Origin: Spirochaetales bacterium
Lineage (GTDB): Bacteria; Spirochaetota; Spirochaetia; DSM-27196; Alkalispirochaetaceae
DNA: 64,000 nucleotides
NCBI GenBank assembly: GCA_028282545.1
Contig: JANQHT010000118.1
Span: forward strand, 62,001-126,000
Direction: 5' to 3'
Position 1 is the first letter of the stretch, and each line of letters begins with the position of its first letter. This document shows, one piece after another, positions 1 to 64,000 of this stretch. Below the pieces are notes generated by a model that saw only the letters and a list, made by a program, of their open reading frames with translations, did not search any database and was not told the origin of the DNA. The position numbers were made by a program, and so were the translations under genes.

Positions 1-22
1 TCAAAGGTGAAGGGGGAACAGA

Positions 23-1396
23 ATGAGCAAGGAACACGGCATGTCACGGCGCGAATTTCTCAAGGTCTCCGGAATGGCTGCGGCGGGAGCCACTCTCATG
101 GCTGCCGGACCGCAGCGCCTACACGCGTCCGGTTCCAAGGAAGAGAGCGGACACGCTCCAGGTCAGATGCGGACCACGGAACTGGTTCACTGGAGCCCGA
201 ACTCGGCGTCGGACGGCGAAGTCGAAGACCGCTGGATTGCGTTGTTCAACGACGCGCATCGCGACAAGGGCGTCCAGATCAGAAAAGAGTTGGTACCGTA
301 CGAACAATACCGCACCAAGCTGCTCGCGGCGGTTGCGACCGGCAAAGCACCCGACATGGGGTTTGGTCTTCCGGCCGGTAAGGGGGCGCTGTTCGCACGC
401 GACGGAGTGACGGTGCCTTTGAACGATCTGGCGCGGCAGGTGGACCTCGACCTTTCCGATTTCACAGAGTCGTCGCTGAAGAACGCTCGCTACCCGAACT
501 ACGGCGGTGACGAGCTTTTTTCGATCCCGATGGACCTGATGAGTCTCCAACCGGAGATCAACATGGACCACGTTGCCGAGGCGGGTTTGGATCCTTCCAA
601 TTTCCCACAGGACAACGCATCCTTGCTCGAGTGGGCCAAGGCGATGACGCAGTACGATTCGTCGGGGAAGGTGATCCGATCGGGCATTATGCAAACGGCA
701 TCGGCTGTTCAACCCAACGTGACGTGGGGGATCGTCTCCCATCAAATGGGTTTCCGCCGCGCAAGCGATGACCTCCGGACCGCGTGTGTCAACCCTGAGG
801 CCGGTATTCGCGCCATGGAATGGGTGCTCGCGCTTTTCGACGAGCACAAGGTTTCGTCGCGTGAGGTGACCGATCGATACAAGGCTTTCGGCAACGGACA
901 GGGGTCGATCTTCTGGACCGGCCCGTGGACAATCAATGGTTATCTGCAGCAGGGTCTCAATTTCGAGACGTTCCTGTTTCCACAGATCGGTGAAGACAAC
1001 CGCGACACCTACTTCGAAATGGGCGGCATCGAGATGTACACACAAACCGACACGGGGCGTTACGAGGCGACGATCGCCGCGATCAAGTGGCTGTCGGATA
1101 ACAGCTTTCTGTGGACGACCGAAGGGCGCGGTGTCAGTCCGCGCAAATCGATCGTCAGCCGTCCCGACTACCGGACGGCGGGGCCGCCGTGGAAGGTTCG
1201 CGGTGCCTTTGTCGAGGGCATGGAGCATGCGAAGATCGGCGAGATTCCAATCCTCGCCGCGGACGATTTCACGATCTACACCGGTGACAACTTCATGGTG
1301 AAGACGCTCGACCCGGTGTGGGTAGGTGAGAAGAGCCCGCAAGTGGCGATGGAAGAGTTACACGAACGTTGGCAGAAAGACCTGGACGAAGGGTAG
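23..1396 (+). CDS. ABC sugar-binding protein with Tat signal
   Basis: Extracellular solute-binding protein of the family-1 carbohydrate type, 457 residues, expected to deliver a sugar or glycoside to the permeases encoded next. The N-terminus SRREFLKVSG (residues 8-17, Arg pair at 9-10) followed by an Ala/Gly-rich hydrophobic stretch is a twin-arginine signal, so the protein is probably folded before export; a Tat operon lies 6 kb downstream. The start at 23 has a GGGGGA ribosome site five bases upstream; an in-frame ATG at 41 with AAGGA before it is an alternative that keeps the Tat motif. The gene leads an operon with two permeases, an aldehyde dehydrogenase and two propeller enzymes. No ATPase is encoded in this operon, so a shared MsmX/UgpC-type ATPase elsewhere is likely (inference). 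Substrate unknown. Confidence 0.88.
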   Translation: MSKEHGMSRREFLKVSGMAAAGATLMAAGPQRLHASGSKEESGHAPGQMRTTELVHWSPNSASDGEVEDRWIALFNDAHRDKGVQIRKELVPYEQYRTKLLAAVATGKAPDMGFGLPAGKGALFARDGVTVPLNDLARQVDLDLSDFTESSLKNARYPNYGGDELFSIPMDLMSLQPEINMDHVAEAGLDPSNFPQDNASLLEWAKAMTQYDSSGKVIRSGIMQTASAVQPNVTWGIVSHQMGFRRASDDLRTACVNPEAGIRAMEWVLALFDEHKVSSREVTDRYKAFGNGQGSIFWTGPWTINGYLQQGLNFETFLFPQIGEDNRDTYFEMGGIEMYTQTDTGRYEATIAAIKWLSDNSFLWTTEGRGVSPRKSIVSRPDYRTAGPPWKVRGAFVEGMEHAKIGEIPILAADDFTIYTGDNFMVKTLDPVWVGEKSPQVAMEELHERWQKDLDEG

Positions 1397-1403
1397 CATT
1401 GTG

Positions 1404-1434
1404 CTTCGCCGGCGGCGGATTGCCGCCGGCGAAG
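1404..1434 (+). promoter_or_regulatory. Intercistronic hairpin after binding-protein gene
   Basis: A perfect 13-bp stem (1404-1416 with 1422-1434) and 5-base loop starts eight bases after the stop of the binding-protein gene. No run of T follows, so it is more likely an mRNA-stabilising or attenuating hairpin than a full terminator. Comparable hairpins sit at 9557, 42559 and 60777, each between a binding-protein gene and the next transporter gene. Confidence 0.75.
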
Positions 1435-1466
1435 TTCGTCGCTCGAACGGCTGCAACCGGGAGTGT

Positions 1467-2381
1467 ATGCAACAGATGGTAGAGAGTCTTCGAACGCGAA
1501 TGCGAGCCGTGCGGTGGAAGGGAAAACGCGTACACTGGTCGGCGTACGCCTTTCTGCTTCCATTCCTGGTCCCGTTCCTGATCATCATCGTCGCGGCGGC
1601 CGTTTTCGGCGTCTACGTCGCGTTTACGGACTGGGGAATCATCGCCAAACCCATCTGGGTCGGGTTTCAGAACTTCGCCGAAGCGATGGGTGACCAGTAC
1701 GTCGCCAAGGCGTTTCGGAATACGGTGCACTACGGGTTGGTAATCGTTCCCGGCATAGCCGTCCTTGGACTGATGTTTGCCATGTACGTAAACCAGGGGT
1801 GGCCGCTTTCCGGTTTTAGTCGAGCGATGTTCTTTGCACCGAACGTCGTTTCGGCGACAGTAATCGGATTGATCTGGGTTTGGATACTCGACACCCAGTA
1901 CGGAATCATCAACAACTACCTTGGTTTCTTCGGGATACCTTCGGTGCCGTGGATAACGAGCACTTCCTGGGCGCTCTACGGCGTCAGCATGGCGTCGATA
2001 TGGTGGGACCTTGGTTTGGGGTTCGTGCTGTTCCTTGCGGGTTTGCAGGAGATTCCCAGGGAACTGTACGAATCGGCGCAGATCGCGGGTGCCAATGGAG
2101 TACAACAGGCGTTTCGCATTACCATCCCACTCCTGCGTCCCACCATCAGCATGGTGGTGACGCTCCAGTTTATCGCAACGTTTCGGATATTCAGCCAGGT
2201 TCTCGTGATGACCGACGGTGGCCCCGCGTCTTCGTCGATGTCGGTGATTCACTACGTCTACACCGAGGGTATCGTGATTGGCCGCCTCGGGTACGCTTCC
2301 GCCGTTTCGTTTCTCCTTTTTCTCATGATTCTGGCGGTAACCGTCGTTCAACGCTTTTTGATCCGGGAGCGTCACTCATGA
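1467..2381 (+). CDS. Sugar ABC transporter permease, MalF/UgpA type
   Basis: Inner-membrane permease of a carbohydrate importer, 304 residues from the chosen ATG. A hydrophobic segment follows a basic N-terminus (about residues 20-45), further transmembrane helices follow, and the ATPase-contacting EAA-type loop reads ESAQIAGANG, ending in ITIPLLRP. The reading frame stays open back to 1326 but that part overlaps the previous gene and the hairpin; ATG 1467 or ATG 1476, with GGGAG just upstream, is preferred. Its stop overlaps the next start by four bases (ATGA), so the two permeases are translationally coupled and probably form a heterodimer. Confidence 0.85.
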   Translation: MQQMVESLRTRMRAVRWKGKRVHWSAYAFLLPFLVPFLIIIVAAAVFGVYVAFTDWGIIAKPIWVGFQNFAEAMGDQYVAKAFRNTVHYGLVIVPGIAVLGLMFAMYVNQGWPLSGFSRAMFFAPNVVSATVIGLIWVWILDTQYGIINNYLGFFGIPSVPWITSTSWALYGVSMASIWWDLGLGFVLFLAGLQEIPRELYESAQIAGANGVQQAFRITIPLLRPTISMVVTLQFIATFRIFSQVLVMTDGGPASSSMSVIHYVYTEGIVIGRLGYASAVSFLLFLMILAVTVVQRFLIRERHS

Positions 2382-3268
2382 TGGTGCAACCACGAACCGG
2401 TCGCCAAATCGGTTCAAGTGGAATTCGATTGGGGCGATTGCGCGGGTGGCAGATCGCCATCTGGTTCATCGGCCTGCTGGTGGTCGTTGCCTGGAGTGCT
2501 CCGTTTGTTTGGATGGTAAGTACGTCATTCAAACCTCCCGAAGACGTGATGACGCTCGAGATCGAGTGGTTTCCGCGGCGCGTGATTGTGGATAACTACG
2601 TGAAGGTTTTCGTGAACCACTCGGTCTGGCGGTGGATTGCGAACAGCGTTATTGTGTCCGCCTCGGCGACCGCGGCGAGCGTCTTGCTCGGTGCAATGGC
2701 GGGATATGCGCTCGCGCGGCTCACGTTTCCGGGGCGCGACTTCATATTCGCGATGTTCCTAGCGTCGTTGATGATCCCGATCGAAATGTTCGTCATCCCG
2801 CTGTTGATCGCATTCATTCGCGTCGGGTTGGCCAATACCTACTTAGGTCTCATCCTCCCGACGGTCCCGCACGTTTTCAGTGTCTACATCTTTCGGCAGT
2901 TCTTCCTGGAGATGCCGCAGTCCCTGGAGGACTCGGCCGAGATGGACGGAGCATCGCGGTGGACTATCTTCAGTCGCATCGCGCTCCCGCTCTCTCGTTC
3001 ACCGGCAATCGCGTCCACTATCATTCTCTTCAATTTGAACTGGAACAACTTTCTGTGGCCGCTCCTCATCTCGTTTGAGGATCGGATGAAGACGCTGACC
3101 GTCGGAATCGCGAGTTTTGCGCCGGGAGTCGGATCGCATACACAACTCGGCAGTTTCGGGGTTTCGATGGCCGCTGTAACGATCCTCAGCATTCCTAGCC
3201 TTCTCGTTTTTTTCTTCCTGCAGCGTTACTTCATCGAGGGCGTCGCTAAAACGGGAATCAAAGAGTAG
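2378..3268 (+). CDS. Sugar ABC transporter permease, MalG/UgpE type
   Basis: Second inner-membrane permease of the importer, 296 residues. One transmembrane helix follows a basic N-terminus (about residues 24-48), then the periplasmic loop starting STSFKPPEDV, typical of MalG-like subunits. The EAA-type loop EDSAEMDGAS leads into RIALPLSRSP. The start is fixed by the ATGA overlap with the upstream permease. The frame is open much further upstream, but that is the antisense-free shadow of the first permease. Confidence 0.86.
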   Translation: MMVQPRTGRQIGSSGIRLGRLRGWQIAIWFIGLLVVVAWSAPFVWMVSTSFKPPEDVMTLEIEWFPRRVIVDNYVKVFVNHSVWRWIANSVIVSASATAASVLLGAMAGYALARLTFPGRDFIFAMFLASLMIPIEMFVIPLLIAFIRVGLANTYLGLILPTVPHVFSVYIFRQFFLEMPQSLEDSAEMDGASRWTIFSRIALPLSRSPAIASTIILFNLNWNNFLWPLLISFEDRMKTLTVGIASFAPGVGSHTQLGSFGVSMAAVTILSIPSLLVFFFLQRYFIEGVAKTGIKE

Positions 3269-3273
3269 GGACG

Positions 3274-4752
3274 ATGGCAGGGAACACGAGCGTACGTTTT
3301 CCGGATCGAATGTTTGTTGACGGCGACAGCGTTTTTGCATCTGATCGCCACCGAACACCGTGCTTCGACCCCTCCACCGGCGAGAGCGTGGGCGGCGCTC
3401 CGAGAGGGAGCGCCGCGGACGTGGACCGCGCCGTAGACGCCGCAACAAGGGCATTTTATGGTGAGTGGCGGAGGTGGTCTCCTCATGACCGGGCCGTTGT
3501 CCTCCTTCGGTTGGCAACTACCATCGACGAACACCGCGACGAGATCGCCGCTCTCGATACGATTAACATGGGCCGGCCGTACGACCGTACCCTCGATGAT
3601 ATTCGAATGGCGGCGGAGGTGTTTCGTTACAACGCCGGTGCGGCGGACAAGCTCGAAGGAACATCCGTCCCCATATCGAGCGAGTTCGTTGATTTCACGG
3701 AGTTGGTGCCGCTCGGCCCCACGGCGCACATCGTTCCGTGGAACTTCCCCTTTGGAATGGCCGTCCGATCGGTTGCTCCCGCGCTCGCGGCGGGATGCAC
3801 CGTTGTATTGAAGCCGGCCGAGCAGACGCCCTTCAGCGCCATCCGACTGGCGGAACTGGCCCATGAAGCCGGGCTGCCGTCGGGCGTGTTGAACGTCGTG
3901 ACGGGGATGGGCGCCGAGGCGGGAGCCGCCTTCGTCGGCCACCATGGAATCCGCGGTATCAGTTTCACAGGGTCGAGAGCGACGGGACAACTGATCATGC
4001 AAACGGCGGCGGGCCGGGTGACTCCGCTCGTTTTGGAACTCGGAGGGAAGAACCCCTTGGTCGTGTTTCCGGACGCCAATCTGCCGGACGCGATTTCGCA
4101 GAGCGTGGAAGCGGCCTTCGACAACACGGGCCAGGTGTGTTCCGCCGCCTCCCGAATTCTGCTCCACGACGCGATCGCGAACGAGTTCATCGATCGTTTC
4201 GCGGAGCGTTGCGACGGACTCACGATCGGCGGTGCCATGCAATCACCCGATCTCGGACCACTCGCACACGCCTCCCATTTCGAGAAGGTGAGCGGATACG
4301 TCGACCGGGCAAAGAAGGCGCACCGGCTTCTCTATGAACGTGCGGTTCACGACATGCCTGACCATGGGTGGTTCTCTCCGCCGGCTGTATTCGAGGTCGA
4401 GGACTACTCGTCCGAGCTGTGGAGAGACGAAGTGTTCGGGCCCGTGGTCGCGGTGGCCCGTTTTTCGAATGAAAAGGAGGCGCTGCGCTTGGCAAACGAC
4501 ACCGAGTACGGACTTGTAGCAGGTGTGTTCACGTCCGACGTTTCACGCGCGTATCGCTTCGCGCGTTCGCTTGAGACGGGGTCCGTGTGGATAAACGGGT
4601 GGTCACTCGGGGGATTCCAGGCGCCGACGGGCGGAATCAAGCAGAGCGGTTTCGGCAAAGAGCGAGGAATGGCGGGCTTGTCCCACTACACGAGTATCAG
4701 GAATGTGGCCGTCCGGTTGGTTGAATCGATCGATGACGCCGAAAAGGAGTAG
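3274..4752 (+). CDS. NAD(P)-dependent aldehyde dehydrogenase
   Basis: Aldehyde dehydrogenase superfamily enzyme, 492 residues, the usual length. It oxidises an aldehyde to an acid in the cytoplasm with NAD or NADP. The active-site Glu is in LELGGKNP (Glu255) and the catalytic Cys in NTGQVCSAASR (Cys289); VPWNFPFGMAVR and LKPAEQTPFSA match the cofactor-binding region, and the C-terminal GFGKERG is conserved. It begins five bases after the permease gene and stops four before the next gene, so it belongs to the same operon. It probably oxidises an aldehyde released from the imported glycoside, or one made during its breakdown (inference). The family resembles betaine-aldehyde, lactaldehyde and succinate-semialdehyde dehydrogenases; I cannot assign which. 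Confidence 0.88.
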   Translation: MAGNTSVRFPDRMFVDGDSVFASDRHRTPCFDPSTGESVGGAPRGSAADVDRAVDAATRAFYGEWRRWSPHDRAVVLLRLATTIDEHRDEIAALDTINMGRPYDRTLDDIRMAAEVFRYNAGAADKLEGTSVPISSEFVDFTELVPLGPTAHIVPWNFPFGMAVRSVAPALAAGCTVVLKPAEQTPFSAIRLAELAHEAGLPSGVLNVVTGMGAEAGAAFVGHHGIRGISFTGSRATGQLIMQTAAGRVTPLVLELGGKNPLVVFPDANLPDAISQSVEAAFDNTGQVCSAASRILLHDAIANEFIDRFAERCDGLTIGGAMQSPDLGPLAHASHFEKVSGYVDRAKKAHRLLYERAVHDMPDHGWFSPPAVFEVEDYSSELWRDEVFGPVVAVARFSNEKEALRLANDTEYGLVAGVFTSDVSRAYRFARSLETGSVWINGWSLGGFQAPTGGIKQSGFGKERGMAGLSHYTSIRNVAVRLVESIDDAEKE

Positions 4753-4755
4753 CGC

Positions 4756-5979
4756 ATGGCGAAGATCTCGGAAGTGACTCATCACACGTTGTACAAGGAC
4801 CCGGAGAATCGCCGGTGTGTGAACCAGGTCAATCTCAGGATGACCGCCGACAACGAAATTGTCGCCGTATTCAACGAAGAAAGGTTCCCCTTTCACCACG
4901 ACAGTGGGCGGACGGTAATGATGCGGTCTCGTGAAGGGGACGTGTGGGACCTCCAAACGCGAACCGTTGTACTCCCATTCACCGACACGACTGGAAACTG
5001 GGATTGCGGCTTCTGCGAACTCGACGACGGTTCCTGGCTGGTAAACGTGACCATTACGGGTTTCTTCAAACGGGGAATAAAGCCCGAACAACCATCCTGG
5101 AGCAACGCCCCGTTAACGCCTGAGTGGGGAGATTGGACGTGGGCGTACAAATTGCAGGGGTGGTTGGGGTCGTTCGTAGTGAAATCCACCGATCGAGGGC
5201 GCACGTGGTCCGATCCGATTCCGGTCAACGCCCGACCATTGAAACACGCCGGGTACCGCCTGGGTCCGTGGCAATTGCCTTCAGGTTCGCTCTTGCTCGG
5301 TGTTTACGGGAGGATCCGCGGCTACGGCGAAGAGGGAGAGAACGAAAGCACGCGGTCGGCACTGCTGCGGTCGGATGACGGTGGATTGAATTGGGAATAC
5401 TACTCTACGCTCGCCTACGATCCTGCCGGCATCATCGACTACGAAGAGCCGGCGCTGGTGCGGTTGGCGGAGGGAACACTGGTTTGCATGATGCGCACCC
5501 ACGTGAATCCCAGTGGAGACGCGAAAAATATGGTCATGACCGTATCGCACGATGACGGGTTCTCGTGGTCTTCGCCGCAGTGGACGAATGTTTGGGGATA
5601 CCCCGCCGACATAATAGCGCTGAACGACGGCCGGTATCTGATGGTGTACGGGTACCGACGCCCACCCTACGGCGTGCGCGCGGTCGTTTCCAACGACGGG
5701 TTGACGTGGGACGTTGCCGACGAATTTGTCATTCGTGAAGGCGGATTGCCCGAACGGGCAGCGGTCGACACACCTGGATCCAGCGCGATAGACCCGGTAA
5801 GCGGCACAATCGCCGGGGGTCGCGTTGCCCCCGACAATCCCGGTCTATTTCAGCACATCGGGTACCCAAGCGTTGTGCAGATTCCGGATGGAACGGTCGT
5901 TGTAGGATACCACGAGTGGAGTGACGACGACCGACCACTTCAATACGTCCGAACGGCGCGGTTCAAGGTAGTCGGATAG
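4756..5979 (+). CDS. BNR-repeat (sialidase-like) propeller protein
   Basis: A 407-residue protein with repeated Asp-box motifs of the sialidase/BNR type: STDRGRTWSDP, SDDGGLNWEY, SHDDGFSWSSP and SNDGLTWDV, spaced as blades of a six-bladed beta-propeller. No signal peptide is visible, so it probably acts in the cytoplasm on imported sugar. Sialidases of GH33 carry an Arg triad and a Tyr/Glu pair that I cannot place with certainty here, so an exo-alpha-sialidase call is tentative; related propellers act on other glycosides. It is in the same operon as the importer and aldehyde dehydrogenase and is followed by a second member of the family, which probably arose by old duplication. Confidence 0.75.
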   Translation: MAKISEVTHHTLYKDPENRRCVNQVNLRMTADNEIVAVFNEERFPFHHDSGRTVMMRSREGDVWDLQTRTVVLPFTDTTGNWDCGFCELDDGSWLVNVTITGFFKRGIKPEQPSWSNAPLTPEWGDWTWAYKLQGWLGSFVVKSTDRGRTWSDPIPVNARPLKHAGYRLGPWQLPSGSLLLGVYGRIRGYGEEGENESTRSALLRSDDGGLNWEYYSTLAYDPAGIIDYEEPALVRLAEGTLVCMMRTHVNPSGDAKNMVMTVSHDDGFSWSSPQWTNVWGYPADIIALNDGRYLMVYGYRRPPYGVRAVVSNDGLTWDVADEFVIREGGLPERAAVDTPGSSAIDPVSGTIAGGRVAPDNPGLFQHIGYPSVVQIPDGTVVVGYHEWSDDDRPLQYVRTARFKVVG

Positions 5980-5994
5980 GAGGGCAGAAGCACA

Positions 5995-7140
5995 ATGGCG
6001 GACATCAATCTCACGACGATAAGGAGCGGCGTCATCTACCGGGATGTCTATTCGTACACGGCTCACCCGCACGCCGTGCGACTGGAGAGCGGGGAAATCG
6101 TTCTTGTCTTCAACCAGTCGGTGCGACGCCGATACGTCCTGCACCCGCCGGAAGACCCGAGGTACATCAACTTCGTCATCCGTTCGGTGGATGAAGGGGC
6201 GTCGTGGAGTACGCCTCGAGTCGTACCCGGGTACAACTGGTCCGGCATGGAGTGTTCAGGGTTTACCGATCTCGGGGCCGGCCATCTGATGATCAACCAG
6301 TGGCAGTTCGATTGGCTGACTACAGAAGCTGCGCGTCGCCAGAAAGAGACGGAGGCCATTTCGTTCCCGGCAGACTGGGTGGGCGAGATGACCAGTTCGT
6401 GCGAGTTGGAACACCCGGACGAAATCGCCGGCGACCCGAACGAACTTGCTCCATGGGCACGCGCGAGCGGTAAAACCTACGTTCACCACTCGTACGACGG
6501 TGGCCGAACGTGGGAGGAGACGGTTCAGATCGACACGGGAAGTTACAGCGGCGGCTACGGCATGCGGGGTTCGGCCGTGTTATCAGATGGAACGATCTTC
6601 CTCCCGATGAGTGACGTACCCCACTATCAAAAGGTCTTCGGCGTGAAATCGTCCGACGGAGGTCACACGTGGAGCGAACCGAGTCTGGTGGCAGCAGCGG
6701 ACGGGAAGTATTTTGAAGAACCGTGCCCGTTCGTGAACGAGCGGGGACAAGTCGTCGTTCTGTTGCGGGAGAATTCCACGCGTTCGCTCTTCCACGTTCG
6801 CTCGAGTGATAACGGCGACACGTGGACGAAACCGGTACCGGTCGGTGTCAACGGCTATCCAGCCGACGTCGCCCGCCTGGAAGATGGCCGATTCCTGATG
6901 GTTTTCGGACGGCGCGTGGACCCGCTCGGGATCTTCGCTGTCGTTTCAAAGGACGGTACCGCGTCGGAATGGGATGTGGCGGATGAACGCGCCATCGATG
7001 CCCATTTTCCGAACAAAAACCTCGGCTATCCGACAATCGTCAAGTTGAGTACAAACCGATTCTTCGTTGCGTACTACGGGGAAGATACGGACGACACAAC
7101 CTGTCTATGGGGAGCAGAGATCGAGGTCAGCCCTCGTTGA
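5995..7140 (+). CDS. BNR-repeat (sialidase-like) propeller protein, second copy
   Basis: A 381-residue relative of the preceding gene, with Asp boxes SVDEGASWSTP, SYDGGRTWEET, SSDGGHTWSEP and SSDNGDTWTKP. No signal peptide is seen. AGGAGG-like purines precede the ATG. The two proteins share the pattern of blade motifs and a common closing theme (GYP followed by a hydrophobic strand and a Tyr-rich end), but are well diverged, so they probably act on different linkages or form a complex. Last gene of the operon: a new promoter begins on its stop codon. The exact hydrolytic activity cannot be read from the sequence. Confidence 0.73.
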   Translation: MADINLTTIRSGVIYRDVYSYTAHPHAVRLESGEIVLVFNQSVRRRYVLHPPEDPRYINFVIRSVDEGASWSTPRVVPGYNWSGMECSGFTDLGAGHLMINQWQFDWLTTEAARRQKETEAISFPADWVGEMTSSCELEHPDEIAGDPNELAPWARASGKTYVHHSYDGGRTWEETVQIDTGSYSGGYGMRGSAVLSDGTIFLPMSDVPHYQKVFGVKSSDGGHTWSEPSLVAAADGKYFEEPCPFVNERGQVVVLLRENSTRSLFHVRSSDNGDTWTKPVPVGVNGYPADVARLEDGRFLMVFGRRVDPLGIFAVVSKDGTASEWDVADERAIDAHFPNKNLGYPTIVKLSTNRFFVAYYGEDTDDTTCLWGAEIEVSPR

Positions 7141-7166
7141 CAGGGTGATTCAGGTAGTGGTATACT
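7137..7166 (+). promoter_or_regulatory. Promoter of the tat operon
   Basis: TTGACA (7137-7142) and TATACT (7161-7166) are separated by 18 bases, with an extended TGG just before the -10. The -35 overlaps the stop codon of the upstream gene. An AACGAA...TTCGTT inverted repeat (7168-7173, 7187-7192) lies across the expected start and may be a regulator site. The leader to tatC is about 48 bases. Confidence 0.65.
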
Positions 7167-7221
7167 GAACGAAATTGATTACGTAATTCGTTTAATTGCG
7201 TTGTTCCTAGGGTAGGCTGGC

Positions 7222-7977
7222 GTGGAAATGAAGCGTGAGCGAGGTCAGAAGAACGAACTCACGTTTCTCCGTCACCTGTCGGAGTTGCGTGCGCGGCTCG
7301 TGGTGTCGCTCGTCGGCCTTATGATTGGTACGGTTGTGTGCTTCTCCGTCTACGACGCGATCCTTGCGTTTTTTATGGAGCCCTTCGTTTCGCTCGCCAC
7401 GGCCGGCGAACGGGGTGAAGCGTTGTTCGTTCACTCATTACTGGAAGGTTTTTTGACCCGGCTGAAGGTATCGGTTCTGGGTGGTTTGATTCTCTCGTCG
7501 CCACTTCACGTGTTCAACGTCATTGCCTTCGTGTTTCCCGGTTTGAAATCCAAAGAGCGTCGCGTTTTCCTGTTGAGCCTCGTGGTGAGTCTTCTGCTCG
7601 TGGTTTTCAGCGTGTACTACAGCTACTACCAGATCGTTCCGTTGTCCGTCGGGTTCCTGACGTCGCGTGGGTTTGTTCCTGAAAACGTTGGATTGCTCCT
7701 GGGCTACGGCTCAAGCGTCTTCTTTGTGTTGCAGTTTCTCTTTGTAACGCTCCTGATCTTTCAGCTGCCCATCGTGCTCGAAATAGCGATGGTCCTCAAT
7801 GTAATCTCACGGAAACGCCTCGTGCGTATGAGCAGGTTCGTGATCGTCGGCGTGTTTGCTCTTTCGGCGGTGCTGACGCCGCCCGATTTCGTATCACAGG
7901 TCGCGATCGCCGTACCGTTGCTGGTGCTCTATTTCCTCACGCTCCTGATCGCGCGGGTATTCCGTTTTGGAGAGTAG
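7222..7977 (+). CDS. tatC: Sec-independent translocase TatC
   Basis: Six-helix core of the twin-arginine translocase, 251 residues, which binds Tat signals and with TatA moves folded proteins across the inner membrane. The N-terminus has the hallmark FLRHLSELRARL, followed by the expected series of hydrophobic helices and a conserved Glu in the PIVLEIAMV segment. The start is GTG at 7222; ATG at 7228 is two codons inside and equally usable. Two TatA-like genes follow directly. The only clear Tat signal in the window is on the binding protein at 23. Confidence 0.93.
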   Translation: MEMKRERGQKNELTFLRHLSELRARLVVSLVGLMIGTVVCFSVYDAILAFFMEPFVSLATAGERGEALFVHSLLEGFLTRLKVSVLGGLILSSPLHVFNVIAFVFPGLKSKERRVFLLSLVVSLLLVVFSVYYSYYQIVPLSVGFLTSRGFVPENVGLLLGYGSSVFFVLQFLFVTLLIFQLPIVLEIAMVLNVISRKRLVRMSRFVIVGVFALSAVLTPPDFVSQVAIAVPLLVLYFLTLLIARVFRFGE

Positions 7978-7979
7978 CG

Positions 7980-8168
7980 ATGTTCAAGATCGGCATGTGG
8001 GAGATTTTCGTCGTGGTGATCGTCGCCATCGTGTTCGTCCGACCGAATGAGTTGCCAAAATTGTTCAGGTCGATCGGACGGTTTTTCGGTCAGATCCGGG
8101 AGTTCAAGAACAGTGTCGTAACGGTCGCCAAATCGATCGAAAAAGATATCGAAAGCGAATCGGAATGA
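7980..8168 (+). CDS. TatA/TatB-family subunit
   Basis: A 62-residue single-span protein: a short N-terminal transmembrane helix, a hinge (VRPNELPKLFRSIGRFFG), then a charged amphipathic helix. The hinge has Pro rather than the FG pair of classical TatA, and the basic amphipathic helix is more TatB-like. It starts two bases after tatC. With the next gene it gives two TatA-type subunits, which could divide TatA and TatB roles. The assignment between those roles is not certain. Confidence 0.8.
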   Translation: MFKIGMWEIFVVVIVAIVFVRPNELPKLFRSIGRFFGQIREFKNSVVTVAKSIEKDIESESE

Positions 8169-8199
8169 TTGGGCACAACGCGTATACGAGGAGGTTGCC

Positions 8200-8388
8200 A
8201 TGATTGGTTCGACAGAATTGATAATTGTCGTCGGGGTGGGGTTGGTTCTTTTCGGCGCATCCGCGATCCCCAAATTCGCTCGATCGCTCGGTCAGGCGAA
8301 AAAGGAGTTCGAAAAGGGGGTCAAAGAGGGGCCCTCCGTGCCCGAAGATGCACCTACGGAGACCGCCTCAGCGGAAGAGTCCGAATAG
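8200..8388 (+). CDS. tatA: Sec-independent translocase TatA
   Basis: A 62-residue TatA protein: N-terminal membrane helix, the diagnostic FG hinge (LVLFGASAIPKFARSLGQAK), an amphipathic helix and an acidic tail. A clear AGGAGG site precedes the ATG. TatA oligomers form the translocation path. It is the third and last gene of the tat operon; the downstream gap contains the promoter of the next operon. Confidence 0.88.
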   Translation: MIGSTELIIVVGVGLVLFGASAIPKFARSLGQAKKEFEKGVKEGPSVPEDAPTETASAEESE

Positions 8389-8416
8389 GTCAATTGACGT
8401 CGGCGAGACATTTTCC

Positions 8417-8445
8417 TTGACAGATCACAGATGGCACCGTATTAT
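8417..8445 (+). promoter_or_regulatory. Promoter of the NitT/TauT-type importer operon
   Basis: TTGACA (8417-8422) and TATTAT (8440-8445) with an ideal 17-base spacer. The predicted start, about 8452, abuts the palindromic operator at 8454-8469, so a repressor bound there would block initiation. The first gene starts at 8533, leaving a leader of about 80 bases. Confidence 0.75.
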
Positions 8446-8453
8446 GCAATGTA

Positions 8454-8469
8454 ACGTAAACGTTTACGT
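8454..8469 (+). promoter_or_regulatory. LacI-type operator, perfect palindrome
   Basis: A perfect 16-base palindrome, ACGTAAAC followed by its reverse complement, with a central CG as in many LacI/GalR-family sites. The same ACGTAAACG core recurs at the promoters of the lacI gene (16471) and the aminotransferase (17902). It is most simply the site for the LacI protein encoded at 15393. Confidence 0.75.
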
Positions 8470-8532
8470 AAAAGGTTTACCTTATGGTATCGATCCCTGT
8501 GGGGGAGTCGAACGAACAAGGGAGGTTGAACG

Positions 8533-9546
8533 ATGAAAAGTCGTGTATTTGTGATTGTGCTCGCCATTCTCGCGTTAGTCGGCGGTACGACCGTTGCCAC
8601 GGGAACGACGGAACAGGGCGATGGTGTGGACACGGTGTCGATCCGAACCAACTGGTTGTGGTACGGATCGCACGGAATCTTCTTCCTTGGAAGGGAAAAG
8701 GGGTTTTACGAAGAGGAGAACATCGATCTTGAGATCAACGAAGGGAACGGGTCTGCCAATGGAGTTCGCCTTGTCGCGAACAAAGACAACACGTTTGCAT
8801 ACGCCTCTTCGGCGACGATGATCAATCTGGCCGCACAAGGGGCACCCGTCGTGTCCGTTGCGGTAATTGATGCCGAAGGTGTCGATGCCGTGTTCTGTCA
8901 CCCCGACTCCGGAGTATCCACGTTCAAGGACTTGGAGGGGCAGACGGTTCTGACAACGGCCTCCGCCGGCACCAATCTCTTCTTTCCCGTAGCGGCGGAA
9001 AACGCAGGCGCGGATATCGACAAGATCGAACTTATGAACGTGGCCGAGGGCGCCAAGATTACCAGCTATCTGCAACACCTTGCGCCGTGTACGTTGGGGG
9101 GTCTGGATGACGTGCCGGCTGAGGTCATGGCCAACGGGGGTGAGCCGCCTGTTGCAATTCCCTATTCCGACTACGGTGTCTACCAGCCCGGGTACTCGAT
9201 CGTGGCGCATAAAGACCTTGTTGAAGACAACCCCGACCTTGTGGAGCGGTTCGTTCGGGCGACGATCAAATCGGTTGAAGCCGCCCAGGCGGATCCGGGT
9301 GCGGCGGTAACGGCAATGGTCAATTCGGAGGCTATCGAGGCCGATGACGCGGTGTTGACGCAGATGCGGCAAGTCCTCGACGTAACGCTCTCCATTCTGG
9401 TGTCGAACAACAACACCGCCGGACAGATCGGGTTGCACGTGAAGGAGGACTGGGAAAGCGCCCTTTACCTGCTAAAGGAATACACTGAACTTCAAACGGA
9501 GATCCCGGCCAACGGTTTCTACACCAACGACTTTCTACCGTATTGA
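8533..9546 (+). CDS. NitT/TauT-type ABC substrate-binding protein
   Basis: Periplasmic binding protein of the NMT1/SsuA/ThiY fold, 337 residues. It has a Sec-type signal (residues 1-23, no lipobox Cys), then the typical WLWYGSHGIFFLGREKGFYE opening, the FAYASSATMINLAAQGAPV strand-helix and the DLEGQTVLTT segment. Family substrates include sulfonates, nitrate, thiamine precursors, riboflavin and aromatic acids. GGGAGG precedes the ATG. It leads the operon with an ATPase and two permeases, then a dehydrogenase, an aldolase and an isomerase-like protein, which suggests the ligand is a carbon source. Confidence 0.85.
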   Translation: MKSRVFVIVLAILALVGGTTVATGTTEQGDGVDTVSIRTNWLWYGSHGIFFLGREKGFYEEENIDLEINEGNGSANGVRLVANKDNTFAYASSATMINLAAQGAPVVSVAVIDAEGVDAVFCHPDSGVSTFKDLEGQTVLTTASAGTNLFFPVAAENAGADIDKIELMNVAEGAKITSYLQHLAPCTLGGLDDVPAEVMANGGEPPVAIPYSDYGVYQPGYSIVAHKDLVEDNPDLVERFVRATIKSVEAAQADPGAAVTAMVNSEAIEADDAVLTQMRQVLDVTLSILVSNNNTAGQIGLHVKEDWESALYLLKEYTELQTEIPANGFYTNDFLPY

Positions 9547-9556
9547 TTCTTGAGAT

Positions 9557-9592
9557 GACGTCCTCGGCACCGCCGGTGGTACCGGGGACGTC
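9557..9592 (+). promoter_or_regulatory. Intercistronic hairpin after binding-protein gene
   Basis: An 11-bp stem (9557-9567 with 9582-9592, one G-U pair) encloses a smaller CACC/GGTG stem. It lies ten bases after the binding-protein stop and before the ATPase start at 9627. No T-run follows, so it fits a stability or partial-stop element like those at 1404, 42559 and 60777. Confidence 0.7.
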
Positions 9593-9626
9593 GCCGCATG
9601 TGCTCAATGACGCGGAGGCGAGCCGG

Positions 9627-10394
9627 ATGTGCGATTCGATCACCCTCTACGGTGTCAAAAAAGTCTACGACTCCAGAAACGGTCCTGTACACGCAATTGG
9701 ACCGGCGGATCTCTCGATTCGTAAAGGTGAATTTGTTTCGTTTCTGGGACCATCGGGTTGTGGCAAGAGCACGCTCGTTCTCATGGTTGCGGGGCTACTA
9801 CCGCCGACGGAGGGGGAGATTCGCATCGATGGTGTCGTTGTAAACGAACCCCGCACCGATGTCGGAATCGTTTTCCAAACACCCGTCCTGGTCGACTGGC
9901 GGAGCGTTCTGGGCAACGTCCTCCTTCAGGTTGAACTAAGGGGGCTTGATCCGGCGCAATACCGTGCTCACGCTGTGGAGTTGCTCGAGTCGGTCGGGCT
10001 TGGTGAGTTCTTGAAGCAACGCCCGTACGAGTTGTCCGGCGGCATGCAGCAACGCACGGCGTTTTGCCGGGCGCTTCTCCATGATCCTCCTATCGTTCTC
10101 ATGGACGAACCGTTGGGTGCGCTCGACGCGATGACGCGCACACGACTGCGGGACGACCTGGAGAAGCTTTGGCTGGGTTCTCCCAAAAGCGTTCTTTTCG
10201 TCACCCACGATATTTCGGAAGCGGTTCAACTTTCGGACCGCGTTGTTGTGATCACGCCCCGGCCCGGTCGGGTGGAAAGAGAGATCACCGTCGATCTCCC
10301 CCATCCGCGCGATTTCGACGTCCGCCAGTCTCCGGAGTTTCTTGGGTACGTCAAGGATATTTCGGACATCTTTATGCAATACGGCGTGATCTGA
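9627..10394 (+). CDS. NitT/TauT-type ABC transporter ATPase
   Basis: Cytoplasmic ATPase that powers the importer, 255 residues. Walker A GPSGCGKST at 41-49, signature LSGGMQQR, Walker B PIVLMDEP, and the switch His in VTHDISEAV. The frame is open to 9543, but ATG 9627 has GGAGG eight bases upstream, gives the normal family length, and leaves the hairpin at 9557 outside the gene, so it is chosen. One ATPase serves two permeases. Confidence 0.9.
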   Translation: MCDSITLYGVKKVYDSRNGPVHAIGPADLSIRKGEFVSFLGPSGCGKSTLVLMVAGLLPPTEGEIRIDGVVVNEPRTDVGIVFQTPVLVDWRSVLGNVLLQVELRGLDPAQYRAHAVELLESVGLGEFLKQRPYELSGGMQQRTAFCRALLHDPPIVLMDEPLGALDAMTRTRLRDDLEKLWLGSPKSVLFVTHDISEAVQLSDRVVVITPRPGRVEREITVDLPHPRDFDVRQSPEFLGYVKDISDIFMQYGVI

Positions 10395-10406
10395 GAGACG
10401 GCGACG

Positions 10407-11243
10407 ATGGACACCAAGCGAACCGGCAAACGAAACACCGCGCCTACAGAGCATTCCGGCGCGCCTCGCGCGGTTGACCACGGCACCACGGCCGCCTTTT
10501 TCCTGGCGTCATTTTTGCTGTGGGAAGTGATTGTTCGTATTTTTCACGTGCCGCGGTACATCATAGCGCCTCCATCCGCGGTGATGACGCAGATGGCCGC
10601 CCGGTTTACCGACATTTACAAGCATACCCTGGCAACATCGCTCGAGACGTTCGTGGGATTTGGGATAGCGGTTCTCGTTGGAGTTCCTCTCGCGATGGCG
10701 ACGGCGTTTTCCAGGTTCCTGCGCCAGACGTTCTATCCCCTCGCGGTTACCCTGGAGATGGTCCCGAAGATTGCATTTGCTCCGATCTTCGTTATCTGGT
10801 TGGGATTCGGCTTCGGATCGAAAATGGTCGTCGTCCTTTTGGTTTGTTTCTTTCCGATTCTCATCAACGGTGTCTTTGGATTTACCTCACTTCCGACCGA
10901 GCTTCAGTACCTCAGTCGGTCAACGGGCGCGGGAGCGATCAGAGCCTTCGTCAAGATTCGTTTGCCGTACGCATTGCCCCAGCTTTTTGTCGGATTCAAA
11001 GGGGCGGCAGTAAACGCAACTATCGGTGCGACAATTGCCGAGTGGATCGGCGGTAACGCCGGGTTGGGGTACTTCATCAGCATGTCGACCGGCCTGTTTC
11101 GGATGGACATCGCAATCGCGGCAATTATCGTCCTTACCGCGCTCGGCCTTCTCCTGTACGGAATCGTTTTGTGGGTTGAGACAAAGATGATCCCGTGGCA
11201 CGTGTCACAGCGCGCACGGATCAACGCAACGGGGAGTGCCTAG
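10407..11243 (+). CDS. NitT/TauT-type ABC permease 1
   Basis: Inner-membrane permease of the SsuC/TauC family, 278 residues. Hydrophobic segments near residues 30-48, 75-95 and 105-175 and at the C-terminus; LSRSTGAGAIRAFVKIRLPY is the ATPase-contact loop, followed by ALPQLFVGFK, characteristic of this family. It starts 12 bases after the ATPase gene and is paired with a close homologue immediately downstream, so the transporter is probably a heterodimer. Two unlike permeases with one NMT1-type binding protein resemble riboflavin (RibXY) arrangements, but no flavin gene or FMN riboswitch is present. Confidence 0.87.
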   Translation: MDTKRTGKRNTAPTEHSGAPRAVDHGTTAAFFLASFLLWEVIVRIFHVPRYIIAPPSAVMTQMAARFTDIYKHTLATSLETFVGFGIAVLVGVPLAMATAFSRFLRQTFYPLAVTLEMVPKIAFAPIFVIWLGFGFGSKMVVVLLVCFFPILINGVFGFTSLPTELQYLSRSTGAGAIRAFVKIRLPYALPQLFVGFKGAAVNATIGATIAEWIGGNAGLGYFISMSTGLFRMDIAIAAIIVLTALGLLLYGIVLWVETKMIPWHVSQRARINATGSA

Positions 11244-11244
11244 G

Positions 11245-12084
11245 ATGGCCGCGCCAATCCCGTTTGATACCGAACGGTATTCGCAAATCGGAGGTATCTT
11301 TGCGAAGCTCGGCGCCCGAGTGAAGGCTTCGCGGACCTTTCTTCTGGCGACCGTCGTCTTCGTGGTTGGTTGGGAACTCGTCGTTTATCTCTTCGAGATC
11401 CCGTCGTACCTGCTCCCCAGCCCGTCGAATATTGCCGTCGAATTTTATCAAAACTTCACGATCATCTGGCGTTCGACGCTGGTGACGGCGTATGAAACGT
11501 TCGCGGGATTCTTCTTTGCGCTCGCACTCGGGATTCCCTTTTCGCTGGGCGTCGCGTTCTACCGGCCGCTACGAAATACGATCTATCCGGCGACGGTTGC
11601 TCTTCAACTCGTGCCGAAGATCGCACTCGCGCCACTGATGATCACGTGGTTCGGGTTCGGCCTAACGTCCAAGATCTTGATCGTGTTTCTTCTCTGTTTC
11701 TTTCCGATCCTGCTGAACGGGATTCTCGGTTTCTCGTCGCTTGGGACGGAGCTCACGTACTTCCTCACTTCTACCGGCGCACGTTCAAAGACCGGGTTCC
11801 TTAAGGTTCGCATGCCCGCGGCGCTCCCCCAGCTCTTCGTGGGGATCAAGTGGGCTGCGATCAATGCCACGGTTGGAGCGACCACTGGAGAATGGGTTGG
11901 AGGCGATGCTGGACTCGGGTACTTGATAAAATTCACGTCGGGTGATCTTCGCATCAATTTCGCGTTCGCCGCGATCGTAACGCTGTCGCTGTTGGGGCTG
12001 TTCCTCTTCTACCTGGTAGTTCTGGTGGAACGACAGTTGATTCCGTGGCACGTATCACAACGTTCGACGTCCGGAATGGTCTGA
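11245..12084 (+). CDS. NitT/TauT-type ABC permease 2
   Basis: Second SsuC/TauC-family permease, 279 residues, a clear paralogue of the upstream one (shared VPKIA-AP, FGFG-SK, CFFPILLNG and ALPQLFVGIKWAA stretches). ATG 11245 is preferred over the in-frame GTG at 11236 because the GTG is itself part of the GGGGAG ribosome site. The ATPase-contact loop is STGARSKTGFLKVRMPAALP. Last transporter gene; catabolic genes follow 30 bases on. Confidence 0.87.
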   Translation: MAAPIPFDTERYSQIGGIFAKLGARVKASRTFLLATVVFVVGWELVVYLFEIPSYLLPSPSNIAVEFYQNFTIIWRSTLVTAYETFAGFFFALALGIPFSLGVAFYRPLRNTIYPATVALQLVPKIALAPLMITWFGFGLTSKILIVFLLCFFPILLNGILGFSSLGTELTYFLTSTGARSKTGFLKVRMPAALPQLFVGIKWAAINATVGATTGEWVGGDAGLGYLIKFTSGDLRINFAFAAIVTLSLLGLFLFYLVVLVERQLIPWHVSQRSTSGMV

Positions 12085-12113
12085 CCCCAGACGATCAAAA
12101 TTGGAGGTAGGAA

Positions 12114-13232
12114 ATGAAGTCTGCCGGTGTAGTCGCACTACTGCGTGAGCCGCAGGGCGCATTCGAATTGAATCGACACATGGTGCCCGTTCCGGACGAG
12201 GGATCCCTGTTGCTCCGCATAGAGCTGTGCGGAATATGCGGGACGGACGTGCACATCTACAACGGAAAACACGGCGCGGTGGGATTCCCGATCGTACTGG
12301 GCCACGAGATCGTCGGGGTGGTGGAGGATGGCGGCGTCGAGAATCCGGTAGACTATCTGAACCAACCGGTATCGCCGGGGGATCGGGTGATTCTGACGCC
12401 CGCCATGTACTGCGGATCGTGTTTCTTCTGCTCGGTAGCCAATACACCTTCGAGGTGCGTTGCGCCGGAGCAATACGGGTTCTACTCACGAAACGAAGCG
12501 AACAGCCCATTCAACGGTGGCTACGGCCAATATCTGGTGATGGACTACGCGAAAACCGATTTTTTCAGGACGGACGTGAGTGCGGAGGCGGGGGTCTTCG
12601 CGGAACCGCTGGCGGTTTCGTTTCACAGTACAACGCGCGCCGGAGTTCTCCCGGGGGACACCGTCGTCGTGCAAGGTGCAGGTTCGCTCGGCTTGTTACA
12701 CGTTCTCGCGGCGAAGATCGCCGGCGCCCAACGAATCATTGTCGTAACGCGACGGAAGACCGCGAAGCTCGAAGTGGCCAGGGAATTGGGTGCGGATGTG
12801 ACGATCACGATGGAGGAAACACCGGACGAAGCGGACCGGGTGCGAATGGTGAAAGAGGCGTCGATCCACGGTTTCGGGGCGGACGCGGTGTTCGAATGCG
12901 TGGGGGTCCCGGGCGTGATTCCCGAAGGTATCGCGTACGTTCGTGACAGCGGAGTCTACTGCATCGTAGGGCACGCGGTCGACGAAGGAACTGCAACCGT
13001 GAATCCCGCGGATATCATGGACCGCAATCTCAGGATCGAAGGTGTATTCGACCACACCGTTGAAGACTTCTACAAGGCCGCCGTCACTCTGGAACGGGAA
13101 CACCACGGAGTTGAACGAATACTCTCACATACGGTTCCGATTGATCGATTGAAAGAGGCGTTCGAAAGGCTTCGCACACGCACTCCTTTTGAAGGGAGCG
13201 AGATAGCCAAGGCCGCCGTGCAACCGTGGTAG
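12114..13232 (+). CDS. Zinc-dependent medium-chain dehydrogenase
   Basis: MDR-superfamily alcohol/polyol dehydrogenase, 372 residues. Catalytic-zinc ligand region CGICGTDVHIY and GHEIVGVVED; structural-zinc Cys set CGSCFFCSVANTPSRC; Rossmann motif GAGSLGLL. The family oxidises secondary alcohols of sugars or amino acids with NAD(P) (threonine 3-dehydrogenase, sorbitol dehydrogenase relatives). It follows the importer in the same operon and precedes an aldolase, so it probably oxidises the imported compound or an early intermediate. A GGAGG site lies upstream of the ATG. Confidence 0.87.
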   Translation: MKSAGVVALLREPQGAFELNRHMVPVPDEGSLLLRIELCGICGTDVHIYNGKHGAVGFPIVLGHEIVGVVEDGGVENPVDYLNQPVSPGDRVILTPAMYCGSCFFCSVANTPSRCVAPEQYGFYSRNEANSPFNGGYGQYLVMDYAKTDFFRTDVSAEAGVFAEPLAVSFHSTTRAGVLPGDTVVVQGAGSLGLLHVLAAKIAGAQRIIVVTRRKTAKLEVARELGADVTITMEETPDEADRVRMVKEASIHGFGADAVFECVGVPGVIPEGIAYVRDSGVYCIVGHAVDEGTATVNPADIMDRNLRIEGVFDHTVEDFYKAAVTLEREHHGVERILSHTVPIDRLKEAFERLRTRTPFEGSEIAKAAVQPW

Positions 13233-13238
13233 GAGAAG

Positions 13239-14042
13239 ATGCGCAAGAGTGTAATAAAGGCCAAATTGGCCAGAAACGAACCGGTAGTCATCCCGCTCCT
13301 CGGACTCGGAAGTCCCGCGCTTTTTGAGCTGGCGAGTCTGATGGGCTTCGACGGTATCTGGATCGATCTCGAGCATCCTCCTACCGGGATTGAAACGGCA
13401 CAACAACTGATGCGCGCGGCGCGTGTGGGGAACTCGGACATTCTCGCCCGGCCCGCGAAAGGGGAGTTCTTTCGGATGGCGCGCCTCCTCGAAGCGGGCG
13501 CGCAGGGCATCATGTATCCCCGCTGCAGCGACGCAGCGGAGGCCGCGGAGGTCGTCAAGTGGGCGAAGTTCTACCCGCTGGGGACTCGTGGAATCGACGG
13601 TGCCGGCCCGGACGTTCCGTACGGAACGATGAAAATCGACGAGTACGTGGAAGCGGCGAACCGTGAGACGTTCATCGTTATCCAGGTTGAAGACCAGGAC
13701 GCGATCGACGCGGCGGCAGATATCGCAGCCATCGACGGAGTCGACGTGGTCTTTCTCGGGCGTGCCGACTACGCGCAGTTGTCGGGAGTCGCGGGCCAAA
13801 ACGACCATCCGATTGTACACGAGGCGTACCGGAAGATATCGCGGGCGGTCGAACTCCACGGAAAGCGTTGGGGAACGGTGGCGTTGTCGTCGGCCCACAT
13901 CCGCGAACTCATGGAGATGGGAGCTACCTTTTTCTGTTACGGAGAGGACATCGATATGGTGAAAACGGGACTTGAAGTGATTCAAAGGGAATGTACCGAT
14001 CTCGGATTCACGTTCAACAGCACGTTTGGGAAGGAGAGATGA
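13239..14042 (+). CDS. HpcH/HpaI-family aldolase
   Basis: Class II (metal-dependent) aldolase of the HpcH/HpaI family, 267 residues. These enzymes cleave 2-keto-3-deoxy acids to pyruvate and an aldehyde. Visible hallmarks are the metal-site region WIDLEHPP, ARPAKGEFFRMARLLEAG, QGIMYPRCSDAAEA, and the second metal Glu in VIQVEDQDAIDA. It lies six bases after the dehydrogenase and is followed at once by the isomerase-like gene. The placement implies the pathway ends in C-C cleavage; no dehydratase is seen nearby, so the 2-keto-3-deoxy acid may be made by another route. Known relatives act on 2-keto-3-deoxy-rhamnonate, -glucarate or hydroxyheptanedioate; I cannot choose. Confidence 0.85.
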   Translation: MRKSVIKAKLARNEPVVIPLLGLGSPALFELASLMGFDGIWIDLEHPPTGIETAQQLMRAARVGNSDILARPAKGEFFRMARLLEAGAQGIMYPRCSDAAEAAEVVKWAKFYPLGTRGIDGAGPDVPYGTMKIDEYVEAANRETFIVIQVEDQDAIDAAADIAAIDGVDVVFLGRADYAQLSGVAGQNDHPIVHEAYRKISRAVELHGKRWGTVALSSAHIRELMEMGATFFCYGEDIDMVKTGLEVIQRECTDLGFTFNSTFGKER

Positions 14043-14043
14043 G

Positions 14044-15423
14044 ATGAACAAAATCAAACTCGGGTACGCACCCATCGTCGAGCCGATCTTTGACCCCGAT
14101 TGGGCCAAAAAGGTACGTACACAGACGGTTGAGTTGCTCTCTTCATTCGACGATATCGAACTCGTCATGCCGCAGGACGTTGTAACGCTGGAACCGGATG
14201 CACTTGCCGCTGGGGACCTGTTTCGCGACAAGAACTGTGACGTCGTTTTGATGCAGAGCATTAATTCGGACAGCGGCATTCTCGCCACGGCCATGGGACA
14301 AAAGGTGAATCGGCCGATTCTGCTTTGGTCTACACCGGAACCGTCGTTGCACGATACGCCGGTCGTTGCAAACTCCACCTGTGGTGCGATGATCATTGCG
14401 GGTACATTGCGACGGTTGGGTCTCAAGTATCACCATGTGCACGGTTTCCCGGACGAAGAAAAGCTGAAAATTGAGCTCAAGGATGCCGTTGACGCGGCGG
14501 CAACGGTTGCTCGTCTGTTGGACAGCAAGATCGGTCTGGTTGGGTACGTTCCTCCCGGTTTCCACCACAGCGCCGCGGACGAACTGCTCCTGCGAAAGAC
14601 CTTTGGTGTTAAGGTACATCACATCGACCTGTCCGAGCTTTTTACCGAAGCCGAAGCGAACGATGCAACCGCGGTTCAACAGGAGATCGCTGAGATCAAG
14701 GGAATCGGGACCGCTTCGGACGCAGTGACCGAGACCGATTTTGTGAAGACCGCGAAAGTGGGACTCGCGATGCGAAAGCTCGCGTCGAAGTACTCGCTGA
14801 ACGCGCAGGCGGTCAAGTGCTTTCCGGAGTTCCAGGACCTGTACCAAGCTGTTCCTTGTGCGGCAATGGGCCGGTGCAACGACAAAGGGCTCAACACCTC
14901 GTGCGAGGCGGACCTGGGCGGGGCGCTCACGATGCTCGTGGAGAACTACCTCTCGCGACAACCGGTCTTTTTCGTGGACATCATTTCGCTCGACAACAAC
15001 GAGGCAGTCATGTGGCATTGCGGCAACGGTGTGAGTTCTCTAGCCGATCCCAAGACGAAGGTGCGCTACGACAAAAGCCCGTTGCACGGCTTCAGTATCA
15101 CCACGGAACTCGTCTGTAGACCTGGACCGGTGACCGTTGCTCGATTCAGCCAGCGCGAAGACCGATTTCGCCTATACGCGTTCGAGGGTAATGCTGTCCC
15201 GGGTGATCCCACTCTCCGCGGCGCGTCGATGAAGATCAAGTTCCCGATTCCAACCGAGGTGATCAAGCGTGTCGTATTCGACGACGGAATAGAAAACCAC
15301 TTCGCGATCGCCTACGGCCACATCGGCGACCGGATGGCACAGGTGTCACGATGGCTCGAGATCGAATCGCGCCTTTGGAACGCAGACGGAGATCACGTAC
15401 GCCGCGACGCATCGTGGTCCTGA
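14044..15423 (+). CDS. L-fucose/arabinose isomerase-like protein
   Basis: 459 residues with the fold signatures of the L-fucose isomerase family. The C-terminal half has CFPEFQDLY, a conserved SCEADLGGALT (metal-ligand Glu), VDIISLDNNEA (candidate Asp) and MWHCGNG (candidate His). Family members interconvert aldoses and ketoses with Mn. ATG 14044 with AAGGAG seven bases upstream is chosen over an in-frame TTG at 14026 that overlaps the aldolase. Last gene of the operon; its 3' end overlaps the convergent lacI gene by 31 bases. Because it is coupled to a dehydrogenase and an aldolase, and to an importer class rarely used for sugars, its substrate may be an unusual sugar derivative. Confidence 0.8.
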   Translation: MNKIKLGYAPIVEPIFDPDWAKKVRTQTVELLSSFDDIELVMPQDVVTLEPDALAAGDLFRDKNCDVVLMQSINSDSGILATAMGQKVNRPILLWSTPEPSLHDTPVVANSTCGAMIIAGTLRRLGLKYHHVHGFPDEEKLKIELKDAVDAAATVARLLDSKIGLVGYVPPGFHHSAADELLLRKTFGVKVHHIDLSELFTEAEANDATAVQQEIAEIKGIGTASDAVTETDFVKTAKVGLAMRKLASKYSLNAQAVKCFPEFQDLYQAVPCAAMGRCNDKGLNTSCEADLGGALTMLVENYLSRQPVFFVDIISLDNNEAVMWHCGNGVSSLADPKTKVRYDKSPLHGFSITTELVCRPGPVTVARFSQREDRFRLYAFEGNAVPGDPTLRGASMKIKFPIPTEVIKRVVFDDGIENHFAIAYGHIGDRMAQVSRWLEIESRLWNADGDHVRRDASWS

Positions 15424-16460
15424 ACCTTGGCGCATGTTTCGCGGACAACGAGGCTCGGTTCGATCAACCGTCTTGACGTCTGGTCGCGGGCAACGCTCCG
15501 CGGTTCATCGCGATTGCGAATGACCATGTCGATCGCCTCGGTAGCGATCTGATCAAAGGGCGTTGCGACGCTGCTTAGCCTGGGCGGAAGGAACTCGTCG
15601 ATGTAGACGTTGTCGTACCCCAGAACCGACACGTCGCCGGGGACCGCAAGCCCGCCGTTTTTTAAAGCGCTCATGGCGCCGAATGCCATCAAGTCGTTCA
15701 GTGCGAAGACGGCGCTGAATTCGACACCGTTTTGGAGCGAGTCCGTCACCGCCCGGTACCCGGATTCGAAGGTGAAGGCTCCCCGAACCACGCACCGGTC
15801 GTCGAGGTCTGCACCGCGCGCTTTGAAATGCTGCCGGATACCGCCCAAACGTGCGATATTCGAGCTGAGATGGGGCGGACCGGTGATCACCAGGAGGCGT
15901 GAATGGCCGAGGGAGTACAGGTACTCGGCCCCTTTGAAGCCGCCCGTGAAGTCATCGCCCATGACGATGTTCCCCTCGTAGTCTTCAACCTTCTCGTCAA
16001 GGAGGATCACCCGCAGTTTGTCCGTGGCGATCGCGCTGATCTCTCCTCCCGTCAACGCCGTACTGCAGAAGAGAATTCCTGAAACGCGTTGTGCCACAAG
16101 AAGGTTTATGTACGCCTTTTCTCGATCCGCGTCGGAATCGGAGTTACACAACAACGTTAGGAATCCGTGGCGGAAAGCGACGTCTTCGATCCATTTCCCC
16201 AATTGAGCGTAGTACGGGTTGATGCTGTTCGGGAGGATGACTCCAATCGCACGTGTGGCGCCGCTCCTGAGCGCCGCAGCCATTGGGTTTGGCGAGTATC
16301 GGGTGGCCGTGATAATCCGCTTGATTCGCTCGTAGGTCTCCTGACGCATGTTCCCGATCGCTTTGTCGTTCAGAACGCGCGAAACCGTGGCCGTCGAGAC
16401 ACCCGCCATCTCTGCGATGTCCTTGACTGTAAATCGTGATTTTCCTTGTTGCTTTGCCAT
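15393..16460 (-). CDS. LacI-family transcriptional repressor
   Basis: 355-residue LacI/GalR regulator. N-terminal helix-turn-helix TVKDIAEMAGVSTATVSRVL, a hinge helix around NPMAAALRSG, then a periplasmic-binding-protein-like effector domain (GVILPNSINPYYAQL, VFALNDLMAFGAMSAL, VSVLGYDNV). It probably represses the 8533-15423 operon and the aminotransferase and regulates itself: all three promoters carry ACGTAAACG. Its own transcript would have a very short leader with no Shine-Dalgarno. The effector is presumably the substrate of the importer or an intermediate. Confidence 0.9.
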   Translation of the reverse strand: MAKQQGKSRFTVKDIAEMAGVSTATVSRVLNDKAIGNMRQETYERIKRIITATRYSPNPMAAALRSGATRAIGVILPNSINPYYAQLGKWIEDVAFRHGFLTLLCNSDSDADREKAYINLLVAQRVSGILFCSTALTGGEISAIATDKLRVILLDEKVEDYEGNIVMGDDFTGGFKGAEYLYSLGHSRLLVITGPPHLSSNIARLGGIRQHFKARGADLDDRCVVRGAFTFESGYRAVTDSLQNGVEFSAVFALNDLMAFGAMSALKNGGLAVPGDVSVLGYDNVYIDEFLPPRLSSVATPFDQIATEAIDMVIRNRDEPRSVARDQTSRRLIEPSLVVRETCAKVQDHDASRRT

Positions 16461-16470
16461 GGTCGTTAAT

Positions 16471-16479
16471 CGTTTACGT
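16471..16479 (-). promoter_or_regulatory. LacI-type operator at lacI promoter
   Basis: The minus strand carries ACGTAAACG 11 bases before the lacI start. A possible promoter lies upstream on the minus strand: TGGAAA, 17 bases, CATATT (16484-16489), placing the start inside this site. That arrangement fits autorepression. The other half of the palindrome is poorly kept. Confidence 0.6.
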
Positions 16480-16570
16480 GAAATATGACAAACTCCGGCG
16501 GTATTTTCCAGTCCACGAGCCCTCGGATTTCACATTCGATCTCGGTGGGGTGGTCCATAGGCACACCTAA

Positions 16571-17887
16571 TCAACGTTCAATCGAGCGCTCTGCTTCGTA
16601 TGAGCGAAAAAGTTCGGTGAAGAGATATGGCACGAGTGAGATTCGTTCCGGCGATTCCACAAAGGCGATGCGCATCTGCGTCACGCCCGGGTTGTCCTTC
16701 TCGTCCGCGTAAAACCCCCGCATTGGAGCGGTGAGAAGCGTCAAAGCACGCCCATCCACGGAAACCGAACCTTCCCCGGCGCACCATGCGACAAAATCGC
16801 CCGCGTTGAAACCTGGTTTGGCGATGGATCGCACATCCACCACCGCGTAAATCGACGCGTCTGGTCGGGAGACGATCACGCCCGGCAGCCGGGAACGTAA
16901 CTCATCGGCGAACCGGATCATCATACCGGAGTAGTACGCGCGCAACTCATCGTACCATTGTGCGATCTTTTCTTGCGGTTCCTGCGCGAGAGCGCCGAAG
17001 ATGTACTGGCCAATCGCACTCGCGCACAGGTCGGTGGTGCTCTCCGCGACCGCCCGGCGATGAAACTCTTTGTTATCGGTGATCAACGCGCCAATCCGAA
17101 TTCCACAGGCGTTCCAGATTTTCGAGGCTGTTTCGATGCTTATGCGTCGGCCGGTGATGCCCGGCACGTCTCGTTCCGAGAGGGCCCAAATGCTGGAGAT
17201 TGGTGTGTCCGGTATGTAGACGAGACCGCGGTACGCCTCGTCGCTGATCAGCCACATTCCGTGTTTGACGCACAAATGCGCTACGCTCGTCATGAGTTCA
17301 TGGGAGTAAAAGTGACCCGTCGGGTTATCGTAGGGTATCACGAGAATAGCGCTAGGCTTTTCCCGTTTGATAACTCGTTCGATCTCTAGGGGTTCCGGAA
17401 GTTCGAAGCGCCCGTCATCGTGAAGGCGACGGACAACCGAGACTCCGCGGCGTCCGAGCCGGCCACAATATGCGGGGTAGTTCGTATACGTCGCGTCGAT
17501 CATAAGAATCGGATGTTCGCTGCTTCCCGCGTCGCCGGCGACGCCCAAAATGGCGATCTCCATTGCGTGGCTCCCGCCGTTGGTGATCTGCGAATAGAGC
17601 CCCGTCGTATCCAATCCACACGCTGCGATGGAGTTGAGAAAAGCGTCATTCGTTTCCTGAAATCCGACAGTGGGAGTGTATTGCACCACGCCACCGGCAA
17701 ACGGCGAACTTGGGTCGGAAAGTGCGAACATTCGTCGTTGCATCGCCGGGTGGGTAGGAAGCGACACATTTCCGATCGCCGTATTGACCGCATCAACACC
17801 GTCCGTGCGCGCCGCGTGTCGGATCTGGGCGGCCCGGATCGCGGAAGGTTGTCGGGTCAGGAACCGGGTTGAAAGTATGGGATTCAT
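16571..17887 (-). CDS. PLP-dependent class I/II aminotransferase
   Basis: 438-residue fold-type I aminotransferase. The PLP-binding Lys lies in TASKIWNACGIRIGALI; upstream are the NPTGHFYSHEL strand (Asn-Pro-x-Gly) and the ISDEAYRGLVY aspartate. It transfers an amino group between an amino acid and a 2-oxo acid. The start is ATG 17887; a TTG at 17923 would extend it by 12 residues but would include the promoter. It is transcribed in the same direction as lacI and carries the same operator, so it probably belongs to the regulon, for instance to handle an amino sugar or a 2-oxo acid product. No ribosome site is seen before the ATG. Confidence 0.85.
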   Translation of the reverse strand: MNPILSTRFLTRQPSAIRAAQIRHAARTDGVDAVNTAIGNVSLPTHPAMQRRMFALSDPSSPFAGGVVQYTPTVGFQETNDAFLNSIAACGLDTTGLYSQITNGGSHAMEIAILGVAGDAGSSEHPILMIDATYTNYPAYCGRLGRRGVSVVRRLHDDGRFELPEPLEIERVIKREKPSAILVIPYDNPTGHFYSHELMTSVAHLCVKHGMWLISDEAYRGLVYIPDTPISSIWALSERDVPGITGRRISIETASKIWNACGIRIGALITDNKEFHRRAVAESTTDLCASAIGQYIFGALAQEPQEKIAQWYDELRAYYSGMMIRFADELRSRLPGVIVSRPDASIYAVVDVRSIAKPGFNAGDFVAWCAGEGSVSVDGRALTLLTAPMRGFYADEKDNPGVTQMRIAFVESPERISLVPYLFTELFRSYEAERSIER

Positions 17888-17894
17888 TCTAACC

Positions 17895-17923
17895 AGAATA
17901 TCGTTTACGTTCGAGAAAAACAA
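17895..17923 (-). promoter_or_regulatory. Aminotransferase promoter with operator in spacer
   Basis: On the minus strand TTGTTT (17923-17918), 17 bases, then TATTCT (17900-17895). The ACGTAAACG core (17910-17902) fills the spacer, so a bound LacI protein would exclude polymerase. The -10 ends eight bases before the ATG at 17887, so the transcript may be leaderless. Confidence 0.55.
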
Positions 17924-17954
17924 CTATCTTTAATGAAATAATTTTCTTTATTAA

Positions 17955-17973
17955 AAGAACCTCGTCGGTTCTT
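17955..17973 (-). terminator. Possible minus-strand terminator
   Basis: A 7-bp stem with a 5-base loop, followed on the minus strand by a short T-rich tract. It could stop minus-strand readthrough from the CDF transporter gene before the aminotransferase promoter. The stem is short, so confidence is low. Confidence 0.4.
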
Positions 17974-17979
17974 CGATAG

Positions 17980-18159
17980 TACCGATATGACCCGAAGTTC
18001 GGCGCCCGCCCGCTCCGCAGAACGATTCAGCGAGAGATCGAGGACCCCTTGGCGCTGGAGATATTAAAGAGACGCTTCGGCGAGGGGAGTCACATTCTGG
18101 TGAGCGTGCGCAAGAACGCCATCTCGTTTCGGAGCAAGGAAGCGGCGGCGAAGGAATAG
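17980..18159 (+). pseudogene. C-terminal relic of ClpB chaperone
   Basis: One open frame ending at TAG 18157 reads YDPKFGARPLRRTIQREIED followed by PLALEILKRRFGEG and a short beta-strand end. This matches the conserved tail of ClpB/Hsp104 (the YDP-x-x-GARPL-x-R sensor-2 motif and the D2 small domain). A stop codon lies directly upstream at 17977 and no other ClpB sequence is present: about 59 codons survive of roughly 860. The clpB terminator appears to be kept just downstream. A dead gene tail left by deletion or rearrangement. Confidence 0.8.
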
Positions 18160-18180
18160 TACCGCCGGTACACCGGCCGT

Positions 18181-18223
18181 GGCACCGCCCGAACCGATCC
18201 GGTTCGGGCGGTGCCTTGATTTT
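18181..18223 (+). terminator. Rho-independent terminator, retained from clpB
   Basis: A perfect 15-bp GC-rich stem (18181-18195 with 18201-18215), a 5-base loop, then TTGATTTT. It lies 22 bases after the ClpB relic stop and is the strongest intrinsic terminator in the window. It also lies in the tail-to-tail space next to the CDF gene. Confidence 0.8.
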
Positions 18224-18255
18224 GAGGTGTCCATCCGCCCCCGCGGAACGGACCG

Positions 18256-19236
18256 CTATGCGCTGGCATCGTAAGCGAAGACTCCGGTAGCGGCGTTGTT
18301 GAGAGGCAACGTCGGTACCAGCTCAACCATCAAATGGGGGTATTGAGGGCGTAGGCGCTCCAAAATCGCCTGCTTTCGTTTGAGCAGCTCATCGAGATGG
18401 ATCGCGTCTCCAGCGTCCGTGGGATGGATCAACACGACGGCAAGGTAACGGCTGCCGGTTTTGCTCATGTACAGGCTGTCAACGGTCAGTTCCGGCGAAC
18501 ACGTTTCACGGATTACGCGGTTGCACTCGTTATACGTACCCTTGTCTTGCAGCACCCCGAGGGCAAGTTCAATGATCGACTCGCGGATTATCTCCAGGGG
18601 CTTGCTGAATAGGCTTACGCAGAGCACCAGTGTGATGATTGAGTCGGCGAGGTACGGCACAAACTGCGTACCGCCGTCGGGCTCCGTGTTGCGCAAAAAG
18701 AATACTCCCACGGCGATACCAAGAGACATCACACCGTCCACAAACGACGCCTTGGCATCAGTTTTCAACAGCGTGCTCTGCCCGCCGACTCTTCGGTTCG
18801 ATAGGCGATAAAACGCCGACAGGAGCAGGCACATTATCGCCATGGTGATCGCGTAGTACAGGATCGGATCCGGGTTGAGCATCGGGATGCTCTCGACGTT
18901 GCCGCCTATATAGGTGATGATCCGAACGATGCTCGTGATCGCCGCCATTACGATCAGCCCGAGGATCATCAGTCCTTTCACGAAACTATAGAGCGCCTCG
19001 TAGAAGAACTGTCCCAGGGGAAACGTCTCGGTGCGCCGAGATTTGATCCGGGAAACCGCCAGGGCGACCCCCATTCCTAAAAAAACTATGAACGAGTAGT
19101 TCCCGTCCAGCAGGATCGCCCCGGAGTTGGATAACCAGTACGTGAACCATGCAATCGCTGCCATGACAAGGTTACCTACGGCGCCAACCCAAAGGGCCCG
19201 TTTCTCGATGTGATCCTGTTTTGGTCTGTTCATCAT
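18256..19236 (-). CDS. Cation diffusion facilitator family transporter
   Basis: 326-residue CDF-family inner-membrane exporter of divalent metals (Zn, Mn, Fe or Co) by proton antiport. About six transmembrane helices; helix 2 carries LLDGNYSFIV and helix 5 DAKASFVDGVMS, which place the acidic metal ligands, followed by a C-terminal cytoplasmic domain with LIHPTDAGDAIHLDEL. Helix 2 reads D-G-N-Y-S instead of the common H/D-x-x-x-D, so metal choice may differ. GGAGG five bases upstream supports ATG 19236 (ATG 19233 also possible). It stands alone between the ClpB relic and a divergent serine hydrolase. Confidence 0.85.
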   Translation of the reverse strand: MMNRPKQDHIEKRALWVGAVGNLVMAAIAWFTYWLSNSGAILLDGNYSFIVFLGMGVALAVSRIKSRRTETFPLGQFFYEALYSFVKGLMILGLIVMAAITSIVRIITYIGGNVESIPMLNPDPILYYAITMAIMCLLLSAFYRLSNRRVGGQSTLLKTDAKASFVDGVMSLGIAVGVFFLRNTEPDGGTQFVPYLADSIITLVLCVSLFSKPLEIIRESIIELALGVLQDKGTYNECNRVIRETCSPELTVDSLYMSKTGSRYLAVVLIHPTDAGDAIHLDELLKRKQAILERLRPQYPHLMVELVPTLPLNNAATGVFAYDASA

Positions 19237-19391
19237 GTGTACCTCCACCCGCGCATTGTTGGCGATTGCGGCTTTTGCGCTCAGTGTTTGTGATCACCAA
19301 TTTCCCCTGACAATTGTCACGCCAACTAGTGATATCTGGTAACTAACAAAGAACGTCCCATTTCCCGTTAACTGTCGCGCAGGAGGACGAA

Positions 19392-20609
19392 ATGAAAAGA
19401 TGGATACGGATACCGGCAATAGTGCTCTTGGTTCTTGCCGGTGTGATTACGATCGTTGGAACGGTGGGTTTCTTCTATCTCAGGAATAGTGAATGGTGGA
19501 TTTCCTTCACCCTGTTCAGCGACGAAACGCGTGTGGAGAACTTCAGAAATTTTCATACACTTTTTCCCGCCGAGCGCGTACGTCCGAGTGGCGATACCTG
19601 GGAGTTTGATTCCGACCCCCGGCGTCTCCCTCACTCCTTTGTCTACAACGGCGAGGAACGGAGCGTGGAAGAGTTCCTGGATAGTACATGGACCACGAGC
19701 CTTGTTGTGGCGCGTGGAGAGACGATTCTGGCGGAGGAGTACTTCCGGAGCTACGATGCGGAGTCGTTGCCTACGTCTTTTTCAACGGGCAAATCGGTCG
19801 TTTCCGCTCTGGTTGGAATCGCGATCGACGAAGGCTACGTCACGTCGGTGGAGGATCGTGTCGATACGTATCTCCCATCCTTCGCGGGTACCGACTACGG
19901 AGCCGTGTCCGTATACGACCTGCTGACCATGTCATCGGGACTCGGATTCGACGAGGACTACGACACGTTCAATTCCGACATCAACATGTTGTCCGTTCGC
20001 GTCTTTGGATTCGAGGATGCCTTGCCGGACCTCCTCCGGGACACGGAGGCCATCCGTCCCGCCGGGACCTACAATGAGTACATAAGCAGCGATACGATCG
20101 TTCTAGGCCTTGTGGTCGAGGCTGCGACGGGACGGAGCCTCAGCCGGTTTTTGGAGGAGTCCATATGGGGGCCGGCGGGTATGGAGTTCCCGGCGTACTG
20201 GAATACCGACGTTCACGGAAACACCTTGGGAAATGGGTTTCTTTCCGCGGCTCCCCGCGACTTTCTGCGTTTTGGCATGCTCTACCTCAACGAGGGCCGC
20301 CGCGACAATCGAAGCATCATACCCGCCGATTGGGTGTTCGATTCCGTGTACCGAACGGAGCCGCGCCTTCAGCCCGGTACCAACCCGGATAGTCACTGGA
20401 CCTTTGGGTACGGATACCAGTGGTGGATCCCGGAAGAACCCGAGGGCGACTTCACCGCAATAGGAATATGGGGACAGTACGTGTACGTCCACCCGGAACA
20501 CCAGGTGGTCATCGTGAAGACAAGTGCAGACGAGGGTTTCGATGAGCGCGACCACGAAACGATAGCGCTCTTCCGGGCACTTGCCGAATGGGCGGCATCG
20601 CTCCCGTGA
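19392..20609 (+). CDS. Membrane-anchored serine hydrolase, class C beta-lactamase family
   Basis: 405 residues with an N-terminal membrane anchor (about 8-30) and a periplasmic beta-lactamase/DD-peptidase fold domain. The catalytic Ser-x-x-Lys is S131-T-G-K134 and the Tyr motif is Y230-I-S. This family includes beta-lactamases, peptidoglycan carboxypeptidases and esterases; the sequence alone does not say which. A strong AGGAGG precedes the ATG. The gene ends 16 bases before the pseudo-ATPase gene, so it probably forms an operon with it, the transporter-kinase fusion and the response regulator. Its last 114 bases are part of a duplicated segment also found at 25057. Confidence 0.82.
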   Translation: MKRWIRIPAIVLLVLAGVITIVGTVGFFYLRNSEWWISFTLFSDETRVENFRNFHTLFPAERVRPSGDTWEFDSDPRRLPHSFVYNGEERSVEEFLDSTWTTSLVVARGETILAEEYFRSYDAESLPTSFSTGKSVVSALVGIAIDEGYVTSVEDRVDTYLPSFAGTDYGAVSVYDLLTMSSGLGFDEDYDTFNSDINMLSVRVFGFEDALPDLLRDTEAIRPAGTYNEYISSDTIVLGLVVEAATGRSLSRFLEESIWGPAGMEFPAYWNTDVHGNTLGNGFLSAAPRDFLRFGMLYLNEGRRDNRSIIPADWVFDSVYRTEPRLQPGTNPDSHWTFGYGYQWWIPEEPEGDFTAIGIWGQYVYVHPEHQVVIVKTSADEGFDERDHETIALFRALAEWAASLP

Positions 20610-20673
20610 AGTAGAATGGCGATCAATGGAGAGGCCCGCGCTATCGATCCAGGACTTGCTTTTCCTGGATGAA
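20496..20673 (+). repeat. 178-bp duplicated segment, copy A
   Basis: Covers the last 114 bases of the serine hydrolase gene, the 16-base gap and the first 48 bases of the pseudo-ATPase gene. It recurs at 25057-25234 in the same orientation with about three base differences. Copy A is inside intact genes and is therefore the source. Confidence 0.9.
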
Positions 20674-21576
20674 CGCAGTCGCCCCCTGCTGCACGTGCCG
20701 GATTTTGTGCTGGCACACGACGAGGTGTGTGGGGTCTATGGAGCATCCCGCGGCGGAACCAACCTGTTCCTGAGCTGCATTTCCGGGATGCAACGGCCCG
20801 ATACCGGAGCGATCTCGATCTATGGCGTACCGCTTGAGTTTTCTGCATCGAACAAGGCGCCCGTCGGGTTTATGCCGAGGGAAAGCGGCGTGTTCCCGGA
20901 CTACACCGTGGCTGAGAATATCAAGTTGGCAATTCGCCACTTGTTGCCCCGGAAGCCCTCTTTGAGTGAACGGCGCCGGTACGGGGACCGCGTTCTGTCG
21001 ATGCTCAAACTCCAGGCGTGGGTACACACCCCGGCGAAACGACTGCCCGACGGGGTGTGCCAAAGACTCAGCCTCGCGTGCGCCCTCGTCCACGGGCCCC
21101 GCCTTCTCGTAGCTGATGATCCCTGGGGCCGTGCGGACATCGAGAGCCGCGACCTTATCGAACGCGCCCTGAGGGATCACTGCGACCGGGGGAACACGCT
21201 GCTGTTTGCTTCCCCGCGGGAGGCGGAAATCACGGCGATCGCCACCGACATATGCCTGTTCGATCAATCCACCCTCGTTGCGCGCGGGACGCTCGATCAC
21301 CTGCGGGAGTATCTCGATGCACGGGAGACGATTGTCGTGCGTGTACATGATCGGGCGGCACTACTCGCGGATCGTGTCGGTACCCTGTCCGGTGTTCTCG
21401 GCTGTGAGGAGAGGGGTGATACGGTGTACATATACGCTTCACCCGATTCGATCCGCCTTACTCGTCTGGCGGAACACGTCCAGGACCTTGGACTCGAACT
21501 TCTCGGTATGCACATAGAGACGCCGCAGCTCAGCGAGATCTACGCAACCGTCGTCGGCGAAGGAGTCGGGGGATAG
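20626..21576 (+). CDS. ABC ATPase with degenerate nucleotide site
   Basis: 316 residues with an overall ABC ATPase layout, but the key motifs are altered. Walker A at 39-46 reads GASRGGTN: the invariant Lys is Thr45 and the following Ser/Thr is Asn46. The signature is LPDGVCQRLSLA instead of LSGGQ, and Walker B ends LLVADDPW with Asp in place of the catalytic Glu. It is probably unable to hydrolyse ATP (inference). The C-terminal 90 residues resemble the regulatory tail of drug-export ATPases. It overlaps the next gene by one base (TAGTG), so it is coupled to the membrane protein-kinase fusion. Confidence 0.75.
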   Translation: MERPALSIQDLLFLDERSRPLLHVPDFVLAHDEVCGVYGASRGGTNLFLSCISGMQRPDTGAISIYGVPLEFSASNKAPVGFMPRESGVFPDYTVAENIKLAIRHLLPRKPSLSERRRYGDRVLSMLKLQAWVHTPAKRLPDGVCQRLSLACALVHGPRLLVADDPWGRADIESRDLIERALRDHCDRGNTLLFASPREAEITAIATDICLFDQSTLVARGTLDHLREYLDARETIVVRVHDRAALLADRVGTLSGVLGCEERGDTVYIYASPDSIRLTRLAEHVQDLGLELLGMHIETPQLSEIYATVVGEGVGG

Positions 21577-23765
21577 TGGCTCTTCGCGTCAAGATCTCCA
21601 AGAGGGCTCTGTTGCGGGAACGGACAACCCTGTTTCAGTCGTTCGTACTACCCGTCGCGCTGTTGACTATTCTCGTTGTGAGCCTCGGACCGAACTTCGG
21701 CAACGCTGAAAACAACGGGGAGACGCTGAGATCGTTCTACGTTCGTTTCCCCGTTGCCGATTTCTATGCGGCGGTCGTGCTTCTCGTTGCATTGCTTGCC
21801 GCCGGTCAGTACGCGTCGGATCCGGTCCGGCACCTTCGCGGCCCGGGCCGCGCGCTCCACCCGTACTCAACATACCGCTCTCTTCTATCTGCGTACCTGT
21901 CGATAGTTACCGGCACCGCTCTTTTTATCGGAGGCCGGACGGTATTCTTCATGGCGGTATCCAGCCTCTTCCTGAACGTCGCATGGCCGTGGGTCAGTCT
22001 CTCGTTCTGGATTCTCCTCGCGGGACTTGTGCTTCTGAGCGCTACGGGTGGATGCGCCCTCGGGTTGGCCACCGCGGACGAGGGTTCCTCGGATCTCCTG
22101 GTATCGTTGCTCGTGTATGGGTCCGCGCTTGTGGCCGGCGCATTCTATCCGTACCCGGCGTCGTCGCGCATCTGGAACGTTGCCCCCTGGAGCCCGTTTA
22201 CGCATCTGTTGACCCACATGCTGGACATCATGCGACAACCGGACACTCCGCTGGATACGCGTGGATACGTCGTCTGGGCATCCGTCCTCGGGGCTACGGG
22301 GATGGCGTTGCTGCAACTGCGCCGCCTCGCGACCGGATCGCGCGCGGTACGGTCCACTATCGTGTACACCAACCCGAGCGGGTATCTGACGGGGTGGGCC
22401 AGGCGTCGCCAACCACAGTTGCTGTGCAGCTTTGGAATCATCCTGTTGCCCCTCGGTATTTGGCTTGCCGGTCCGGCCGATCTCGTGCCGGGAGACATGA
22501 CGGATACGCTGGGCCTTCTGTATCCGTACGCCGACTTCGCAACGGTATTGCTGCTCCTCTTGGGATCGGTATCGGTATCACCCCTGGTGGATGGCTCGGC
22601 CGTCATCCGGCGGTTGCAATCGTTTCGCCGATCGTTCCTTTTTCAGCGGGCGATCTTCGGAACCGGCGTAGTTACGCTATCTATGCTCGTGGCGGCGTTG
22701 CTCTGGAGGCCGTCGGTACCGATACTGGGATATGCAGCCGGAGCGCTCGCCCTCTTTCACCTCTGGTCGATAGTGTTCATGAGTGCTATTGCGGAGGTAA
22801 GCCGCGATCGTACTACCTACTGGGTCTTTGCCATAAGCGGAGTATTCCTTGTCTCTTTTCTCGGCGGGAGTCTATGGAGCCTCGCTCGTCTCGGGAGACT
22901 CGGGCGTATCGCATCCTTTCTTCTTCCCAACGCACTTCTGTTATACTGTCGATCGCCGTTGGGGCCATCTATCGTTTCCGCGCAGATCGGCGTGTTTTTG
23001 GTGCTGAGCAAACCCGGGGTATGGCGATGGTTTCGTCGGTGGAGACGTGCCCGCGGCTACGGTCCACCTCAATACCCCCTACCCCATGCCGGTATGCCGG
23101 ACCGCGGACCGATGGCGGCGAAAGAACAGAACGATCTCGCGGAGAAACTGGTGCTGAGTGAACGTAAACGTATTCTCGACGAAGTCCACGACACGCTCGG
23201 ACACGGTATCACCGGCGCCCTCTGGCAGATCCGGTCGGCCCGCGGCAAGAGCCGGGAGCCGGCGGTACAAGCGATCCTTGACCGCGCCGGCGAAGGGTTG
23301 GAACAGGGGCTGACGCGAATCAGGTCGTATCTCAGGGACTCAGCACCGCGCCATACCACTGACTGGAGTCAACTACACGAGACGGTGCAACGTTTCTCCT
23401 ATTGCCCGGTTGAACTCAGCGTGCAGGGAGAGGCGGGCGAGTACCATCCGATCGCGGTCAGACGATTTGCCATGACGGTGAAGGAACTCCTGACGAACGC
23501 GCTGCGCTACGGAGAACCCGCCTCAATCCAAATCTATCTGGTCCGGACCGCACGTTTCTGCAAACTTGAATACCGCGAACATGGCCGAGGATGGGGGAGC
23601 AGGGGGCCGCGCATGGGGTACGGGCTCCTGGCGACGCGGAATCTCTTTTCAGAGATCGGCGGTAGCTTCCATCTTGATCATTTGCCGGGTGCCCAGGGTA
23701 TTCGGGTCATCGGGATCATTCCCCAACTGATACCACAGGAGGTACAGGACCGTGAGCCGGAATGA
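21576..23765 (+). CDS. ABC-2-like membrane protein fused to histidine kinase
   Basis: A 729-residue fusion. Residues about 1-480 are a polytopic membrane region in two hydrophobic halves, each starting with a basic segment (RVKISKRALLRERTTLFQS; RRLQSFRRSFLFQRAIFG), as expected of an ABC-2-type exporter permease duplicated in one chain. Residues about 520-720 are a NarL-class sensor kinase: HisKA_3 motif ERKRILDEVHDTLGHG with phospho-acceptor His538, N-box KELLTNALRYG with Asn641, and a G-box GRGWGSRGPRMGYGLLATRN whose usual Asp is replaced by Glu-His. The GTG start overlaps the ATPase stop; the end overlaps the response-regulator start by 14 bases. I infer that the membrane part senses an envelope signal and controls the kinase. 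Confidence 0.78.
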   Translation: MALRVKISKRALLRERTTLFQSFVLPVALLTILVVSLGPNFGNAENNGETLRSFYVRFPVADFYAAVVLLVALLAAGQYASDPVRHLRGPGRALHPYSTYRSLLSAYLSIVTGTALFIGGRTVFFMAVSSLFLNVAWPWVSLSFWILLAGLVLLSATGGCALGLATADEGSSDLLVSLLVYGSALVAGAFYPYPASSRIWNVAPWSPFTHLLTHMLDIMRQPDTPLDTRGYVVWASVLGATGMALLQLRRLATGSRAVRSTIVYTNPSGYLTGWARRRQPQLLCSFGIILLPLGIWLAGPADLVPGDMTDTLGLLYPYADFATVLLLLLGSVSVSPLVDGSAVIRRLQSFRRSFLFQRAIFGTGVVTLSMLVAALLWRPSVPILGYAAGALALFHLWSIVFMSAIAEVSRDRTTYWVFAISGVFLVSFLGGSLWSLARLGRLGRIASFLLPNALLLYCRSPLGPSIVSAQIGVFLVLSKPGVWRWFRRWRRARGYGPPQYPLPHAGMPDRGPMAAKEQNDLAEKLVLSERKRILDEVHDTLGHGITGALWQIRSARGKSREPAVQAILDRAGEGLEQGLTRIRSYLRDSAPRHTTDWSQLHETVQRFSYCPVELSVQGEAGEYHPIAVRRFAMTVKELLTNALRYGEPASIQIYLVRTARFCKLEYREHGRGWGSRGPRMGYGLLATRNLFSEIGGSFHLDHLPGAQGIRVIGIIPQLIPQEVQDREPE

Positions 23766-24426
23766 TGTGATCCGCGTTTTGCTTGCCGACGATGATGGGC
23801 TGGTCCGCGATGGGCTCGCCATGGTTCTTGAACAATCCGGGGATTTTCTCGTCAGCGCCAAAGTCGAGAACGGAGACCAGGCACTTCAATCGCTGTCCCG
23901 GGATGTTCCGGATGTCGTCATTCTCGATATCCGAATGCCTGACATGGACGGCCTCGTATGCTGCCGAAAGATCAAGGAACGCCGGCCGGAGCTCCCCGTT
24001 CTCATGCTGACCACCTTCCAGGACGATGACTACCTTGCCGAGGCGCTGCAGGCCGGGGCTCACGGATACCTCTTGAAGCATCAATCGGCCGAAGCGATAT
24101 GTCTTGCGATCCGCAACGCGGTCAAGGGAACCGTCAGCTTCGAACCGGGAGTCGCCCGGTCCCTGCGTGTACAGACCATCGATCGCAAAGAGGCGCTTCT
24201 CGAAGGGCTTCCTTCGAGGGCAAAGGACGTCCTTCGCCTTCTCGTAGAGGGCTGCTCAAACCGCCAGATCGCCAATCGGCTCTATCTGAGCGAGGGGACG
24301 GTACGGAATTACGTTTCCGCCCTGTTGCAGTTTGCCGACGTTCGGGACAGGACACAACTCGTCATCTGGTACTATAGCAACGGGCACTCCCACCCAAATC
24401 GCTCCGGGTCCCACGAAGAGGGGTGA
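23752..24426 (+). CDS. NarL/FixJ-family response regulator
   Basis: 224 residues: receiver domain with acidic pair ADDD near 13, phospho-acceptor Asp in VVILDIRMPDMDG (about 62), Thr in MLTTFQ and Lys in GYLLKHQ, then a LuxR-type HTH (LPSRAKDVLRLLVEGCSNRQ, then LYLSEGTVRNYVSALL). The start is GTG 23752 with AGGAGG eight bases upstream. It is the partner of the membrane-kinase fusion and probably controls this operon or an envelope response. Confidence 0.9.
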   Translation: MSRNDVIRVLLADDDGLVRDGLAMVLEQSGDFLVSAKVENGDQALQSLSRDVPDVVILDIRMPDMDGLVCCRKIKERRPELPVLMLTTFQDDDYLAEALQAGAHGYLLKHQSAEAICLAIRNAVKGTVSFEPGVARSLRVQTIDRKEALLEGLPSRAKDVLRLLVEGCSNRQIANRLYLSEGTVRNYVSALLQFADVRDRTQLVIWYYSNGHSHPNRSGSHEEG

Positions 24427-24847
24427 CGCATCGGTTCGGTGAAGGCCGCGGGGCGCTCCAAACATGTTCAATTCACTTGACTGTTGCTTTGTCACGGCGA
24501 TTGCGTGGGGAAGGTAGACGTTTGAAAGTCGGGGAGGCGGCTAACACCCGCAATCGCCGTGCCAATCCCTCCACCGCTAACGCGGCTCCGGGCCGCAGCC
24601 AGCAAGTGATCTCAACGTTATACTGCGCCCGAGCGACCTTTCTGTTTAGAATGTGGAAAACCCGTGCGGAGAACACACCTTGTTGCATCGTGTTGCAATC
24701 AAATCCCCAACCCAATTTTTCGATTCGATTCTATAGACTACATGACCACGTTTACCGGGACAGTCAGATTCAGGCTGGCGAGTATGCTCATCGTTGGATC
24801 GGTTCTTGCGTCATCACGGAACGAGAAGAAAAGTCTACTAGAGCAAG
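24427..24847. other. Gene-free stretch with long inverted repeat
   Basis: No credible gene. A perfect 13-base inverted repeat (24493-24505 with 24549-24561) separated by 43 bases is nested in a looser outer pair (TCACTTG near 24473, CAAGTGA near 24605), and a small GC hairpin lies at 24577-24591. From about 24610 on the base composition becomes more A+T-rich than the surrounding genes. It may be a scar of a mobile element or cassette leading into the FRG relic. Confidence 0.5.
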
Positions 24848-25056
24848 TTGAAGGAGCTGTTCCAACGCGAGTGGCGGTTTCACAGTAGTGAGGTCCCGGA
24901 TGACGACGACGTCTTCTATTGGCTGTCACTGATGCAACACTATGGGTGTCCGACTAGACTCGTTGACTTCACATTTTCGCCATATGTTGCTGCGTTCTTT
25001 GCGATTGAAGGAATGGACCAAACCGCTGGCGACGCATCGAACACGTGTTCCGTTTT
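24848..25056 (+). pseudogene. Truncated FRG-domain gene
   Basis: The frame starting ELFQREWRFHSSEV and continuing WLSLMQHYGCPTRLVDFTFS then PYVAAFFAIEG matches the core of the FRG domain, whose hallmark is a QHYG-x-PTRL-D-x-T-x-SP run. A stop codon at 24839-24841 cuts the N-terminal side and the 178-bp duplicated segment replaces everything after 25056, so only about 70 residues remain. FRG proteins are often linked to toxins, phage and mobile DNA. The gene looks foreign and dead. Confidence 0.72.
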
Positions 25057-25234
25057 GAACACCAGGTGGTCATCGTGAAGACAAGTGCAGACGAGGGTTT
25101 CGATGAGCGCGACCACGAAACGATAGCGCTCTTCCGGGCACTTGCCGGATGGGCGGCATCGCTACCCTGAAGTAGAATGGCGATCAATGGAGAGGCCCGC
25201 GCTATCGATCCAGGACTTGCTTTTCCTGGATGAA
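25057..25234 (+). repeat. 178-bp duplicated segment, copy B
   Basis: An ectopic copy of 20496-20673 with about three base differences; it includes the stop codon of the serine hydrolase and the first 16 codons of the pseudo-ATPase. Homology ends abruptly at both sides. It interrupts the FRG relic and has no functional frame of its own. Confidence 0.9.
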
Positions 25235-25324
25235 TGAAGTCGTCTCCTGCAGCGGGCTACCTTCCAGCTTGAGAACAGACCACGACCTGGATGAGCAGGT
25301 CAATCGCGTGCCCGTTCCTTTGGA

Positions 25325-25714
25325 CTATAGCCGCGGTAGCTGCGGGATCAAGTCGAAATGGCGGTCGCGACTGTAGAGCGGTACGTCGTATTGGACTACG
25401 AGCGCCGCGATCCAAAGATCGTTGGTCGGAATCGGCGTGCCCGCCGCACGGAGCTGCCGGTAGAGCGTCGCGTAGTGGCGGGTAGTGTCCATCGCGGGCA
25501 GCATGACCTCAACGCGCTCGCGAAGAAGAAACGCTTCAAACACGCGCTGATTCTCGGCTATGTTTGACCCGACCGCAAATCCAGCTCTGATTTCTGCCAC
25601 CACGACAATCGGAACGTTGATTTTCGGTGTCGCCCGAAATATCGATACCACCTCCGGGATTCCATCGACAAAATCCCTGTATCGGTTGGTATCGATCACG
25701 ATTTCTATCGCCAT
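25325..25714 (-). CDS. PIN-domain toxin (VapC-like ribonuclease)
   Basis: 129-residue PIN domain. Acidic metal ligands are visible in VIDTNRY (Asp8), VVVAEIRAG, TNDLWIAA and YSRDRHFD. VapC-type toxins cut RNA and are neutralised by a small antitoxin. Its start overlaps the antitoxin stop by ten bases, the usual translational coupling. The pair lies next to the FRG relic and duplicated segment, in an acquired region. Confidence 0.85.
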   Translation of the reverse strand: MAIEIVIDTNRYRDFVDGIPEVVSIFRATPKINVPIVVVAEIRAGFAVGSNIAENQRVFEAFLLRERVEVMLPAMDTTRHYATLYRQLRAAGTPIPTNDLWIAALVVQYDVPLYSRDRHFDLIPQLPRL

Positions 25715-25947
25715 TGATCTTCGTCCACTGTGTCTTGGTCGGCAACCGCGCGATCAAACTCCTCGTCGGGTATCCAGGTGCCAATCAGGTCGTCCAGGTC
25801 GGCAAAGGCCGGTTCTTCCTGACCGATGCCGAGGCCGCGCCTGAGCGTCTCCACCACAGTCTTGTTTAGGCTCTCGCGCCGTTTGTGTGCCCGATCGCGG
25901 AGCTCCCGGTCGATCGACGGTGGAATGTTACGGATCGTGTACTGCAT
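25705..25947 (-). CDS. Ribbon-helix-helix antitoxin
   Basis: 80 residues. The N-terminal half, MQYTIRNIPPSIDRELRDRA followed by a helix ending LNKTVVETLRRGL, is an RHH (FitA/CopG-like) DNA-binding domain; the acidic C-terminal half (DLDDLIGTWIPDEEFDRAV) would block the toxin. First gene of the pair; probably autoregulated, though I see no clear operator upstream. Confidence 0.8.
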   Translation of the reverse strand: MQYTIRNIPPSIDRELRDRAHKRRESLNKTVVETLRRGLGIGQEEPAFADLDDLIGTWIPDEEFDRAVADQDTVDEDQWR

Positions 25948-26029
25948 TCGGTGCCCTCCGTATTGCAGGCGATTAATAAATACAATGTAGGCATTAAACG
26001 CATTCCATTCAAGCAGTGGCGGCGCCTCG

Positions 26030-26707
26030 TCAAAGCTCCCCCGTTTCCAAGAACGAGAAGTGGCGGTGCGGCGAAAAGATGATGTGATCCAGTACCCGGA
26101 TTCCGAGGACTTCGCCGGCTTCGACGAGGTTTCGCGTCACGGCGCGGTCCTCCCTGCTCGGTTCCACGCTCCCGCTGGGGTGGTTGTGGGCAATGATAAC
26201 CGCGGCGGCGCGCTCCGCGATGGGGGATGCGAAGACTTCTCGCGGGTGAACCAGCGTTCGGTTGACGAGTCCCACCGATACCACGTGCACGGTGATGACC
26301 TCGTGGGCACCGTTGAGGCTTACCGAAACAAAGTGCTCCTGTTTCCGGTCCGCGAAGTGGTGGAGGAGCGGAAGCACGTCCGCGGGGTACCGGATACGGT
26401 AGTCCCGGGGCGCCACGATGCGACGCCCCAGTTCCAGCGCGGCCAGTACCAACCCTGACTTGGCCGGCCCCATCCCCGGTACGGCGAGCAGGTGGTCCAT
26501 CGTCGCGCGGAAGTCCACCCGTTCCAGTACGCGCAGCACGTGTTCGGCCAGGGTGATGACATTGACCGCGGGAGAACCCGATCCGAGCAGGGTGGCAACG
26601 AGGTCGCGATCCGAGAGCGCGGCCACGCCCAGCCGGATAATTCGTTCTCGCGGCATGTCCGCAAGAACCGTACTTGCGAGCCCCGGTTGGTTTTCAGTAA
26701 CTTTCAC
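26030..26707 (-). CDS. radC: RadC-family JAB-domain protein
   Basis: 225 residues, the normal length. An N-terminal helix-hairpin-helix-like region (VPGMGPAKSGLVLAALELGR) precedes a JAB/MPN metalloprotease-like domain with HNHPSGSVEPSREDRAVT carrying the JAMM ligands. Historically called DNA repair protein RadC; the role in repair is doubtful and the true function is unsettled. It is divergent from the next gene, with 53 bases between them. Confidence 0.9.
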   Translation of the reverse strand: MKVTENQPGLASTVLADMPRERIIRLGVAALSDRDLVATLLGSGSPAVNVITLAEHVLRVLERVDFRATMDHLLAVPGMGPAKSGLVLAALELGRRIVAPRDYRIRYPADVLPLLHHFADRKQEHFVSVSLNGAHEVITVHVVSVGLVNRTLVHPREVFASPIAERAAAVIIAHNHPSGSVEPSREDRAVTRNLVEAGEVLGIRVLDHIIFSPHRHFSFLETGEL

Positions 26708-26760
26708 ACGACCATTTGCTACAAAGACGTATTCACGATTGACCGAGGAGGACGAGCGAA

Positions 26761-27354
26761 ATGGGAGAAATCAAGTCTGCACTGGAACTCGCTCTGGAAC
26801 GAACGGCAGGGATCAAGAGCGATCCTGACGCCCTGCGTACAAAAGAGGCGAAGGATCGCGGCAAGCGGCTCTTTGCGCGCCTTCGGGAGGAGCCCACATT
26901 TGACATCGCCGGGGCGATCAAGGCGGAAGAGAAGAGCGAACGTAACTGGGTCAAAGAGGGCTTCTTTGACGTGCTGCTGGCGAACCTCACGCTGCCGTCA
27001 TCAAGGAATGACCTGGACAACCTCGACCTGGTAATGAACGCCCTTCCCGCGGTCATTCGCGACCAGGGGACGATCAAGACGCTGGGCGCGCAGATCCGCC
27101 AGTTCTTCGAGCAGTACCTGGGTGACCGGGAACAGCTCATCGAAGGGCTCCGCGCCCAGTTCGAACCGCGCCTGCGGGAGCGGGAGCAGGCGCTGGCGCA
27201 GCAGTACGGGCGCCCCGTGCGAATAGATCCCGCCTCGGATCCCGAATTTGCCAAAGTACTCCAGGAGAACCTCGGCTCATTGCAGGCGCGCTACCGCGAA
27301 GCCTTCGCGCAGGTGCACGAGCAGCTCTGGACGATGTACGAGCGGAACGTGTAA
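26761..27354 (+). CDS. Conserved hypothetical protein
   Basis: 197 residues, soluble, no signal peptide or membrane segment, strongly charged and largely helical. It opens MGEIKSALELALERTAGIKS and contains coiled-coil-prone stretches (QLIEGLRAQFEPRLREREQA). I do not assign a function; similar openings occur in uncharacterised spirochaete proteins (from memory, not checked). A GAGGAGG site precedes the ATG. Single gene between radC and a convergent protease. Confidence 0.8.
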   Translation: MGEIKSALELALERTAGIKSDPDALRTKEAKDRGKRLFARLREEPTFDIAGAIKAEEKSERNWVKEGFFDVLLANLTLPSSRNDLDNLDLVMNALPAVIRDQGTIKTLGAQIRQFFEQYLGDREQLIEGLRAQFEPRLREREQALAQQYGRPVRIDPASDPEFAKVLQENLGSLQARYREAFAQVHEQLWTMYERNV

Positions 27355-27409
27355 TCGGGGTCGGTTCGTTACCGCGTTCGAACGGAATCGTTATCCCGCG
27401 ACCAGCCCG

Positions 27410-28879
27410 TTACCGACCGATTAACGGGAACCATTCATCGGGGATGGCGGTTAGCGGTGTGATGTAGGCAAGCTGCCCGCCGTCCACGCCGAGCGTCTGC
27501 GTCGGGAGTCCCACCAGGGCAAAGGCGTCGTTCAAAGCGGCGCCGCCGGAGTTGCCCTCGTTGATTTCGCCGTCGCTCTTGATGATCGATGCGAAGGGCG
27601 TTGCCTGGAATCCCGACACGACGCCCTGCGTGTACGTTACCGACGCGCGGGATCCGGTACCGCCGATCCAGGGATAGCCGACGAAGTGCAGACGTTCGCC
27701 GATTGCCACCGGGACATCCCGGCGAAGGGGTAGTGCCGGGAACCGGTAGCCCCCGGGCAGCGTCCCGCCGTACCGCCCACCGGTAATCTGGAGCAGCGCC
27801 AGGTCGCGCTCCTCTTCGGTGGCGACAACGGTGGCGACGAACGTCTCTACCGGAGGTCGCGCCTGATCCAGCGACAACCCTACGGTGATATCCTGTGACA
27901 CCGCTCCGGAATCGTCGCGAATCACGTGGAAGTTCGTGAGGATGTGGCCCGCCGGCGATACGATCACCCCGGACCCTCCGGCGTTCTCCGTGAGGAGCTC
28001 AACCGTGGACACGAGCGCCCGCTCCAACGTTCCCGGTTCCGACGCTGGAATGGCGGGGAGGGCACTGAGCGACGCCGGTGGCTCCTGTCCGGCGGTAGCG
28101 GTCAGCGTGAAGGGAATGTCGAACTCCGACGCTATCTGGTCGATCACTAGCACGTAGTACCGGCCCGGCCGCAATGGAGGAATCGAATCACGGTCAACGA
28201 TGAGAACTTCCGAAGACCGGACGCTCTGAGCCCAGTAGTCCGCCGCAAACGGGTCTGACCGTATCTCGTCGCGGCTCAGGAAGAGATCCACATCGCCGTC
28301 GGTGTCGGAAATGTCCAGGCGTAAGGCTTCCACGCCGGTGGGTACCCTGATCTCGTAGAGCGCCGCCATCCCGTGTTCCGGTGAAAGCACACCCTCTATG
28401 CCTTCGCCCGGGGCGAGCGACCGCGCCACGTTTAAGCGCGCAAACGTGGCGGTGATCGTAAACGGGACCTGGGTCAGTTGGCGGTGCGCTACGACGGGCG
28501 GCCGGGAGTATTGGTACGCAACCTCGATCGTGTAGCGACCCGTTTCGAGCGGCGGATCACCGATCCGGGACAACGTGATCGACTCGTTGAATTCGGTTCG
28601 TTCCGAATACGCCACAAGCTCGCCCCGTTCGTCGGTCACGAAGAGGTCGAGGTCTGCGGGACTTTCGTCGATCGCGATCGTAACTGAGTAGGCGTCATCG
28701 GGCACGGTCAGCGCGTATTCAACCGCTCCGCTGTCGCGACCCACTACCGAGACAACTCCTTCCACGCGTTGGTTGGGCGGAAGCTCTCGGTTTTGTACAA
28801 AGAGCGATTGCTTGGCGGGAACCGCTTGAATCGCAATGAGGAACGGGATGAGTACAAAAATCGTAGTGCGAAGGGTCAT
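27410..28879 (-). CDS. Secreted trypsin-like protease with two PPC-type domains
   Basis: 489 residues. An N-terminal signal peptide (about 1-22), then two beta-sandwich regions of the prepeptidase C-terminal (PPC) type (about 35-145 and 155-265, each with a YSVTIAIDES- or ALRLDISDTDGD-like strand and RYYVLVI/RYTIEVAY end), then an S1-type serine protease domain (about 290-485). The catalytic triad can be read as His in TNFHV, Asp in RDLALLQI and Ser in GNSGGAAL. It probably acts outside the cell or in the periplasm. PPC domains usually sit C-terminal in proteases; two placed N-terminally are uncommon. A purine-rich AAGGAAA site precedes the ATG. Confidence 0.85.
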   Translation of the reverse strand: MTLRTTIFVLIPFLIAIQAVPAKQSLFVQNRELPPNQRVEGVVSVVGRDSGAVEYALTVPDDAYSVTIAIDESPADLDLFVTDERGELVAYSERTEFNESITLSRIGDPPLETGRYTIEVAYQYSRPPVVAHRQLTQVPFTITATFARLNVARSLAPGEGIEGVLSPEHGMAALYEIRVPTGVEALRLDISDTDGDVDLFLSRDEIRSDPFAADYWAQSVRSSEVLIVDRDSIPPLRPGRYYVLVIDQIASEFDIPFTLTATAGQEPPASLSALPAIPASEPGTLERALVSTVELLTENAGGSGVIVSPAGHILTNFHVIRDDSGAVSQDITVGLSLDQARPPVETFVATVVATEEERDLALLQITGGRYGGTLPGGYRFPALPLRRDVPVAIGERLHFVGYPWIGGTGSRASVTYTQGVVSGFQATPFASIIKSDGEINEGNSGGAALNDAFALVGLPTQTLGVDGGQLAYITPLTAIPDEWFPLIGR

Positions 28880-28929
28880 GGTGTTTCCTTTTCGAATTTG
28901 AGATTGTCAATGCTGACGTGGCGAGCCCG

Positions 28930-29108
28930 GCAGTTCGGATGTTGGAGATCACAAAGCCTTGGCGTGGTTCCCTTCATGGCTGCCTTCGGAACGAAGAACA
29001 AAACGCTTGGCTTCGCTACGCTGCAGAGACGCATTTTGCTCTTCGTTCCGGGCGCGCCTGTGGATGTGTTCTTTCTATTGGCAATGTGATCTCCAACATC
29101 CGAACTGC
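28930..29108. repeat. MITE-like inverted-repeat element, copy 1
   Basis: 179 bp flanked by perfect 23-base terminal inverted repeats (28930-28952 and 29086-29108). The interior has further dyads (GAAGAACAAAACG region) and no gene of its own. It is homologous to 33435-33593 in inverted orientation. No target-site duplication is obvious. It is non-autonomous and resembles a MITE or a large palindromic intergenic repeat. Confidence 0.85.
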
Positions 29109-29279
29109 TGGGTGCTTGGCTAGAGACAATTTCGTCGGAGGGCTTGTCGCCATCCCTCCATACTGAGAATTGCGGTGGCAGGCCTCCCGGATTGGTTCTT
29201 TCCCGTCCACGTACACCATCGCCATGGTGTGGTCCCTGATGACGCCTTGCGCCTCGGCGATCGAATAAACGCTATCCAT
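29016..29279 (-). CDS. Small hypothetical ORF ending inside the repeat element
   Basis: 87 codons. The start overlaps the stop of the AI-2E transporter gene by eight bases, as in an operon. The first half (MDSVYSIAEAQGVIRDHTMA then MVYVDGKEP) looks like ordinary coding sequence; the last about 30 residues are encoded by the repeat element. The element insertion may have truncated an older small gene and given it a new tail. Function unknown; it may be a pseudogene. Confidence 0.35.
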   Translation of the reverse strand: MDSVYSIAEAQGVIRDHTMAMVYVDGKEPIREACHRNSQYGGMATSPPTKLSLAKHPAVRMLEITLPIERTHPQARPERRAKCVSAA

Positions 29280-30384
29280 CGGTTGATTCAGAGGCCTCCT
29301 CCCCGTTGGCCGTGTCCTTTTCCGCCAGGAGCGTGCGATAGCGGAGGGCGAACTGGCGCCAGACGACGATGAATATCGAGGCGAGAACGGGCCCCACCAG
29401 GAAGCCGATGAGGCCCAGCCAGGCGATACCGCCGATCGTCGCCAGGAGTGCCAGGGCGGGGTTGAGTGCCGATCGGTCTCCCAGCAGCTTCGGTTTCACG
29501 ATGTTCTGCGTAATAAAGACACCAATCGCGCCGGTGACCACGATTATCAGTCCCGCCGGGATCCGACCGCCCAGCAGCACGGCGATACCGGTGGGTATCA
29601 GCACGAGGTTCGTACCGATCAGGGGAATCATCGAGAGAACCATGGTGATGACGCCCCAGAGGAAGGGAGAGGGGAGACCAAATACCAGGAAGAGGATAAC
29701 CGCCAGCCCCCCCTCCATGAGCCCGATGATCACCGTACTGATCAGCGTGGCGCTGGTGGTGTTGAAGGTCTCCTCCACGATCTCATCGATCTCGGCGTTG
29801 CTAATGGGGATGGTCCGATAGAGGAGTTCCACCACCTTCTCGCCGTCTACCAGGAGGTAAAAGAGAATCAACAGCATAATGATAAAATTGAAGACCGCCG
29901 CGGCCACGTTGGCGACCGATCGCTGGGAGAGACGCACGATGTAGTCACTCGCCGTGGAAAGGGCGTCGCGCACAATCGCGGTGGCGTCAACGTTCGAGAA
30001 CTGCTCAAAGAGACCGCCGATGCCCGGGAGGGCACTGAGTCTCTCAAACGCGTTGACGGTATCCACGGCGCTGAGGAACCCGGGCCGGCTCTGCTGAAAC
30101 GTTCCGAACCCGGAGGCGATCTCCGACGAGACCAGAACCATCACGATCGAGACGGGGATAACGACCGTCAGGATTACCAGGAGAATCGTTACCGTGGCGG
30201 CCAGGCGCGGTTTGCCCGTGGAACGTTTGACCCTTACGAAGGCGCGACGGAACACGTTGGCAAACACCAGGGCGATAAATACGGCCAGGAAGAAGGGTTG
30301 CATCATGCGCAGGAAGGCGGCGGAGAATACGACGAGGACCAGCAGGAATACGGCCTCCAGTAGCAGTCTGTCGGTTCGAGTCAT
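29272..30384 (-). CDS. AI-2E/PerM family membrane transporter
   Basis: 370-residue polytopic membrane protein of the AI-2E (YdiK/PerM/TqsA) family. About eight transmembrane helices, with the long central amphipathic region between helices 3 and 4 and the conserved end GAIGVFITQNIVKPKLLGDR, then NPALALLATIGG typical of the family. Some members export autoinducer-2, others exchange Na and H; the substrate here is unknown. ATG 30384 is chosen; a GTG at 30423 would overlap the divergent promoter. No clear ribosome site. Confidence 0.85.
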   Translation of the reverse strand: MTRTDRLLLEAVFLLVLVVFSAAFLRMMQPFFLAVFIALVFANVFRRAFVRVKRSTGKPRLAATVTILLVILTVVIPVSIVMVLVSSEIASGFGTFQQSRPGFLSAVDTVNAFERLSALPGIGGLFEQFSNVDATAIVRDALSTASDYIVRLSQRSVANVAAAVFNFIIMLLILFYLLVDGEKVVELLYRTIPISNAEIDEIVEETFNTTSATLISTVIIGLMEGGLAVILFLVFGLPSPFLWGVITMVLSMIPLIGTNLVLIPTGIAVLLGGRIPAGLIIVVTGAIGVFITQNIVKPKLLGDRSALNPALALLATIGGIAWLGLIGFLVGPVLASIFIVVWRQFALRYRTLLAEKDTANGEEASESTDG

Positions 30385-30386
30385 GG

Positions 30387-30417
30387 TTGAGAAGGATACC
30401 AAATTACGTGGTATAAT
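30387..30417 (+). promoter_or_regulatory. Promoter of the alarmone synthetase gene
   Basis: TTGAGA (30387-30392), 19 bases, then a perfect TATAAT (30412-30417) with TGG-like extension. The ATG at 30426 is only eight bases past the -10 and no Shine-Dalgarno lies between, so the mRNA probably begins at or next to the start codon (leaderless). Confidence 0.6.
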
Positions 30418-30425
30418 TCCCACGC

Positions 30426-31640
30426 ATGTTCCGAATTCGATACCCCTTGCCTTCGCGTCGAGAGTTGGAACGGCAATACGAAGCGATTCTTCCGGAACTG
30501 GAAACGGTTCTGCTCTACGTTCAACGAAGTGTCCACGCAGCGGTGCAGGAGGCGGGACTGACCCCGAGCCTGAAGTACCGCGTCAAGGGTTTCGACAGTT
30601 ACTACGAGAAGCTGCTACGCCGCTCCCGTGAGCATATTGCCGGCGAGACGGTGGAGATCTCGATTACGGACCTGTTGGGCGTTCGCGTCGTATGCCCCTT
30701 TATGGAAGACCTGACGCGTGTAGAAGAGATCATCACGGCGGAGTTCGAAGTGGTCGAGGTGGAGCGTAAAGGTGCCAACCTGGCGTCCACCGAGTTCGGC
30801 TACAGCTCCGTTCACCTGCTGATACGGCCGTCCCGGAACTTGGGGGACCTGACACTCCGGGACGACGTAGTCTGCGAGATCCAGTTGCGGACCATTCTCC
30901 AGGATGCCTGGGCGGAGGTGGAACACGAACTCGTCTACAAGGCGGAACTGACACCGCTGGACGGACAACTCCGGCGCAAACTGGCGGCGCTCAACGCCAA
31001 CCTCACCCTGTCCGACATCATCTTCCAGGAGATCCGCGAATACCAGCGGGCGATGAACCGGAGCCTTATGCGGCGCCGGGAGGATTTTTGGACCCTCCTG
31101 CAAGGGAACGGCAACGGCCCGCGCGAACAGGGTGACGCAGACGACGCAACGATCCACACCGGAAGCGATACGATCGACTCCATGCTCATCAAGGCGTTGC
31201 ATGCGCACAACGACAAGGAGTACGAGACGGCGGAACGGCTGTATACAGACATCCTCGCCTATCAGCCGCCGGAACACGTCGCGGCGGTCATTCACGCCCA
31301 CAGGGGGATGACCCGATTCGCCCTGGACAAACTGGACGACGCCGTGGCCGATTTCGGCGCCACGATCAGCTTGGCTCCGCAGAACACCCGCGCCTACTAC
31401 TACCGCGCCGTTGTCCATCGCGTGATGGGGCGCGACGACGAGGCGCTCTCCGACCTGTCGCGCTGCCTCGAGTTTGATCCGTACAACATCGAGTCGCGCA
31501 TAGCCCGAGCGCGCCTGTACGCCGACTTGCACGACCACGAAGCGGCGCGCGCCGACTGCCGGATGGCGGCGAAACTCGATCCCGACCACGAGGCGGTCCA
31601 GGAGCTATGCCGCGAACTCGGCGAAGAGGTACACGAATGA
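30426..31640 (+). CDS. Small alarmone synthetase fused to TPR repeats
   Basis: 404 residues. The N-terminal half (about 1-220) is a RelA/SpoT (p)ppGpp synthetase domain: RVKGFDSYYEKLLRR, the DLLGVRVVCPF metal-site strand, FGYSSVHLLIR (nucleotide-binding Tyr) and EIQLRTILQDAWAEVEHELV. No HD hydrolase domain. After a linker, about 255-400 holds four tetratricopeptide repeats (for example YETAERLYTDILAYQPP and NTRAYYYRAVVHRVMGRDDE), a protein-protein interaction module. It probably makes (p)ppGpp under control of a partner bound by the TPRs (inference). Its stop overlaps the threonine aldolase start by four bases. Confidence 0.88.
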   Translation: MFRIRYPLPSRRELERQYEAILPELETVLLYVQRSVHAAVQEAGLTPSLKYRVKGFDSYYEKLLRRSREHIAGETVEISITDLLGVRVVCPFMEDLTRVEEIITAEFEVVEVERKGANLASTEFGYSSVHLLIRPSRNLGDLTLRDDVVCEIQLRTILQDAWAEVEHELVYKAELTPLDGQLRRKLAALNANLTLSDIIFQEIREYQRAMNRSLMRRREDFWTLLQGNGNGPREQGDADDATIHTGSDTIDSMLIKALHAHNDKEYETAERLYTDILAYQPPEHVAAVIHAHRGMTRFALDKLDDAVADFGATISLAPQNTRAYYYRAVVHRVMGRDDEALSDLSRCLEFDPYNIESRIARARLYADLHDHEAARADCRMAAKLDPDHEAVQELCRELGEEVHE

Positions 31641-32710
31641 GCGCACCGCGCAACCTGTTTTCCAGCGACAACAGCTCCGCCGTGGATCCCCGCATTCTTT
31701 CCGCACTGGGCACCGTGGATCGTTCGCATGCCTGGGCCTACGGCGACGACGACGCTACCCGGGGCGGCATCGACGCCATTCGTCGCATCTTCGACACCGA
31801 ATGCGACGTCTTTTTTGTCTACAACGGAACAGGGGCCAACGTCGTTTCCTTGAGCGCCGCCACCCGCAGCCACGAGGCGGTCATCTGTACCGAGATGGCC
31901 CATATCAACGAGGACGAATGCGGTGCTCCCGAAGCGTTCGGGGGGTATAAACTCCACGGCGTGGCGGCCCCGGACGGCAAATTGACGCCGGAACACCTCC
32001 GCCCGTTCCTGCGGGTCCGCGGGTTCGAACACGCCAACCAGCCCCGGACGATCTCCATCACCCAGGCGACGGAGATCGGGTCCGTCTATCTGCCGGAGGA
32101 GGTGGCTGCGCTGGGCGCCTTCGCCCGGGAACACGACCTCTACCTGCACATGGACGGCGCCCGTATCGCCAACGCCGCCGTGTCGGATATTGCTAACGGC
32201 GGCACGGAACCGTCGCTCGCCGGCGCCATTGAAACGCTGCGCGCGATGACGGCGGGCGCCGGGGTTGACCTGCTCTCGTTTGGTGCCACGAAGAACGGCC
32301 TGATGTTCGGGGAGGCGATCGTCGTCTTTCGGCGGGACTTGGCCGACCACATGGCGTACATCCGCAAACAGGCGACACAACTGCACTCGAAGATGCGTTA
32401 CGTGGGAGCGCAGTTCGCCGCGTGGATTGACGAGAACGTCTGGTACGAAAACGCAGTGGCCGCGAACCGGAAGGCCCGGCGCTTGGCGGCGGAGATCGCG
32501 GGAATCTCCGGCGTAAAGATCCACTCGCCCGTTTATGGGAACGGCGTGTTTGCGTACCTGCCGGCCGCAGCTATCGAGCCGCTCCGGGAGGAGTTCGGCT
32601 TCTACCTGTGGGACGTGACATCCGGCCTGGCACGGCTGATGGTGTCGTACGACACGCGGGAGGAGTTTGTCGATGCCTTTGTTGCCCGCTTAAAGGAGCT
32701 GGCGGCCTGA
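31637..32710 (+). CDS. Low-specificity L-threonine aldolase
   Basis: 357-residue PLP enzyme of the threonine aldolase/beta-eliminating lyase family, splitting L-threonine (or L-allo-threonine) to glycine and acetaldehyde. HMDGARIANAAV holds the PLP-contact Asp, and the Schiff-base Lys is in LSFGATKNGLMFGEA. The start is fixed by an ATGA overlap with the alarmone synthetase gene, so the two are co-translated, linking amino-acid turnover and the stringent response in one transcript. Confidence 0.9.
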   Translation: MSAPRNLFSSDNSSAVDPRILSALGTVDRSHAWAYGDDDATRGGIDAIRRIFDTECDVFFVYNGTGANVVSLSAATRSHEAVICTEMAHINEDECGAPEAFGGYKLHGVAAPDGKLTPEHLRPFLRVRGFEHANQPRTISITQATEIGSVYLPEEVAALGAFAREHDLYLHMDGARIANAAVSDIANGGTEPSLAGAIETLRAMTAGAGVDLLSFGATKNGLMFGEAIVVFRRDLADHMAYIRKQATQLHSKMRYVGAQFAAWIDENVWYENAVAANRKARRLAAEIAGISGVKIHSPVYGNGVFAYLPAAAIEPLREEFGFYLWDVTSGLARLMVSYDTREEFVDAFVARLKELAA

Positions 32711-32732
32711 AGGTGCAGCGCTTCTCCGCGCG

Positions 32733-33068
32733 CTACGCCTCCTCGTCGGGGCGCCGCTCGGGGATGGGCGATATCTCGCCTCCCGACTCAGCGAAATCCG
32801 GTCTGAGGAAGAGCCCGCAGTAGCAGTACCCGTACGCGTCGATATCGGGCTGCGCGTACACGCAGGGACAGATCACGTCGCGATCGGCCGATCGCGAGCC
32901 GTAGGTGTCACGACAGGGACAGAGAAAATAGCCGTAGCGATTGACATTGGTGTGCAGGCCCTCCTCCACACCCTCCCGGAAGGAGTCGTCGGGGTTTGCG
33001 ACCCATCCGCGGACCGCCGCGGCCTTTGTCACAAACGTCGCGACCTGTTCGCGCGTTCGCTCCGCCAT
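32733..33068 (-). CDS. Ferredoxin-thioredoxin reductase catalytic-like protein
   Basis: 111 residues with the cysteine pattern of the FTR catalytic (beta) subunit: FLCPCRDTYG, VICPCVYAQPDIDAYGYCYC and GLF. These bind a [4Fe-4S] cluster beside a redox disulfide. In plants it reduces thioredoxin from ferredoxin; in anaerobes stand-alone versions are linked to small redox proteins. It overlaps the upstream glutaredoxin gene by one base, so the glutaredoxin is the likely partner. No variable (alpha) subunit is seen. Confidence 0.87.
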   Translation of the reverse strand: MAERTREQVATFVTKAAAVRGWVANPDDSFREGVEEGLHTNVNRYGYFLCPCRDTYGSRSADRDVICPCVYAQPDIDAYGYCYCGLFLRPDFAESGGEISPIPERRPDEEA

Positions 33069-33379
33069 TAGGCCGCGCCGATCGCTCGCGACCAGATCAG
33101 CTCGGTGAATCCGGGAAAGGCCTTCTCGTTGTTGACTACGAGAATCGGAAAGACCGCCACCACTTCGAACCTGTCCGCCAGTTGTCGTTTGACCTCACGT
33201 TTGACCTCAACGTCCGCTTCATCGACGTTGGTGTACCGGAAGGCGTAGCCCTTCTGTTTGAGGTATTCCATGCCCTTTTTGCAGAACGCGCACGTAGATA
33301 GCGCGTACACGGTGATTTCCGGCGACGTTTTGCCGCCCTCCACCGTGTGAAATGCCAGTTTTTCTTGTATTTCGTTCAC
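33068..33379 (-). CDS. Glutaredoxin-like protein
   Basis: 103 residues with a thioredoxin fold: ITVYALSTCAFCKKGMEYLK has the active-site Cys-Ala-Phe-Cys, and VFPILVVNNEKAFPGF gives the cis-Pro and following strand. It is a dithiol glutaredoxin/NrdH-like protein. Encoded with the FTR-like protein, so an electron path from ferredoxin through FTR to this protein is plausible. The 5' side adjoins a copy of the inverted-repeat element. Confidence 0.87.
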   Translation of the reverse strand: MNEIQEKLAFHTVEGGKTSPEITVYALSTCAFCKKGMEYLKQKGYAFRYTNVDEADVEVKREVKRQLADRFEVVAVFPILVVNNEKAFPGFTELIWSRAIGAA

Positions 33380-33434
33380 GGAATTTAGTGTATGACCTCA
33401 TCGGCGGCGAGGCAAGGTGGGTGAGGATATTGCA

Positions 33435-33593
33435 GCAGTTCGCATTTTTGGAAATCACATTGCTGATAGAAAAGAACGTATCTCCAGGCGCGCCCGGAAG
33501 GAAGAACAAAACGCGACTCTGCAGCGTAGCGAAGCCAAGCGTTGTGTTCTTCGAACAGTGCCAAGCCTATGTGATCTCCACCATGCGAACTGC
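33435..33593. repeat. MITE-like inverted-repeat element, copy 2
   Basis: 159 bp with imperfect terminal inverted repeats of about 24 bases (33435-33458 and 33571-33593). Its reverse complement matches copy 1 (28930-29108) along its whole length, roughly 75-80% by eye, including the interior CGCTTGGCTTCGCTACGCTG block. It is shorter than copy 1 by an internal deletion. It lies between the divergent glutaredoxin and trkA genes. Confidence 0.82.
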
Positions 33594-33612
33594 TGTACCG
33601 CGACGCGTCAAT

Positions 33613-33642
33613 TTGACCATGGAGCGGTGCCGGTGGTATAAC
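33613..33642 (+). promoter_or_regulatory. Promoter of trkA
   Basis: TTGACC (33613-33618), 18 bases, TATAAC (33637-33642) with an extended TGG. The trkA ATG is eight bases beyond the -10 with no Shine-Dalgarno, so a leaderless transcript is predicted, as for the alarmone synthetase gene. It lies just outside the repeat element. Confidence 0.65.
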
Positions 33643-33650
33643 GGAACACT

Positions 33651-35045
33651 ATGAAGGTGGTCATCGTCGGTGCCGGCACGGTCGGGTACCAGTTGGCGCG
33701 CCAGCTTATCAGCGAAAACAAGGACGTCATCCTCATTGAGAAGGACCCGGACGTCGTACACCGCGCCGCCAACAGTCTCGATTGCATGGTCATTAACGGC
33801 GAGGGGACAAACCTCGACGTTCTCAGGCAGGCGGGTCTCGAGGAAGAAGACTTCTTTGTCGCCGCTACCGATTCCGACGAGGTCAACATGATCGCCTGCG
33901 GTCTCGTATCGAGCGAATTTGCCGTATCGGCAAAGATTGCCCGCGTCCGGAACCTCGATTATCACAGCAGCCGACTCTCGGGAAAGCAGTTCCTGGGCAT
34001 CGATTTTGTCGTCAACCCGGAGAACGAGGCCGCCAGAGCGATTATTCGTGCCGTGGAGCACGGCGCCGTTTCCGACGTCATGCTCTTCGAGGAATCCCCG
34101 GTCCAGATGCGGAACATCGCCGTCGACCCGAGCAGCGTTCTCGTGGGCCGCGCTTTGAGGAACCTCGCCTCGGTGCTGCCCGGTTCCTTCCTGGTGGCGG
34201 TAATCGTTCGCGAAGGGCATTACCTGATTCCCTCCGGAGATACCGTAATCCAGGTGGGCGACATCCTCTACGTGGTCGCCCGGCAGCAGGACTTTGAAGA
34301 GATCTTCGAACACTTGGGCAAGGCAACCGGGGCGATGAAAAAGGTCATCATCATCGGTGGGGGTAAAATCGGTCAGCAGTTGGCCGAGTATCTGCTTGCG
34401 GAGGAGCGTTCGAATTTCATCAACCGGTTTGTTCGCCGCTTCGCCCGGGCTGAATCGCGTAGTGTCAAGATCGTCGATCGAGATTACGGTCGGTGCAAGC
34501 TCCTGGCCGAACGGTTTCCGCGGGCCTTGGTGATCAACGCGGACGTCTCCGAGGACGGCGTCTTCGAGGAGCAGCACTTCGCGAATTCGGACCTGTTGAT
34601 TGCCGCAACCGATAACCAGGAACTCAACATCGTGGCCGGTCTCTACGCAAAATCACTGGGTATCAAGCGATCGGTGGTGCTGGTGAACCGTTCCGGATAC
34701 ACCGGCATCGCGAGTCAACTGGGGATAGACGTACCCGTCAGCCAGAAGAACGCCCTGGTCACGTCCATTCTCAAGTTTATCCGGTCCGGGGCGATTCACA
34801 GCGTGCACACTATCTCCGACGGCCAGATCGAAGCGATCGAACTTACCGTCGGCAGTCAGAGCCGTGCCGTGGGCAAACCGGTGGTGGATCTTAACCTGCC
34901 CAAAGACAGCCTGATCGTCGCGCTGCAACGGGAGGGCATGAACCTGGTGCCCAAGGGTAGCCAGGTAATCCGAGCGGAGGATCACCTTATCCTCGTGGCC
35001 GCCAAGAAAGATACGGACCGGATCCAGGGGATCTTCGTTTCATGA
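33651..35045 (+). CDS. trkA: Trk potassium system NAD-binding subunit TrkA
   Basis: 464 residues: two RCK repeats, each an NAD-binding Rossmann domain (GAGTVGYQLARQL at residue 7 onward; GGGKIGQQLAEYL near 237) followed by a TrkA-C domain (SVLVGRALRNL and SRAVGKPVVDLNLPKDSLIV). This cytoplasmic ring gates the TrkH channel in response to nucleotides. It overlaps trkH by four bases. Confidence 0.95.
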   Translation: MKVVIVGAGTVGYQLARQLISENKDVILIEKDPDVVHRAANSLDCMVINGEGTNLDVLRQAGLEEEDFFVAATDSDEVNMIACGLVSSEFAVSAKIARVRNLDYHSSRLSGKQFLGIDFVVNPENEAARAIIRAVEHGAVSDVMLFEESPVQMRNIAVDPSSVLVGRALRNLASVLPGSFLVAVIVREGHYLIPSGDTVIQVGDILYVVARQQDFEEIFEHLGKATGAMKKVIIIGGGKIGQQLAEYLLAEERSNFINRFVRRFARAESRSVKIVDRDYGRCKLLAERFPRALVINADVSEDGVFEEQHFANSDLLIAATDNQELNIVAGLYAKSLGIKRSVVLVNRSGYTGIASQLGIDVPVSQKNALVTSILKFIRSGAIHSVHTISDGQIEAIELTVGSQSRAVGKPVVDLNLPKDSLIVALQREGMNLVPKGSQVIRAEDHLILVAAKKDTDRIQGIFVS

Positions 35046-36496
35046 TCAACATCCGGGTCGTCCTGCGGGTGGCGGCGGCCCTGCTCATCATCGTTTCCCT
35101 CTTTATGCTCACCTCCGTACTCTGGGCTCTGCATTACGAAGAAGAGGGAACCACGCTCGCCTTTCTGATCCCGGCGCTGGCAACGATGGCCGTGGCCGGA
35201 GTCGTCCTCGTTGTCACCAGGGGCCCCTTTCTATCTCTATCCACCCGCGACGGCTTCCTGCTCGTTTCGCTCAGTTGGATTCTCGCGACGATCGTCGGTG
35301 CGGTTCCGTTCACCCTCTCCGGCGCGATTCCGAGTTACGTGGATGCGCTGTTCGAAACGATGAGTGGGTTTACCACCACGGGAGCGTCAATTCTCACCGC
35401 GATCGAACCGCTCCCGAAGTCAATCCTCTTCTGGCGATCCCTCACACATTGGCTCGGGGGGATGGGCATCATCGTTCTCACGGTGGCGATCTTCCCGATT
35501 CTCGGCGTAGGCGGTCTGCAACTGATCCGTGCCGAGGCACCGGGGCCGACGGTGGACAAGATCACCGCCAAGATCACCGAGACGGCGAAGATACTGTGGC
35601 TCACCTACCTGGCGCTCAGCGCGGCCGAAACGATCCTGCTCATGGTGGCCGGCCTGGACCTCTTCGACGCGTTGACCCACACCTTCGGTACCATGGCCAC
35701 CGGCGGGTTTTCACCGAAGAACGCCAGCGTTGGGCACTACAATTCCACCTTCGTCGATATCGTGATCACGGTATTTATGGTGTCCGCCGGCGTGAACTTC
35801 GTACTCTACTTCAAGCTGCTGACGGGTCGATTTCGGACGATCGCGCGGGACACGGAACTCAAGGTCTACTTGGCGATCTTCTTCGTGGCGTCCCTGGCCG
35901 TTGCGGTGGACCTCCGGGGCGCGCGATTCTCGCACTTCGGCGAGAGTCTCCGGTACTCGTCATTCCAGGTTGCGAGTATTCTCACCACGACCGGCTACGC
36001 TACCGACGACTTTGCGGTGTGGCCCGTGTTTTCCCAGGTCGTGCTCTTTGCACTAATGTTTGTCGGCGGTTGTTCCGGATCAACCGGCGGCGGCATGAAG
36101 GTCATCCGTATCACGACGATGATCAAGCAGGGGTGGAACGAGATGCGCTATCTCGTCTATCCGAGCGCGGTCTTTCCCATCCGCATCAACGGTGAACGCG
36201 TTCGAAAGAATATTGTCTACGCGATCACCGGATTCGTGGCGCTCTACATCTTTCTGCTCATTGTGACGACGTTGATGGTCGGTCTTGCGGGCAACGACAT
36301 CGTGACCTCTTTTACCACCGCTCTGGTTACGTTGGGAAACATCGGACCGGGATTCGGGAGCATCGGACCTACCCTCAACTATGCGTTCTATCCCGACTGG
36401 ATCAAGCTCTTCCTGGTGTTGATCATGATGCTCGGGCGCCTCGAAGTGTACACGGTCCTCGTCCTCTTCACGCCGCGTTTCTGGCGGCAGCAGTAA
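35042..36496 (+). CDS. trkH: Potassium uptake channel TrkH
   Basis: 484-residue polytopic membrane protein. Pore-loop signatures are visible: FTTTGASILT, FGTMATGGFSPKN, TTTGYATDD and GNIGPGFG each place the conserved selectivity Gly, and GGCSGSTGGGMKVIRI is the intramembrane loop. TrkH with TrkA drives K uptake. The ATGA overlap with trkA fixes the start. Confidence 0.95.
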   Translation: MINIRVVLRVAAALLIIVSLFMLTSVLWALHYEEEGTTLAFLIPALATMAVAGVVLVVTRGPFLSLSTRDGFLLVSLSWILATIVGAVPFTLSGAIPSYVDALFETMSGFTTTGASILTAIEPLPKSILFWRSLTHWLGGMGIIVLTVAIFPILGVGGLQLIRAEAPGPTVDKITAKITETAKILWLTYLALSAAETILLMVAGLDLFDALTHTFGTMATGGFSPKNASVGHYNSTFVDIVITVFMVSAGVNFVLYFKLLTGRFRTIARDTELKVYLAIFFVASLAVAVDLRGARFSHFGESLRYSSFQVASILTTTGYATDDFAVWPVFSQVVLFALMFVGGCSGSTGGGMKVIRITTMIKQGWNEMRYLVYPSAVFPIRINGERVRKNIVYAITGFVALYIFLLIVTTLMVGLAGNDIVTSFTTALVTLGNIGPGFGSIGPTLNYAFYPDWIKLFLVLIMMLGRLEVYTVLVLFTPRFWRQQ

Positions 36497-36506
36497 CGAA
36501 CGCCCC

Positions 36507-37535
36507 GTGTTCGAAGCGTACCTCCAGTCGCTCGTCGAGTCGTTGCCCACGGCGGTTCTGTTCCTGGTCATAGGCGGATCGCTTTTCGTCATCGTGAAGG
36601 GCGCGGACCTGCTGGTGGACCACGCCGTGGGACTCTCCATCCGGTGGGGCGTGCCGAAGATGCTGATCGGTGCAACGATTGTGAGCGTCGGAACCACCCT
36701 GCCGGAAACGGCCGTGAGCGTCTTCGCCGCGATCAAGGGCTCTCCGGGCCTGGCGCTGGGAAACGCGGTGGGTTCCATCATCGCCAATACGGGACTCATC
36801 CTGGGGCTCGCGGTTCTTCTGGGCTCGGTTCCGGTAGAACGGCGCCTGGTGAACCGCCAAAGCTGGATCCAGGTGGGAAGCGCGGTTCTGCTGGTGGTGG
36901 TCTCCGTGCCGTACCGGGCCACGGGGTCTATCATGGTTCGCGGCGGAGGACTCCCCCAATGGGCCGGCGCAGCGTTCCTGATCATTCTGGGCGTGTACCT
37001 CTGGCGTTCAATCACGTGGTCTCGAAGTGAACCGGGCGAAGACGGTGCGGAGTCGTCTTTTGCGGCGGACCAGGCCCCCCGGGCGGTTACCGCGCTGGCT
37101 GAAATGGTGTTCGGGGTGGTCATGGTTGTGCTCGGTTCGCGCGTTCTGATCCCCGCCGTGGAGGTTACCGCGGTTCGCCTGGGCACACCGGAGGCGATTA
37201 TCGCGGCCACCCTCGTCGCCTTCGGAACGTCACTGCCGGAACTCGCCACCGCGATCACCGCCGTCCGGAAGGGACACGGTGAACTCGCGATCGGTAACGT
37301 CTTGGGTGCAAACGTGTTGAATGTTCTCTTTGTCAGCGGCGCGGCGGCGGTGGTGACAGGGGGTGGATTGGCGGTCCCGCCTGAGTTCTACACACTCTAT
37401 TTCCCGTCCATGCTCTTTGTGATCGCCGTGCTCCGTATCGGCATTGTGCGAGCGAAGGGCGAGTTGGGAAGGGGCCTCGGCATCGCACTCCTCTTGGCCT
37501 ACGCCGTGACTGTCGTTGCGGGCTACGTCGTGTGA
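36507..37535 (+). CDS. Calcium/sodium antiporter, CaCA family
   Basis: 342 residues with two inverted halves, each with the alpha-repeat of the CaCA family: GATIVSVGTTLPETAVSVFA and AATLVAFGTSLPELATAITA. The Glu and neighbouring Ser/Thr form the cation site. It exports Ca in exchange for Na or H (YrbG type). The start is GTG 36507, ten bases after trkH, so it may be in the same ion-homeostasis operon. A hairpin with a T-run lies across its stop. Confidence 0.9.
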   Translation: MFEAYLQSLVESLPTAVLFLVIGGSLFVIVKGADLLVDHAVGLSIRWGVPKMLIGATIVSVGTTLPETAVSVFAAIKGSPGLALGNAVGSIIANTGLILGLAVLLGSVPVERRLVNRQSWIQVGSAVLLVVVSVPYRATGSIMVRGGGLPQWAGAAFLIILGVYLWRSITWSRSEPGEDGAESSFAADQAPRAVTALAEMVFGVVMVVLGSRVLIPAVEVTAVRLGTPEAIIAATLVAFGTSLPELATAITAVRKGHGELAIGNVLGANVLNVLFVSGAAAVVTGGGLAVPPEFYTLYFPSMLFVIAVLRIGIVRAKGELGRGLGIALLLAYAVTVVAGYVV

Positions 37536-37570
37536 GTTAAATGCCCCTTATTGCAACTCGACGCTTTTTT
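37526..37570 (+). terminator. Possible terminator after the antiporter gene
   Basis: A stem of GAGTT/AACTC extended by CGTC/GACG after a 4-base bulge, with a loop of 16 bases, then TTTTTT at 37565-37570. It overlaps the stop codon. The loop is long and the stem short, so strength is moderate. Confidence 0.5.
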
Positions 37571-37611
37571 CTTGACATAACGCATTGCTGCCACTTCGTT
37601 TCGGGATAGTA

Positions 37612-37876
37612 CTAACCAACCGACTCGACCAGGGCCTCCTCAACCGAACTCTCCCGGCAGCGATAGCGTTCGATGATCGCCGTCTCAAAGGGAATTCCGC
37701 AGCTTCGGAACCTTCAGCGTGACCTCTCCACTCTTGGTGTTGAGTTTCCTCTCGTAGGTCGCAGCCCGAGTGTCGCGCCGGGCATCGGTGCGTTCGTACC
37801 GGCCGGCGTTCACCAGCCGGTCGGCCTCTGCTCGAGGGCCGTGCCTTCCAACTCCCACAAATGTGCGCAAACACAC
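37612..37876 (-). pseudogene. IS256-family transposase relic
   Basis: The minus strand reads RYERTDARRDTRAATYERKL then NTKSGEVTLKVPKL, then, after a frameshift near 37690, FETAIIERYRCRESSVEEAL ending at a stop (37612). This is the N-terminal to central part of an IS256/mutator-type transposase. A second frameshift is visible before ADRLVNAG, near 37830. No DDE region and no terminal repeats remain. Nothing else is recognisable in the gap 37571-37927. Confidence 0.8.
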
Positions 37877-37927
37877 CAGACGTATCCATTGGTCCTCGGT
37901 TTGGTTGCAAATTGGATAATCCGTTTT

Positions 37928-38863
37928 TCAGCGGTTTTGAATATGAGTTACCATTTTTCTGAGGACCGTCGCGTCGTTTTCGCAGACGATTGAACACCCG
38001 ATCGCTCCGATTGCATGGGATTCTCCACACTCACTCAGCATGATGTCGGCGTTCTCAACGAGTGAATCGAGGGTTGCACGGTTCATCGTGAGCTGGTTCA
38101 TACCGCCCATTACTATCTTGCCGGTCATCTCCTTAACCTGCTGAAGTGAAGGGTTCGTTTCGCTTCGATCCGCGAAGGAAAGCACATCCGCGGGGAAATC
38201 CTCAATGCCTTCGGTGTAGATCTCCTGGCCGCACATATGCAGGATATTGAACTTCGAAACGTCCTTTATGGCGTTCAATATGCGAATGGCCTGGGGTCTG
38301 ATGAACTTCCTGAATGTTTCGTATCCCCCGGGAACGAGCTGATCGCTCGCCTGAATGGCGAGGAAGACGCCCGCTGCACCAGCGTCCACCGTCGCTTTGG
38401 TGTACTCGATGCAGTAGTCAGTCAGCCTGTCGAGTGCGCCAAGGAGTTCGGTCTCGGCAGTTTTCGCCAAGTCACGCAGGTACTCGCCGCAGATGTGTCG
38501 AGCCAGTTGCTGCCAGGGATCGAACATCGTGTCCACGATGTATACTTCGTCGCCGATGGCGTCGGCAATCTTCTCAATCGCTATGATCTGCTCGAACACG
38601 GTACCATCGTGAAGCGTCGCATAGCCGACCTTTTTGAGACCTTCGGCGTCCTTTACCACATCAAATCCTTCGGGATAGGGATAGTGATAGTCGTTCATGA
38701 CCTTCAATAAATCCACGCCGAAGTAGTTGTAGAAATCGATGACCGAGTCTGCAAAGGAATCACCGGAACCACACTGGTTGCCGAAGTGATACCAGAAGGT
38801 AAACGGCGTCCGATCGGGCTTCTTTCCTGCCAGAATCGTATCGATGCGTTCTTTTTTCTTCAC
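37928..38863 (-). CDS. Uroporphyrinogen decarboxylase-family protein
   Basis: 311 residues with the UROD/MtaA/CmuA barrel features: MKKKERIDTILAGKKPDRTP opening, WYHFGNQCGSGDSFADSVID, VDLLKVMNDYHYPYP, NILHMCGQEIY and GGMNQLTMNRATLDSLVENA. Members decarboxylate uroporphyrinogen or move methyl groups to corrinoid or coenzyme M. The HMCG segment is typical of the methyltransferase branch, so a methyltransferase is more likely than heme synthesis (inference). The start is GTG 38863 with GAGGAG seven bases upstream; the longer frame is not used. It lies 150 bases after livF on the same strand, so it probably acts on the imported compound. Confidence 0.78.
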   Translation of the reverse strand: MKKKERIDTILAGKKPDRTPFTFWYHFGNQCGSGDSFADSVIDFYNYFGVDLLKVMNDYHYPYPEGFDVVKDAEGLKKVGYATLHDGTVFEQIIAIEKIADAIGDEVYIVDTMFDPWQQLARHICGEYLRDLAKTAETELLGALDRLTDYCIEYTKATVDAGAAGVFLAIQASDQLVPGGYETFRKFIRPQAIRILNAIKDVSKFNILHMCGQEIYTEGIEDFPADVLSFADRSETNPSLQQVKEMTGKIVMGGMNQLTMNRATLDSLVENADIMLSECGESHAIGAIGCSIVCENDATVLRKMVTHIQNR

Positions 38864-39013
38864 AGTTTGACTCCTCGTTTCTCGGATTTGTTGGTTGTTG
38901 TCTGAAGGGCGAACGGTTTCGGCAGCTCCTGCGCCATTGTTGTTACCTCGGATCGTGACCCTCGTGCACACCGATTCGAACGGGAGACGCTTGCGCCGCT
39001 TGTCGTGGTGCGA

Positions 39014-39730
39014 TTAGCCGCCGAGATATGCTTTTCTGACATCTTCATCGTGGAGCAGTTCCTCTCCGGTGCCGCTGAGAACGATCTCACCGTTCTGCAG
39101 TACGTACCCGCGGTCGGCAACGCCGAGTGCCATTACTGCGTTTTGTTCAATCAACAGTACCGTCTTGTCCGTTTCGTTTTTGATCCCTGAAATCAGTTCG
39201 AAAATCTCATCGATGATGATTGGTGCCAGTCCCAAAGACGGTTCATCGAGCATCAACAATTCCGGATCTGACATCAGTCCTCTCCCAATGGCTAACATCT
39301 GCTGTTCGCCTCCGGAGAGCGTGCCCCCCATTTGCTTCCTGCGCTCGCGAAGACGCGGGAACAGTTGATACTGCTGCGCCAACCGCTCCTGGATGACCGT
39401 ATTCGAAATACGACTCTGAGAAACACAACCCATTTTGAGATTTTCTTCGACAGACAGTTTCGGGAAGATGTTTCGCCCCTCCGGAACGTGGGCGATACCC
39501 ATCTTTACGATCTTGTCGGAGTTGAGAGACGACATGTCCTGTCCGTGGTAAGAGATCGTCCCTGAATCGATTTTTGTGAGGCCGGAAATCGACATAAGCG
39601 TGGTCGTTTTTCCGGCGCCGTTGCCGCCTATCAGAGTCACGACCTCGCCGGCATCCACCTCTATACTGATTCCCCGCAACGCCGAGATGTAGCCGTAATT
39701 CACAACCAGGTTTTCGATTTTTAGTATCAT
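39014..39730 (-). CDS. livF: Branched-chain amino acid-type ABC ATPase LivF
   Basis: 238 residues, complete. Walker A GGNGAGKTT at about 36-44, signature LSGGEQQM, Walker B LLMLDEPSLGL, followed by LLIEQNAVMAL; the LAPIIIDEIFELI stretch is typical of LivF. It is one of two ATPases of a Liv-type importer. Liv-type systems also move amides, urea and aromatic acids, so the substrate is not necessarily an amino acid. Confidence 0.92.
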   Translation of the reverse strand: MILKIENLVVNYGYISALRGISIEVDAGEVVTLIGGNGAGKTTTLMSISGLTKIDSGTISYHGQDMSSLNSDKIVKMGIAHVPEGRNIFPKLSVEENLKMGCVSQSRISNTVIQERLAQQYQLFPRLRERRKQMGGTLSGGEQQMLAIGRGLMSDPELLMLDEPSLGLAPIIIDEIFELISGIKNETDKTVLLIEQNAVMALGVADRGYVLQNGEIVLSGTGEELLHDEDVRKAYLGG

Positions 39731-39744
39731 TCTGACGATCTCAC

Positions 39745-40515
39745 CTACAACGTGGCGCCTTTACCAAAATAGGCTTCATGAACCTTCGGATCGTTCTTCA
39801 CGTACTCGGCGGACCCTTCGCTGATCTTGGTGCCGAAGTTGAGAACCAGGATGTTTCTGCATAGGTTCATGACGAACTTCATATCGTGTTCGATAACGAC
39901 GACGGTGTAGCCGTCACGGTTCAGCGCAATCACAAACTCCAGGAGTTCCTGGGTTTCATTGGGGTTCATACCCGCTGCCGGTTCATCAAGGAGCAAAATC
40001 TCCGGTTGAGTCGCCAACGCCCGTGCGATTTCAACGCGCCTCTGGATTCCATACGCCAGATTGCCCGCCCGGACATTCGTGAACTTGGTCAATCCGACCC
40101 TCTCGATGATCTTCTTTCCCTCTTCAACGATGTACTCCTCGTCCCTCTTGAACCTCTTTGTAGTAAAGACCGCGTCGAACATGTTTGTTCGCGTGTGCAT
40201 ATGGAAACCGGTCTTGACGTTCTCGAGGACCGTCATGTAGTTGAAGAGCTTGATGTTCTGAAATGTTCTTGCCATGCCTCGTGAAGCTATCTGCGATAAT
40301 GACATGCCGGTTACGAGTTCACCGTTGAAATAGACTTTGCCTTCGGTGGCGGGAATCGCACCGTTACAGACGTTGAAGAAGGTCGTTTTGCCCGCACCGT
40401 TCGGACCGATTATGCCGAAGATATCTCCCTTCTCGATCTTCATGTCGACGTGATTTACCGCTTTAACGCCTCCGAAGTGCTTTGAAACGTCCACGCTCTC
40501 AAGAATCGTGCTCAT
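39745..40515 (-). CDS. livG: Branched-chain amino acid-type ABC ATPase LivG
   Basis: 256 residues from ATG 40515, which overlaps the livM stop (ATGA). Walker [23 protein letters not shown] is the LivG Q-loop signature; [15 protein letters not shown] replaces the usual LSGGQQR with LAYG-I-QRR, a common LivG variant; Walker [23 protein letters not shown]. Partner of LivF in the hetero-ATPase. Confidence 0.92.
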
Positions 40516-41558
40516 GCGTCCGCTCCGTCGTCTACGGCCGTCTTCTTGCTCGAGTCTTGGGTAATGGCCTGGCCGGCCAGAACGGTGTTTGTTGCACCGG
40601 CCAATCCTTGCGGCCTCAGCCACATCGTCAGAATGATGAGAAGACCATACAGTACGAGTCGGTATTCATCGGCGAATCTGAAAAACTCTGTGATGAGGTT
40701 CACGATGACGGCACCGAGAACGGGTCCGACAAGCGTGCCTTGTCCACCCAGGATCACCATCGCCAAAACGTTAAAACCTTCATCCAGGACAAACATATCC
40801 GCGGAAATGAACCGGTAGTAAATCGCCATCAGCGCGCCGCCCACACCGGCCCAGAACGCGCCAAGCATAAAATTGAAGGCCTTGTATCTGTTGACGTTGA
40901 TGCCCAGCGACTGAGAAGCGGTGCTGTCTTCCCGAATACTCATCCACGCTCGTCCGACGCGCGAATTGATGATCTTGTACGTCGAGTAGAGGCAGAGAAC
41001 AACGAAGACAAGAACGATGTAGTAGATAACCATCGGGGACGAGGTTTTCCTCAAACCGAATAGCCAGATCTTCGGTATGTTCTTCACACCCATCGGCCCG
41101 TTTGTCACCGCGGTCCAGTTCATTGCTATCAATCTGATAATCTCACTGAACCCCAGAGTGACAATTGCGAGGTATATCCCTCGTAGTTTCAACGTCGGGA
41201 GCGAAACGAGAAATCCGGCAATGGCCGTGAAAATGCCCGATATCGGGATCGCGACCCAATACCAGACCCCTCCCATGCCCAGTTTTGTCGATAGCAACGC
41301 GCCGGTGTAGGATCCGATGAGCATGAATCCGGCGTGTCCGATGTTGAACTGTCCGGAGTAGCCGTTTATCACATTCAGAGACGACGCGAAGATCACGTAG
41401 AACAGGATTCTGACCATTATGTCGATGACATAGCTCGATTTGTGAACCGTAGCGTCAATGATTATCGGCGCCACGATAAGCGCGGCGGCGGCCAAAACAA
41501 ACAGAACAGACCGATAGTCGCGTGCGTGTGACGCCTTGATCTTGTTTGTCAGTTTCAT
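40512..41558 (-). CDS. livM: Liv-type ABC permease LivM
   Basis: 348-residue permease with about nine or ten helices. GYSGQFNIGHAGFMLIGSYT, TLKLRGIYLAIVTLGFSEI, GRAWMSIREDSTASQSLGIN and ALMAIYYRFISADMF are typical of LivM. It overlaps livH by one base and livG by four. The basic, charged last about 20 residues are cytoplasmic. Confidence 0.92.
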   Translation of the reverse strand: MKLTNKIKASHARDYRSVLFVLAAAALIVAPIIIDATVHKSSYVIDIMVRILFYVIFASSLNVINGYSGQFNIGHAGFMLIGSYTGALLSTKLGMGGVWYWVAIPISGIFTAIAGFLVSLPTLKLRGIYLAIVTLGFSEIIRLIAMNWTAVTNGPMGVKNIPKIWLFGLRKTSSPMVIYYIVLVFVVLCLYSTYKIINSRVGRAWMSIREDSTASQSLGINVNRYKAFNFMLGAFWAGVGGALMAIYYRFISADMFVLDEGFNVLAMVILGGQGTLVGPVLGAVIVNLITEFFRFADEYRLVLYGLLIILTMWLRPQGLAGATNTVLAGQAITQDSSKKTAVDDGADA

Positions 41559-42463
41559 CAGACGGTACCGGTTCGTCTCGAAAACAGACCCTCAGGTTTT
41601 ATGACCAGGGCAATGATCAAAAAGAGAAAAGCGTACACATCACGGTAGCCTGATCCGTTCGGAATAAAGGCGATGCCGAGGTTTTCGACTATTCCAATGG
41701 ATATTCCCCCGATAGCCGCCCCGGCGATATTGGACAATCCGCCGATCACGACCGCTGAAAACGCCTTCAATCCGGCAACACCGCCCATAGTCGGGATTAT
41801 TGAATTGTAGTAGAGACCGAGTAGAATACCCGCGATCCCGCCGAACCCGCACCCGATGCAGTTGCCCAGCAGCGTTGTGTTCTTCACATTGACGCCAACC
41901 AGCGCTGCTGCTTTTCTGTCCTGGCTCACGGCCCGCAACCGCATACCGATCCGCGTTTTGTTCAGAAAGAGCGTCAACGCGATCGAGAGCACAACCACGG
42001 TGACAATCACAACGACCTGGAGGTAGGTGAGTGAGAGTTGCTGTCTTACGCCGTCGATTGTCCGTTCCGCGATTACCAGATTCTGGCCCTCGAAGAAGAG
42101 AGGCAGCCCTTTCATCGTACTGCCGAAGACGATGATGGCGAGGTTTTTAATAAACATGCTCATACCAATTGTGGCAATGAGCGATATATACCTCGGAGCA
42201 TCCAGGAATCGCTGATAGCATACTTTGTGAACAACGATCCCCACCAATCCCGCGACAACAAATCCGCAAAGAAGAGACAAAATGAGGTTGTCGCCAAACA
42301 CGATGAAATAGTAGAAGGCGGAAAACGCCCCCAACATTATGATTTCGCCGTAGGTAAAGGTGACGAGGCCGACGACGCCGAATATCAACGCATAGCCTAT
42401 TGCCATCAAGGCATAGATGGATCCTTGACAGATTCCATTCACCAACTGCTGCAAAACGTACAA
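41558..42463 (-). CDS. livH: Liv-type ABC permease LivH
   Basis: 301-residue permease: LQQLVNGICQGSIYALMAIG followed by GYALIFGVVGLVTFTYGEII is the family opening, and GMRLRAVSQDRKAAALVGVN is the EAA-type loop. TTG 42463 is chosen: AGGGAG lies seven bases upstream and it removes an unrelated 21-residue extension. The gap to livK holds the hairpin at 42559. Confidence 0.9.
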   Translation of the reverse strand: MYVLQQLVNGICQGSIYALMAIGYALIFGVVGLVTFTYGEIIMLGAFSAFYYFIVFGDNLILSLLCGFVVAGLVGIVVHKVCYQRFLDAPRYISLIATIGMSMFIKNLAIIVFGSTMKGLPLFFEGQNLVIAERTIDGVRQQLSLTYLQVVVIVTVVVLSIALTLFLNKTRIGMRLRAVSQDRKAAALVGVNVKNTTLLGNCIGCGFGGIAGILLGLYYNSIIPTMGGVAGLKAFSAVVIGGLSNIAGAAIGGISIGIVENLGIAFIPNGSGYRDVYAFLFLIIALVIKPEGLFSRRTGTV

Positions 42464-42558
42464 GATCGATCTCCCTGATTTCTGTTGGCTTTTACTGAAA
42501 TACGCGGTTAACCCAGAGTAGCACAACCACTGAAGTCATAGGTAAAGGATTGAACAAC

Positions 42559-42582
42559 GCGACCGTCGACTCCGACGGCCGC
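42559..42582 (-). promoter_or_regulatory. Intercistronic hairpin between livK and livH
   Basis: A 10-bp stem with a 4-base loop (42559-42568 with 42573-42582). The one mismatch in DNA becomes a G-U pair in the minus-strand transcript, so the RNA stem is complete. It lies 29 bases after livK. Same position and form as the hairpins at 1404, 9557 and 60777. Confidence 0.7.
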
Positions 42583-42610
42583 GTCGTCGCAGCGGATGAC
42601 GCCTACGCGC

Positions 42611-43789
42611 CTACTCCGCGTAGCTGTAGTCTGTCATCTGAACCCATTTCCCATCTTCTATCCCGACAATGAGGTATTTTCTGACGATATCACCGGCAGG
42701 TTGGAACTCTATCGGTCCGGTCACTCCCTCAAAGCCCTTCATCCCGGCAAGCTCATCGCGAACGCTTTCGCGGGAAAGCACATCGCTGTTTCTCATCGCC
42801 TCGGCGACCATGTTCAGAGCGTCGTAGGCACATGCAGAGTGGACGTTCAGGGTGAATCCCGCCCTCGATTCGAAATCTGTCTTGAATGCCGACGCGCGTG
42901 ATACGCCGTCGTTTGTCGCAAAGAACGGAGTACTCGTCAGGAAGCCCTCTACGTTCGCACCTCCAAGTTCAATGATCTGCTCGGAAGCACCGGGGCCGAG
43001 GGCGGTCAGTTGGACATCCCAGTTCATCTGGGCAACCTGGTTTGCGATTATCGCACACTCGTTGTAGAAGGTGACGAGGCAGATCGTATCGGGATTGGAC
43101 TGTTGGATCTTGGTCAACAGAGCGGTGAAGTCCTTTTCTCCGTCAACGTGATTTTCCTCGGCAACGACATCAATGCCGATCTCTTTGGCCGTTTCGATCA
43201 GGAACGTTTTCGCCGCAACGCCCCAGTCGTTGTTGAGGTATACGACGGCAACTCTTTCGGCACCAACGTAATTACCCAGGAGATACTCACCGACGAACGG
43301 CCCTTCCGCACTTTGGACACCCATAACTCCGAACATGTACTCGTTTAACCCCGCGTAGTTCGGATTCGAGGCGGTCGGCGAAATCTGAACGAGCCCGGCT
43401 TCCTCGTAAATGGGGGCGGCGGCCATGCAGCATGTACTTGAGAAGTCACCCACAACGGCGAGGATATCGTCGTCATCTGAGAATTGGCGGGCAATCGCGG
43501 TCGCTTCTTTGGCATCACCCTTTGAGTCCATTACTACCAATTCGACAGACCTCCCGTTGATGCCGCCCGCCGCGTTGATCTCTTCGGCCGCCATCGCGGT
43601 CGCAACCTCGAACCCCAGGCCGTATTCAGCCCAGTTTCCTGTGATCGGAGCCGCCACACCGATTTTGATTGGAGCGGAACCGTCGGCTTGGGCGCCATCG
43701 GCCTCGTTTTGGCCCCCGGCCCAGATCGTCGCCGATACCAACAGCAGGGAAACGATCATGACAAGAACGGGCAGTTTTCGAATAGACAT
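42611..43789 (-). CDS. livK: Liv-type ABC substrate-binding protein LivK
   Basis: 392-residue family-4 periplasmic binding protein. Signal peptide MSIRKLPVLVMIVSLLLVSA, then IKIGVAAPITGNWAEYGLGF, AAGGINGRSVELVVMDSKGD and FSSTCCMAAAPIYEEAGLVQ (Ser-Thr ligand contacts). ATG 43789 with GGAGG upstream is used; the frame extends further but without a ribosome site. No lipobox Cys. First gene of the Liv operon, divergent from a YesM/YesN pair. Confidence 0.92.
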   Translation of the reverse strand: MSIRKLPVLVMIVSLLLVSATIWAGGQNEADGAQADGSAPIKIGVAAPITGNWAEYGLGFEVATAMAAEEINAAGGINGRSVELVVMDSKGDAKEATAIARQFSDDDDILAVVGDFSSTCCMAAAPIYEEAGLVQISPTASNPNYAGLNEYMFGVMGVQSAEGPFVGEYLLGNYVGAERVAVVYLNNDWGVAAKTFLIETAKEIGIDVVAEENHVDGEKDFTALLTKIQQSNPDTICLVTFYNECAIIANQVAQMNWDVQLTALGPGASEQIIELGGANVEGFLTSTPFFATNDGVSRASAFKTDFESRAGFTLNVHSACAYDALNMVAEAMRNSDVLSRESVRDELAGMKGFEGVTGPIEFQPAGDIVRKYLIVGIEDGKWVQMTDYSYAE

Positions 43790-43857
43790 TTCTATCCTCC
43801 TTGGATTTAGTGTTGTGAGCGTTGGATTACTGATGTCCGGTCCCACATCCAACCTAC

Positions 43858-43887
43858 ATTTTAGGGGTCGAATTTCGAACTTCGCAA
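43858..43887 (-). promoter_or_regulatory. Promoter of the liv operon
   Basis: On the minus strand TTGCGA (43887-43882), 18 bases, TAAAAT (43863-43858). Transcription would start near 43850, giving a leader of about 60 bases before livK. The spacer carries a TTCGAA dyad. The intergenic stretch 43790-44043 is A+T-rich and probably also holds the promoter of the divergent kinase operon, which I could not place. Confidence 0.55.
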
Positions 43888-44043
43888 TTGGACAATTATT
43901 CTAACTGGTGGACTTTTTTTCGGCGCAACGACTGATCCGCCCCGTTGTAGCCGGAGCGGTCGAATTGTGATCTTCCTGTTCGCCGCTGACACCACACGGA
44001 GAGGGATTCTACCCGATACTTGCCCGAAATCAGCGCGTTATCT

Positions 44044-45810
44044 ATGTCTATGGGCGAGGACCGTGTACAGTACTGTTCCGTATGGGAGTCGGTATTGCAG
44101 CTTAAGAAGTTGGTTGCATCCAATATCGTGATCATTGTGGCGGCCCTCGCTGTCATTGGTCTGCTGGTGTTCAGCACAATCAGTACCACGTTGAAAAACC
44201 AGCTAGTCTATTCGAACCAACTGGTTCTCGAAAACGGTGCCGCTCTCCTTGAAGACTTCATCAAGAGGAGCAAGGACGCCGTCCTCAACATCGCGATCGA
44301 CCCACACGTTCAGTCCCGGCTTGCTGAATTCCACAATGGGCGAACATCGATCGAGAACATCGAGAAGTACGTCGAATCCAATTGGACTCACCGAAACAGC
44401 ATCAGTGGGGGCGGGGGGGTACTGGACATTTACCCATATGCCGTGTCCGAAATCTACGACTACAGTGAATCCGACGGCAGATACATCGAGATAGATGCGG
44501 AGCCGTGGATGGCGGATGTGATAGTGAATGACGGTGCATTCGTAGTCAAAACCTGCATGATCGACACGACGCCGTACATTCGTATCGCGATGTTGGCTCG
44601 AAGTGTGCCGAACTGGCCCAACGAGTTGGCAATCGTCGCGTTGAACATAAAGACAGACGCCCTGTTGCCGCTCTTTTACCGGATTCGCCTCGAAGATTCC
44701 AATGCACCCTATCTCGTTGATGAGTACGGGGAAATCATACTGCCCTACGAAAACACCCATGGACTTCGTAACAACGACCTACTGTCCTCCGACAAAACCT
44801 GGTGGATACGGGAAGAGTACGTTTTTATCAACACCAACGTGCCGAGCCTGAACTGGAAACTGCTGGGTGTTATCGAGGAGAACGAACTTCTGGAGAGGAG
44901 CCGCGATATCAGGAAGACGTTCCTGATTGTAGGTACCACCGTTGTTGTTTTTCTTCTTGTCGTATCGATGTTTTTTTCCGTCTGGATCACGCGCCCGATC
45001 AGCAATCTGGCGCGAGCGATGTCCAAAGTCGAAAGTGGCAAGATACGGGAGATTGAAATCGAACCATATTTGGGAAACGAAACACGTCTCCTTTACAGGC
45101 AGTTCAATTACATGATTCGACGCATCAACAGCTTGATCGACGAAGTGTACGTTGCACAGATCAATGAGAAAGAGGCCGAACTCCTGGCACTGCAACAGCA
45201 GATTAACCCCCATTTCCTGTACAACACGCTCGATTCGATTGCATGGATGAGCATGGCGTACAAAGCCGAGGATATCAGGTACATGGTGATGTCTCTCGCG
45301 TCCATGATGAGGTACTCGCTCAACAAGGGAGACAACTACATTTCGATTCGCGACGAGTTGGAGCAAGTCAGAAACTACGTAGGAATTCAAGAAATCAGGT
45401 ATGACAACAAGTTTACGACTTCGATTCAATGCAACAACGAGGCACTGGATTACCGGATTATCAAACTGATAATCCAACCGCTGGTCGAGAACGCCATCGT
45501 CCATGGATTCAAGGATGGTGGGGAATGCGGTCACATCAGCATCGTCGTTGACTTGATTGAAGATCACGTCGTACTGCAAGTCATGAACGATGGGGGCACG
45601 ATCGATCTTGACAAGATCAGGCGGATTTTGGCAGCGAACGACGGCGACAAGTTGCAAAGTTATGGCCTGAGAAATGTCAACGATCGGTTGGTCAAGAGCT
45701 TCGGAAAGGCGAGCGCCATCGTCTTCTCGGTCAAGAATGATCGAACGATCGCGACAATATCTATCGCTACCAAGTTACTGACCAAGGGAACCTGCGATGA
45801 ACCAGCTTAG
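44044..45810 (+). CDS. YesM-type sensor histidine kinase
   Basis: 588 residues from ATG 44044 (TTG 44020 would add eight). Two membrane spans (about 22-45 and 290-312) enclose a periplasmic dCache-like sensor domain; HAMP segment (RPISNLARAMSKVESGKIRE), then His-kinase LALQQQINPHFLYNTLDSIA with the phospho-acceptor His, and an HATPase domain with PLVENAIVHGF. This is the YesM/LytS class. It is followed, overlapping by 14 bases, by its response regulator, and is divergent from the Liv operon it probably controls. Confidence 0.9.
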   Translation: MSMGEDRVQYCSVWESVLQLKKLVASNIVIIVAALAVIGLLVFSTISTTLKNQLVYSNQLVLENGAALLEDFIKRSKDAVLNIAIDPHVQSRLAEFHNGRTSIENIEKYVESNWTHRNSISGGGGVLDIYPYAVSEIYDYSESDGRYIEIDAEPWMADVIVNDGAFVVKTCMIDTTPYIRIAMLARSVPNWPNELAIVALNIKTDALLPLFYRIRLEDSNAPYLVDEYGEIILPYENTHGLRNNDLLSSDKTWWIREEYVFINTNVPSLNWKLLGVIEENELLERSRDIRKTFLIVGTTVVVFLLVVSMFFSVWITRPISNLARAMSKVESGKIREIEIEPYLGNETRLLYRQFNYMIRRINSLIDEVYVAQINEKEAELLALQQQINPHFLYNTLDSIAWMSMAYKAEDIRYMVMSLASMMRYSLNKGDNYISIRDELEQVRNYVGIQEIRYDNKFTTSIQCNNEALDYRIIKLIIQPLVENAIVHGFKDGGECGHISIVVDLIEDHVVLQVMNDGGTIDLDKIRRILAANDGDKLQSYGLRNVNDRLVKSFGKASAIVFSVKNDRTIATISIATKLLTKGTCDEPA

Positions 45811-46918
45811 TGTCTTGATAGCCGATGACGAACGGATCGTTCGTGACGGCCTGACCCAGCACGTCGATTGGGATTCCTATGACATGGACGTGAGCGCTAC
45901 GGCCGAGAACGGTCAGATTGCGTATGACTACATCGAAAACAATCGAGTGGACTTGCTGATAACCGATATCCACATGCCCGTGTTGGACGGCATGAGATTG
46001 CTGGAACGACTGGATGGACTGCCCGGTGCACCGCTGGTCATACTGATTAGTGGATTCAGCGATTTTAGCTACGCGCAGGCTGCCGTTAGAAGCGGAATTG
46101 TACAGGACTACATTTTGAAACCGCTGGATCTCGATCGGATACACGTCACGCTCGGCAAGGTCAGAGACAAAATACTGAGAGACAACTCGAGCGTGCAGTT
46201 TCCAGTTCTGGACGAGACCGAATGGGAGCTTTATACGAGCTATCACGCATCGGCTATCCGTACGATCCAGAGCGAGATCATTGAGCACCTCGAACTCGGC
46301 GAGGTGGACGAAGCCGTCGATAGATTCGATATAGCTATCGATGCTTGTCGATCCCACGATCTTTCGTATTGTTTCATTTCGAGGTTTTGTATCGAGCTCT
46401 GTCTCAACGTCTCCGAGCTTGCGCTCAGAAGCTTCGGCCTGATCACGTTGCTCCGAAACGACCCCGTCAAAGACATCGCGGTTCTGCGTCACGAAACCGA
46501 GATCGTTGAGTACGTAAAAAAGACCATTTCCCGCGCGGGCGAAACGGTAAGGAACCCCAGCAAGAGTCATTTGTCGCCAGTAATTCAAAGAGTGCTGATC
46601 GACATCAATGCGAACTACTCAGATTTCACGCTCTCTCTCAACGGCATTGCGGAGGCAAACCGCTTGACCGCCAGTTACCTTTCAAACAGGTTCAAAGTAG
46701 AAGTCGGCGTGAACTACATCAAGTATCTCAATGGCTTGCGGATCAGAAAGGCGAAGGAACACCTCCACAACCCAACACTCAAGGTTTTCATGGTGTCCAA
46801 GAAGGTCGGCTATGAGGATGTCAGGTACTTCTCCAGGATATTCAGAAAGCACACTGGCTACACACCGACCGAATACCAAAAAGCAGTCACCCATTTCTCT
46901 TCGTCGACAGATTTCTGA
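45797..46918 (+). CDS. YesN-type AraC-family response regulator
   Basis: 373 residues. Receiver domain: acidic pair ADDE near 9-12, phospho-Asp in LLITDIHMPVLDG, Ser in ISGFSDF and Lys in DYILKPLD. The C-terminal AraC-type double HTH is GIAEANRLTASYLSNRFK and VSKKVGYEDVRYFSRIFRK, ending HTGYTPTEYQ. It activates transport operons in related systems; here the adjacent liv operon is the obvious target. Confidence 0.92.
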   Translation: MNQLSVLIADDERIVRDGLTQHVDWDSYDMDVSATAENGQIAYDYIENNRVDLLITDIHMPVLDGMRLLERLDGLPGAPLVILISGFSDFSYAQAAVRSGIVQDYILKPLDLDRIHVTLGKVRDKILRDNSSVQFPVLDETEWELYTSYHASAIRTIQSEIIEHLELGEVDEAVDRFDIAIDACRSHDLSYCFISRFCIELCLNVSELALRSFGLITLLRNDPVKDIAVLRHETEIVEYVKKTISRAGETVRNPSKSHLSPVIQRVLIDINANYSDFTLSLNGIAEANRLTASYLSNRFKVEVGVNYIKYLNGLRIRKAKEHLHNPTLKVFMVSKKVGYEDVRYFSRIFRKHTGYTPTEYQKAVTHFSSSTDF

Positions 46919-47098
46919 TTCGCCGTTCTCCGCCTGTCAAGCGACTCCAGCTCCAACATGTTGCCTTGAGCTCGACGTTCCTTTTTTGCGTCAGTTGCTT
47001 TCCAAAAAAACGCAATTGATGTGCTAATCCCTCCGCTTTGAACCGGAGCCGCAGGCAGTCGTTTATCCAATCGTTGACAGACAACACATTATGTGATA

Positions 47099-47111
47099 CA
47101 CGTAATACGTG
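47099..47111 (+). promoter_or_regulatory. Palindromic operator on antitoxin start
   Basis: A perfect palindrome CACGTA-A-TACGTG lies over the GTG start codon of the antitoxin (47109). A TTGACA at 47074-47079 lies upstream, though the -10 is poor. Likely site for autoregulation by the RHH antitoxin. Confidence 0.5.
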
Positions 47112-47342
47112 GCGAATCTCACCATGCAGATTGACGACCAACTCCTCAAGCGGGCACGGAAACTTGCGATCGATAGCGATGTTTCGCTCACCGAGTTGAT
47201 CCGTCGCCATCTGCGGGAACTCGTTGAACGGGACGAAGCGCGCAGGACGATCATCGCCGACGAGTTGGATGCGCTCTTTGCGCGGAGTTCCGCCGGTACC
47301 GGAGGGGAACGGCCGCCCCGGGAACGCCTCCATGAGCGGTAA
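47109..47342 (+). CDS. Ribbon-helix-helix-like antitoxin
   Basis: 77 residues: NLTMQIDDQLLKRARKLAID followed by SLTELIRRHLRELVE is an RHH-type DNA-binding half; the charged C-terminal tail would contact the toxin. The start is GTG 47109; no ribosome site is seen. It overlaps the PIN toxin gene by 11 bases. First of two neighbouring toxin-antitoxin pairs. Confidence 0.78.
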   Translation: MANLTMQIDDQLLKRARKLAIDSDVSLTELIRRHLRELVERDEARRTIIADELDALFARSSAGTGGERPPRERLHER

Positions 47343-47754
47343 TCCCGTTTTCGTCGACACCAACATCCTCGTGTACGCGAACGACACCGACGAGCCTGCC
47401 AAACGCGACATCGCCCGTACAACCATCCGTCGCCTGATGACGGGCGACGAGGGCGTTGTGTCGTCTCAGGTTCTCGGAGAGTTCTGGGTGACCGTCACGC
47501 AAAAGCTTGCGCGCCCGCTGGAACGAGCAATTGCCCTGCACGAAATGGCGCTCTTCTCTGCGTTTCGGATCGTACCGGTGGATCACGGCGTCGTTGTCGA
47601 CGCGATCCGGATCCAGGAGGAGTACCGGATCTCCTATTGGGATGCACAAATCGTTTCCACGGCGCAAGCTGCGGGGTGTGCCCAGCTCTTGTCCGAAGAT
47701 TTGCAGCACGACCGCATATACGGTGACGTGAGGGTTGTGAATCCCTTTGCCTGA
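47332..47754 (+). CDS. PIN-domain toxin (VapC-like)
   Basis: 140-residue PIN domain: VFVDTNILVYANDTDEPAKR (first Asp), VVSSQVLGEFWVTV (Glu), YRISYWDAQIVSTAQAAGCA (Asp) and LLSEDLQHDRIYG (last Asp) are the metal-binding set of an RNase toxin. ATG 47332 overlaps the antitoxin stop. The longer frame in this register is not coding. Confidence 0.87.
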   Translation: MSGNPVFVDTNILVYANDTDEPAKRDIARTTIRRLMTGDEGVVSSQVLGEFWVTVTQKLARPLERAIALHEMALFSAFRIVPVDHGVVVDAIRIQEEYRISYWDAQIVSTAQAAGCAQLLSEDLQHDRIYGDVRVVNPFA

Positions 47755-47764
47755 CATCAGATTC

Positions 47765-47794
47765 TTGACACATGCATGCATGGGCATGCATATT
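47765..47794 (+). promoter_or_regulatory. Toxin-antitoxin promoter with operator in spacer
   Basis: TTGACA (47765-47770), 18 bases, CATATT (47789-47794). The spacer holds an 8-bp perfect inverted repeat around ATGG (47772-47791, arms ATGCATGC and GCATGCAT). Bound antitoxin would cover the promoter. The GTG start of the antitoxin (47802) is seven bases past the -10, so the mRNA may be leaderless. Confidence 0.65.
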
Positions 47795-47801
47795 TAAAGA
47801 T

Positions 47802-48041
47802 GTGAGAACAACGATCGAAATTCCGGATGATCTGCGCCAACGGCTCGTTGTGGAAGCGGCACGAACCGGCGTACGGGGCTATTCCTCGATTGTCGAGGCG
47901 GCACTCCGCGCCTACTTCGCGGGCGAGGAGCGGGCGGAGCGGGTGCGGGAAGTGCACGATCTCTTCGGTTCCGACGTCGGATTGAGCGTGGACCTCGGCG
48001 ACGCTGCCTCCACGCGCGACTCCTGGCGGACGGGCCGGTGA
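47802..48041 (+). CDS. CopG/RHH-like antitoxin
   Basis: 79 residues from GTG 47802: MRTTIEIPDDLRQRLVVEAA, then GYSSIVEAALRAYFAGEERA is a ribbon-helix-helix domain with an acidic tail. An upstream ATG at 47772 lies inside the operator and is not used. Overlaps the PIN toxin start by four bases (GTGA). Confidence 0.8.
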   Translation: MRTTIEIPDDLRQRLVVEAARTGVRGYSSIVEAALRAYFAGEERAERVREVHDLFGSDVGLSVDLGDAASTRDSWRTGR

Positions 48042-48436
48042 AGACGATCGTCGATACCTCGGCGCTGATCGCCTTTCTCCGCCTGGAGGTGCCCGGCGAG
48101 ACGGTGGCGCACCTCTTGGAGGCGGGGGAGGCTGTGGTCCCTTCGATCTGCGTCTTTGAACTCCTAACCGGCGTAAAGGACGCGGTGCACCTGCATCAGC
48201 GCCGGCGGTTGGTCGCGCTGAGCACCGTCGCGGCGCTGGACGAACGAGTCGCCGGTACCGCGGCGGAACTCTTGACCGCCCTCCGCGGCGCCGGGCGTAC
48301 AATCGACAATGAAGATCTGCTCGTGGCGGCGACCGCGCTGCACCTCAGGCTCCCCGTGCTCACCGTCAACCGGCGGCATTTCGATGGTGTTCCCGGACTC
48401 GCCCTGGCGGACGCGGCAGAGGCACCCGATGCGTGA
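48038..48436 (+). CDS. PIN-domain toxin (VapC-like)
   Basis: 132-residue PIN domain starting MKTIVDTSALIAFLRLEVPG; catalytic acidic residues are visible in VDTSALI (Asp), VPSICVFELLTG (Glu), TIDNEDLLVAATAL (Asp) and LTVNRRHFDGVPG (Asp). GTG 48038 overlaps the antitoxin stop. Second of two tandem VapBC-like pairs of different type, directly upstream of parE. Confidence 0.87.
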   Translation: MKTIVDTSALIAFLRLEVPGETVAHLLEAGEAVVPSICVFELLTGVKDAVHLHQRRRLVALSTVAALDERVAGTAAELLTALRGAGRTIDNEDLLVAATALHLRLPVLTVNRRHFDGVPGLALADAAEAPDA

Positions 48437-48486
48437 CCGGAACGCGTTCGCGCGACATGTTGCCTCGATTCCGATAGGATGGACCC

Positions 48487-50277
48487 ATGGCGCGATATGA
48501 CGAAAACTCGATCAAAACACTCAGCTCGTTGGAGCATATCCGCCTCAGAACGGGGATGTATATCGGCCGTCTGGGTGACGGCAGCAACTTCGATGACGGC
48601 ATCTACGTGCTGCTCAAGGAAGTGATCGATAACGCTATCGACGAGTACATCATGGGTCACGGGAAGCGTATCGAGGTGGAACTCACGAAGAACGGTATCC
48701 TGAAGGTCCGCGACTTCGGCCGCGGTATTCCCTTGGGGAAGCTTGTCGACGCGGTGAGCATTATCAACACCGGCGCCAAGTACAACGACGACGTTTTTCA
48801 GTTCAGCGTGGGGCTCAACGGCGTGGGCACCAAGGCGGTCAACGCGCTTTCCACGCGGTTCTACGTGGCGAGCTATCGGGACGGGGCCTTCGCGGAGGCG
48901 GAGTTCGCCCGGGGGGAACTCAAGAAGAACAAGAAGGGAAAAAAGCCGAGCGAGAAGAACGGCACCTTCGTCGAGTTCGAACCGGATCCGGAAATTTTTG
49001 GGGAGTTCGATTTCAACCTGGAGTTTATCGAACAACGCCTGTGGAACTACGCCTACCTCAACTCGGGGCTCACCCTTCTCTTCAACGGCGCGCGCTTCAA
49101 ATCCGAGGGCGGCCTCCGGGATCTGCTGGACGCGGAAGTAGGGGACGGCGCGATGTACGAGATCGCACACCACCGGGGGGATCGTGTCGAGTTCGCCTTT
49201 ACGCACACCACCAACTACGGCGAGACGTACTTCAGCTTTGTGAACGGCCAGTACACCTCCGACGGCGGGACGCACCAGAGCGCCTTTCGCGAGGGAATCC
49301 TCAAAGGCGTGAACGAGTTCTACAAGAAGTCCTATACCGGTGCCGACGTCCGTGAGGGAATCGCCGGCGCGGTCGCGATCCGTTTGAAGGATCCCGTCTT
49401 TGAGAGCCAAACCAAGAACAAACTGGGCAACACCGAGATCCGCGGCTGGATCGTGCAGGAGACCAAGGACGCCGTCGAGGATTGGCTCCACAAGAACGAA
49501 ACGGAGGCGAAGAAGCTCGCCACAAAGATCTCCCAGAACGAGAAGCTCCGGAAAGAACTCAACGCCGTTCGAAAAGAGGCGCGGGAGGCGGCGAAACGCA
49601 TTTCGCTCAAGATACCCAAGCTCAAGGACTGCAAACACCACCGCGGTGACGGCCACAAACGCGCCGGGGAGAGCACGATTTTTGTTACCGAGGGGAACTC
49701 CGCTACGGGCAGCATGGTGAGCGCCCGGGACGTCTACACCCAGGCGATATTCAGCCTCCGGGGCAAACCGCAGAACATGTTTGCCCGCAAGCACAGCGAG
49801 ATCTACCGCAACGAAGAGCTCTACAACATGATGATGGCCTTGGGAATTGAAGAGAATGTGGAGAACCTGCGCTACGAGCGAATCGTTATCGCCACGGACG
49901 CGGACCACGACGGTTTTCATATCCGGAACCTCTTGCTCACCTTCTTCCTGCAGTTCTTCGAAGAACTCGTCGTTTCGGGCCGTATCTACATCCTTGAGAC
50001 ACCGCTCTTCCGCGTCCGGAACAAGCGCGAGACGCGCTACTGCTACAACAACGGTGAACGGGACGAGGCGCTGGAGGTGCTCAAAGGGGCGGAGATCACG
50101 CGCTTCAAGGGACTCGGGGAGATCAGCCCCCGCGAGTTCGGTCAGTTTATCGGTGAGGAGATACGCTTGGTGCCGGTCAACGTAAAATCGATCAAGCAGA
50201 TCCAGGAGACGCTGGAGTTCTACATGGGGAAGAACACCCCTGAGCGCCGTACGTACATCATGGAGAACCTGATCTGA
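48487..50277 (+). CDS. parE: DNA topoisomerase IV subunit B (ParE-like)
   Basis: 596-residue type IIA topoisomerase ATPase subunit. GHKL domain: IRLRTGMYIGRLGDG, EVIDNAIDEYIMGHG, DFGRGIPLGKL and GLNGVGTKAVNAL. TOPRIM: FVTEGNSATGSMVSARDVYT (Glu kept, the usual Asp after it is Asn), RGKPQNMFA, IATDADHDGFHIRNLLLTFF. The LRGKP form and the length follow the Bacteroidetes/spirochaete ParE group, not classical GyrB. It overlaps parC by one base. Confidence 0.9.
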   Translation: MARYDENSIKTLSSLEHIRLRTGMYIGRLGDGSNFDDGIYVLLKEVIDNAIDEYIMGHGKRIEVELTKNGILKVRDFGRGIPLGKLVDAVSIINTGAKYNDDVFQFSVGLNGVGTKAVNALSTRFYVASYRDGAFAEAEFARGELKKNKKGKKPSEKNGTFVEFEPDPEIFGEFDFNLEFIEQRLWNYAYLNSGLTLLFNGARFKSEGGLRDLLDAEVGDGAMYEIAHHRGDRVEFAFTHTTNYGETYFSFVNGQYTSDGGTHQSAFREGILKGVNEFYKKSYTGADVREGIAGAVAIRLKDPVFESQTKNKLGNTEIRGWIVQETKDAVEDWLHKNETEAKKLATKISQNEKLRKELNAVRKEAREAAKRISLKIPKLKDCKHHRGDGHKRAGESTIFVTEGNSATGSMVSARDVYTQAIFSLRGKPQNMFARKHSEIYRNEELYNMMMALGIEENVENLRYERIVIATDADHDGFHIRNLLLTFFLQFFEELVVSGRIYILETPLFRVRNKRETRYCYNNGERDEALEVLKGAEITRFKGLGEISPREFGQFIGEEIRLVPVNVKSIKQIQETLEFYMGKNTPERRTYIMENLI

Positions 50278-52193
50278 TGGCCTACGCAAAGACGCTCTTT
50301 ACCCGGAACTTCCTGGAGTACGCCAGTTACGTCATCAAGGACCGGGCGATCCCCGACCTGGACGACGGTCTCAAACCGGTGCAGCGGCGTATTCTCCACT
50401 CGCTGCTCGAGATCGACGACGGCAAGTTCCATAAGGTTGCCAACGTCGTCGGTCACTGCATGAAGTACCATCCCCACGGTGACCAGAGCATCTTCAGTGC
50501 CCTGGTGGTCCTGGCCAACAAGGACCTCTTTATCGACAAACAGGGGAACTTCGGGAACATCCTCACCGGTGACGAGGCGAGCGCCGCCCGGTATATCGAG
50601 TGCCGTATTGATCCGATCGCCCGGGAGATCCTCTATCGTCCGGAGCTCACGGAGTACGTCGACAGCTACGACGGGCGGAACCGGGAGCCGGTATCGTTCC
50701 CGGCCAAGGTGCCGCTGGCCCTCGTCCTTGGTGCAGAGGGGATCGCGGTCGGCATGTCAACGAGAATCCTGCCGCACAACTTTGTGGAGGTGGTACGGGC
50801 CGTCCAGGCGCAGCTTCGCGGTGACGAATGGGAACTGTATCCCGATTTTCCCGGGGGCGGGTTTGTGGACGTCTCGGGCTACGCCGACGGGCAGGGAAAG
50901 GTCCTGGTTCGGGCACGGCTCGACACGAGCGACGAAAAGCGCATCGTGATTCGCGAGATCCCCTTCGGCACCACTACCGACGGTCTCATGACGAGTATCG
51001 AAAACGCCGCCCGCCGCGGTAAGGTCAAAATCGCCGGCATCAGCGATTTCACCACGGAAAACGTCGAGATTGAGGTAAAACTGCCCCGCGGCGTCTATAC
51101 GCAGGATGTCGTGGACGCCCTCTACGCCTTTACCGACTGCGAGCAGTCGATTTCCACCAACCTGCTCGTTATAAAGGGCGACAAACCCGTTTCGCTCACC
51201 GTCCACGAGGTGGTTGAGTACCACGCGGAGCGTCTGGTGGCTTTGCTTCGCGCGGAGCTGAAGCACGAGCGCGAGGCGCTCACGGATCGACTCCACATGC
51301 GCACCCTGGAGCGTATCTTCGTGGAGGAACGTATCTACAAGGTGATCGAGGAGCAGCGAACGCAGGAGGGCGTGACGGGGGCCGTCCTAAACGGTTTTGT
51401 TCCGTTCAGGAAGGAACTCATTCGCGATGTAACGCCGGAGGACGTGGAACGCCTCCTGAAGATCCCCATTCGGCGCATCTCTCTTTACGACATCGAGCGG
51501 GCGCGCAAGGAGGTGGAGGAAATCAAGGCGCGCCTGGGCGAGATCAAGAAGCACCTAACGAACATCGTGAAGTACGCGATTGCGTTTCTCGAAGGAGTGA
51601 TCGAGGGGCGCCGGGAGCAGTGGGAGCGGCGCACCACGATCCAGAGCTTCCAGAAAGTGGACGTTCGGGAGGCGGCTACACGCAACCTGGTGCTGCGCTA
51701 CGACCGTGACAACGGCTACCTGGGCCACGCCCTGGACGAGGGGAAGGAACTCGCCAACGTTTCCTCCTATGATCGCCTGCTGGTAATCGACGGCCGCGCG
51801 ATCTACCGCGTCATCAATGCGCCGGAGAAGCTCTTCGTTGGAAAGGGGCTCTTTTTTGCGGGCCTGGCGGACAAGGAGGAGCTGGTGAAGCTCGTCTTCA
51901 CGCTGGTGTATCGCGACAAGGAGGGCAACTCCTACCTCAAGCGCTTCCGTATCGAGGGCTTCATCCTGGAGAAGGAGTATTCCCTTGTACCCGAGAACGC
52001 CAAGCCCATGGTTCTCACCACGAACGAAACGGCGGTGGTCCGTTTGAAATACAAGAAAAAGCCGCGCATGCAGAAACTCGAAGAGGACTTCCCCGTGGCG
52101 GACTATCTGGTGAAGAGTGCGCGCGCCGGCGGTGTCCGCCTCTCGACAAAGGAGCTATCCGGGGTGCGTCTTATGAGCGGGAAGGGTAAGTAG
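50277..52193 (+). CDS. parC: DNA topoisomerase IV subunit A (ParC-like)
   Basis: 638 residues. Breakage-reunion domain: IPDLDDGLKPVQRRILHSLL, GHCMKYHPHGDQSIFSALVV and the catalytic Tyr in EASAARYIECRIDPIA; LALVLGAEGIAVGMSTRILP. After a coiled-coil tower (about 385-445) a short C-terminal domain of only about 180 residues (RDNGYLGHALDEGKE...) follows, smaller than a full GyrA beta-pinwheel, in line with ParC of this group. It pairs with ParE to decatenate sister chromosomes. Confidence 0.9.
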   Translation: MAYAKTLFTRNFLEYASYVIKDRAIPDLDDGLKPVQRRILHSLLEIDDGKFHKVANVVGHCMKYHPHGDQSIFSALVVLANKDLFIDKQGNFGNILTGDEASAARYIECRIDPIAREILYRPELTEYVDSYDGRNREPVSFPAKVPLALVLGAEGIAVGMSTRILPHNFVEVVRAVQAQLRGDEWELYPDFPGGGFVDVSGYADGQGKVLVRARLDTSDEKRIVIREIPFGTTTDGLMTSIENAARRGKVKIAGISDFTTENVEIEVKLPRGVYTQDVVDALYAFTDCEQSISTNLLVIKGDKPVSLTVHEVVEYHAERLVALLRAELKHEREALTDRLHMRTLERIFVEERIYKVIEEQRTQEGVTGAVLNGFVPFRKELIRDVTPEDVERLLKIPIRRISLYDIERARKEVEEIKARLGEIKKHLTNIVKYAIAFLEGVIEGRREQWERRTTIQSFQKVDVREAATRNLVLRYDRDNGYLGHALDEGKELANVSSYDRLLVIDGRAIYRVINAPEKLFVGKGLFFAGLADKEELVKLVFTLVYRDKEGNSYLKRFRIEGFILEKEYSLVPENAKPMVLTTNETAVVRLKYKKKPRMQKLEEDFPVADYLVKSARAGGVRLSTKELSGVRLMSGKGK

Positions 52194-52217
52194 AGGACGC
52201 CGGGAGCGGAAGTCCGC

Positions 52218-52450
52218 TTATTCGATCGATTCCATCTCCCGAATCAGCTCCTCACCGGCTTCGTCTGCAACAAAATGGCCCACGTCGGGAAAGCGCGCGA
52301 TCCCTGCGTCAGGGAACGTCTCCGCCCAGCGGGCACGCTCTTTCTCTCGAAAAGTGATCTCCTTCATGCCTCAGGGGTCAACTTCCGTTTGTCCCCGCTA
52401 GGAATGAGAAACCGCCCGATCGGGCCGCCCCAGTCGTTCAGGAAGCTCAT
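52218..52450 (-). pseudogene. Alpha/beta-hydrolase relic (haloalkane-dehalogenase-like)
   Basis: Two coupled short frames. The 3' one (52218-52367, 49 codons) reads MKEITFREKERARWAETFPD then AGIARFPDVGHFVADEAGEE, the C-terminal part of an alpha/beta hydrolase with the catalytic His in DVGHFV. The 5' one (52364-52450, 28 codons) reads MSFLNDWGGPIGRFLIPSGD, resembling the cap or nucleophile region. The rest of the gene is missing. It follows RNase D with an ATGA overlap, so the fragment is still read through from it. Confidence 0.6.
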
Positions 52451-53556
52451 GGTCCCGGCGGGTAGCGCACACTCCCGAGCAGGTCACTGCGCCAGCCCCG
52501 CGTCAGAATCGATTCCGCGGCGTCGCCGAAACGCACAAGGTCTTCCACGGCTCCTTTTGTTGCGACCAGTGCCGCATCAATGGTGTGCTCGGTGCACCGT
52601 TCCTCCACGAACGCCTGGAGCCGTGACACACGGGCGTTCCTCTCCGCCGCGGGCGGTCCCGGCGGCGGCAGGCGCTTTAGGCGTGCCGACTCCTCCGGGG
52701 TCGCGGGGGTCTCCCGCATCGCCTGAATCGCCGCAACGTGTTCGCCCGTGAGCCAGTTGGGGGCGTCCCGCGTCCCCGTGGCCAGGCCGTTTCCCGCCCC
52801 GATCCGGTGGAGAATCCGCTCCAGGTCGCGGGGACGAGCCTTGCGTTTTTTGCCGCCCCCCCGGGGTAGCTGCAACGTCCGGCTCCAGTCCAGGAGGCGC
52901 AGGGCGACCAACGTCATCTCGGGAGTATCGCGGTAGTCGTCCAGGAAGCGCCAATCGGCCGCCTCGGGGTGGGAAAACGCGGTTCGTGCCTCCACCACTC
53001 GCCGCGACTCTTCCGCGGCCCACTCCGATTTGGGTGTGCCGGATAGGCGCTCCTCGAAATGGGCGATGAGAGCGTGCAGGTGGACAACGTCTTCCGCCGC
53101 GTACGCCACCTGTGCTTTTGAAAGGGGCCGGGCGCTCCAATCGGAGCGCTGCTGCGCCTTGCTCATCGAAACTCCAAGGACCGTTTCGAGGAGCGCCGCC
53201 AGTCCCGAGGGATAGCGGTACCCGCAAAAGGATGCGTAGACTTGCGTGTCTATGACGCCCCGCACCGCCACGTCGTATTGCCGCGCTACCAGGCGGGTGT
53301 CGTCTTGCCCGGAGTGGAAAATCTTCGCTTCCGAAGGGTCCGAGAGCCAGGCAAAAACCGGCGTCAGGTCGCGTACCGCCAACGGATCCAACAGGTAGAC
53401 GCGCTCTGCCGTGGCGAACTGCATCAGTAGTATCCGCGTAGTATCGTTGCTGAACTCCATGTCCACGGCAACACGGTCCGACCGATACAGGTCGTCGAGG
53501 AACGGCGAGAGGCCGGAGCGATCGTTGACCAGCGTGGGCGCTGCGTGACCGAACAT
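52447..53556 (-). CDS. rnd: Ribonuclease D
   Basis: 369 residues: DEDDy exonuclease domain with VAVDMEFSND (first Asp and Glu), IFHSGQDDTRLV (Asp) and AQVAYAAEDVVHLHAL (Tyr and Asp), then an HRDC-like C-terminal region. It trims the 3' ends of tRNA precursors. ATG 53556 is chosen because it gives the usual length; the frame is open further upstream but with unlikely composition. No clear ribosome site. Confidence 0.85.
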   Translation of the reverse strand: MFGHAAPTLVNDRSGLSPFLDDLYRSDRVAVDMEFSNDTTRILLMQFATAERVYLLDPLAVRDLTPVFAWLSDPSEAKIFHSGQDDTRLVARQYDVAVRGVIDTQVYASFCGYRYPSGLAALLETVLGVSMSKAQQRSDWSARPLSKAQVAYAAEDVVHLHALIAHFEERLSGTPKSEWAAEESRRVVEARTAFSHPEAADWRFLDDYRDTPEMTLVALRLLDWSRTLQLPRGGGKKRKARPRDLERILHRIGAGNGLATGTRDAPNWLTGEHVAAIQAMRETPATPEESARLKRLPPPGPPAAERNARVSRLQAFVEERCTEHTIDAALVATKGAVEDLVRFGDAAESILTRGWRSDLLGSVRYPPGP

Positions 53557-53659
53557 CGTCACCAATGGAACGGTCCGCCGGCGACGAACGGAAGCGCTCG
53601 TCCAGCGATCGGAGTGTACGTACCGGCGCGGGCAGTGTGTACCGCCGTGGCGTCGTCGT

Positions 53660-55519
53660 TCATTGCTTCGTGCTTTCCCTGCGCGCCCGCGCTTCCAGGG
53701 CGCGCAGGGCCTTCCAGAGATACGTCGAACTGTCATCCAGCCCGCCCCGGCGGAAGCGACGGAGCCACTGGCGTCGATGTTCCGCTTCCAGGTCCGCGGC
53801 GCGCCGTTGGAGCGATTCGAAATCGGACACGCCCTGGTCGGCGGCGACGCCCCGATGGATCGGTATGAGGTCCAGGGCAAACTCGGCCAGGTCCGCGGCG
53901 AGTTCGATCTCGGCGGTTAGCAATGCTCGTTCGGTTGCGTTGCCTCCCGTCGCTTTGGCCGCATGGGCAAGCTCCCGGGCCGCTGTAAGTTCCGACCTGA
54001 CCCAGGCGTCGTCGAAGGTGTGCTCCGTGAGCTGCCGGTGGTACTCATCGACGTCAAAGGTGAGCAGGCTCACCCCGAAGAGCGTGTTGTTGTGGGCGTC
54101 CGGCCCCAGCTTCGCATGGATCCGGCCCAATCGTTCCAACGCCTCCGCGAGTCGCGAGTCCTCCAGGCCGCCCGGCGCCAAAGCGAGGAACGCAAAGGGA
54201 AGCCGGTCATCGTCGTTCTCCAGGGGATTCCAGGCCAGTCCCGCGGAGAACACAAGCGGTGGCAGTTGCAGCGGGTAGGGCTGTACGTGACCGTTGTCGC
54301 CCCAGTCGGTCATGAGTATGCCCAGCGCACCGTGGTCGACCGCCGCGGAGACGGCGGCCCGCACGTTTGCCACGGCGTTGTCGTATCGGCCGGTAAGGCT
54401 GTTCCAGCTCGACGTTCCCGGTGCAACGATGAACTGCAGACCCGCATCGCGAAGACGGCGGCAGTGGGCATCGAATTCGTTGCGCGCTTCGTACCACCAC
54501 TCGATGGCGATGGAATCGGTGGGCACCTCCTGGATCACCTCCGGATGGTTTTGGATGATATCGCCGTAGAAGAGCATCCGTTTGCCCCGAGTGGAGACGA
54601 GTTTGTGAACGTCGCGTAAAAACTCAACGTAGACCTGCCCCGTTCCGCGCGTGTCGCACGCCCCGGCGCTGCGTCCCTGCCCAAGGTCAAAGGTTTCGTC
54701 CAATCCCACGTTGAAAAGGTTCGACGTGAAGTTCGGAAGTAACTCGTCGTAGAGTCCCGCCAGGAAGTCCTGCGTCTCCGGCACGGTCGGGGCCAGCGAG
54801 AAGGGGTGCGTGAAGCGTTGTCCCCAGGGAGAAGTAAACCCGTCCGGTGTCTCCGCCAGGTGCGTGTAGGCCGGTTGTTCCAGCCAACGCCGCAAATGGC
54901 CAAATGAGTTCTGGTTCGGGACCAGTTCAATGCCGCGCCGGCGCGCCTCCGAGTCGAGCCAACGCACATCCTCGGCCGTGATTGGGGACCAATCCTCCCA
55001 GACCGCGTGGTGTTCCACATACGCGAAGGTATGCTCCGTGTAGAGTTCGAAGTGATTCACCTTTATCAACAGGAGCAGGTCCAGGTAGCGGAGTAACGTC
55101 TCCCGCGTGGGAACGCGGTCCCGGCTTACGTCGATCATGTAGCCCCGGAGTGCGAGCGAGGGGACGTCGTCGATCGTTCCGTACGGCAGCGACCGACCGT
55201 CACCGACAAAAAGCAGTTGCCGGAGCGTTTGAACGGCGTAGAGGCGGCCCAACTCGCTTTCCGCAGCCACGAGGGGGCCCTCGTCGTCGATGACGAGTCG
55301 ATACGACTGGTCGGCGACGGGGATCGGACCCGTCGTCGGGGTAGGCTTAACCGCGACGGACTCGTCAAACCGTAGCGGCGCCGGCGGCGCATCTCCCAGC
55401 CGGTAGCCGGCGAGGTCCCGGGCGAATGCCTCCGGTACCGTCCAGGTCCCACCGCTATCGCCGGTTACATTTTGCGGCACAGGGATCATTTGGTTTGCGA
55501 GTTGGTTCAAGGTCGACAT
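53660..55519 (-). CDS. GH20-type beta-N-acetylhexosaminidase
   Basis: 619 residues. An N-terminal GH20b-like alpha/beta domain (about 1-115) precedes a TIM barrel: LALRGYMIDVSRDRVPTRET, NHFELYTEHTFAYVEHHAVW, the catalytic Asp-Glu pair in LFNVGLDETFDLGQGR and SLTGRYDN. No signal peptide, so it acts in the cytoplasm on imported glycan fragments. It is followed upstream by the mannosidase, 15 bases away, on the same strand. Confidence 0.85.
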   Translation of the reverse strand: MSTLNQLANQMIPVPQNVTGDSGGTWTVPEAFARDLAGYRLGDAPPAPLRFDESVAVKPTPTTGPIPVADQSYRLVIDDEGPLVAAESELGRLYAVQTLRQLLFVGDGRSLPYGTIDDVPSLALRGYMIDVSRDRVPTRETLLRYLDLLLLIKVNHFELYTEHTFAYVEHHAVWEDWSPITAEDVRWLDSEARRRGIELVPNQNSFGHLRRWLEQPAYTHLAETPDGFTSPWGQRFTHPFSLAPTVPETQDFLAGLYDELLPNFTSNLFNVGLDETFDLGQGRSAGACDTRGTGQVYVEFLRDVHKLVSTRGKRMLFYGDIIQNHPEVIQEVPTDSIAIEWWYEARNEFDAHCRRLRDAGLQFIVAPGTSSWNSLTGRYDNAVANVRAAVSAAVDHGALGILMTDWGDNGHVQPYPLQLPPLVFSAGLAWNPLENDDDRLPFAFLALAPGGLEDSRLAEALERLGRIHAKLGPDAHNNTLFGVSLLTFDVDEYHRQLTEHTFDDAWVRSELTAARELAHAAKATGGNATERALLTAEIELAADLAEFALDLIPIHRGVAADQGVSDFESLQRRAADLEAEHRRQWLRRFRRGGLDDSSTYLWKALRALEARARRESTKQ

Positions 55520-55534
55520 CGTGTATCCCTCCGC

Positions 55535-58075
55535 TTAGTAGGTGCTCCGTAGGTGTCGGACCGTGAGGTCCGCCGTGTCCAGGCTCACGCCGCCGAGGGA
55601 GACGTCGATATCCCGTCGTTCCCCGGGGAGCAGGAGAAATCCGTTCTCCGAGAAACGGTGTTCCGCCTTGGTACTCTCCACCGTCGTCCAGAACGCCGGG
55701 GCGTCCTCCGCGGATATGGTCACCCGGGCGTGGTCACCGTCGCTTCCCGCCGCCGCGGTCACGATCAGGCGCGGCTGAATCAGCTCGCACCGTTTCGGCT
55801 CGGTCAGGAATGTCCAGGTTCGTGCAACGTCGGACCACTCTACAACCGCAAACGCGCCGGTGGGATCCGCCGGCAGGTCGCCTAGGGCCATCGCCGATAC
55901 GGCCTCGGCCGAGTCGGGTGCTACGGTGATGTTTGCCCTGGTGCTCCCCACTTCTCCTCCTGCCCAATCGAGAAAGCGGATCGTTACATCGCCGGATATC
56001 GCCGCGTCCGTGTCGTTGATCGCCACGCAGACAAAGTGCTCGTCCTTCACGTAGGCGACAACGCGCACCGGCTCGAAGAAGCGTCGCGCCGCGAAGTGCA
56101 ACAGCTTCCAGCGGCCGTCGTATTCCAGGGAGGACCAGGAGACTACGGGCCACACGTCGTTGAGCTGCCAGTAGAGCGCGCCCATTGAATGGGGACGCCG
56201 GCTACGCCAGTAGTCCACCGCGGTCTGGATCGCCATCGCCTGCTGTACCTGGCTGATGTAGACGAAGTCCGCGAAGTCAAAGGGAAAGCGGAAGTAGCGC
56301 GCCATCGTCTCCGCCACCACCGTGTTTCCCCGGGGACTGCGCTGGTGGTGTTCCTGGAGGGGGGCCGTGGGGTTGAAGTGCGATTCCGGCGCATAGGTGC
56401 GAATCGAGTGGAGTGAGGGGAACGACTGGAAGCCGAACTCCGAGCAGAAGCGCGGCGTCACCTCGTAGTACCCGTCAAAGGACTTGCCTTCGTGCCAGAC
56501 GCTCCAGTAGTGCATGTCCCCGGAGGAGTCGTCGTGCCAGTTGTCGGAGAAATCGCCTTCGCCCGCGGCGGGGCTGCTGGGCCAAAAGGGTCGCCCCGGG
56601 TCAAGGCGTCGCACCGCCTTGCCCACCACGCCGTTGTAGAGGCGGTCGAAATCGATGAGGTAACGGCCGGGATTGGCGATGGAGACGTCAAACCATCCAA
56701 GAGCGCCCAGATTCTCGTTGTTCCCGCACCAGATCGCAATCGAAGGGTGTGAGAGCAACCGTTTTGTCTGCGCCTCCGCCTCAAGGGCTACGGAGTCGAG
56801 AAACCACTCGGTGGAGGGGTACAGGGAACAGGAGAACATAAAGTCCTGCCAGACAAGCAGGCCCAATTGATCGCAGAGGTCGTAGAACGACTGTCGCTCG
56901 TACTGTCCTCCACCCCAGACGCGCACCATGTTCATGTTGGCCTCGCGGGAGGCACCCAACAGCTCAGCGTACCGCTCGTCCCTCTGCCGGAGAGGGAGTG
57001 AGTCGGAGGGGATCCAGTTCATTCCCTTGGCCCAGAGGTCACGGCCGTTCACGCGGAAGTACATGGATCGTCCCGTGTCGTCGTCCTCGTTGATCAGTTG
57101 GATCGTGCGGAACCCGACGGAAAAGGTCGTTTTATACTCACCGAGCCGCACGTTCACGCGGTAGAGCGGCTGTTCGCCGTAGCCGTTGGGCCACCAGAGG
57201 GACGGGCTTTCCACCGTCAATTCGACGTGGTGTTTCGCCTCGACGTGGCGGCTTCCGCCGTTTGAACCGCCGGCGACCGGCTGCCTCGTCACGGCTACCG
57301 ACCGATCTCCGTCGAAGAGCGAAACCTCCAGCGTCACTTCAAAGGGCGCCGCGGCGCGGTATTCAACCGTGACGGGGAGAATCCAGCGGTCGCGATCACC
57401 GGTATCCGCGTCCCGACGCGGATACCCGTAGGCGGCGGTGATCACCGGGCCTTCCGCCACGAGAACACCCACCTCACCGTAGATGCCGGCGACCATCAGT
57501 GCCGGTCCCCAGTCCCACCCGGAGTGGCATTGCACTTTTCGCACCAAGTTCCTGTGCATCGACTGGACGTCGTATACTTGGTGGGGAACGGGGTAGGGGA
57601 GAGATTCGGCGCGGCGTGCCGCTTCGCGATCGGCGGATCGGAAGAGAACGGCTATCTCGTTCTCTCCGGCCCGTACGGCATCGGTGATGTCAACGTCCAC
57701 CGGGACAAACATGTTGTCCGTCTCAGCTACGACGTGACCGTTGACCGTTACCGCCGCAACGGTATCGAGCGACTCCGCGCGGAAGTAACAGTGAGCGTCC
57801 CCCGATAGGTCATCGGCGTCGAGCGCAAAGGTCCGCGTGAAGCTCCAATCTCGTTCACCGACCCACTGGACGGCGATTTCGTTCCCGCCCCAGTACGGAT
57901 CCGGAATCACCTCCGCCGCAAGAAGCGCCGAGTGGGTATCACCTGGAACGGCCACCGGTACAGGGCCAACCGGTTCCGCCGGACCGGACCGTTCCGACGG
58001 GGGAGAATTACCGTTCTTGTCCGTGACTTCACGTAGTTCCCACGCCCCCGCCAAGTCTACCCATTGGTGTGTCAT
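55535..58075 (-). CDS. Beta-mannosidase, glycoside hydrolase family 2
   Basis: 846 residues, usual for GH2 mannosidases. N-terminal jelly-roll sugar-binding domain (WDLAGAWELREV-like start), Ig-like domains, then a TIM barrel with the acid/base Glu in IAIWCGNNENLGALGW and nucleophile Glu in RFCSEFGFQSFPSLHSIRTY. It removes beta-linked mannose. No signal peptide. ATG 58075 follows GGGAGAAGCGAG. First gene of an operon with the GH20 enzyme, divergent from the ROK repressor. Confidence 0.88.
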   Translation of the reverse strand: MTHQWVDLAGAWELREVTDKNGNSPPSERSGPAEPVGPVPVAVPGDTHSALLAAEVIPDPYWGGNEIAVQWVGERDWSFTRTFALDADDLSGDAHCYFRAESLDTVAAVTVNGHVVAETDNMFVPVDVDITDAVRAGENEIAVLFRSADREAARRAESLPYPVPHQVYDVQSMHRNLVRKVQCHSGWDWGPALMVAGIYGEVGVLVAEGPVITAAYGYPRRDADTGDRDRWILPVTVEYRAAAPFEVTLEVSLFDGDRSVAVTRQPVAGGSNGGSRHVEAKHHVELTVESPSLWWPNGYGEQPLYRVNVRLGEYKTTFSVGFRTIQLINEDDDTGRSMYFRVNGRDLWAKGMNWIPSDSLPLRQRDERYAELLGASREANMNMVRVWGGGQYERQSFYDLCDQLGLLVWQDFMFSCSLYPSTEWFLDSVALEAEAQTKRLLSHPSIAIWCGNNENLGALGWFDVSIANPGRYLIDFDRLYNGVVGKAVRRLDPGRPFWPSSPAAGEGDFSDNWHDDSSGDMHYWSVWHEGKSFDGYYEVTPRFCSEFGFQSFPSLHSIRTYAPESHFNPTAPLQEHHQRSPRGNTVVAETMARYFRFPFDFADFVYISQVQQAMAIQTAVDYWRSRRPHSMGALYWQLNDVWPVVSWSSLEYDGRWKLLHFAARRFFEPVRVVAYVKDEHFVCVAINDTDAAISGDVTIRFLDWAGGEVGSTRANITVAPDSAEAVSAMALGDLPADPTGAFAVVEWSDVARTWTFLTEPKRCELIQPRLIVTAAAGSDGDHARVTISAEDAPAFWTTVESTKAEHRFSENGFLLLPGERRDIDVSLGGVSLDTADLTVRHLRSTY

Positions 58076-58150
58076 CTCGCTTCTCCCGTGCCGGTTGGTT
58101 CCGGTGACTCGTTTTATTTGATTTTTCAGTTGACGTATCATCGAACCCAT

Positions 58151-58189
58151 GGTTTAATGAACCAGTTGGTTTTTAAACCAACCAACTGG
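58151..58189. promoter_or_regulatory. Divergent operator, overlapping GGTT/AACC inverted repeats
   Basis: 10-base perfect arms (58162-58171 and 58180-58189) around 8 bases, an inner GGTTT/AAACC dyad (58168-58179) and a further GGTT/AACC pair (58151-58163). It lies between the mannosidase and ROK genes, most likely the ROK regulator site. An ATG at 58157 lies inside it and is therefore unlikely to start the ROK gene. Confidence 0.65.
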
Positions 58190-58201
58190 AGTATAGCACG
58201 G

Positions 58202-59395
58202 GTGGAGAGAGCGGGCAAGCGAAACAAGATCATGAACCGGTCGCGCATCCTGCGTTCGATCTGGCTCCGGCCCCTGATCAGTCGGGTGGAAATTGCCCGG
58301 CAACTGGGACTCGACAAATCCACCGTTTCAACGATCGTCGCCGAGCTTGTCGATTTCGGCGTCGTCCAGGAGGTTGCCCAGGGTGATGCGTCCAGTCAAG
58401 GCGGCCGGCGCCCCGTTCTGCTTCGTACCAACAATCGCTACGGCAACGTGCTCGGACTCGAACTGCAGCCCGACTACTACCGGGCCGTCCTTTGCGACCT
58501 CGAAGGAGGTATCCTCGGGTCGATCAGCGAAGAGGTGGAACGCGAGGGGCGCCCCTTCGATGAATACGTCTTTGACATCGTCCGGCGCGTGGACAGCGCG
58601 CTGCACCTCCACCAGCGGCCGCTCTTGGGAATCGGGATGGGAATGGGCGGTCTCATAGACTGTGCCAACGGCATCATTCACGGGTCTATCCCGATGGAGA
58701 TCGCCGAAGAGTACGACTTTTCCAGGCAGATCGCCCGGCGTCTCTCCGTGCCGGCGTACGCGGAAAACGATGCCAACGCCTGCGCCTGGGGCGAACTCAC
58801 CTTCCATCGGAGTCGGAACATTCGCGACTTTGTCTACGTTCTGGTACAGATCCGTCGCAGCGGGTTCGGACGGCACCTCTACGGAGGGATCGGGGTGGGG
58901 GTCGGCGTCGTTTTGAACGGGACGCTCTATTCGGGGCACGCATCGATGGCGGGCGAATTTCGTAGCGTCTATTGGAACGAACACTCGGAGGGGCAGTTCA
59001 CGTTGACCGACGACGAGGCGGCTCGGGTCGGATCCGATCCGGAGGTTCGAGCGCGCCTCTTTTCCGAGATCGCGCGCAACATGGCGCTCGTTGTGAACGT
59101 TCTGAACCTGGACCACGTCTTTTTCGGCGGTGACGTCATGGCCTACGCCGACGACTTCAAGGCGATCCTCCACAAGGAGATCAACCGCAACTGGCCCTAC
59201 GAGAGCGAGGTTTCGTACAACCTCCAGCCCTCGACGTTCGGCGAAAACGCAGTGGCCTATGGAGCCGCCGGCATGCTCTTGGACCGACTTTTTACGGATC
59301 AGATCTTTCCGCTCGGCGACACCCGGAATCGACCGGCCCATGTCGAGATGGTGGATCAGTTGAACGAGGCGATGATCCAGTTGGGCGGCGAGTAG
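58202..59395 (+). CDS. ROK-family transcriptional regulator
   Basis: 397 residues from GTG 58202. A winged HTH (SRVEIARQLGLDKSTVSTIV, then GVVQEVAQGD) precedes a ROK sugar-kinase-like domain (GIGMGMGGLIDCANG, VPAYAENDANACAWGEL, HVFFGGDVMAY). The usual zinc-binding Cys cluster of ROK proteins is absent (the region reads EFRSVYWNEHSEGQF). It probably senses a mannosyl or N-acetylglucosaminyl sugar and controls the mannosidase-hexosaminidase operon and the importer downstream. The start is uncertain; ATG 58232 also fits. Confidence 0.82.
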   Translation: MERAGKRNKIMNRSRILRSIWLRPLISRVEIARQLGLDKSTVSTIVAELVDFGVVQEVAQGDASSQGGRRPVLLRTNNRYGNVLGLELQPDYYRAVLCDLEGGILGSISEEVEREGRPFDEYVFDIVRRVDSALHLHQRPLLGIGMGMGGLIDCANGIIHGSIPMEIAEEYDFSRQIARRLSVPAYAENDANACAWGELTFHRSRNIRDFVYVLVQIRRSGFGRHLYGGIGVGVGVVLNGTLYSGHASMAGEFRSVYWNEHSEGQFTLTDDEAARVGSDPEVRARLFSEIARNMALVVNVLNLDHVFFGGDVMAYADDFKAILHKEINRNWPYESEVSYNLQPSTFGENAVAYGAAGMLLDRLFTDQIFPLGDTRNRPAHVEMVDQLNEAMIQLGGE

Positions 59396-59457
59396 CCGGC
59401 TAACTGGGTGAAGCATACAAATCCGTCCGGGAGGCGGAAAAAAAAGGAGGTAGCACG

Positions 59458-60762
59458 ATGCTACACAAACGAACATTCCTGTTGGTACTGACCGCGCTTC
59501 TGCTCGCGACACCGTTTGTCTTTGCAGGCGGCGACGGCGAAGAAGCGGAGGGTGATGATGTTATCACGCTCACCGCCCTGGGATACGTGGACCTCACCAA
59601 CGAGATCACCACAACCAACTGGGAAGAGCTGCTCGCCGGTTGGGAGGAAGCGCAGCCCAATATCAAGATCGAGTGGGAATACCTCTTCGGCGAACCGTAC
59701 CACAACAAGCTGCAGTCCATGGCCGTGGCCGGGCAGTTGCCCGACCTCGTGTTCCTGTGGCCCGGCAAGCGCACCGGCGACGTTACCGGCAGCGGCCTGG
59801 TGAAGGACATCAGCTCCTACGTGAGCCCCGTTGCCGACCAGTTCGCACCGGCGGCAATCGCGCCGCAGGGCGCCAACGGTGAGTTCTACGAACTGCCGGA
59901 ACAGGTCACCGCAACGCACGTGATGTTCACGAACAACCGTCTCCTGGACGAGCTTGGTCTCGATTTCCCGGAAACGCTGGCCGAACTGCTCGCCCAGGGC
60001 GATGTAATCCGCGACGCCGGCTACATTCCGATCGCCATGGACAACAAGGACGGCTGGCAGATGCAGAGCTGCTTCCTGAGCGCGCTCGTGGCGCGTACCG
60101 GGGGCCGCGAATGGCTCGATGCCGCCCGCGTAGGTGACGCCAGTTTCACCGACGACGAGTTCGTCGATGCCCTGACGGTCATCAAGACGCTCTTCGACGC
60201 CGACATGTTCAGCCCCGGCATCAACCAGGCCGATTACGGTGAAGCGCTCAACGCCTTTGCCGCGGAGGAGGCCGTCTATCTGATCGACGGCGGCTGGCGC
60301 ACCAACGAGCTGATCAAGCTCATGGCCGAGGACGCCCACGAGTACGTCTCCTACGAAGTCTTCCCGGCGCTGCCGAACGAAGGCGGTCTTCCGGGGGCCA
60401 CGGCGCTCGTCGCCGGTACCGGCTACGGCATGAACGCGAACCTCACCGGTGCCAAGGCCGACGCCGCCTGGGAGTGGATTTACTTCTTTGCCGGTCCCGA
60501 AGGCTCCGCCATCAAGGCGACCCAGGGATGGCTCCCGGCGGTCAAGATGGACCTGCCCGATACGATTTCGCCGATGCTGGTTCAGCTCTCCGAATTCGTG
60601 AACAACGTTCCCGCCGGTTACGTCATCGACGCGGTCATGGACGGCGAGGGCATGGGTGTCCTCCACCCCGCTATCCAGGAGATGATGTTCGGAAGCATCA
60701 CTCCCGTCGAAGCGGCAGCCCGCTACGAGGAGTGGGTCGCCGCGAACGACTCCAGTCGCTAA
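59458..60762 (+). CDS. ABC sugar-binding protein
   Basis: 434-residue family-1 carbohydrate-binding protein. Signal peptide MLHKRTFLLVLTALLLATPF with cleavage near FAGG; an acidic linker GGDGEEAEGDD; then WEELLAGWEEAQPNIKIEWE typical of the family, and a C-terminal SITPVEAAARYEEWV. It has a perfect AAGGAGGT ribosome site. It leads the importer operon next to ROK, GH2 and GH20 genes, so a mannose- or hexosamine-containing oligosaccharide is the likely ligand. Confidence 0.88.
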   Translation: MLHKRTFLLVLTALLLATPFVFAGGDGEEAEGDDVITLTALGYVDLTNEITTTNWEELLAGWEEAQPNIKIEWEYLFGEPYHNKLQSMAVAGQLPDLVFLWPGKRTGDVTGSGLVKDISSYVSPVADQFAPAAIAPQGANGEFYELPEQVTATHVMFTNNRLLDELGLDFPETLAELLAQGDVIRDAGYIPIAMDNKDGWQMQSCFLSALVARTGGREWLDAARVGDASFTDDEFVDALTVIKTLFDADMFSPGINQADYGEALNAFAAEEAVYLIDGGWRTNELIKLMAEDAHEYVSYEVFPALPNEGGLPGATALVAGTGYGMNANLTGAKADAAWEWIYFFAGPEGSAIKATQGWLPAVKMDLPDTISPMLVQLSEFVNNVPAGYVIDAVMDGEGMGVLHPAIQEMMFGSITPVEAAARYEEWVAANDSSR

Positions 60763-60776
60763 GAGATCCCCTGGTC

Positions 60777-60827
60777 CTCCGCTCCTTCGTGAGCGGAGAG
60801 GTGGCGGCCGCATTCCGCGGCCGCCAC
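60777..60827 (+). promoter_or_regulatory. Two tandem hairpins after binding-protein gene
   Basis: An 8-bp stem (60777-60784 with 60791-60798) and then a perfect 11-bp GC stem with 5-base loop (60801-60811 with 60817-60827). No T-run. They separate the abundant binding-protein mRNA from the permease genes. A TGG-TACAAT extended -10 follows at 60838-60846, five bases before the permease ATG, which may give a second, leaderless transcript. Confidence 0.72.
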
Positions 60828-60851
60828 GCTGAAACAATGGTACAATGACCC

Positions 60852-61739
60852 ATGACTACCCTAGGAAATAAACGGGCGAGCTATGCTCTGCTCACACTTC
60901 CGTCGGTCTTCATTTACGCGCTGGTTATCGTCTTTCCGGTGGTATTCAGCTTTGTTCTCGGATTTACCGAGTGGAGCGGTTTCGGGGCCCCGGTCTTCAC
61001 CGGGTTGTCGAACTACCGGAAGATGCTCACCGACTTGGTCTTCCTCCACGGCCTGCGGAACAACATGTTGATCGTCGCCGTATCCGTGTTCGGTCAGATC
61101 CCCTTTGGCTTTGTCCTGGCCTACATCATCTATCGCGGGCTGGTGAAGTGGGGAGATTTCTTCCAGACGATGATCTTTCTGCCCATCACCGTCTCGGCAA
61201 TCGTGGTGGCGAAGCTGTGGAACCAGTTCTTCTCACCCGCTGGGATGGTAACCGCCATTGCGCGGATTCTCCAGGACGACCCGCGCTTTGTCTTTGCGAT
61301 CTTCGAAGACAGGGCGCTCGCAATCGTCCCCGTCCTGGTCGTCATCCTCTGGTATTACACGGGGATCTACATGGTGATCTTCCTGGCCAACATGCAGAAG
61401 ATCTCACCCGCTGTGATCGAGGCTGCAATCGTCGACGGGGCCAAGGAGCGCCAGATCCTCTTTCGGGTGGTCATGCCGCAGATGACCAACATCCTCTTCA
61501 CCACCGCGGTCTTCGCCATTGCGGGCAGCCTCAAATCGTTTGACCTGATCTTCGCGATGACCGGCGGCGGTCCGGCCAACTACACGACGGTCATTGCAAT
61601 CTACATGTACCTGAACACGTTCAAGTACTACAACTACGGATTCGGGAGCGCCGTGTCGATCATGATCGTTATCCTGAGTCTGGGACTGATCACACTGATC
61701 CAGTCCGTCTACCGCTACTTCGAGGCGAAATATGAGTGA
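60852..61739 (+). CDS. Sugar ABC transporter permease, MalF/UgpA type
   Basis: 295-residue permease with about six helices; the ATPase-contact loop reads EAAIVDGAKERQILFRVVMP. ATG 60852 has no Shine-Dalgarno; the extended -10 box just before it may make this an internal leaderless start. Overlaps the next permease by eight bases. Confidence 0.88.
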   Translation: MTTLGNKRASYALLTLPSVFIYALVIVFPVVFSFVLGFTEWSGFGAPVFTGLSNYRKMLTDLVFLHGLRNNMLIVAVSVFGQIPFGFVLAYIIYRGLVKWGDFFQTMIFLPITVSAIVVAKLWNQFFSPAGMVTAIARILQDDPRFVFAIFEDRALAIVPVLVVILWYYTGIYMVIFLANMQKISPAVIEAAIVDGAKERQILFRVVMPQMTNILFTTAVFAIAGSLKSFDLIFAMTGGGPANYTTVIAIYMYLNTFKYYNYGFGSAVSIMIVILSLGLITLIQSVYRYFEAKYE

Positions 61740-62580
61740 CATTACCCTCAAGAACAAAGAACTGGTCGGCTGGCGCATCGCCTCGTACATCTTTATGGCG
61801 ATCTTCACGCTTCTCACCGTGGGGCCGCTCTTCTGGCTCACATACAGCTCGTTCAAACCCCACGCGGACATCATGCAGCAGACCTTTGCCTTTCCCCGGG
61901 CGTTCTTTTTCGGGAACTACACGCGCGCCTGGGAGATCGGCAAGCTCGGCGGGCTGATTCTCAACTCGATCTTCTACTCGTTTTTCGGGACGATCATCAC
62001 GGTGTATCTGGCTCTCGGCGCCGGCTACGGCTTTGCCAAGTTCGGCTACCGCGTCTCCAACTGGTTCTACGCGTTTTTTATCATGGGGCTGCTCATCACT
62101 GCGCACTCGGTCCTGGTGCCGCTCTTCGTGATGGAGACGCGGCTGAATATCGACGACACGCGCCTGGGTGTGCTGATTCCCTACGTGGGATTCGGGCTGC
62201 CCTTCATGATCTACCTGGCTACATCGTATATCAAGGGCATTCCCAGTTCGCTGGAGGAAGCGGCGCTTATTGACGGTGCGGGGTATCTTCAGATCTTCTG
62301 GCGCATCATTCGGCCCGTCTGTCAGCCCGTTACGGCGACGATGCTGATCTTCGCGTTCCTCTCCAACTGGAACGAGTTCGTCTTTGTCTTTGTCCTGACA
62401 AGCCGGCAGGAGATCAGGAGCCTCCCGGTGGGGGTCAACGCCTTTGTTGGCGGCCTCTCCCGTGACTTCGGGCTGCTCTTCGCGGCGCTCGTGATCGCCA
62501 CGATTCCGATGATCCTCTTCTACATCTTCTTCCGGGATCAGCTCATGAAGGGCTTTGCCGCCGGCTCGCTGAAAGAATGA
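61732..62580 (+). CDS. Sugar ABC transporter permease, MalG/UgpE type
   Basis: 282-residue permease with the periplasmic loop YSSFKPHADIM and the EAA-type loop EEAALIDGAGYLQIFWRIIR. Last gene of the importer operon; again no ATPase gene is present. Its 3' end overlaps a convergent gene by 38 bases. Confidence 0.88.
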   Translation: MSDITLKNKELVGWRIASYIFMAIFTLLTVGPLFWLTYSSFKPHADIMQQTFAFPRAFFFGNYTRAWEIGKLGGLILNSIFYSFFGTIITVYLALGAGYGFAKFGYRVSNWFYAFFIMGLLITAHSVLVPLFVMETRLNIDDTRLGVLIPYVGFGLPFMIYLATSYIKGIPSSLEEAALIDGAGYLQIFWRIIRPVCQPVTATMLIFAFLSNWNEFVFVFVLTSRQEIRSLPVGVNAFVGGLSRDFGLLFAALVIATIPMILFYIFFRDQLMKGFAAGSLKE

Positions 62581-63328
62581 CCTCCACCGCCTCCGCATCC
62601 CGCCTGAGCGCTTCCGCGCCGGCGGGGTGGAGCCGGTAGGTCCCGCGTTCCACCCGTTCGAACCAGCCGTACACGTTCCGTGCCAGGATCGTCCCGCACG
62701 TCTCAGGGGCGCCTGCGGCGCGGAGGTCCTGGGGGCGTGCGGTTCCGCCCGCCTGCCGCAACAACTCGGCCGTCAGGAACGCCCGCTGTCTGTAGGCGGT
62801 CATACGCCGCACGCGGCCGGGATATCCGTCCCCGAAAGGGCCGTCCCGGCGGCCGGCGGCGCTCGGGTCGCGGGTGAGCCGCGTGGGGCTACCCCCCTTG
62901 TCGAATTCCGCGTAGCGCCGGTCGATCTCCCGGATGATGGCCGTCCGGCGACGGGCACCCGTGGGCCGCACCGGCGAACCGGGGTGGAGGATCGTCTCCA
63001 CGCGGATAGCGCCTCGAAGAAAACGAACCAGGATCAACCCGACCCCCAGGCGTTGAAGGAGCGTTCGTACTCCCCGGGAGTTCCGTACCGTCCCACGGGC
63101 GCCCGACACCGGTACCGCCACATAGACCGAGTCGGTCAATTCCGTCCGCTGCGCCGCCTGGACCACCAGGTCCAGGGACATTCGCGATTTGAGTTCGATC
63201 GCGACGATCTCGTCGGGACGCTCTCGATGGCGCGCCACCACGTCTACCCCGCGGACCTCGCCGTGAACGGCGTACCCCTGGCCTTCGAGATAGGCCCGGA
63301 GCGGTTCGTAGAGGTCGCTCTCCTTCAA
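62543..63328 (-). CDS. DUF2161-like PD-(D/E)XK-fold protein
   Basis: 261 residues. The N-terminal half has a PD-(D/E)XK-type core: GYAVHGEVRGVDVVARHRER, then EIVAIELKSRMSLDLVVQAA, with Asp and Glu-x-Lys in the expected order, followed by a winged-helix-like C-terminal region (AFLTAELLRQAGGTARPQDL). I identify it as DUF2161-like, tentatively; it may be a nuclease or a phosphodiesterase. The start is TTG 63328 overlapping the upstream ABC-2 gene stop (TTGA). The frame is open far upstream, but that overlaps the ABC-2 gene. Confidence 0.65.
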   Translation of the reverse strand: MKESDLYEPLRAYLEGQGYAVHGEVRGVDVVARHRERPDEIVAIELKSRMSLDLVVQAAQRTELTDSVYVAVPVSGARGTVRNSRGVRTLLQRLGVGLILVRFLRGAIRVETILHPGSPVRPTGARRRTAIIREIDRRYAEFDKGGSPTRLTRDPSAAGRRDGPFGDGYPGRVRRMTAYRQRAFLTAELLRQAGGTARPQDLRAAGAPETCGTILARNVYGWFERVERGTYRLHPAGAEALRRDAEAVEVILSASRRQSPS

Positions 63329-64000
63329 TCGATCAACCGCTTGCGAATGTTGACGATTCCAAACCACCCGACCCCGACGGTAAAGACCAGGATGTACAGG
63401 AAGTCCCAGAGATGACGCGCCTCCACGGCGTTCAACGCGAGCGCTCTCGAAAGGCGAACGGCGTGGGTTAAGGGTAGGGCCTCCGCCAGAGGCCGGACTA
63501 CCCGCGGCAGGTTCTCCACGGGAAATACCACGCCGGAGAAGAAAAACATCGGCGAGAGAAACCCTGAGAAGAAGAAGTTGAAGTGGTTGATGTTGTTCAC
63601 GAAACTCGTGACCGCTATTCCCAGCGCTCCGAACATAAGCCCCGTGAGCATACCCACCAGCGGTGTCACCAGGGTAAGGCCCACCGGCAGGATCCCGAAG
63701 GCCAGGATGACGATGAGGACCGCCAGTGAGAAAAAGAGTCCCTTGGACCCGGCCCAGATGACCTCGCCCACCATAAGATCCGACGACGTGATCGCCGCGC
63801 CGAGCATGCCGTCGTACGTTTTTTCGAACTCCAGGCGAATAAACGTTCCGAAGGTACACTCGAAGGCGGCGGTGAACATGCTCGCCGTCACCAAGAGCCC
63901 GCTCGCGAGATACTCCAGGTACGGAAAGCCGTCCATGGAGTCGATGTAGCGACCCAGTCCGAGTCCGATACCCACCAGAAAGATGAGCGGTTCCAGGAAG
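63325..64000 (-). CDS. ABC-2-type exporter permease (partial)
   Basis: The gene runs off the window edge; its 5' end lies beyond 64000. The visible 225 residues contain about five hydrophobic helices, with EKTYDGMLGAAITSSDLMVG, the conserved contact region of NodJ/lipooligosaccharide-type exporters, and NLPRVVRPLAEALPLTHAVR near the C-terminus. It probably pairs with an ATPase gene outside the window. The TTGA overlap couples it with the DUF2161-like gene. Confidence 0.82.
   Translation of the reverse strand, partial: FLEPLIFLVGIGLGLGRYIDSMDGFPYLEYLASGLLVTASMFTAAFECTFGTFIRLEFEKTYDGMLGAAITSSDLMVGEVIWAGSKGLFFSLAVLIVILAFGILPVGLTLVTPLVGMLTGLMFGALGIAVTSFVNNINHFNFFFSGFLSPMFFFSGVVFPVENLPRVVRPLAEALPLTHAVRLSRALALNAVEARHLWDFLYILVFTVGVGWFGIVNIRKRLID

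Follow-up and report, generated by a model that had tools for sequence, protein, structure and literature searches.

A probable one-chain sensor derived from an LnrLMN-JK-like ABC-2 exporter and two-component module in a Spirochaetales bacterium

Organisation of the locus

The window, meaning the whole 64-kb stretch of the Spirochaetales bacterium genome that was analysed, carries between positions 19392 and 24426 a compact block of four genes, encoding a serine hydrolase, an ABC-type ATPase, a membrane protein fused to a histidine kinase, and a response regulator (Table 1). All four lie on the forward strand, with a 16-bp gap between the hydrolase and ATPase genes, a 1-bp overlap between the ATPase stop codon and the fusion gene, and a 14-bp overlap between the fusion and regulator genes, which bears out the tight same-strand packing proposed in the original prediction. 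The fusion gene starts with a GTG codon. For the ATPase gene, a TTG at 20581 was considered as the start and dropped in favour of the ATG at 20626, a start that is conserved in locus L009.

The family assignments made in that prediction also stand. The hydrolase has the β-lactamase fold claimed for it (Beta-lactamase, PF00144, 1.5e-33), and its best solved relative is 8rlj, a class C β-lactamase-related serine hydrolase (1.4e-46), followed by 6-aminohexanoate-dimer hydrolases. The ATPase matches ABC_tran (2.8e-14), and the P-loop lysine is missing, as predicted. A HisKA_3 match (1.8e-7) places the expected kinase in the same chain as the membrane protein, with HATPase_c scoring below the cut-off. 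The fourth product is the anticipated NarL-type regulator (Response_reg, 1.6e-29; GerE, 3.3e-11), with receiver and HTH both intact.

Downstream of the regulator gene, positions 25057-25253 repeat positions 20496-20692 (197 bp, 96% identical, spacing 4561 bp). This copy of the end of the hydrolase gene and the start of the ATPase gene is interrupted by stops and looks like the leftover of a recent duplication. By-eye reading also found an apparent FRG-domain-like protein fragment between operon and duplicate (about 24850-25050) and, just 3' of the region on the reverse strand (25325-25947), a PIN-domain toxin/antitoxin-like pair of 129 and 80 aa.

Table 1. Features of the locus, in window coordinates
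Feature	Position	Strand	Evidence
CDF (cation diffusion facilitator) family membrane protein, divergent neighbour	18256..19248	-	Pfam Cation_efflux 4.4e-29
TGACAATTGTCA palindrome, 12-mer, candidate operator for the NarL-type regulator, between the CDF and hydrolase genes	19308..19319	.	
NylB-type (class C β-lactamase-fold) serine hydrolase, membrane-anchored, STGK catalytic motif	19392..20609	+	Pfam PF00144
Pseudo-ABC ATPase (NBD) with DrrA-like C-terminal region	20626..21576	+	motif table, tree, Pfam ABC_tran
Degenerate Walker A, GASRGGTN	20740..20763	+	ORF translation, motif table
Permease 1 core - permease 2 core - histidine kinase fusion, 729 aa, ~12 TM helices	21576..23765	+	
Residues 1-262: ABC-2 permease 1 core without extracytoplasmic domain	21576..22361	+	hhalign
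Residues 268-500: ABC-2 permease 2 core without extracytoplasmic domain	22377..23075	+	hhalign, AF2, Foldseek
Residues 501-729: HisKA_3/HATPase kinase module	23076..23762	+	hhalign, motifs
Phospho-acceptor H538	23187-23189	+	
Glu668 at the G1-box Asp position	23577-23579	+	
NarL/LuxR-type response regulator, receiver Asp59	23752..24426	+	Pfam Response_reg + GerE

Fused relatives and unfused counterparts

Full-length relatives of the fusion protein were found in only three other genomes in a search of 61, namely G041 (49% identity), G027 (46%) and G032 (37%). Samples of 395 class genomes and 393 phylum genomes held no further ones, and none were found in viral contigs. A scan of GTDB contigs returned the same three relatives, Spirochaetes bacterium GSL.Bin19, Spirochaetales bacterium CSSed162cmA_133 and Spirochaetales bacterium IP29b_bin.41; it was built on short peptide patterns, so that distant relatives could escape it. 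The first two, to judge from their names, are presumably from the Great Salt Lake and from soda-lake sediment. The assemblies that carry the four fusion systems are all drafts, and three are named MAGs.

The order ATPase, fusion, regulator is identical in the window genome (G000), G041, G027 and G032, and in all four the ATPase and fusion genes touch or overlap; the repetition of this core order in three other genomes shows that the arrangement is not due to chance. The hydrolase gene also lies upstream of the ATPase gene in G041 and G027, and the G032 contig stops inside the ATPase gene, leaving the P-loop beyond its end. Open frames are preserved across the four lineages at about 38-75% identity, with the hydrolase (71-72% to the G041 and G027 copies) and the regulator (65-75% to the other three) the most conserved; the window ATPase is 60, 49 and 41% identical to the other three.

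The window genome also encodes, at G000:C73 (ATPase at G000:C73:65678), an unfused five-gene operon comprising ATPase, permease 1, permease 2, kinase and regulator, in which the nucleotide motifs of the ATPase, including the H-loop histidine, are intact. Equivalent operons occur in G012, G039, G010 and G016, and permease searches turned up such permeases in roughly a dozen of the class genomes sampled; both permeases belong to ABC2_membrane_3 (Pfam). G032 encodes an unfused operon besides the fusion, and in G027 the permease searches found neither unfused operon nor permeases. In phylogenetic trees the ATPase, kinase and regulator of the fused system share descent with the unfused operons. The fused-system ATPases form a single clade (100/100) that groups with the unfused ATPases (95/98), the fused kinases form a clade (100/100) closest to the unfused kinase of G012 (87/89), and the regulators likewise (100/99), closest to the G012 unfused regulator (98/95). 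Judged by these sequence relationships, the parent of the fused system is an LnrLMN-JK-like five-gene module of which the same genome retains a copy.

In G024 the hydrolase, the CDF protein, an ATPase with intact Walker motifs and a permease 1 with a short extracytoplasmic domain follow in succession (L122, G024:C118); a second contig (L056, G024:C24) carries permease 2 with the kinase and the regulator. Joined, as we infer, the two contigs would give one seven-gene operon, probably a transitional stage.

The fusion protein

What is the membrane half of the fusion? A Pfam scan of the full-length protein gave no significant match for it, and residues 1-262 scanned alone gave a colinear, sub-threshold match to ABC2_membrane (E 0.051). 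When a profile of the four fusions was compared with the unfused proteins, residues 1-262 matched permease 1 (hhalign 98.8%, E 6e-17) and residues 263-500 matched permease 2 (86.8%, E 4e-6); with more permeases added, the values were 98.9% and 3.4e-17 for the first half and 70% and 4e-5 for the second. Controls with reversed profiles and with unrelated MFS and CDF proteins all gave 1% or less, and for the permease 2 match none of 100 block-shuffled profiles scored as high as the real one. The alignments show that extracytoplasmic domains of ~100-200 residues have been excised from each half, at a point between TM1 and TM2, and that the two cores stand in the parental gene order. No match to the TM domain of the unfused kinases was found by profile comparison.

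AF2 modelling of the whole fusion from the four sequences was uninformative (pLDDT 47.9), and alignments that mixed permeases with kinases, made for full-length modelling, put permease 2 on the first half, so the second half was modelled alone. The resulting high-confidence model (pLDDT 84.5, pTM 0.78) is not independent of permease 2, since permease 2 rows were included in its alignment. The best PDB matches listed by Foldseek for this model were ABCG, ABCH, NosY, TarG, KpsM, Wzm and ABCA chains, all of the ABC-2/type V fold, with probabilities of 0.8-1.0 and E values from 0.002 upwards; none of those listed fell below 0.001. Pfam, profile comparison and Foldseek together rule out 7TMR, MASE or another sensor family for residues 1-500, the outcome that the original prediction had named as its refutation. 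The exporter-like protein it described is indeed of ABC-2 type, but is not a single exporter-like protein, as the fusion holds both parental permeases.

The remainder of the chain, residues 501-729, matches the unfused kinases (hhalign 100%, E 7e-40). All four fused kinases keep H538 with its HD motif, N641 and the G2 glycines unchanged. The G1-box aspartate, present in those unfused kinases in which the motif is clearly readable, is glutamate in all four; this, together with the HATPase_c score, implies that kinase activity may be weakened. Taken further, the same two features could make the fusion a pseudokinase or phosphatase only, which keeps the regulator unphosphorylated until a ligand releases it, the phosphate coming from elsewhere, for example from the paralogous unfused kinase that G000 possesses. 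We consider this unlikely, given the invariant H538, N641 and G2 glycines, the carboxylate that glutamate retains, and the failure to find unfused permeases in G027. A fused histidine kinase that signals through H538 is the reading we prefer.

A degenerate ATPase

The window ATPase has lost every nucleotide motif. The Walker A lysine and Ser/Thr are replaced by T45 and N46, the Q-loop glutamine by arginine, the signature SGG by DGV, the Walker B glutamate by aspartate and the H-loop histidine by proline. The motif segments read GASRGGTN, PRE, PDGVCQ, VADDPW and ASPRE in the window protein, GASGDGAN, PRE, PGGVAQ, IADDPW and ASPRE in G041, and GASEAAGT, PPE, SDAVRQ, VAHNPW and TAPRA in G027; in G032, where the P-loop lies beyond the contig, they read PKD, PIGVRR, IADDPL and SCSRE. 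The ABC fold is thus accompanied in all orthologues by loss of the ATP-site motifs. The unfused ATPases keep theirs intact, save for the signature of the G024 protein (LNSGM). The original prediction had held that intact motifs in all relatives would indicate a sequencing error; equal losses in the other fused genomes, with intact motifs only in unfused paralogues, rule such an error out. Its suggestion of a nucleotide- or peptide-sensing ATPase fares less well in the first respect, as there is no sign of nucleotide sensing when all of these motifs are lost.

In an ABC ATP site, one subunit supplies the Walker A and B motifs and its partner supplies the signature. A pseudo-ATPase with neither Walker A nor signature would therefore leave both composite sites damaged, even beside an active partner. 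This bears on the idea that the fused system is still a transporter, its pseudo-ATPase paired with an active ATPase encoded outside the locus, in the manner of heterodimeric exporters of which one site is degenerate, and its fusion both pump and sensor. CbrA is described as having both transport and kinase activities (PMC7096432), and the window genome and G032 do encode unfused operons. G027 appears to lack one by our searches, however, both extracytoplasmic domains are absent from the fusion, and the damage to both composite sites would remain; we regard continued transport as quite improbable.

Could the operon instead be in decay, with the transporter being lost and the ATPase a relic? Degeneracy of all ATPase motifs and the G1-box change in the kinase would fit, as would the duplicated hydrolase/ATPase junction at 25057-25253, which indicates recent rearrangement. 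Yet the ATPases have lost identical residues and retained adjacent ones, the frames are open in four lineages with regulator and hydrolase best conserved, and the fusion, the gene order and the palindrome described below are all conserved, so that we think decay very unlikely.

A pseudo-ATPase kept for a structural purpose, which we favour, need not have the permease core as its partner. The membrane half might sense by itself, with the pseudo-ATPase serving another ligand or protein: its DrrA-like C-terminal region is among its best conserved parts, and the first permease half shows poor conservation of the cytoplasmic-loop residues expected to contact the ATPase. Such a partner seems unlikely to us in view of the abutting or overlapping genes in all four genomes and the retained Q-loop neighbourhood, the region that is normally in contact with the permease. 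Docking on the permease core thus remains our preferred reading.

The hydrolase-CDF pair and a candidate operator

In the window and in G041 alike, the CDF gene diverges from the hydrolase gene. Of 46 genomes of the order, six contain its subfamily: G000, G041 and G032, that is three of the four fusion genomes, and G024, G003 and G013, in which it adjoins the hydrolase. In G003 and G013 (L123 and L124) the two form a two-gene unit, with CDF directly 3' of hydrolase (overlapping it in G003) and no ABC or two-component gene adjoining within the stretches fetched. Canonical CDF proteins carry D-x3-D in TM2 and H-x3-D in TM5. Members of the present subfamily (window, L038, L118, L122 and L123) have invariant D48-x3-S52 and A167-x3-D171 at these positions, and the protein is possibly different from an ordinary metal exporter; a PDB sequence search with it found nothing.

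Within the window, TGACANNTGTCA is matched exactly only once, by the 12-mer palindrome in the CDF/hydrolase gap, against 0.03 matches expected. The centre of the palindrome lies 78-79 bp ahead of the hydrolase start in both the window and G041; in G032 it lies upstream of the CDF gene, with its centre 79 bp before the CDF start. In eight genomes the unfused operons have it, exactly or with a single mismatch, at 62-100 bp ahead of the ATPase gene; it was not found in G176. We propose TGACAATTGTCA, on the strength of its position, as a candidate regulator site that may be shared with the unfused operons, and the CDF gene is probably a co-regulated part of the unit. Other exact matches in G000, and a second site in G012, are inside coding sequence, so no further targets are suggested. 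In five unfused operons (L057, L058, L109, L112 and L113) a second, half-conserved site, TGACACATTTCA, lies 23 bp from the first palindrome; its presence suggests paired dimers.

Discussion

The system to which the unfused spirochaetal operons most readily compare is LnrLMN-LnrJK (YfiLMN-YfiJK) of Bacillus subtilis; both have an ABC ATPase, two ABC-2 permeases, a HisKA_3 kinase and a NarL-type regulator, and the Lnr label for the spirochaetal modules is used here by analogy of architecture. LnrLMN dampens signalling by LnrJK, so that transporter and kinase are functionally coupled (PMC7472640). By descent, as far as sequence can tell, the fused system belongs beside such modules, yet without their defining features: its permeases and kinase are a single chain in place of separate permeases with extracytoplasmic domains, its ATPase lacks intact Walker A/B, signature and H-loop, its kinase has no multi-TM sensor of its own, and it is linked to hydrolase and CDF genes.

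In Bce modules an ABC transporter serves a kinase without its own sensing domain (PMC10314905). BceAB-BceRS, however, consists of separate proteins, and its signalling needs ATP binding and hydrolysis; BceB is a ten-helix permease of FtsX/MacB type with one large extracellular domain, whereas the fusion has ~12 TM helices and the ABC-2 fold. In Ks-Amt5 of Candidatus Kuenenia stuttgartiensis, a transporter domain that has lost transport directly controls a fused kinase (PMC5764959), but this protein has an Amt fold, is trimeric, binds ammonium and has no ATPase partner. The SLC5-STAC histidine kinases CbrA and CrbS also combine a secondary-transporter domain and kinase in one chain (a 'transceptor'), but with an SLC5 symporter fold rather than ABC, and without a pseudo-ATPase gene. 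In the open-access literature searched, no account of a histidine kinase joined to an ABC permease was found.

We think it likely that an LnrLMN-JK-like module, an ABC-2 exporter with its NarL-type two-component system, has been rebuilt into a one-chain sensor that controls the hydrolase and CDF genes. Both permeases have been stripped of their extracytoplasmic domains, and the kinase of its own membrane domain. The 12-TM core would then be an ATP-independent sensor, without an ATP cycle, on which the pseudo-ATPase docks as a structural subunit; a kinase dimer would join two such cores. Lipid stress, or a ligand in the membrane or periplasm, would alter the shape of the permease core, and with it how H538 is autophosphorylated and how phosphate passes to D59. 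The regulator would bind TGACAATTGTCA and induce both its own four-gene operon, from hydrolase to regulator, and the CDF gene that diverges from it, the anchored, periplasmic hydrolase and the CDF protein being the output and the former transporter only the sensor. A ligand resembling polyenes or lipid stress is suggested by the Lnr relationship alone, and the envelope as the signal is a guess. The idea, already present in the original prediction, that a transporter has been turned into a sensor gains support from the ABC-2 homology of the membrane half and from the ATPase motif loss in all fused relatives.

How exporters and kinases communicate is an open question: Bce signalling needs ATP binding and hydrolysis, and the damping of LnrJK by LnrLMN is unexplained. 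Here the ATP cycle has been removed and the partners stand in one chain, so that signalling by conformation only becomes directly testable. On balance, and with some reserve, we favour the view that this is the first ABC transporter to have become a nucleotide-independent sensor, in which both permease cores would form the input domain of a kinase, the former ATPase would be a subunit without catalysis, setting or transmitting the shape of the permease, and a transitional seven-gene stage is still extant in G024. If this is true, the conversion of a transporter into a kinase sensor, known for Amt and SLC5 proteins, extends to the ABC superfamily; the system would also be a case of an ABC ATPase kept without catalysis, and would identify an uncharacterised hydrolase-CDF pair as its output.
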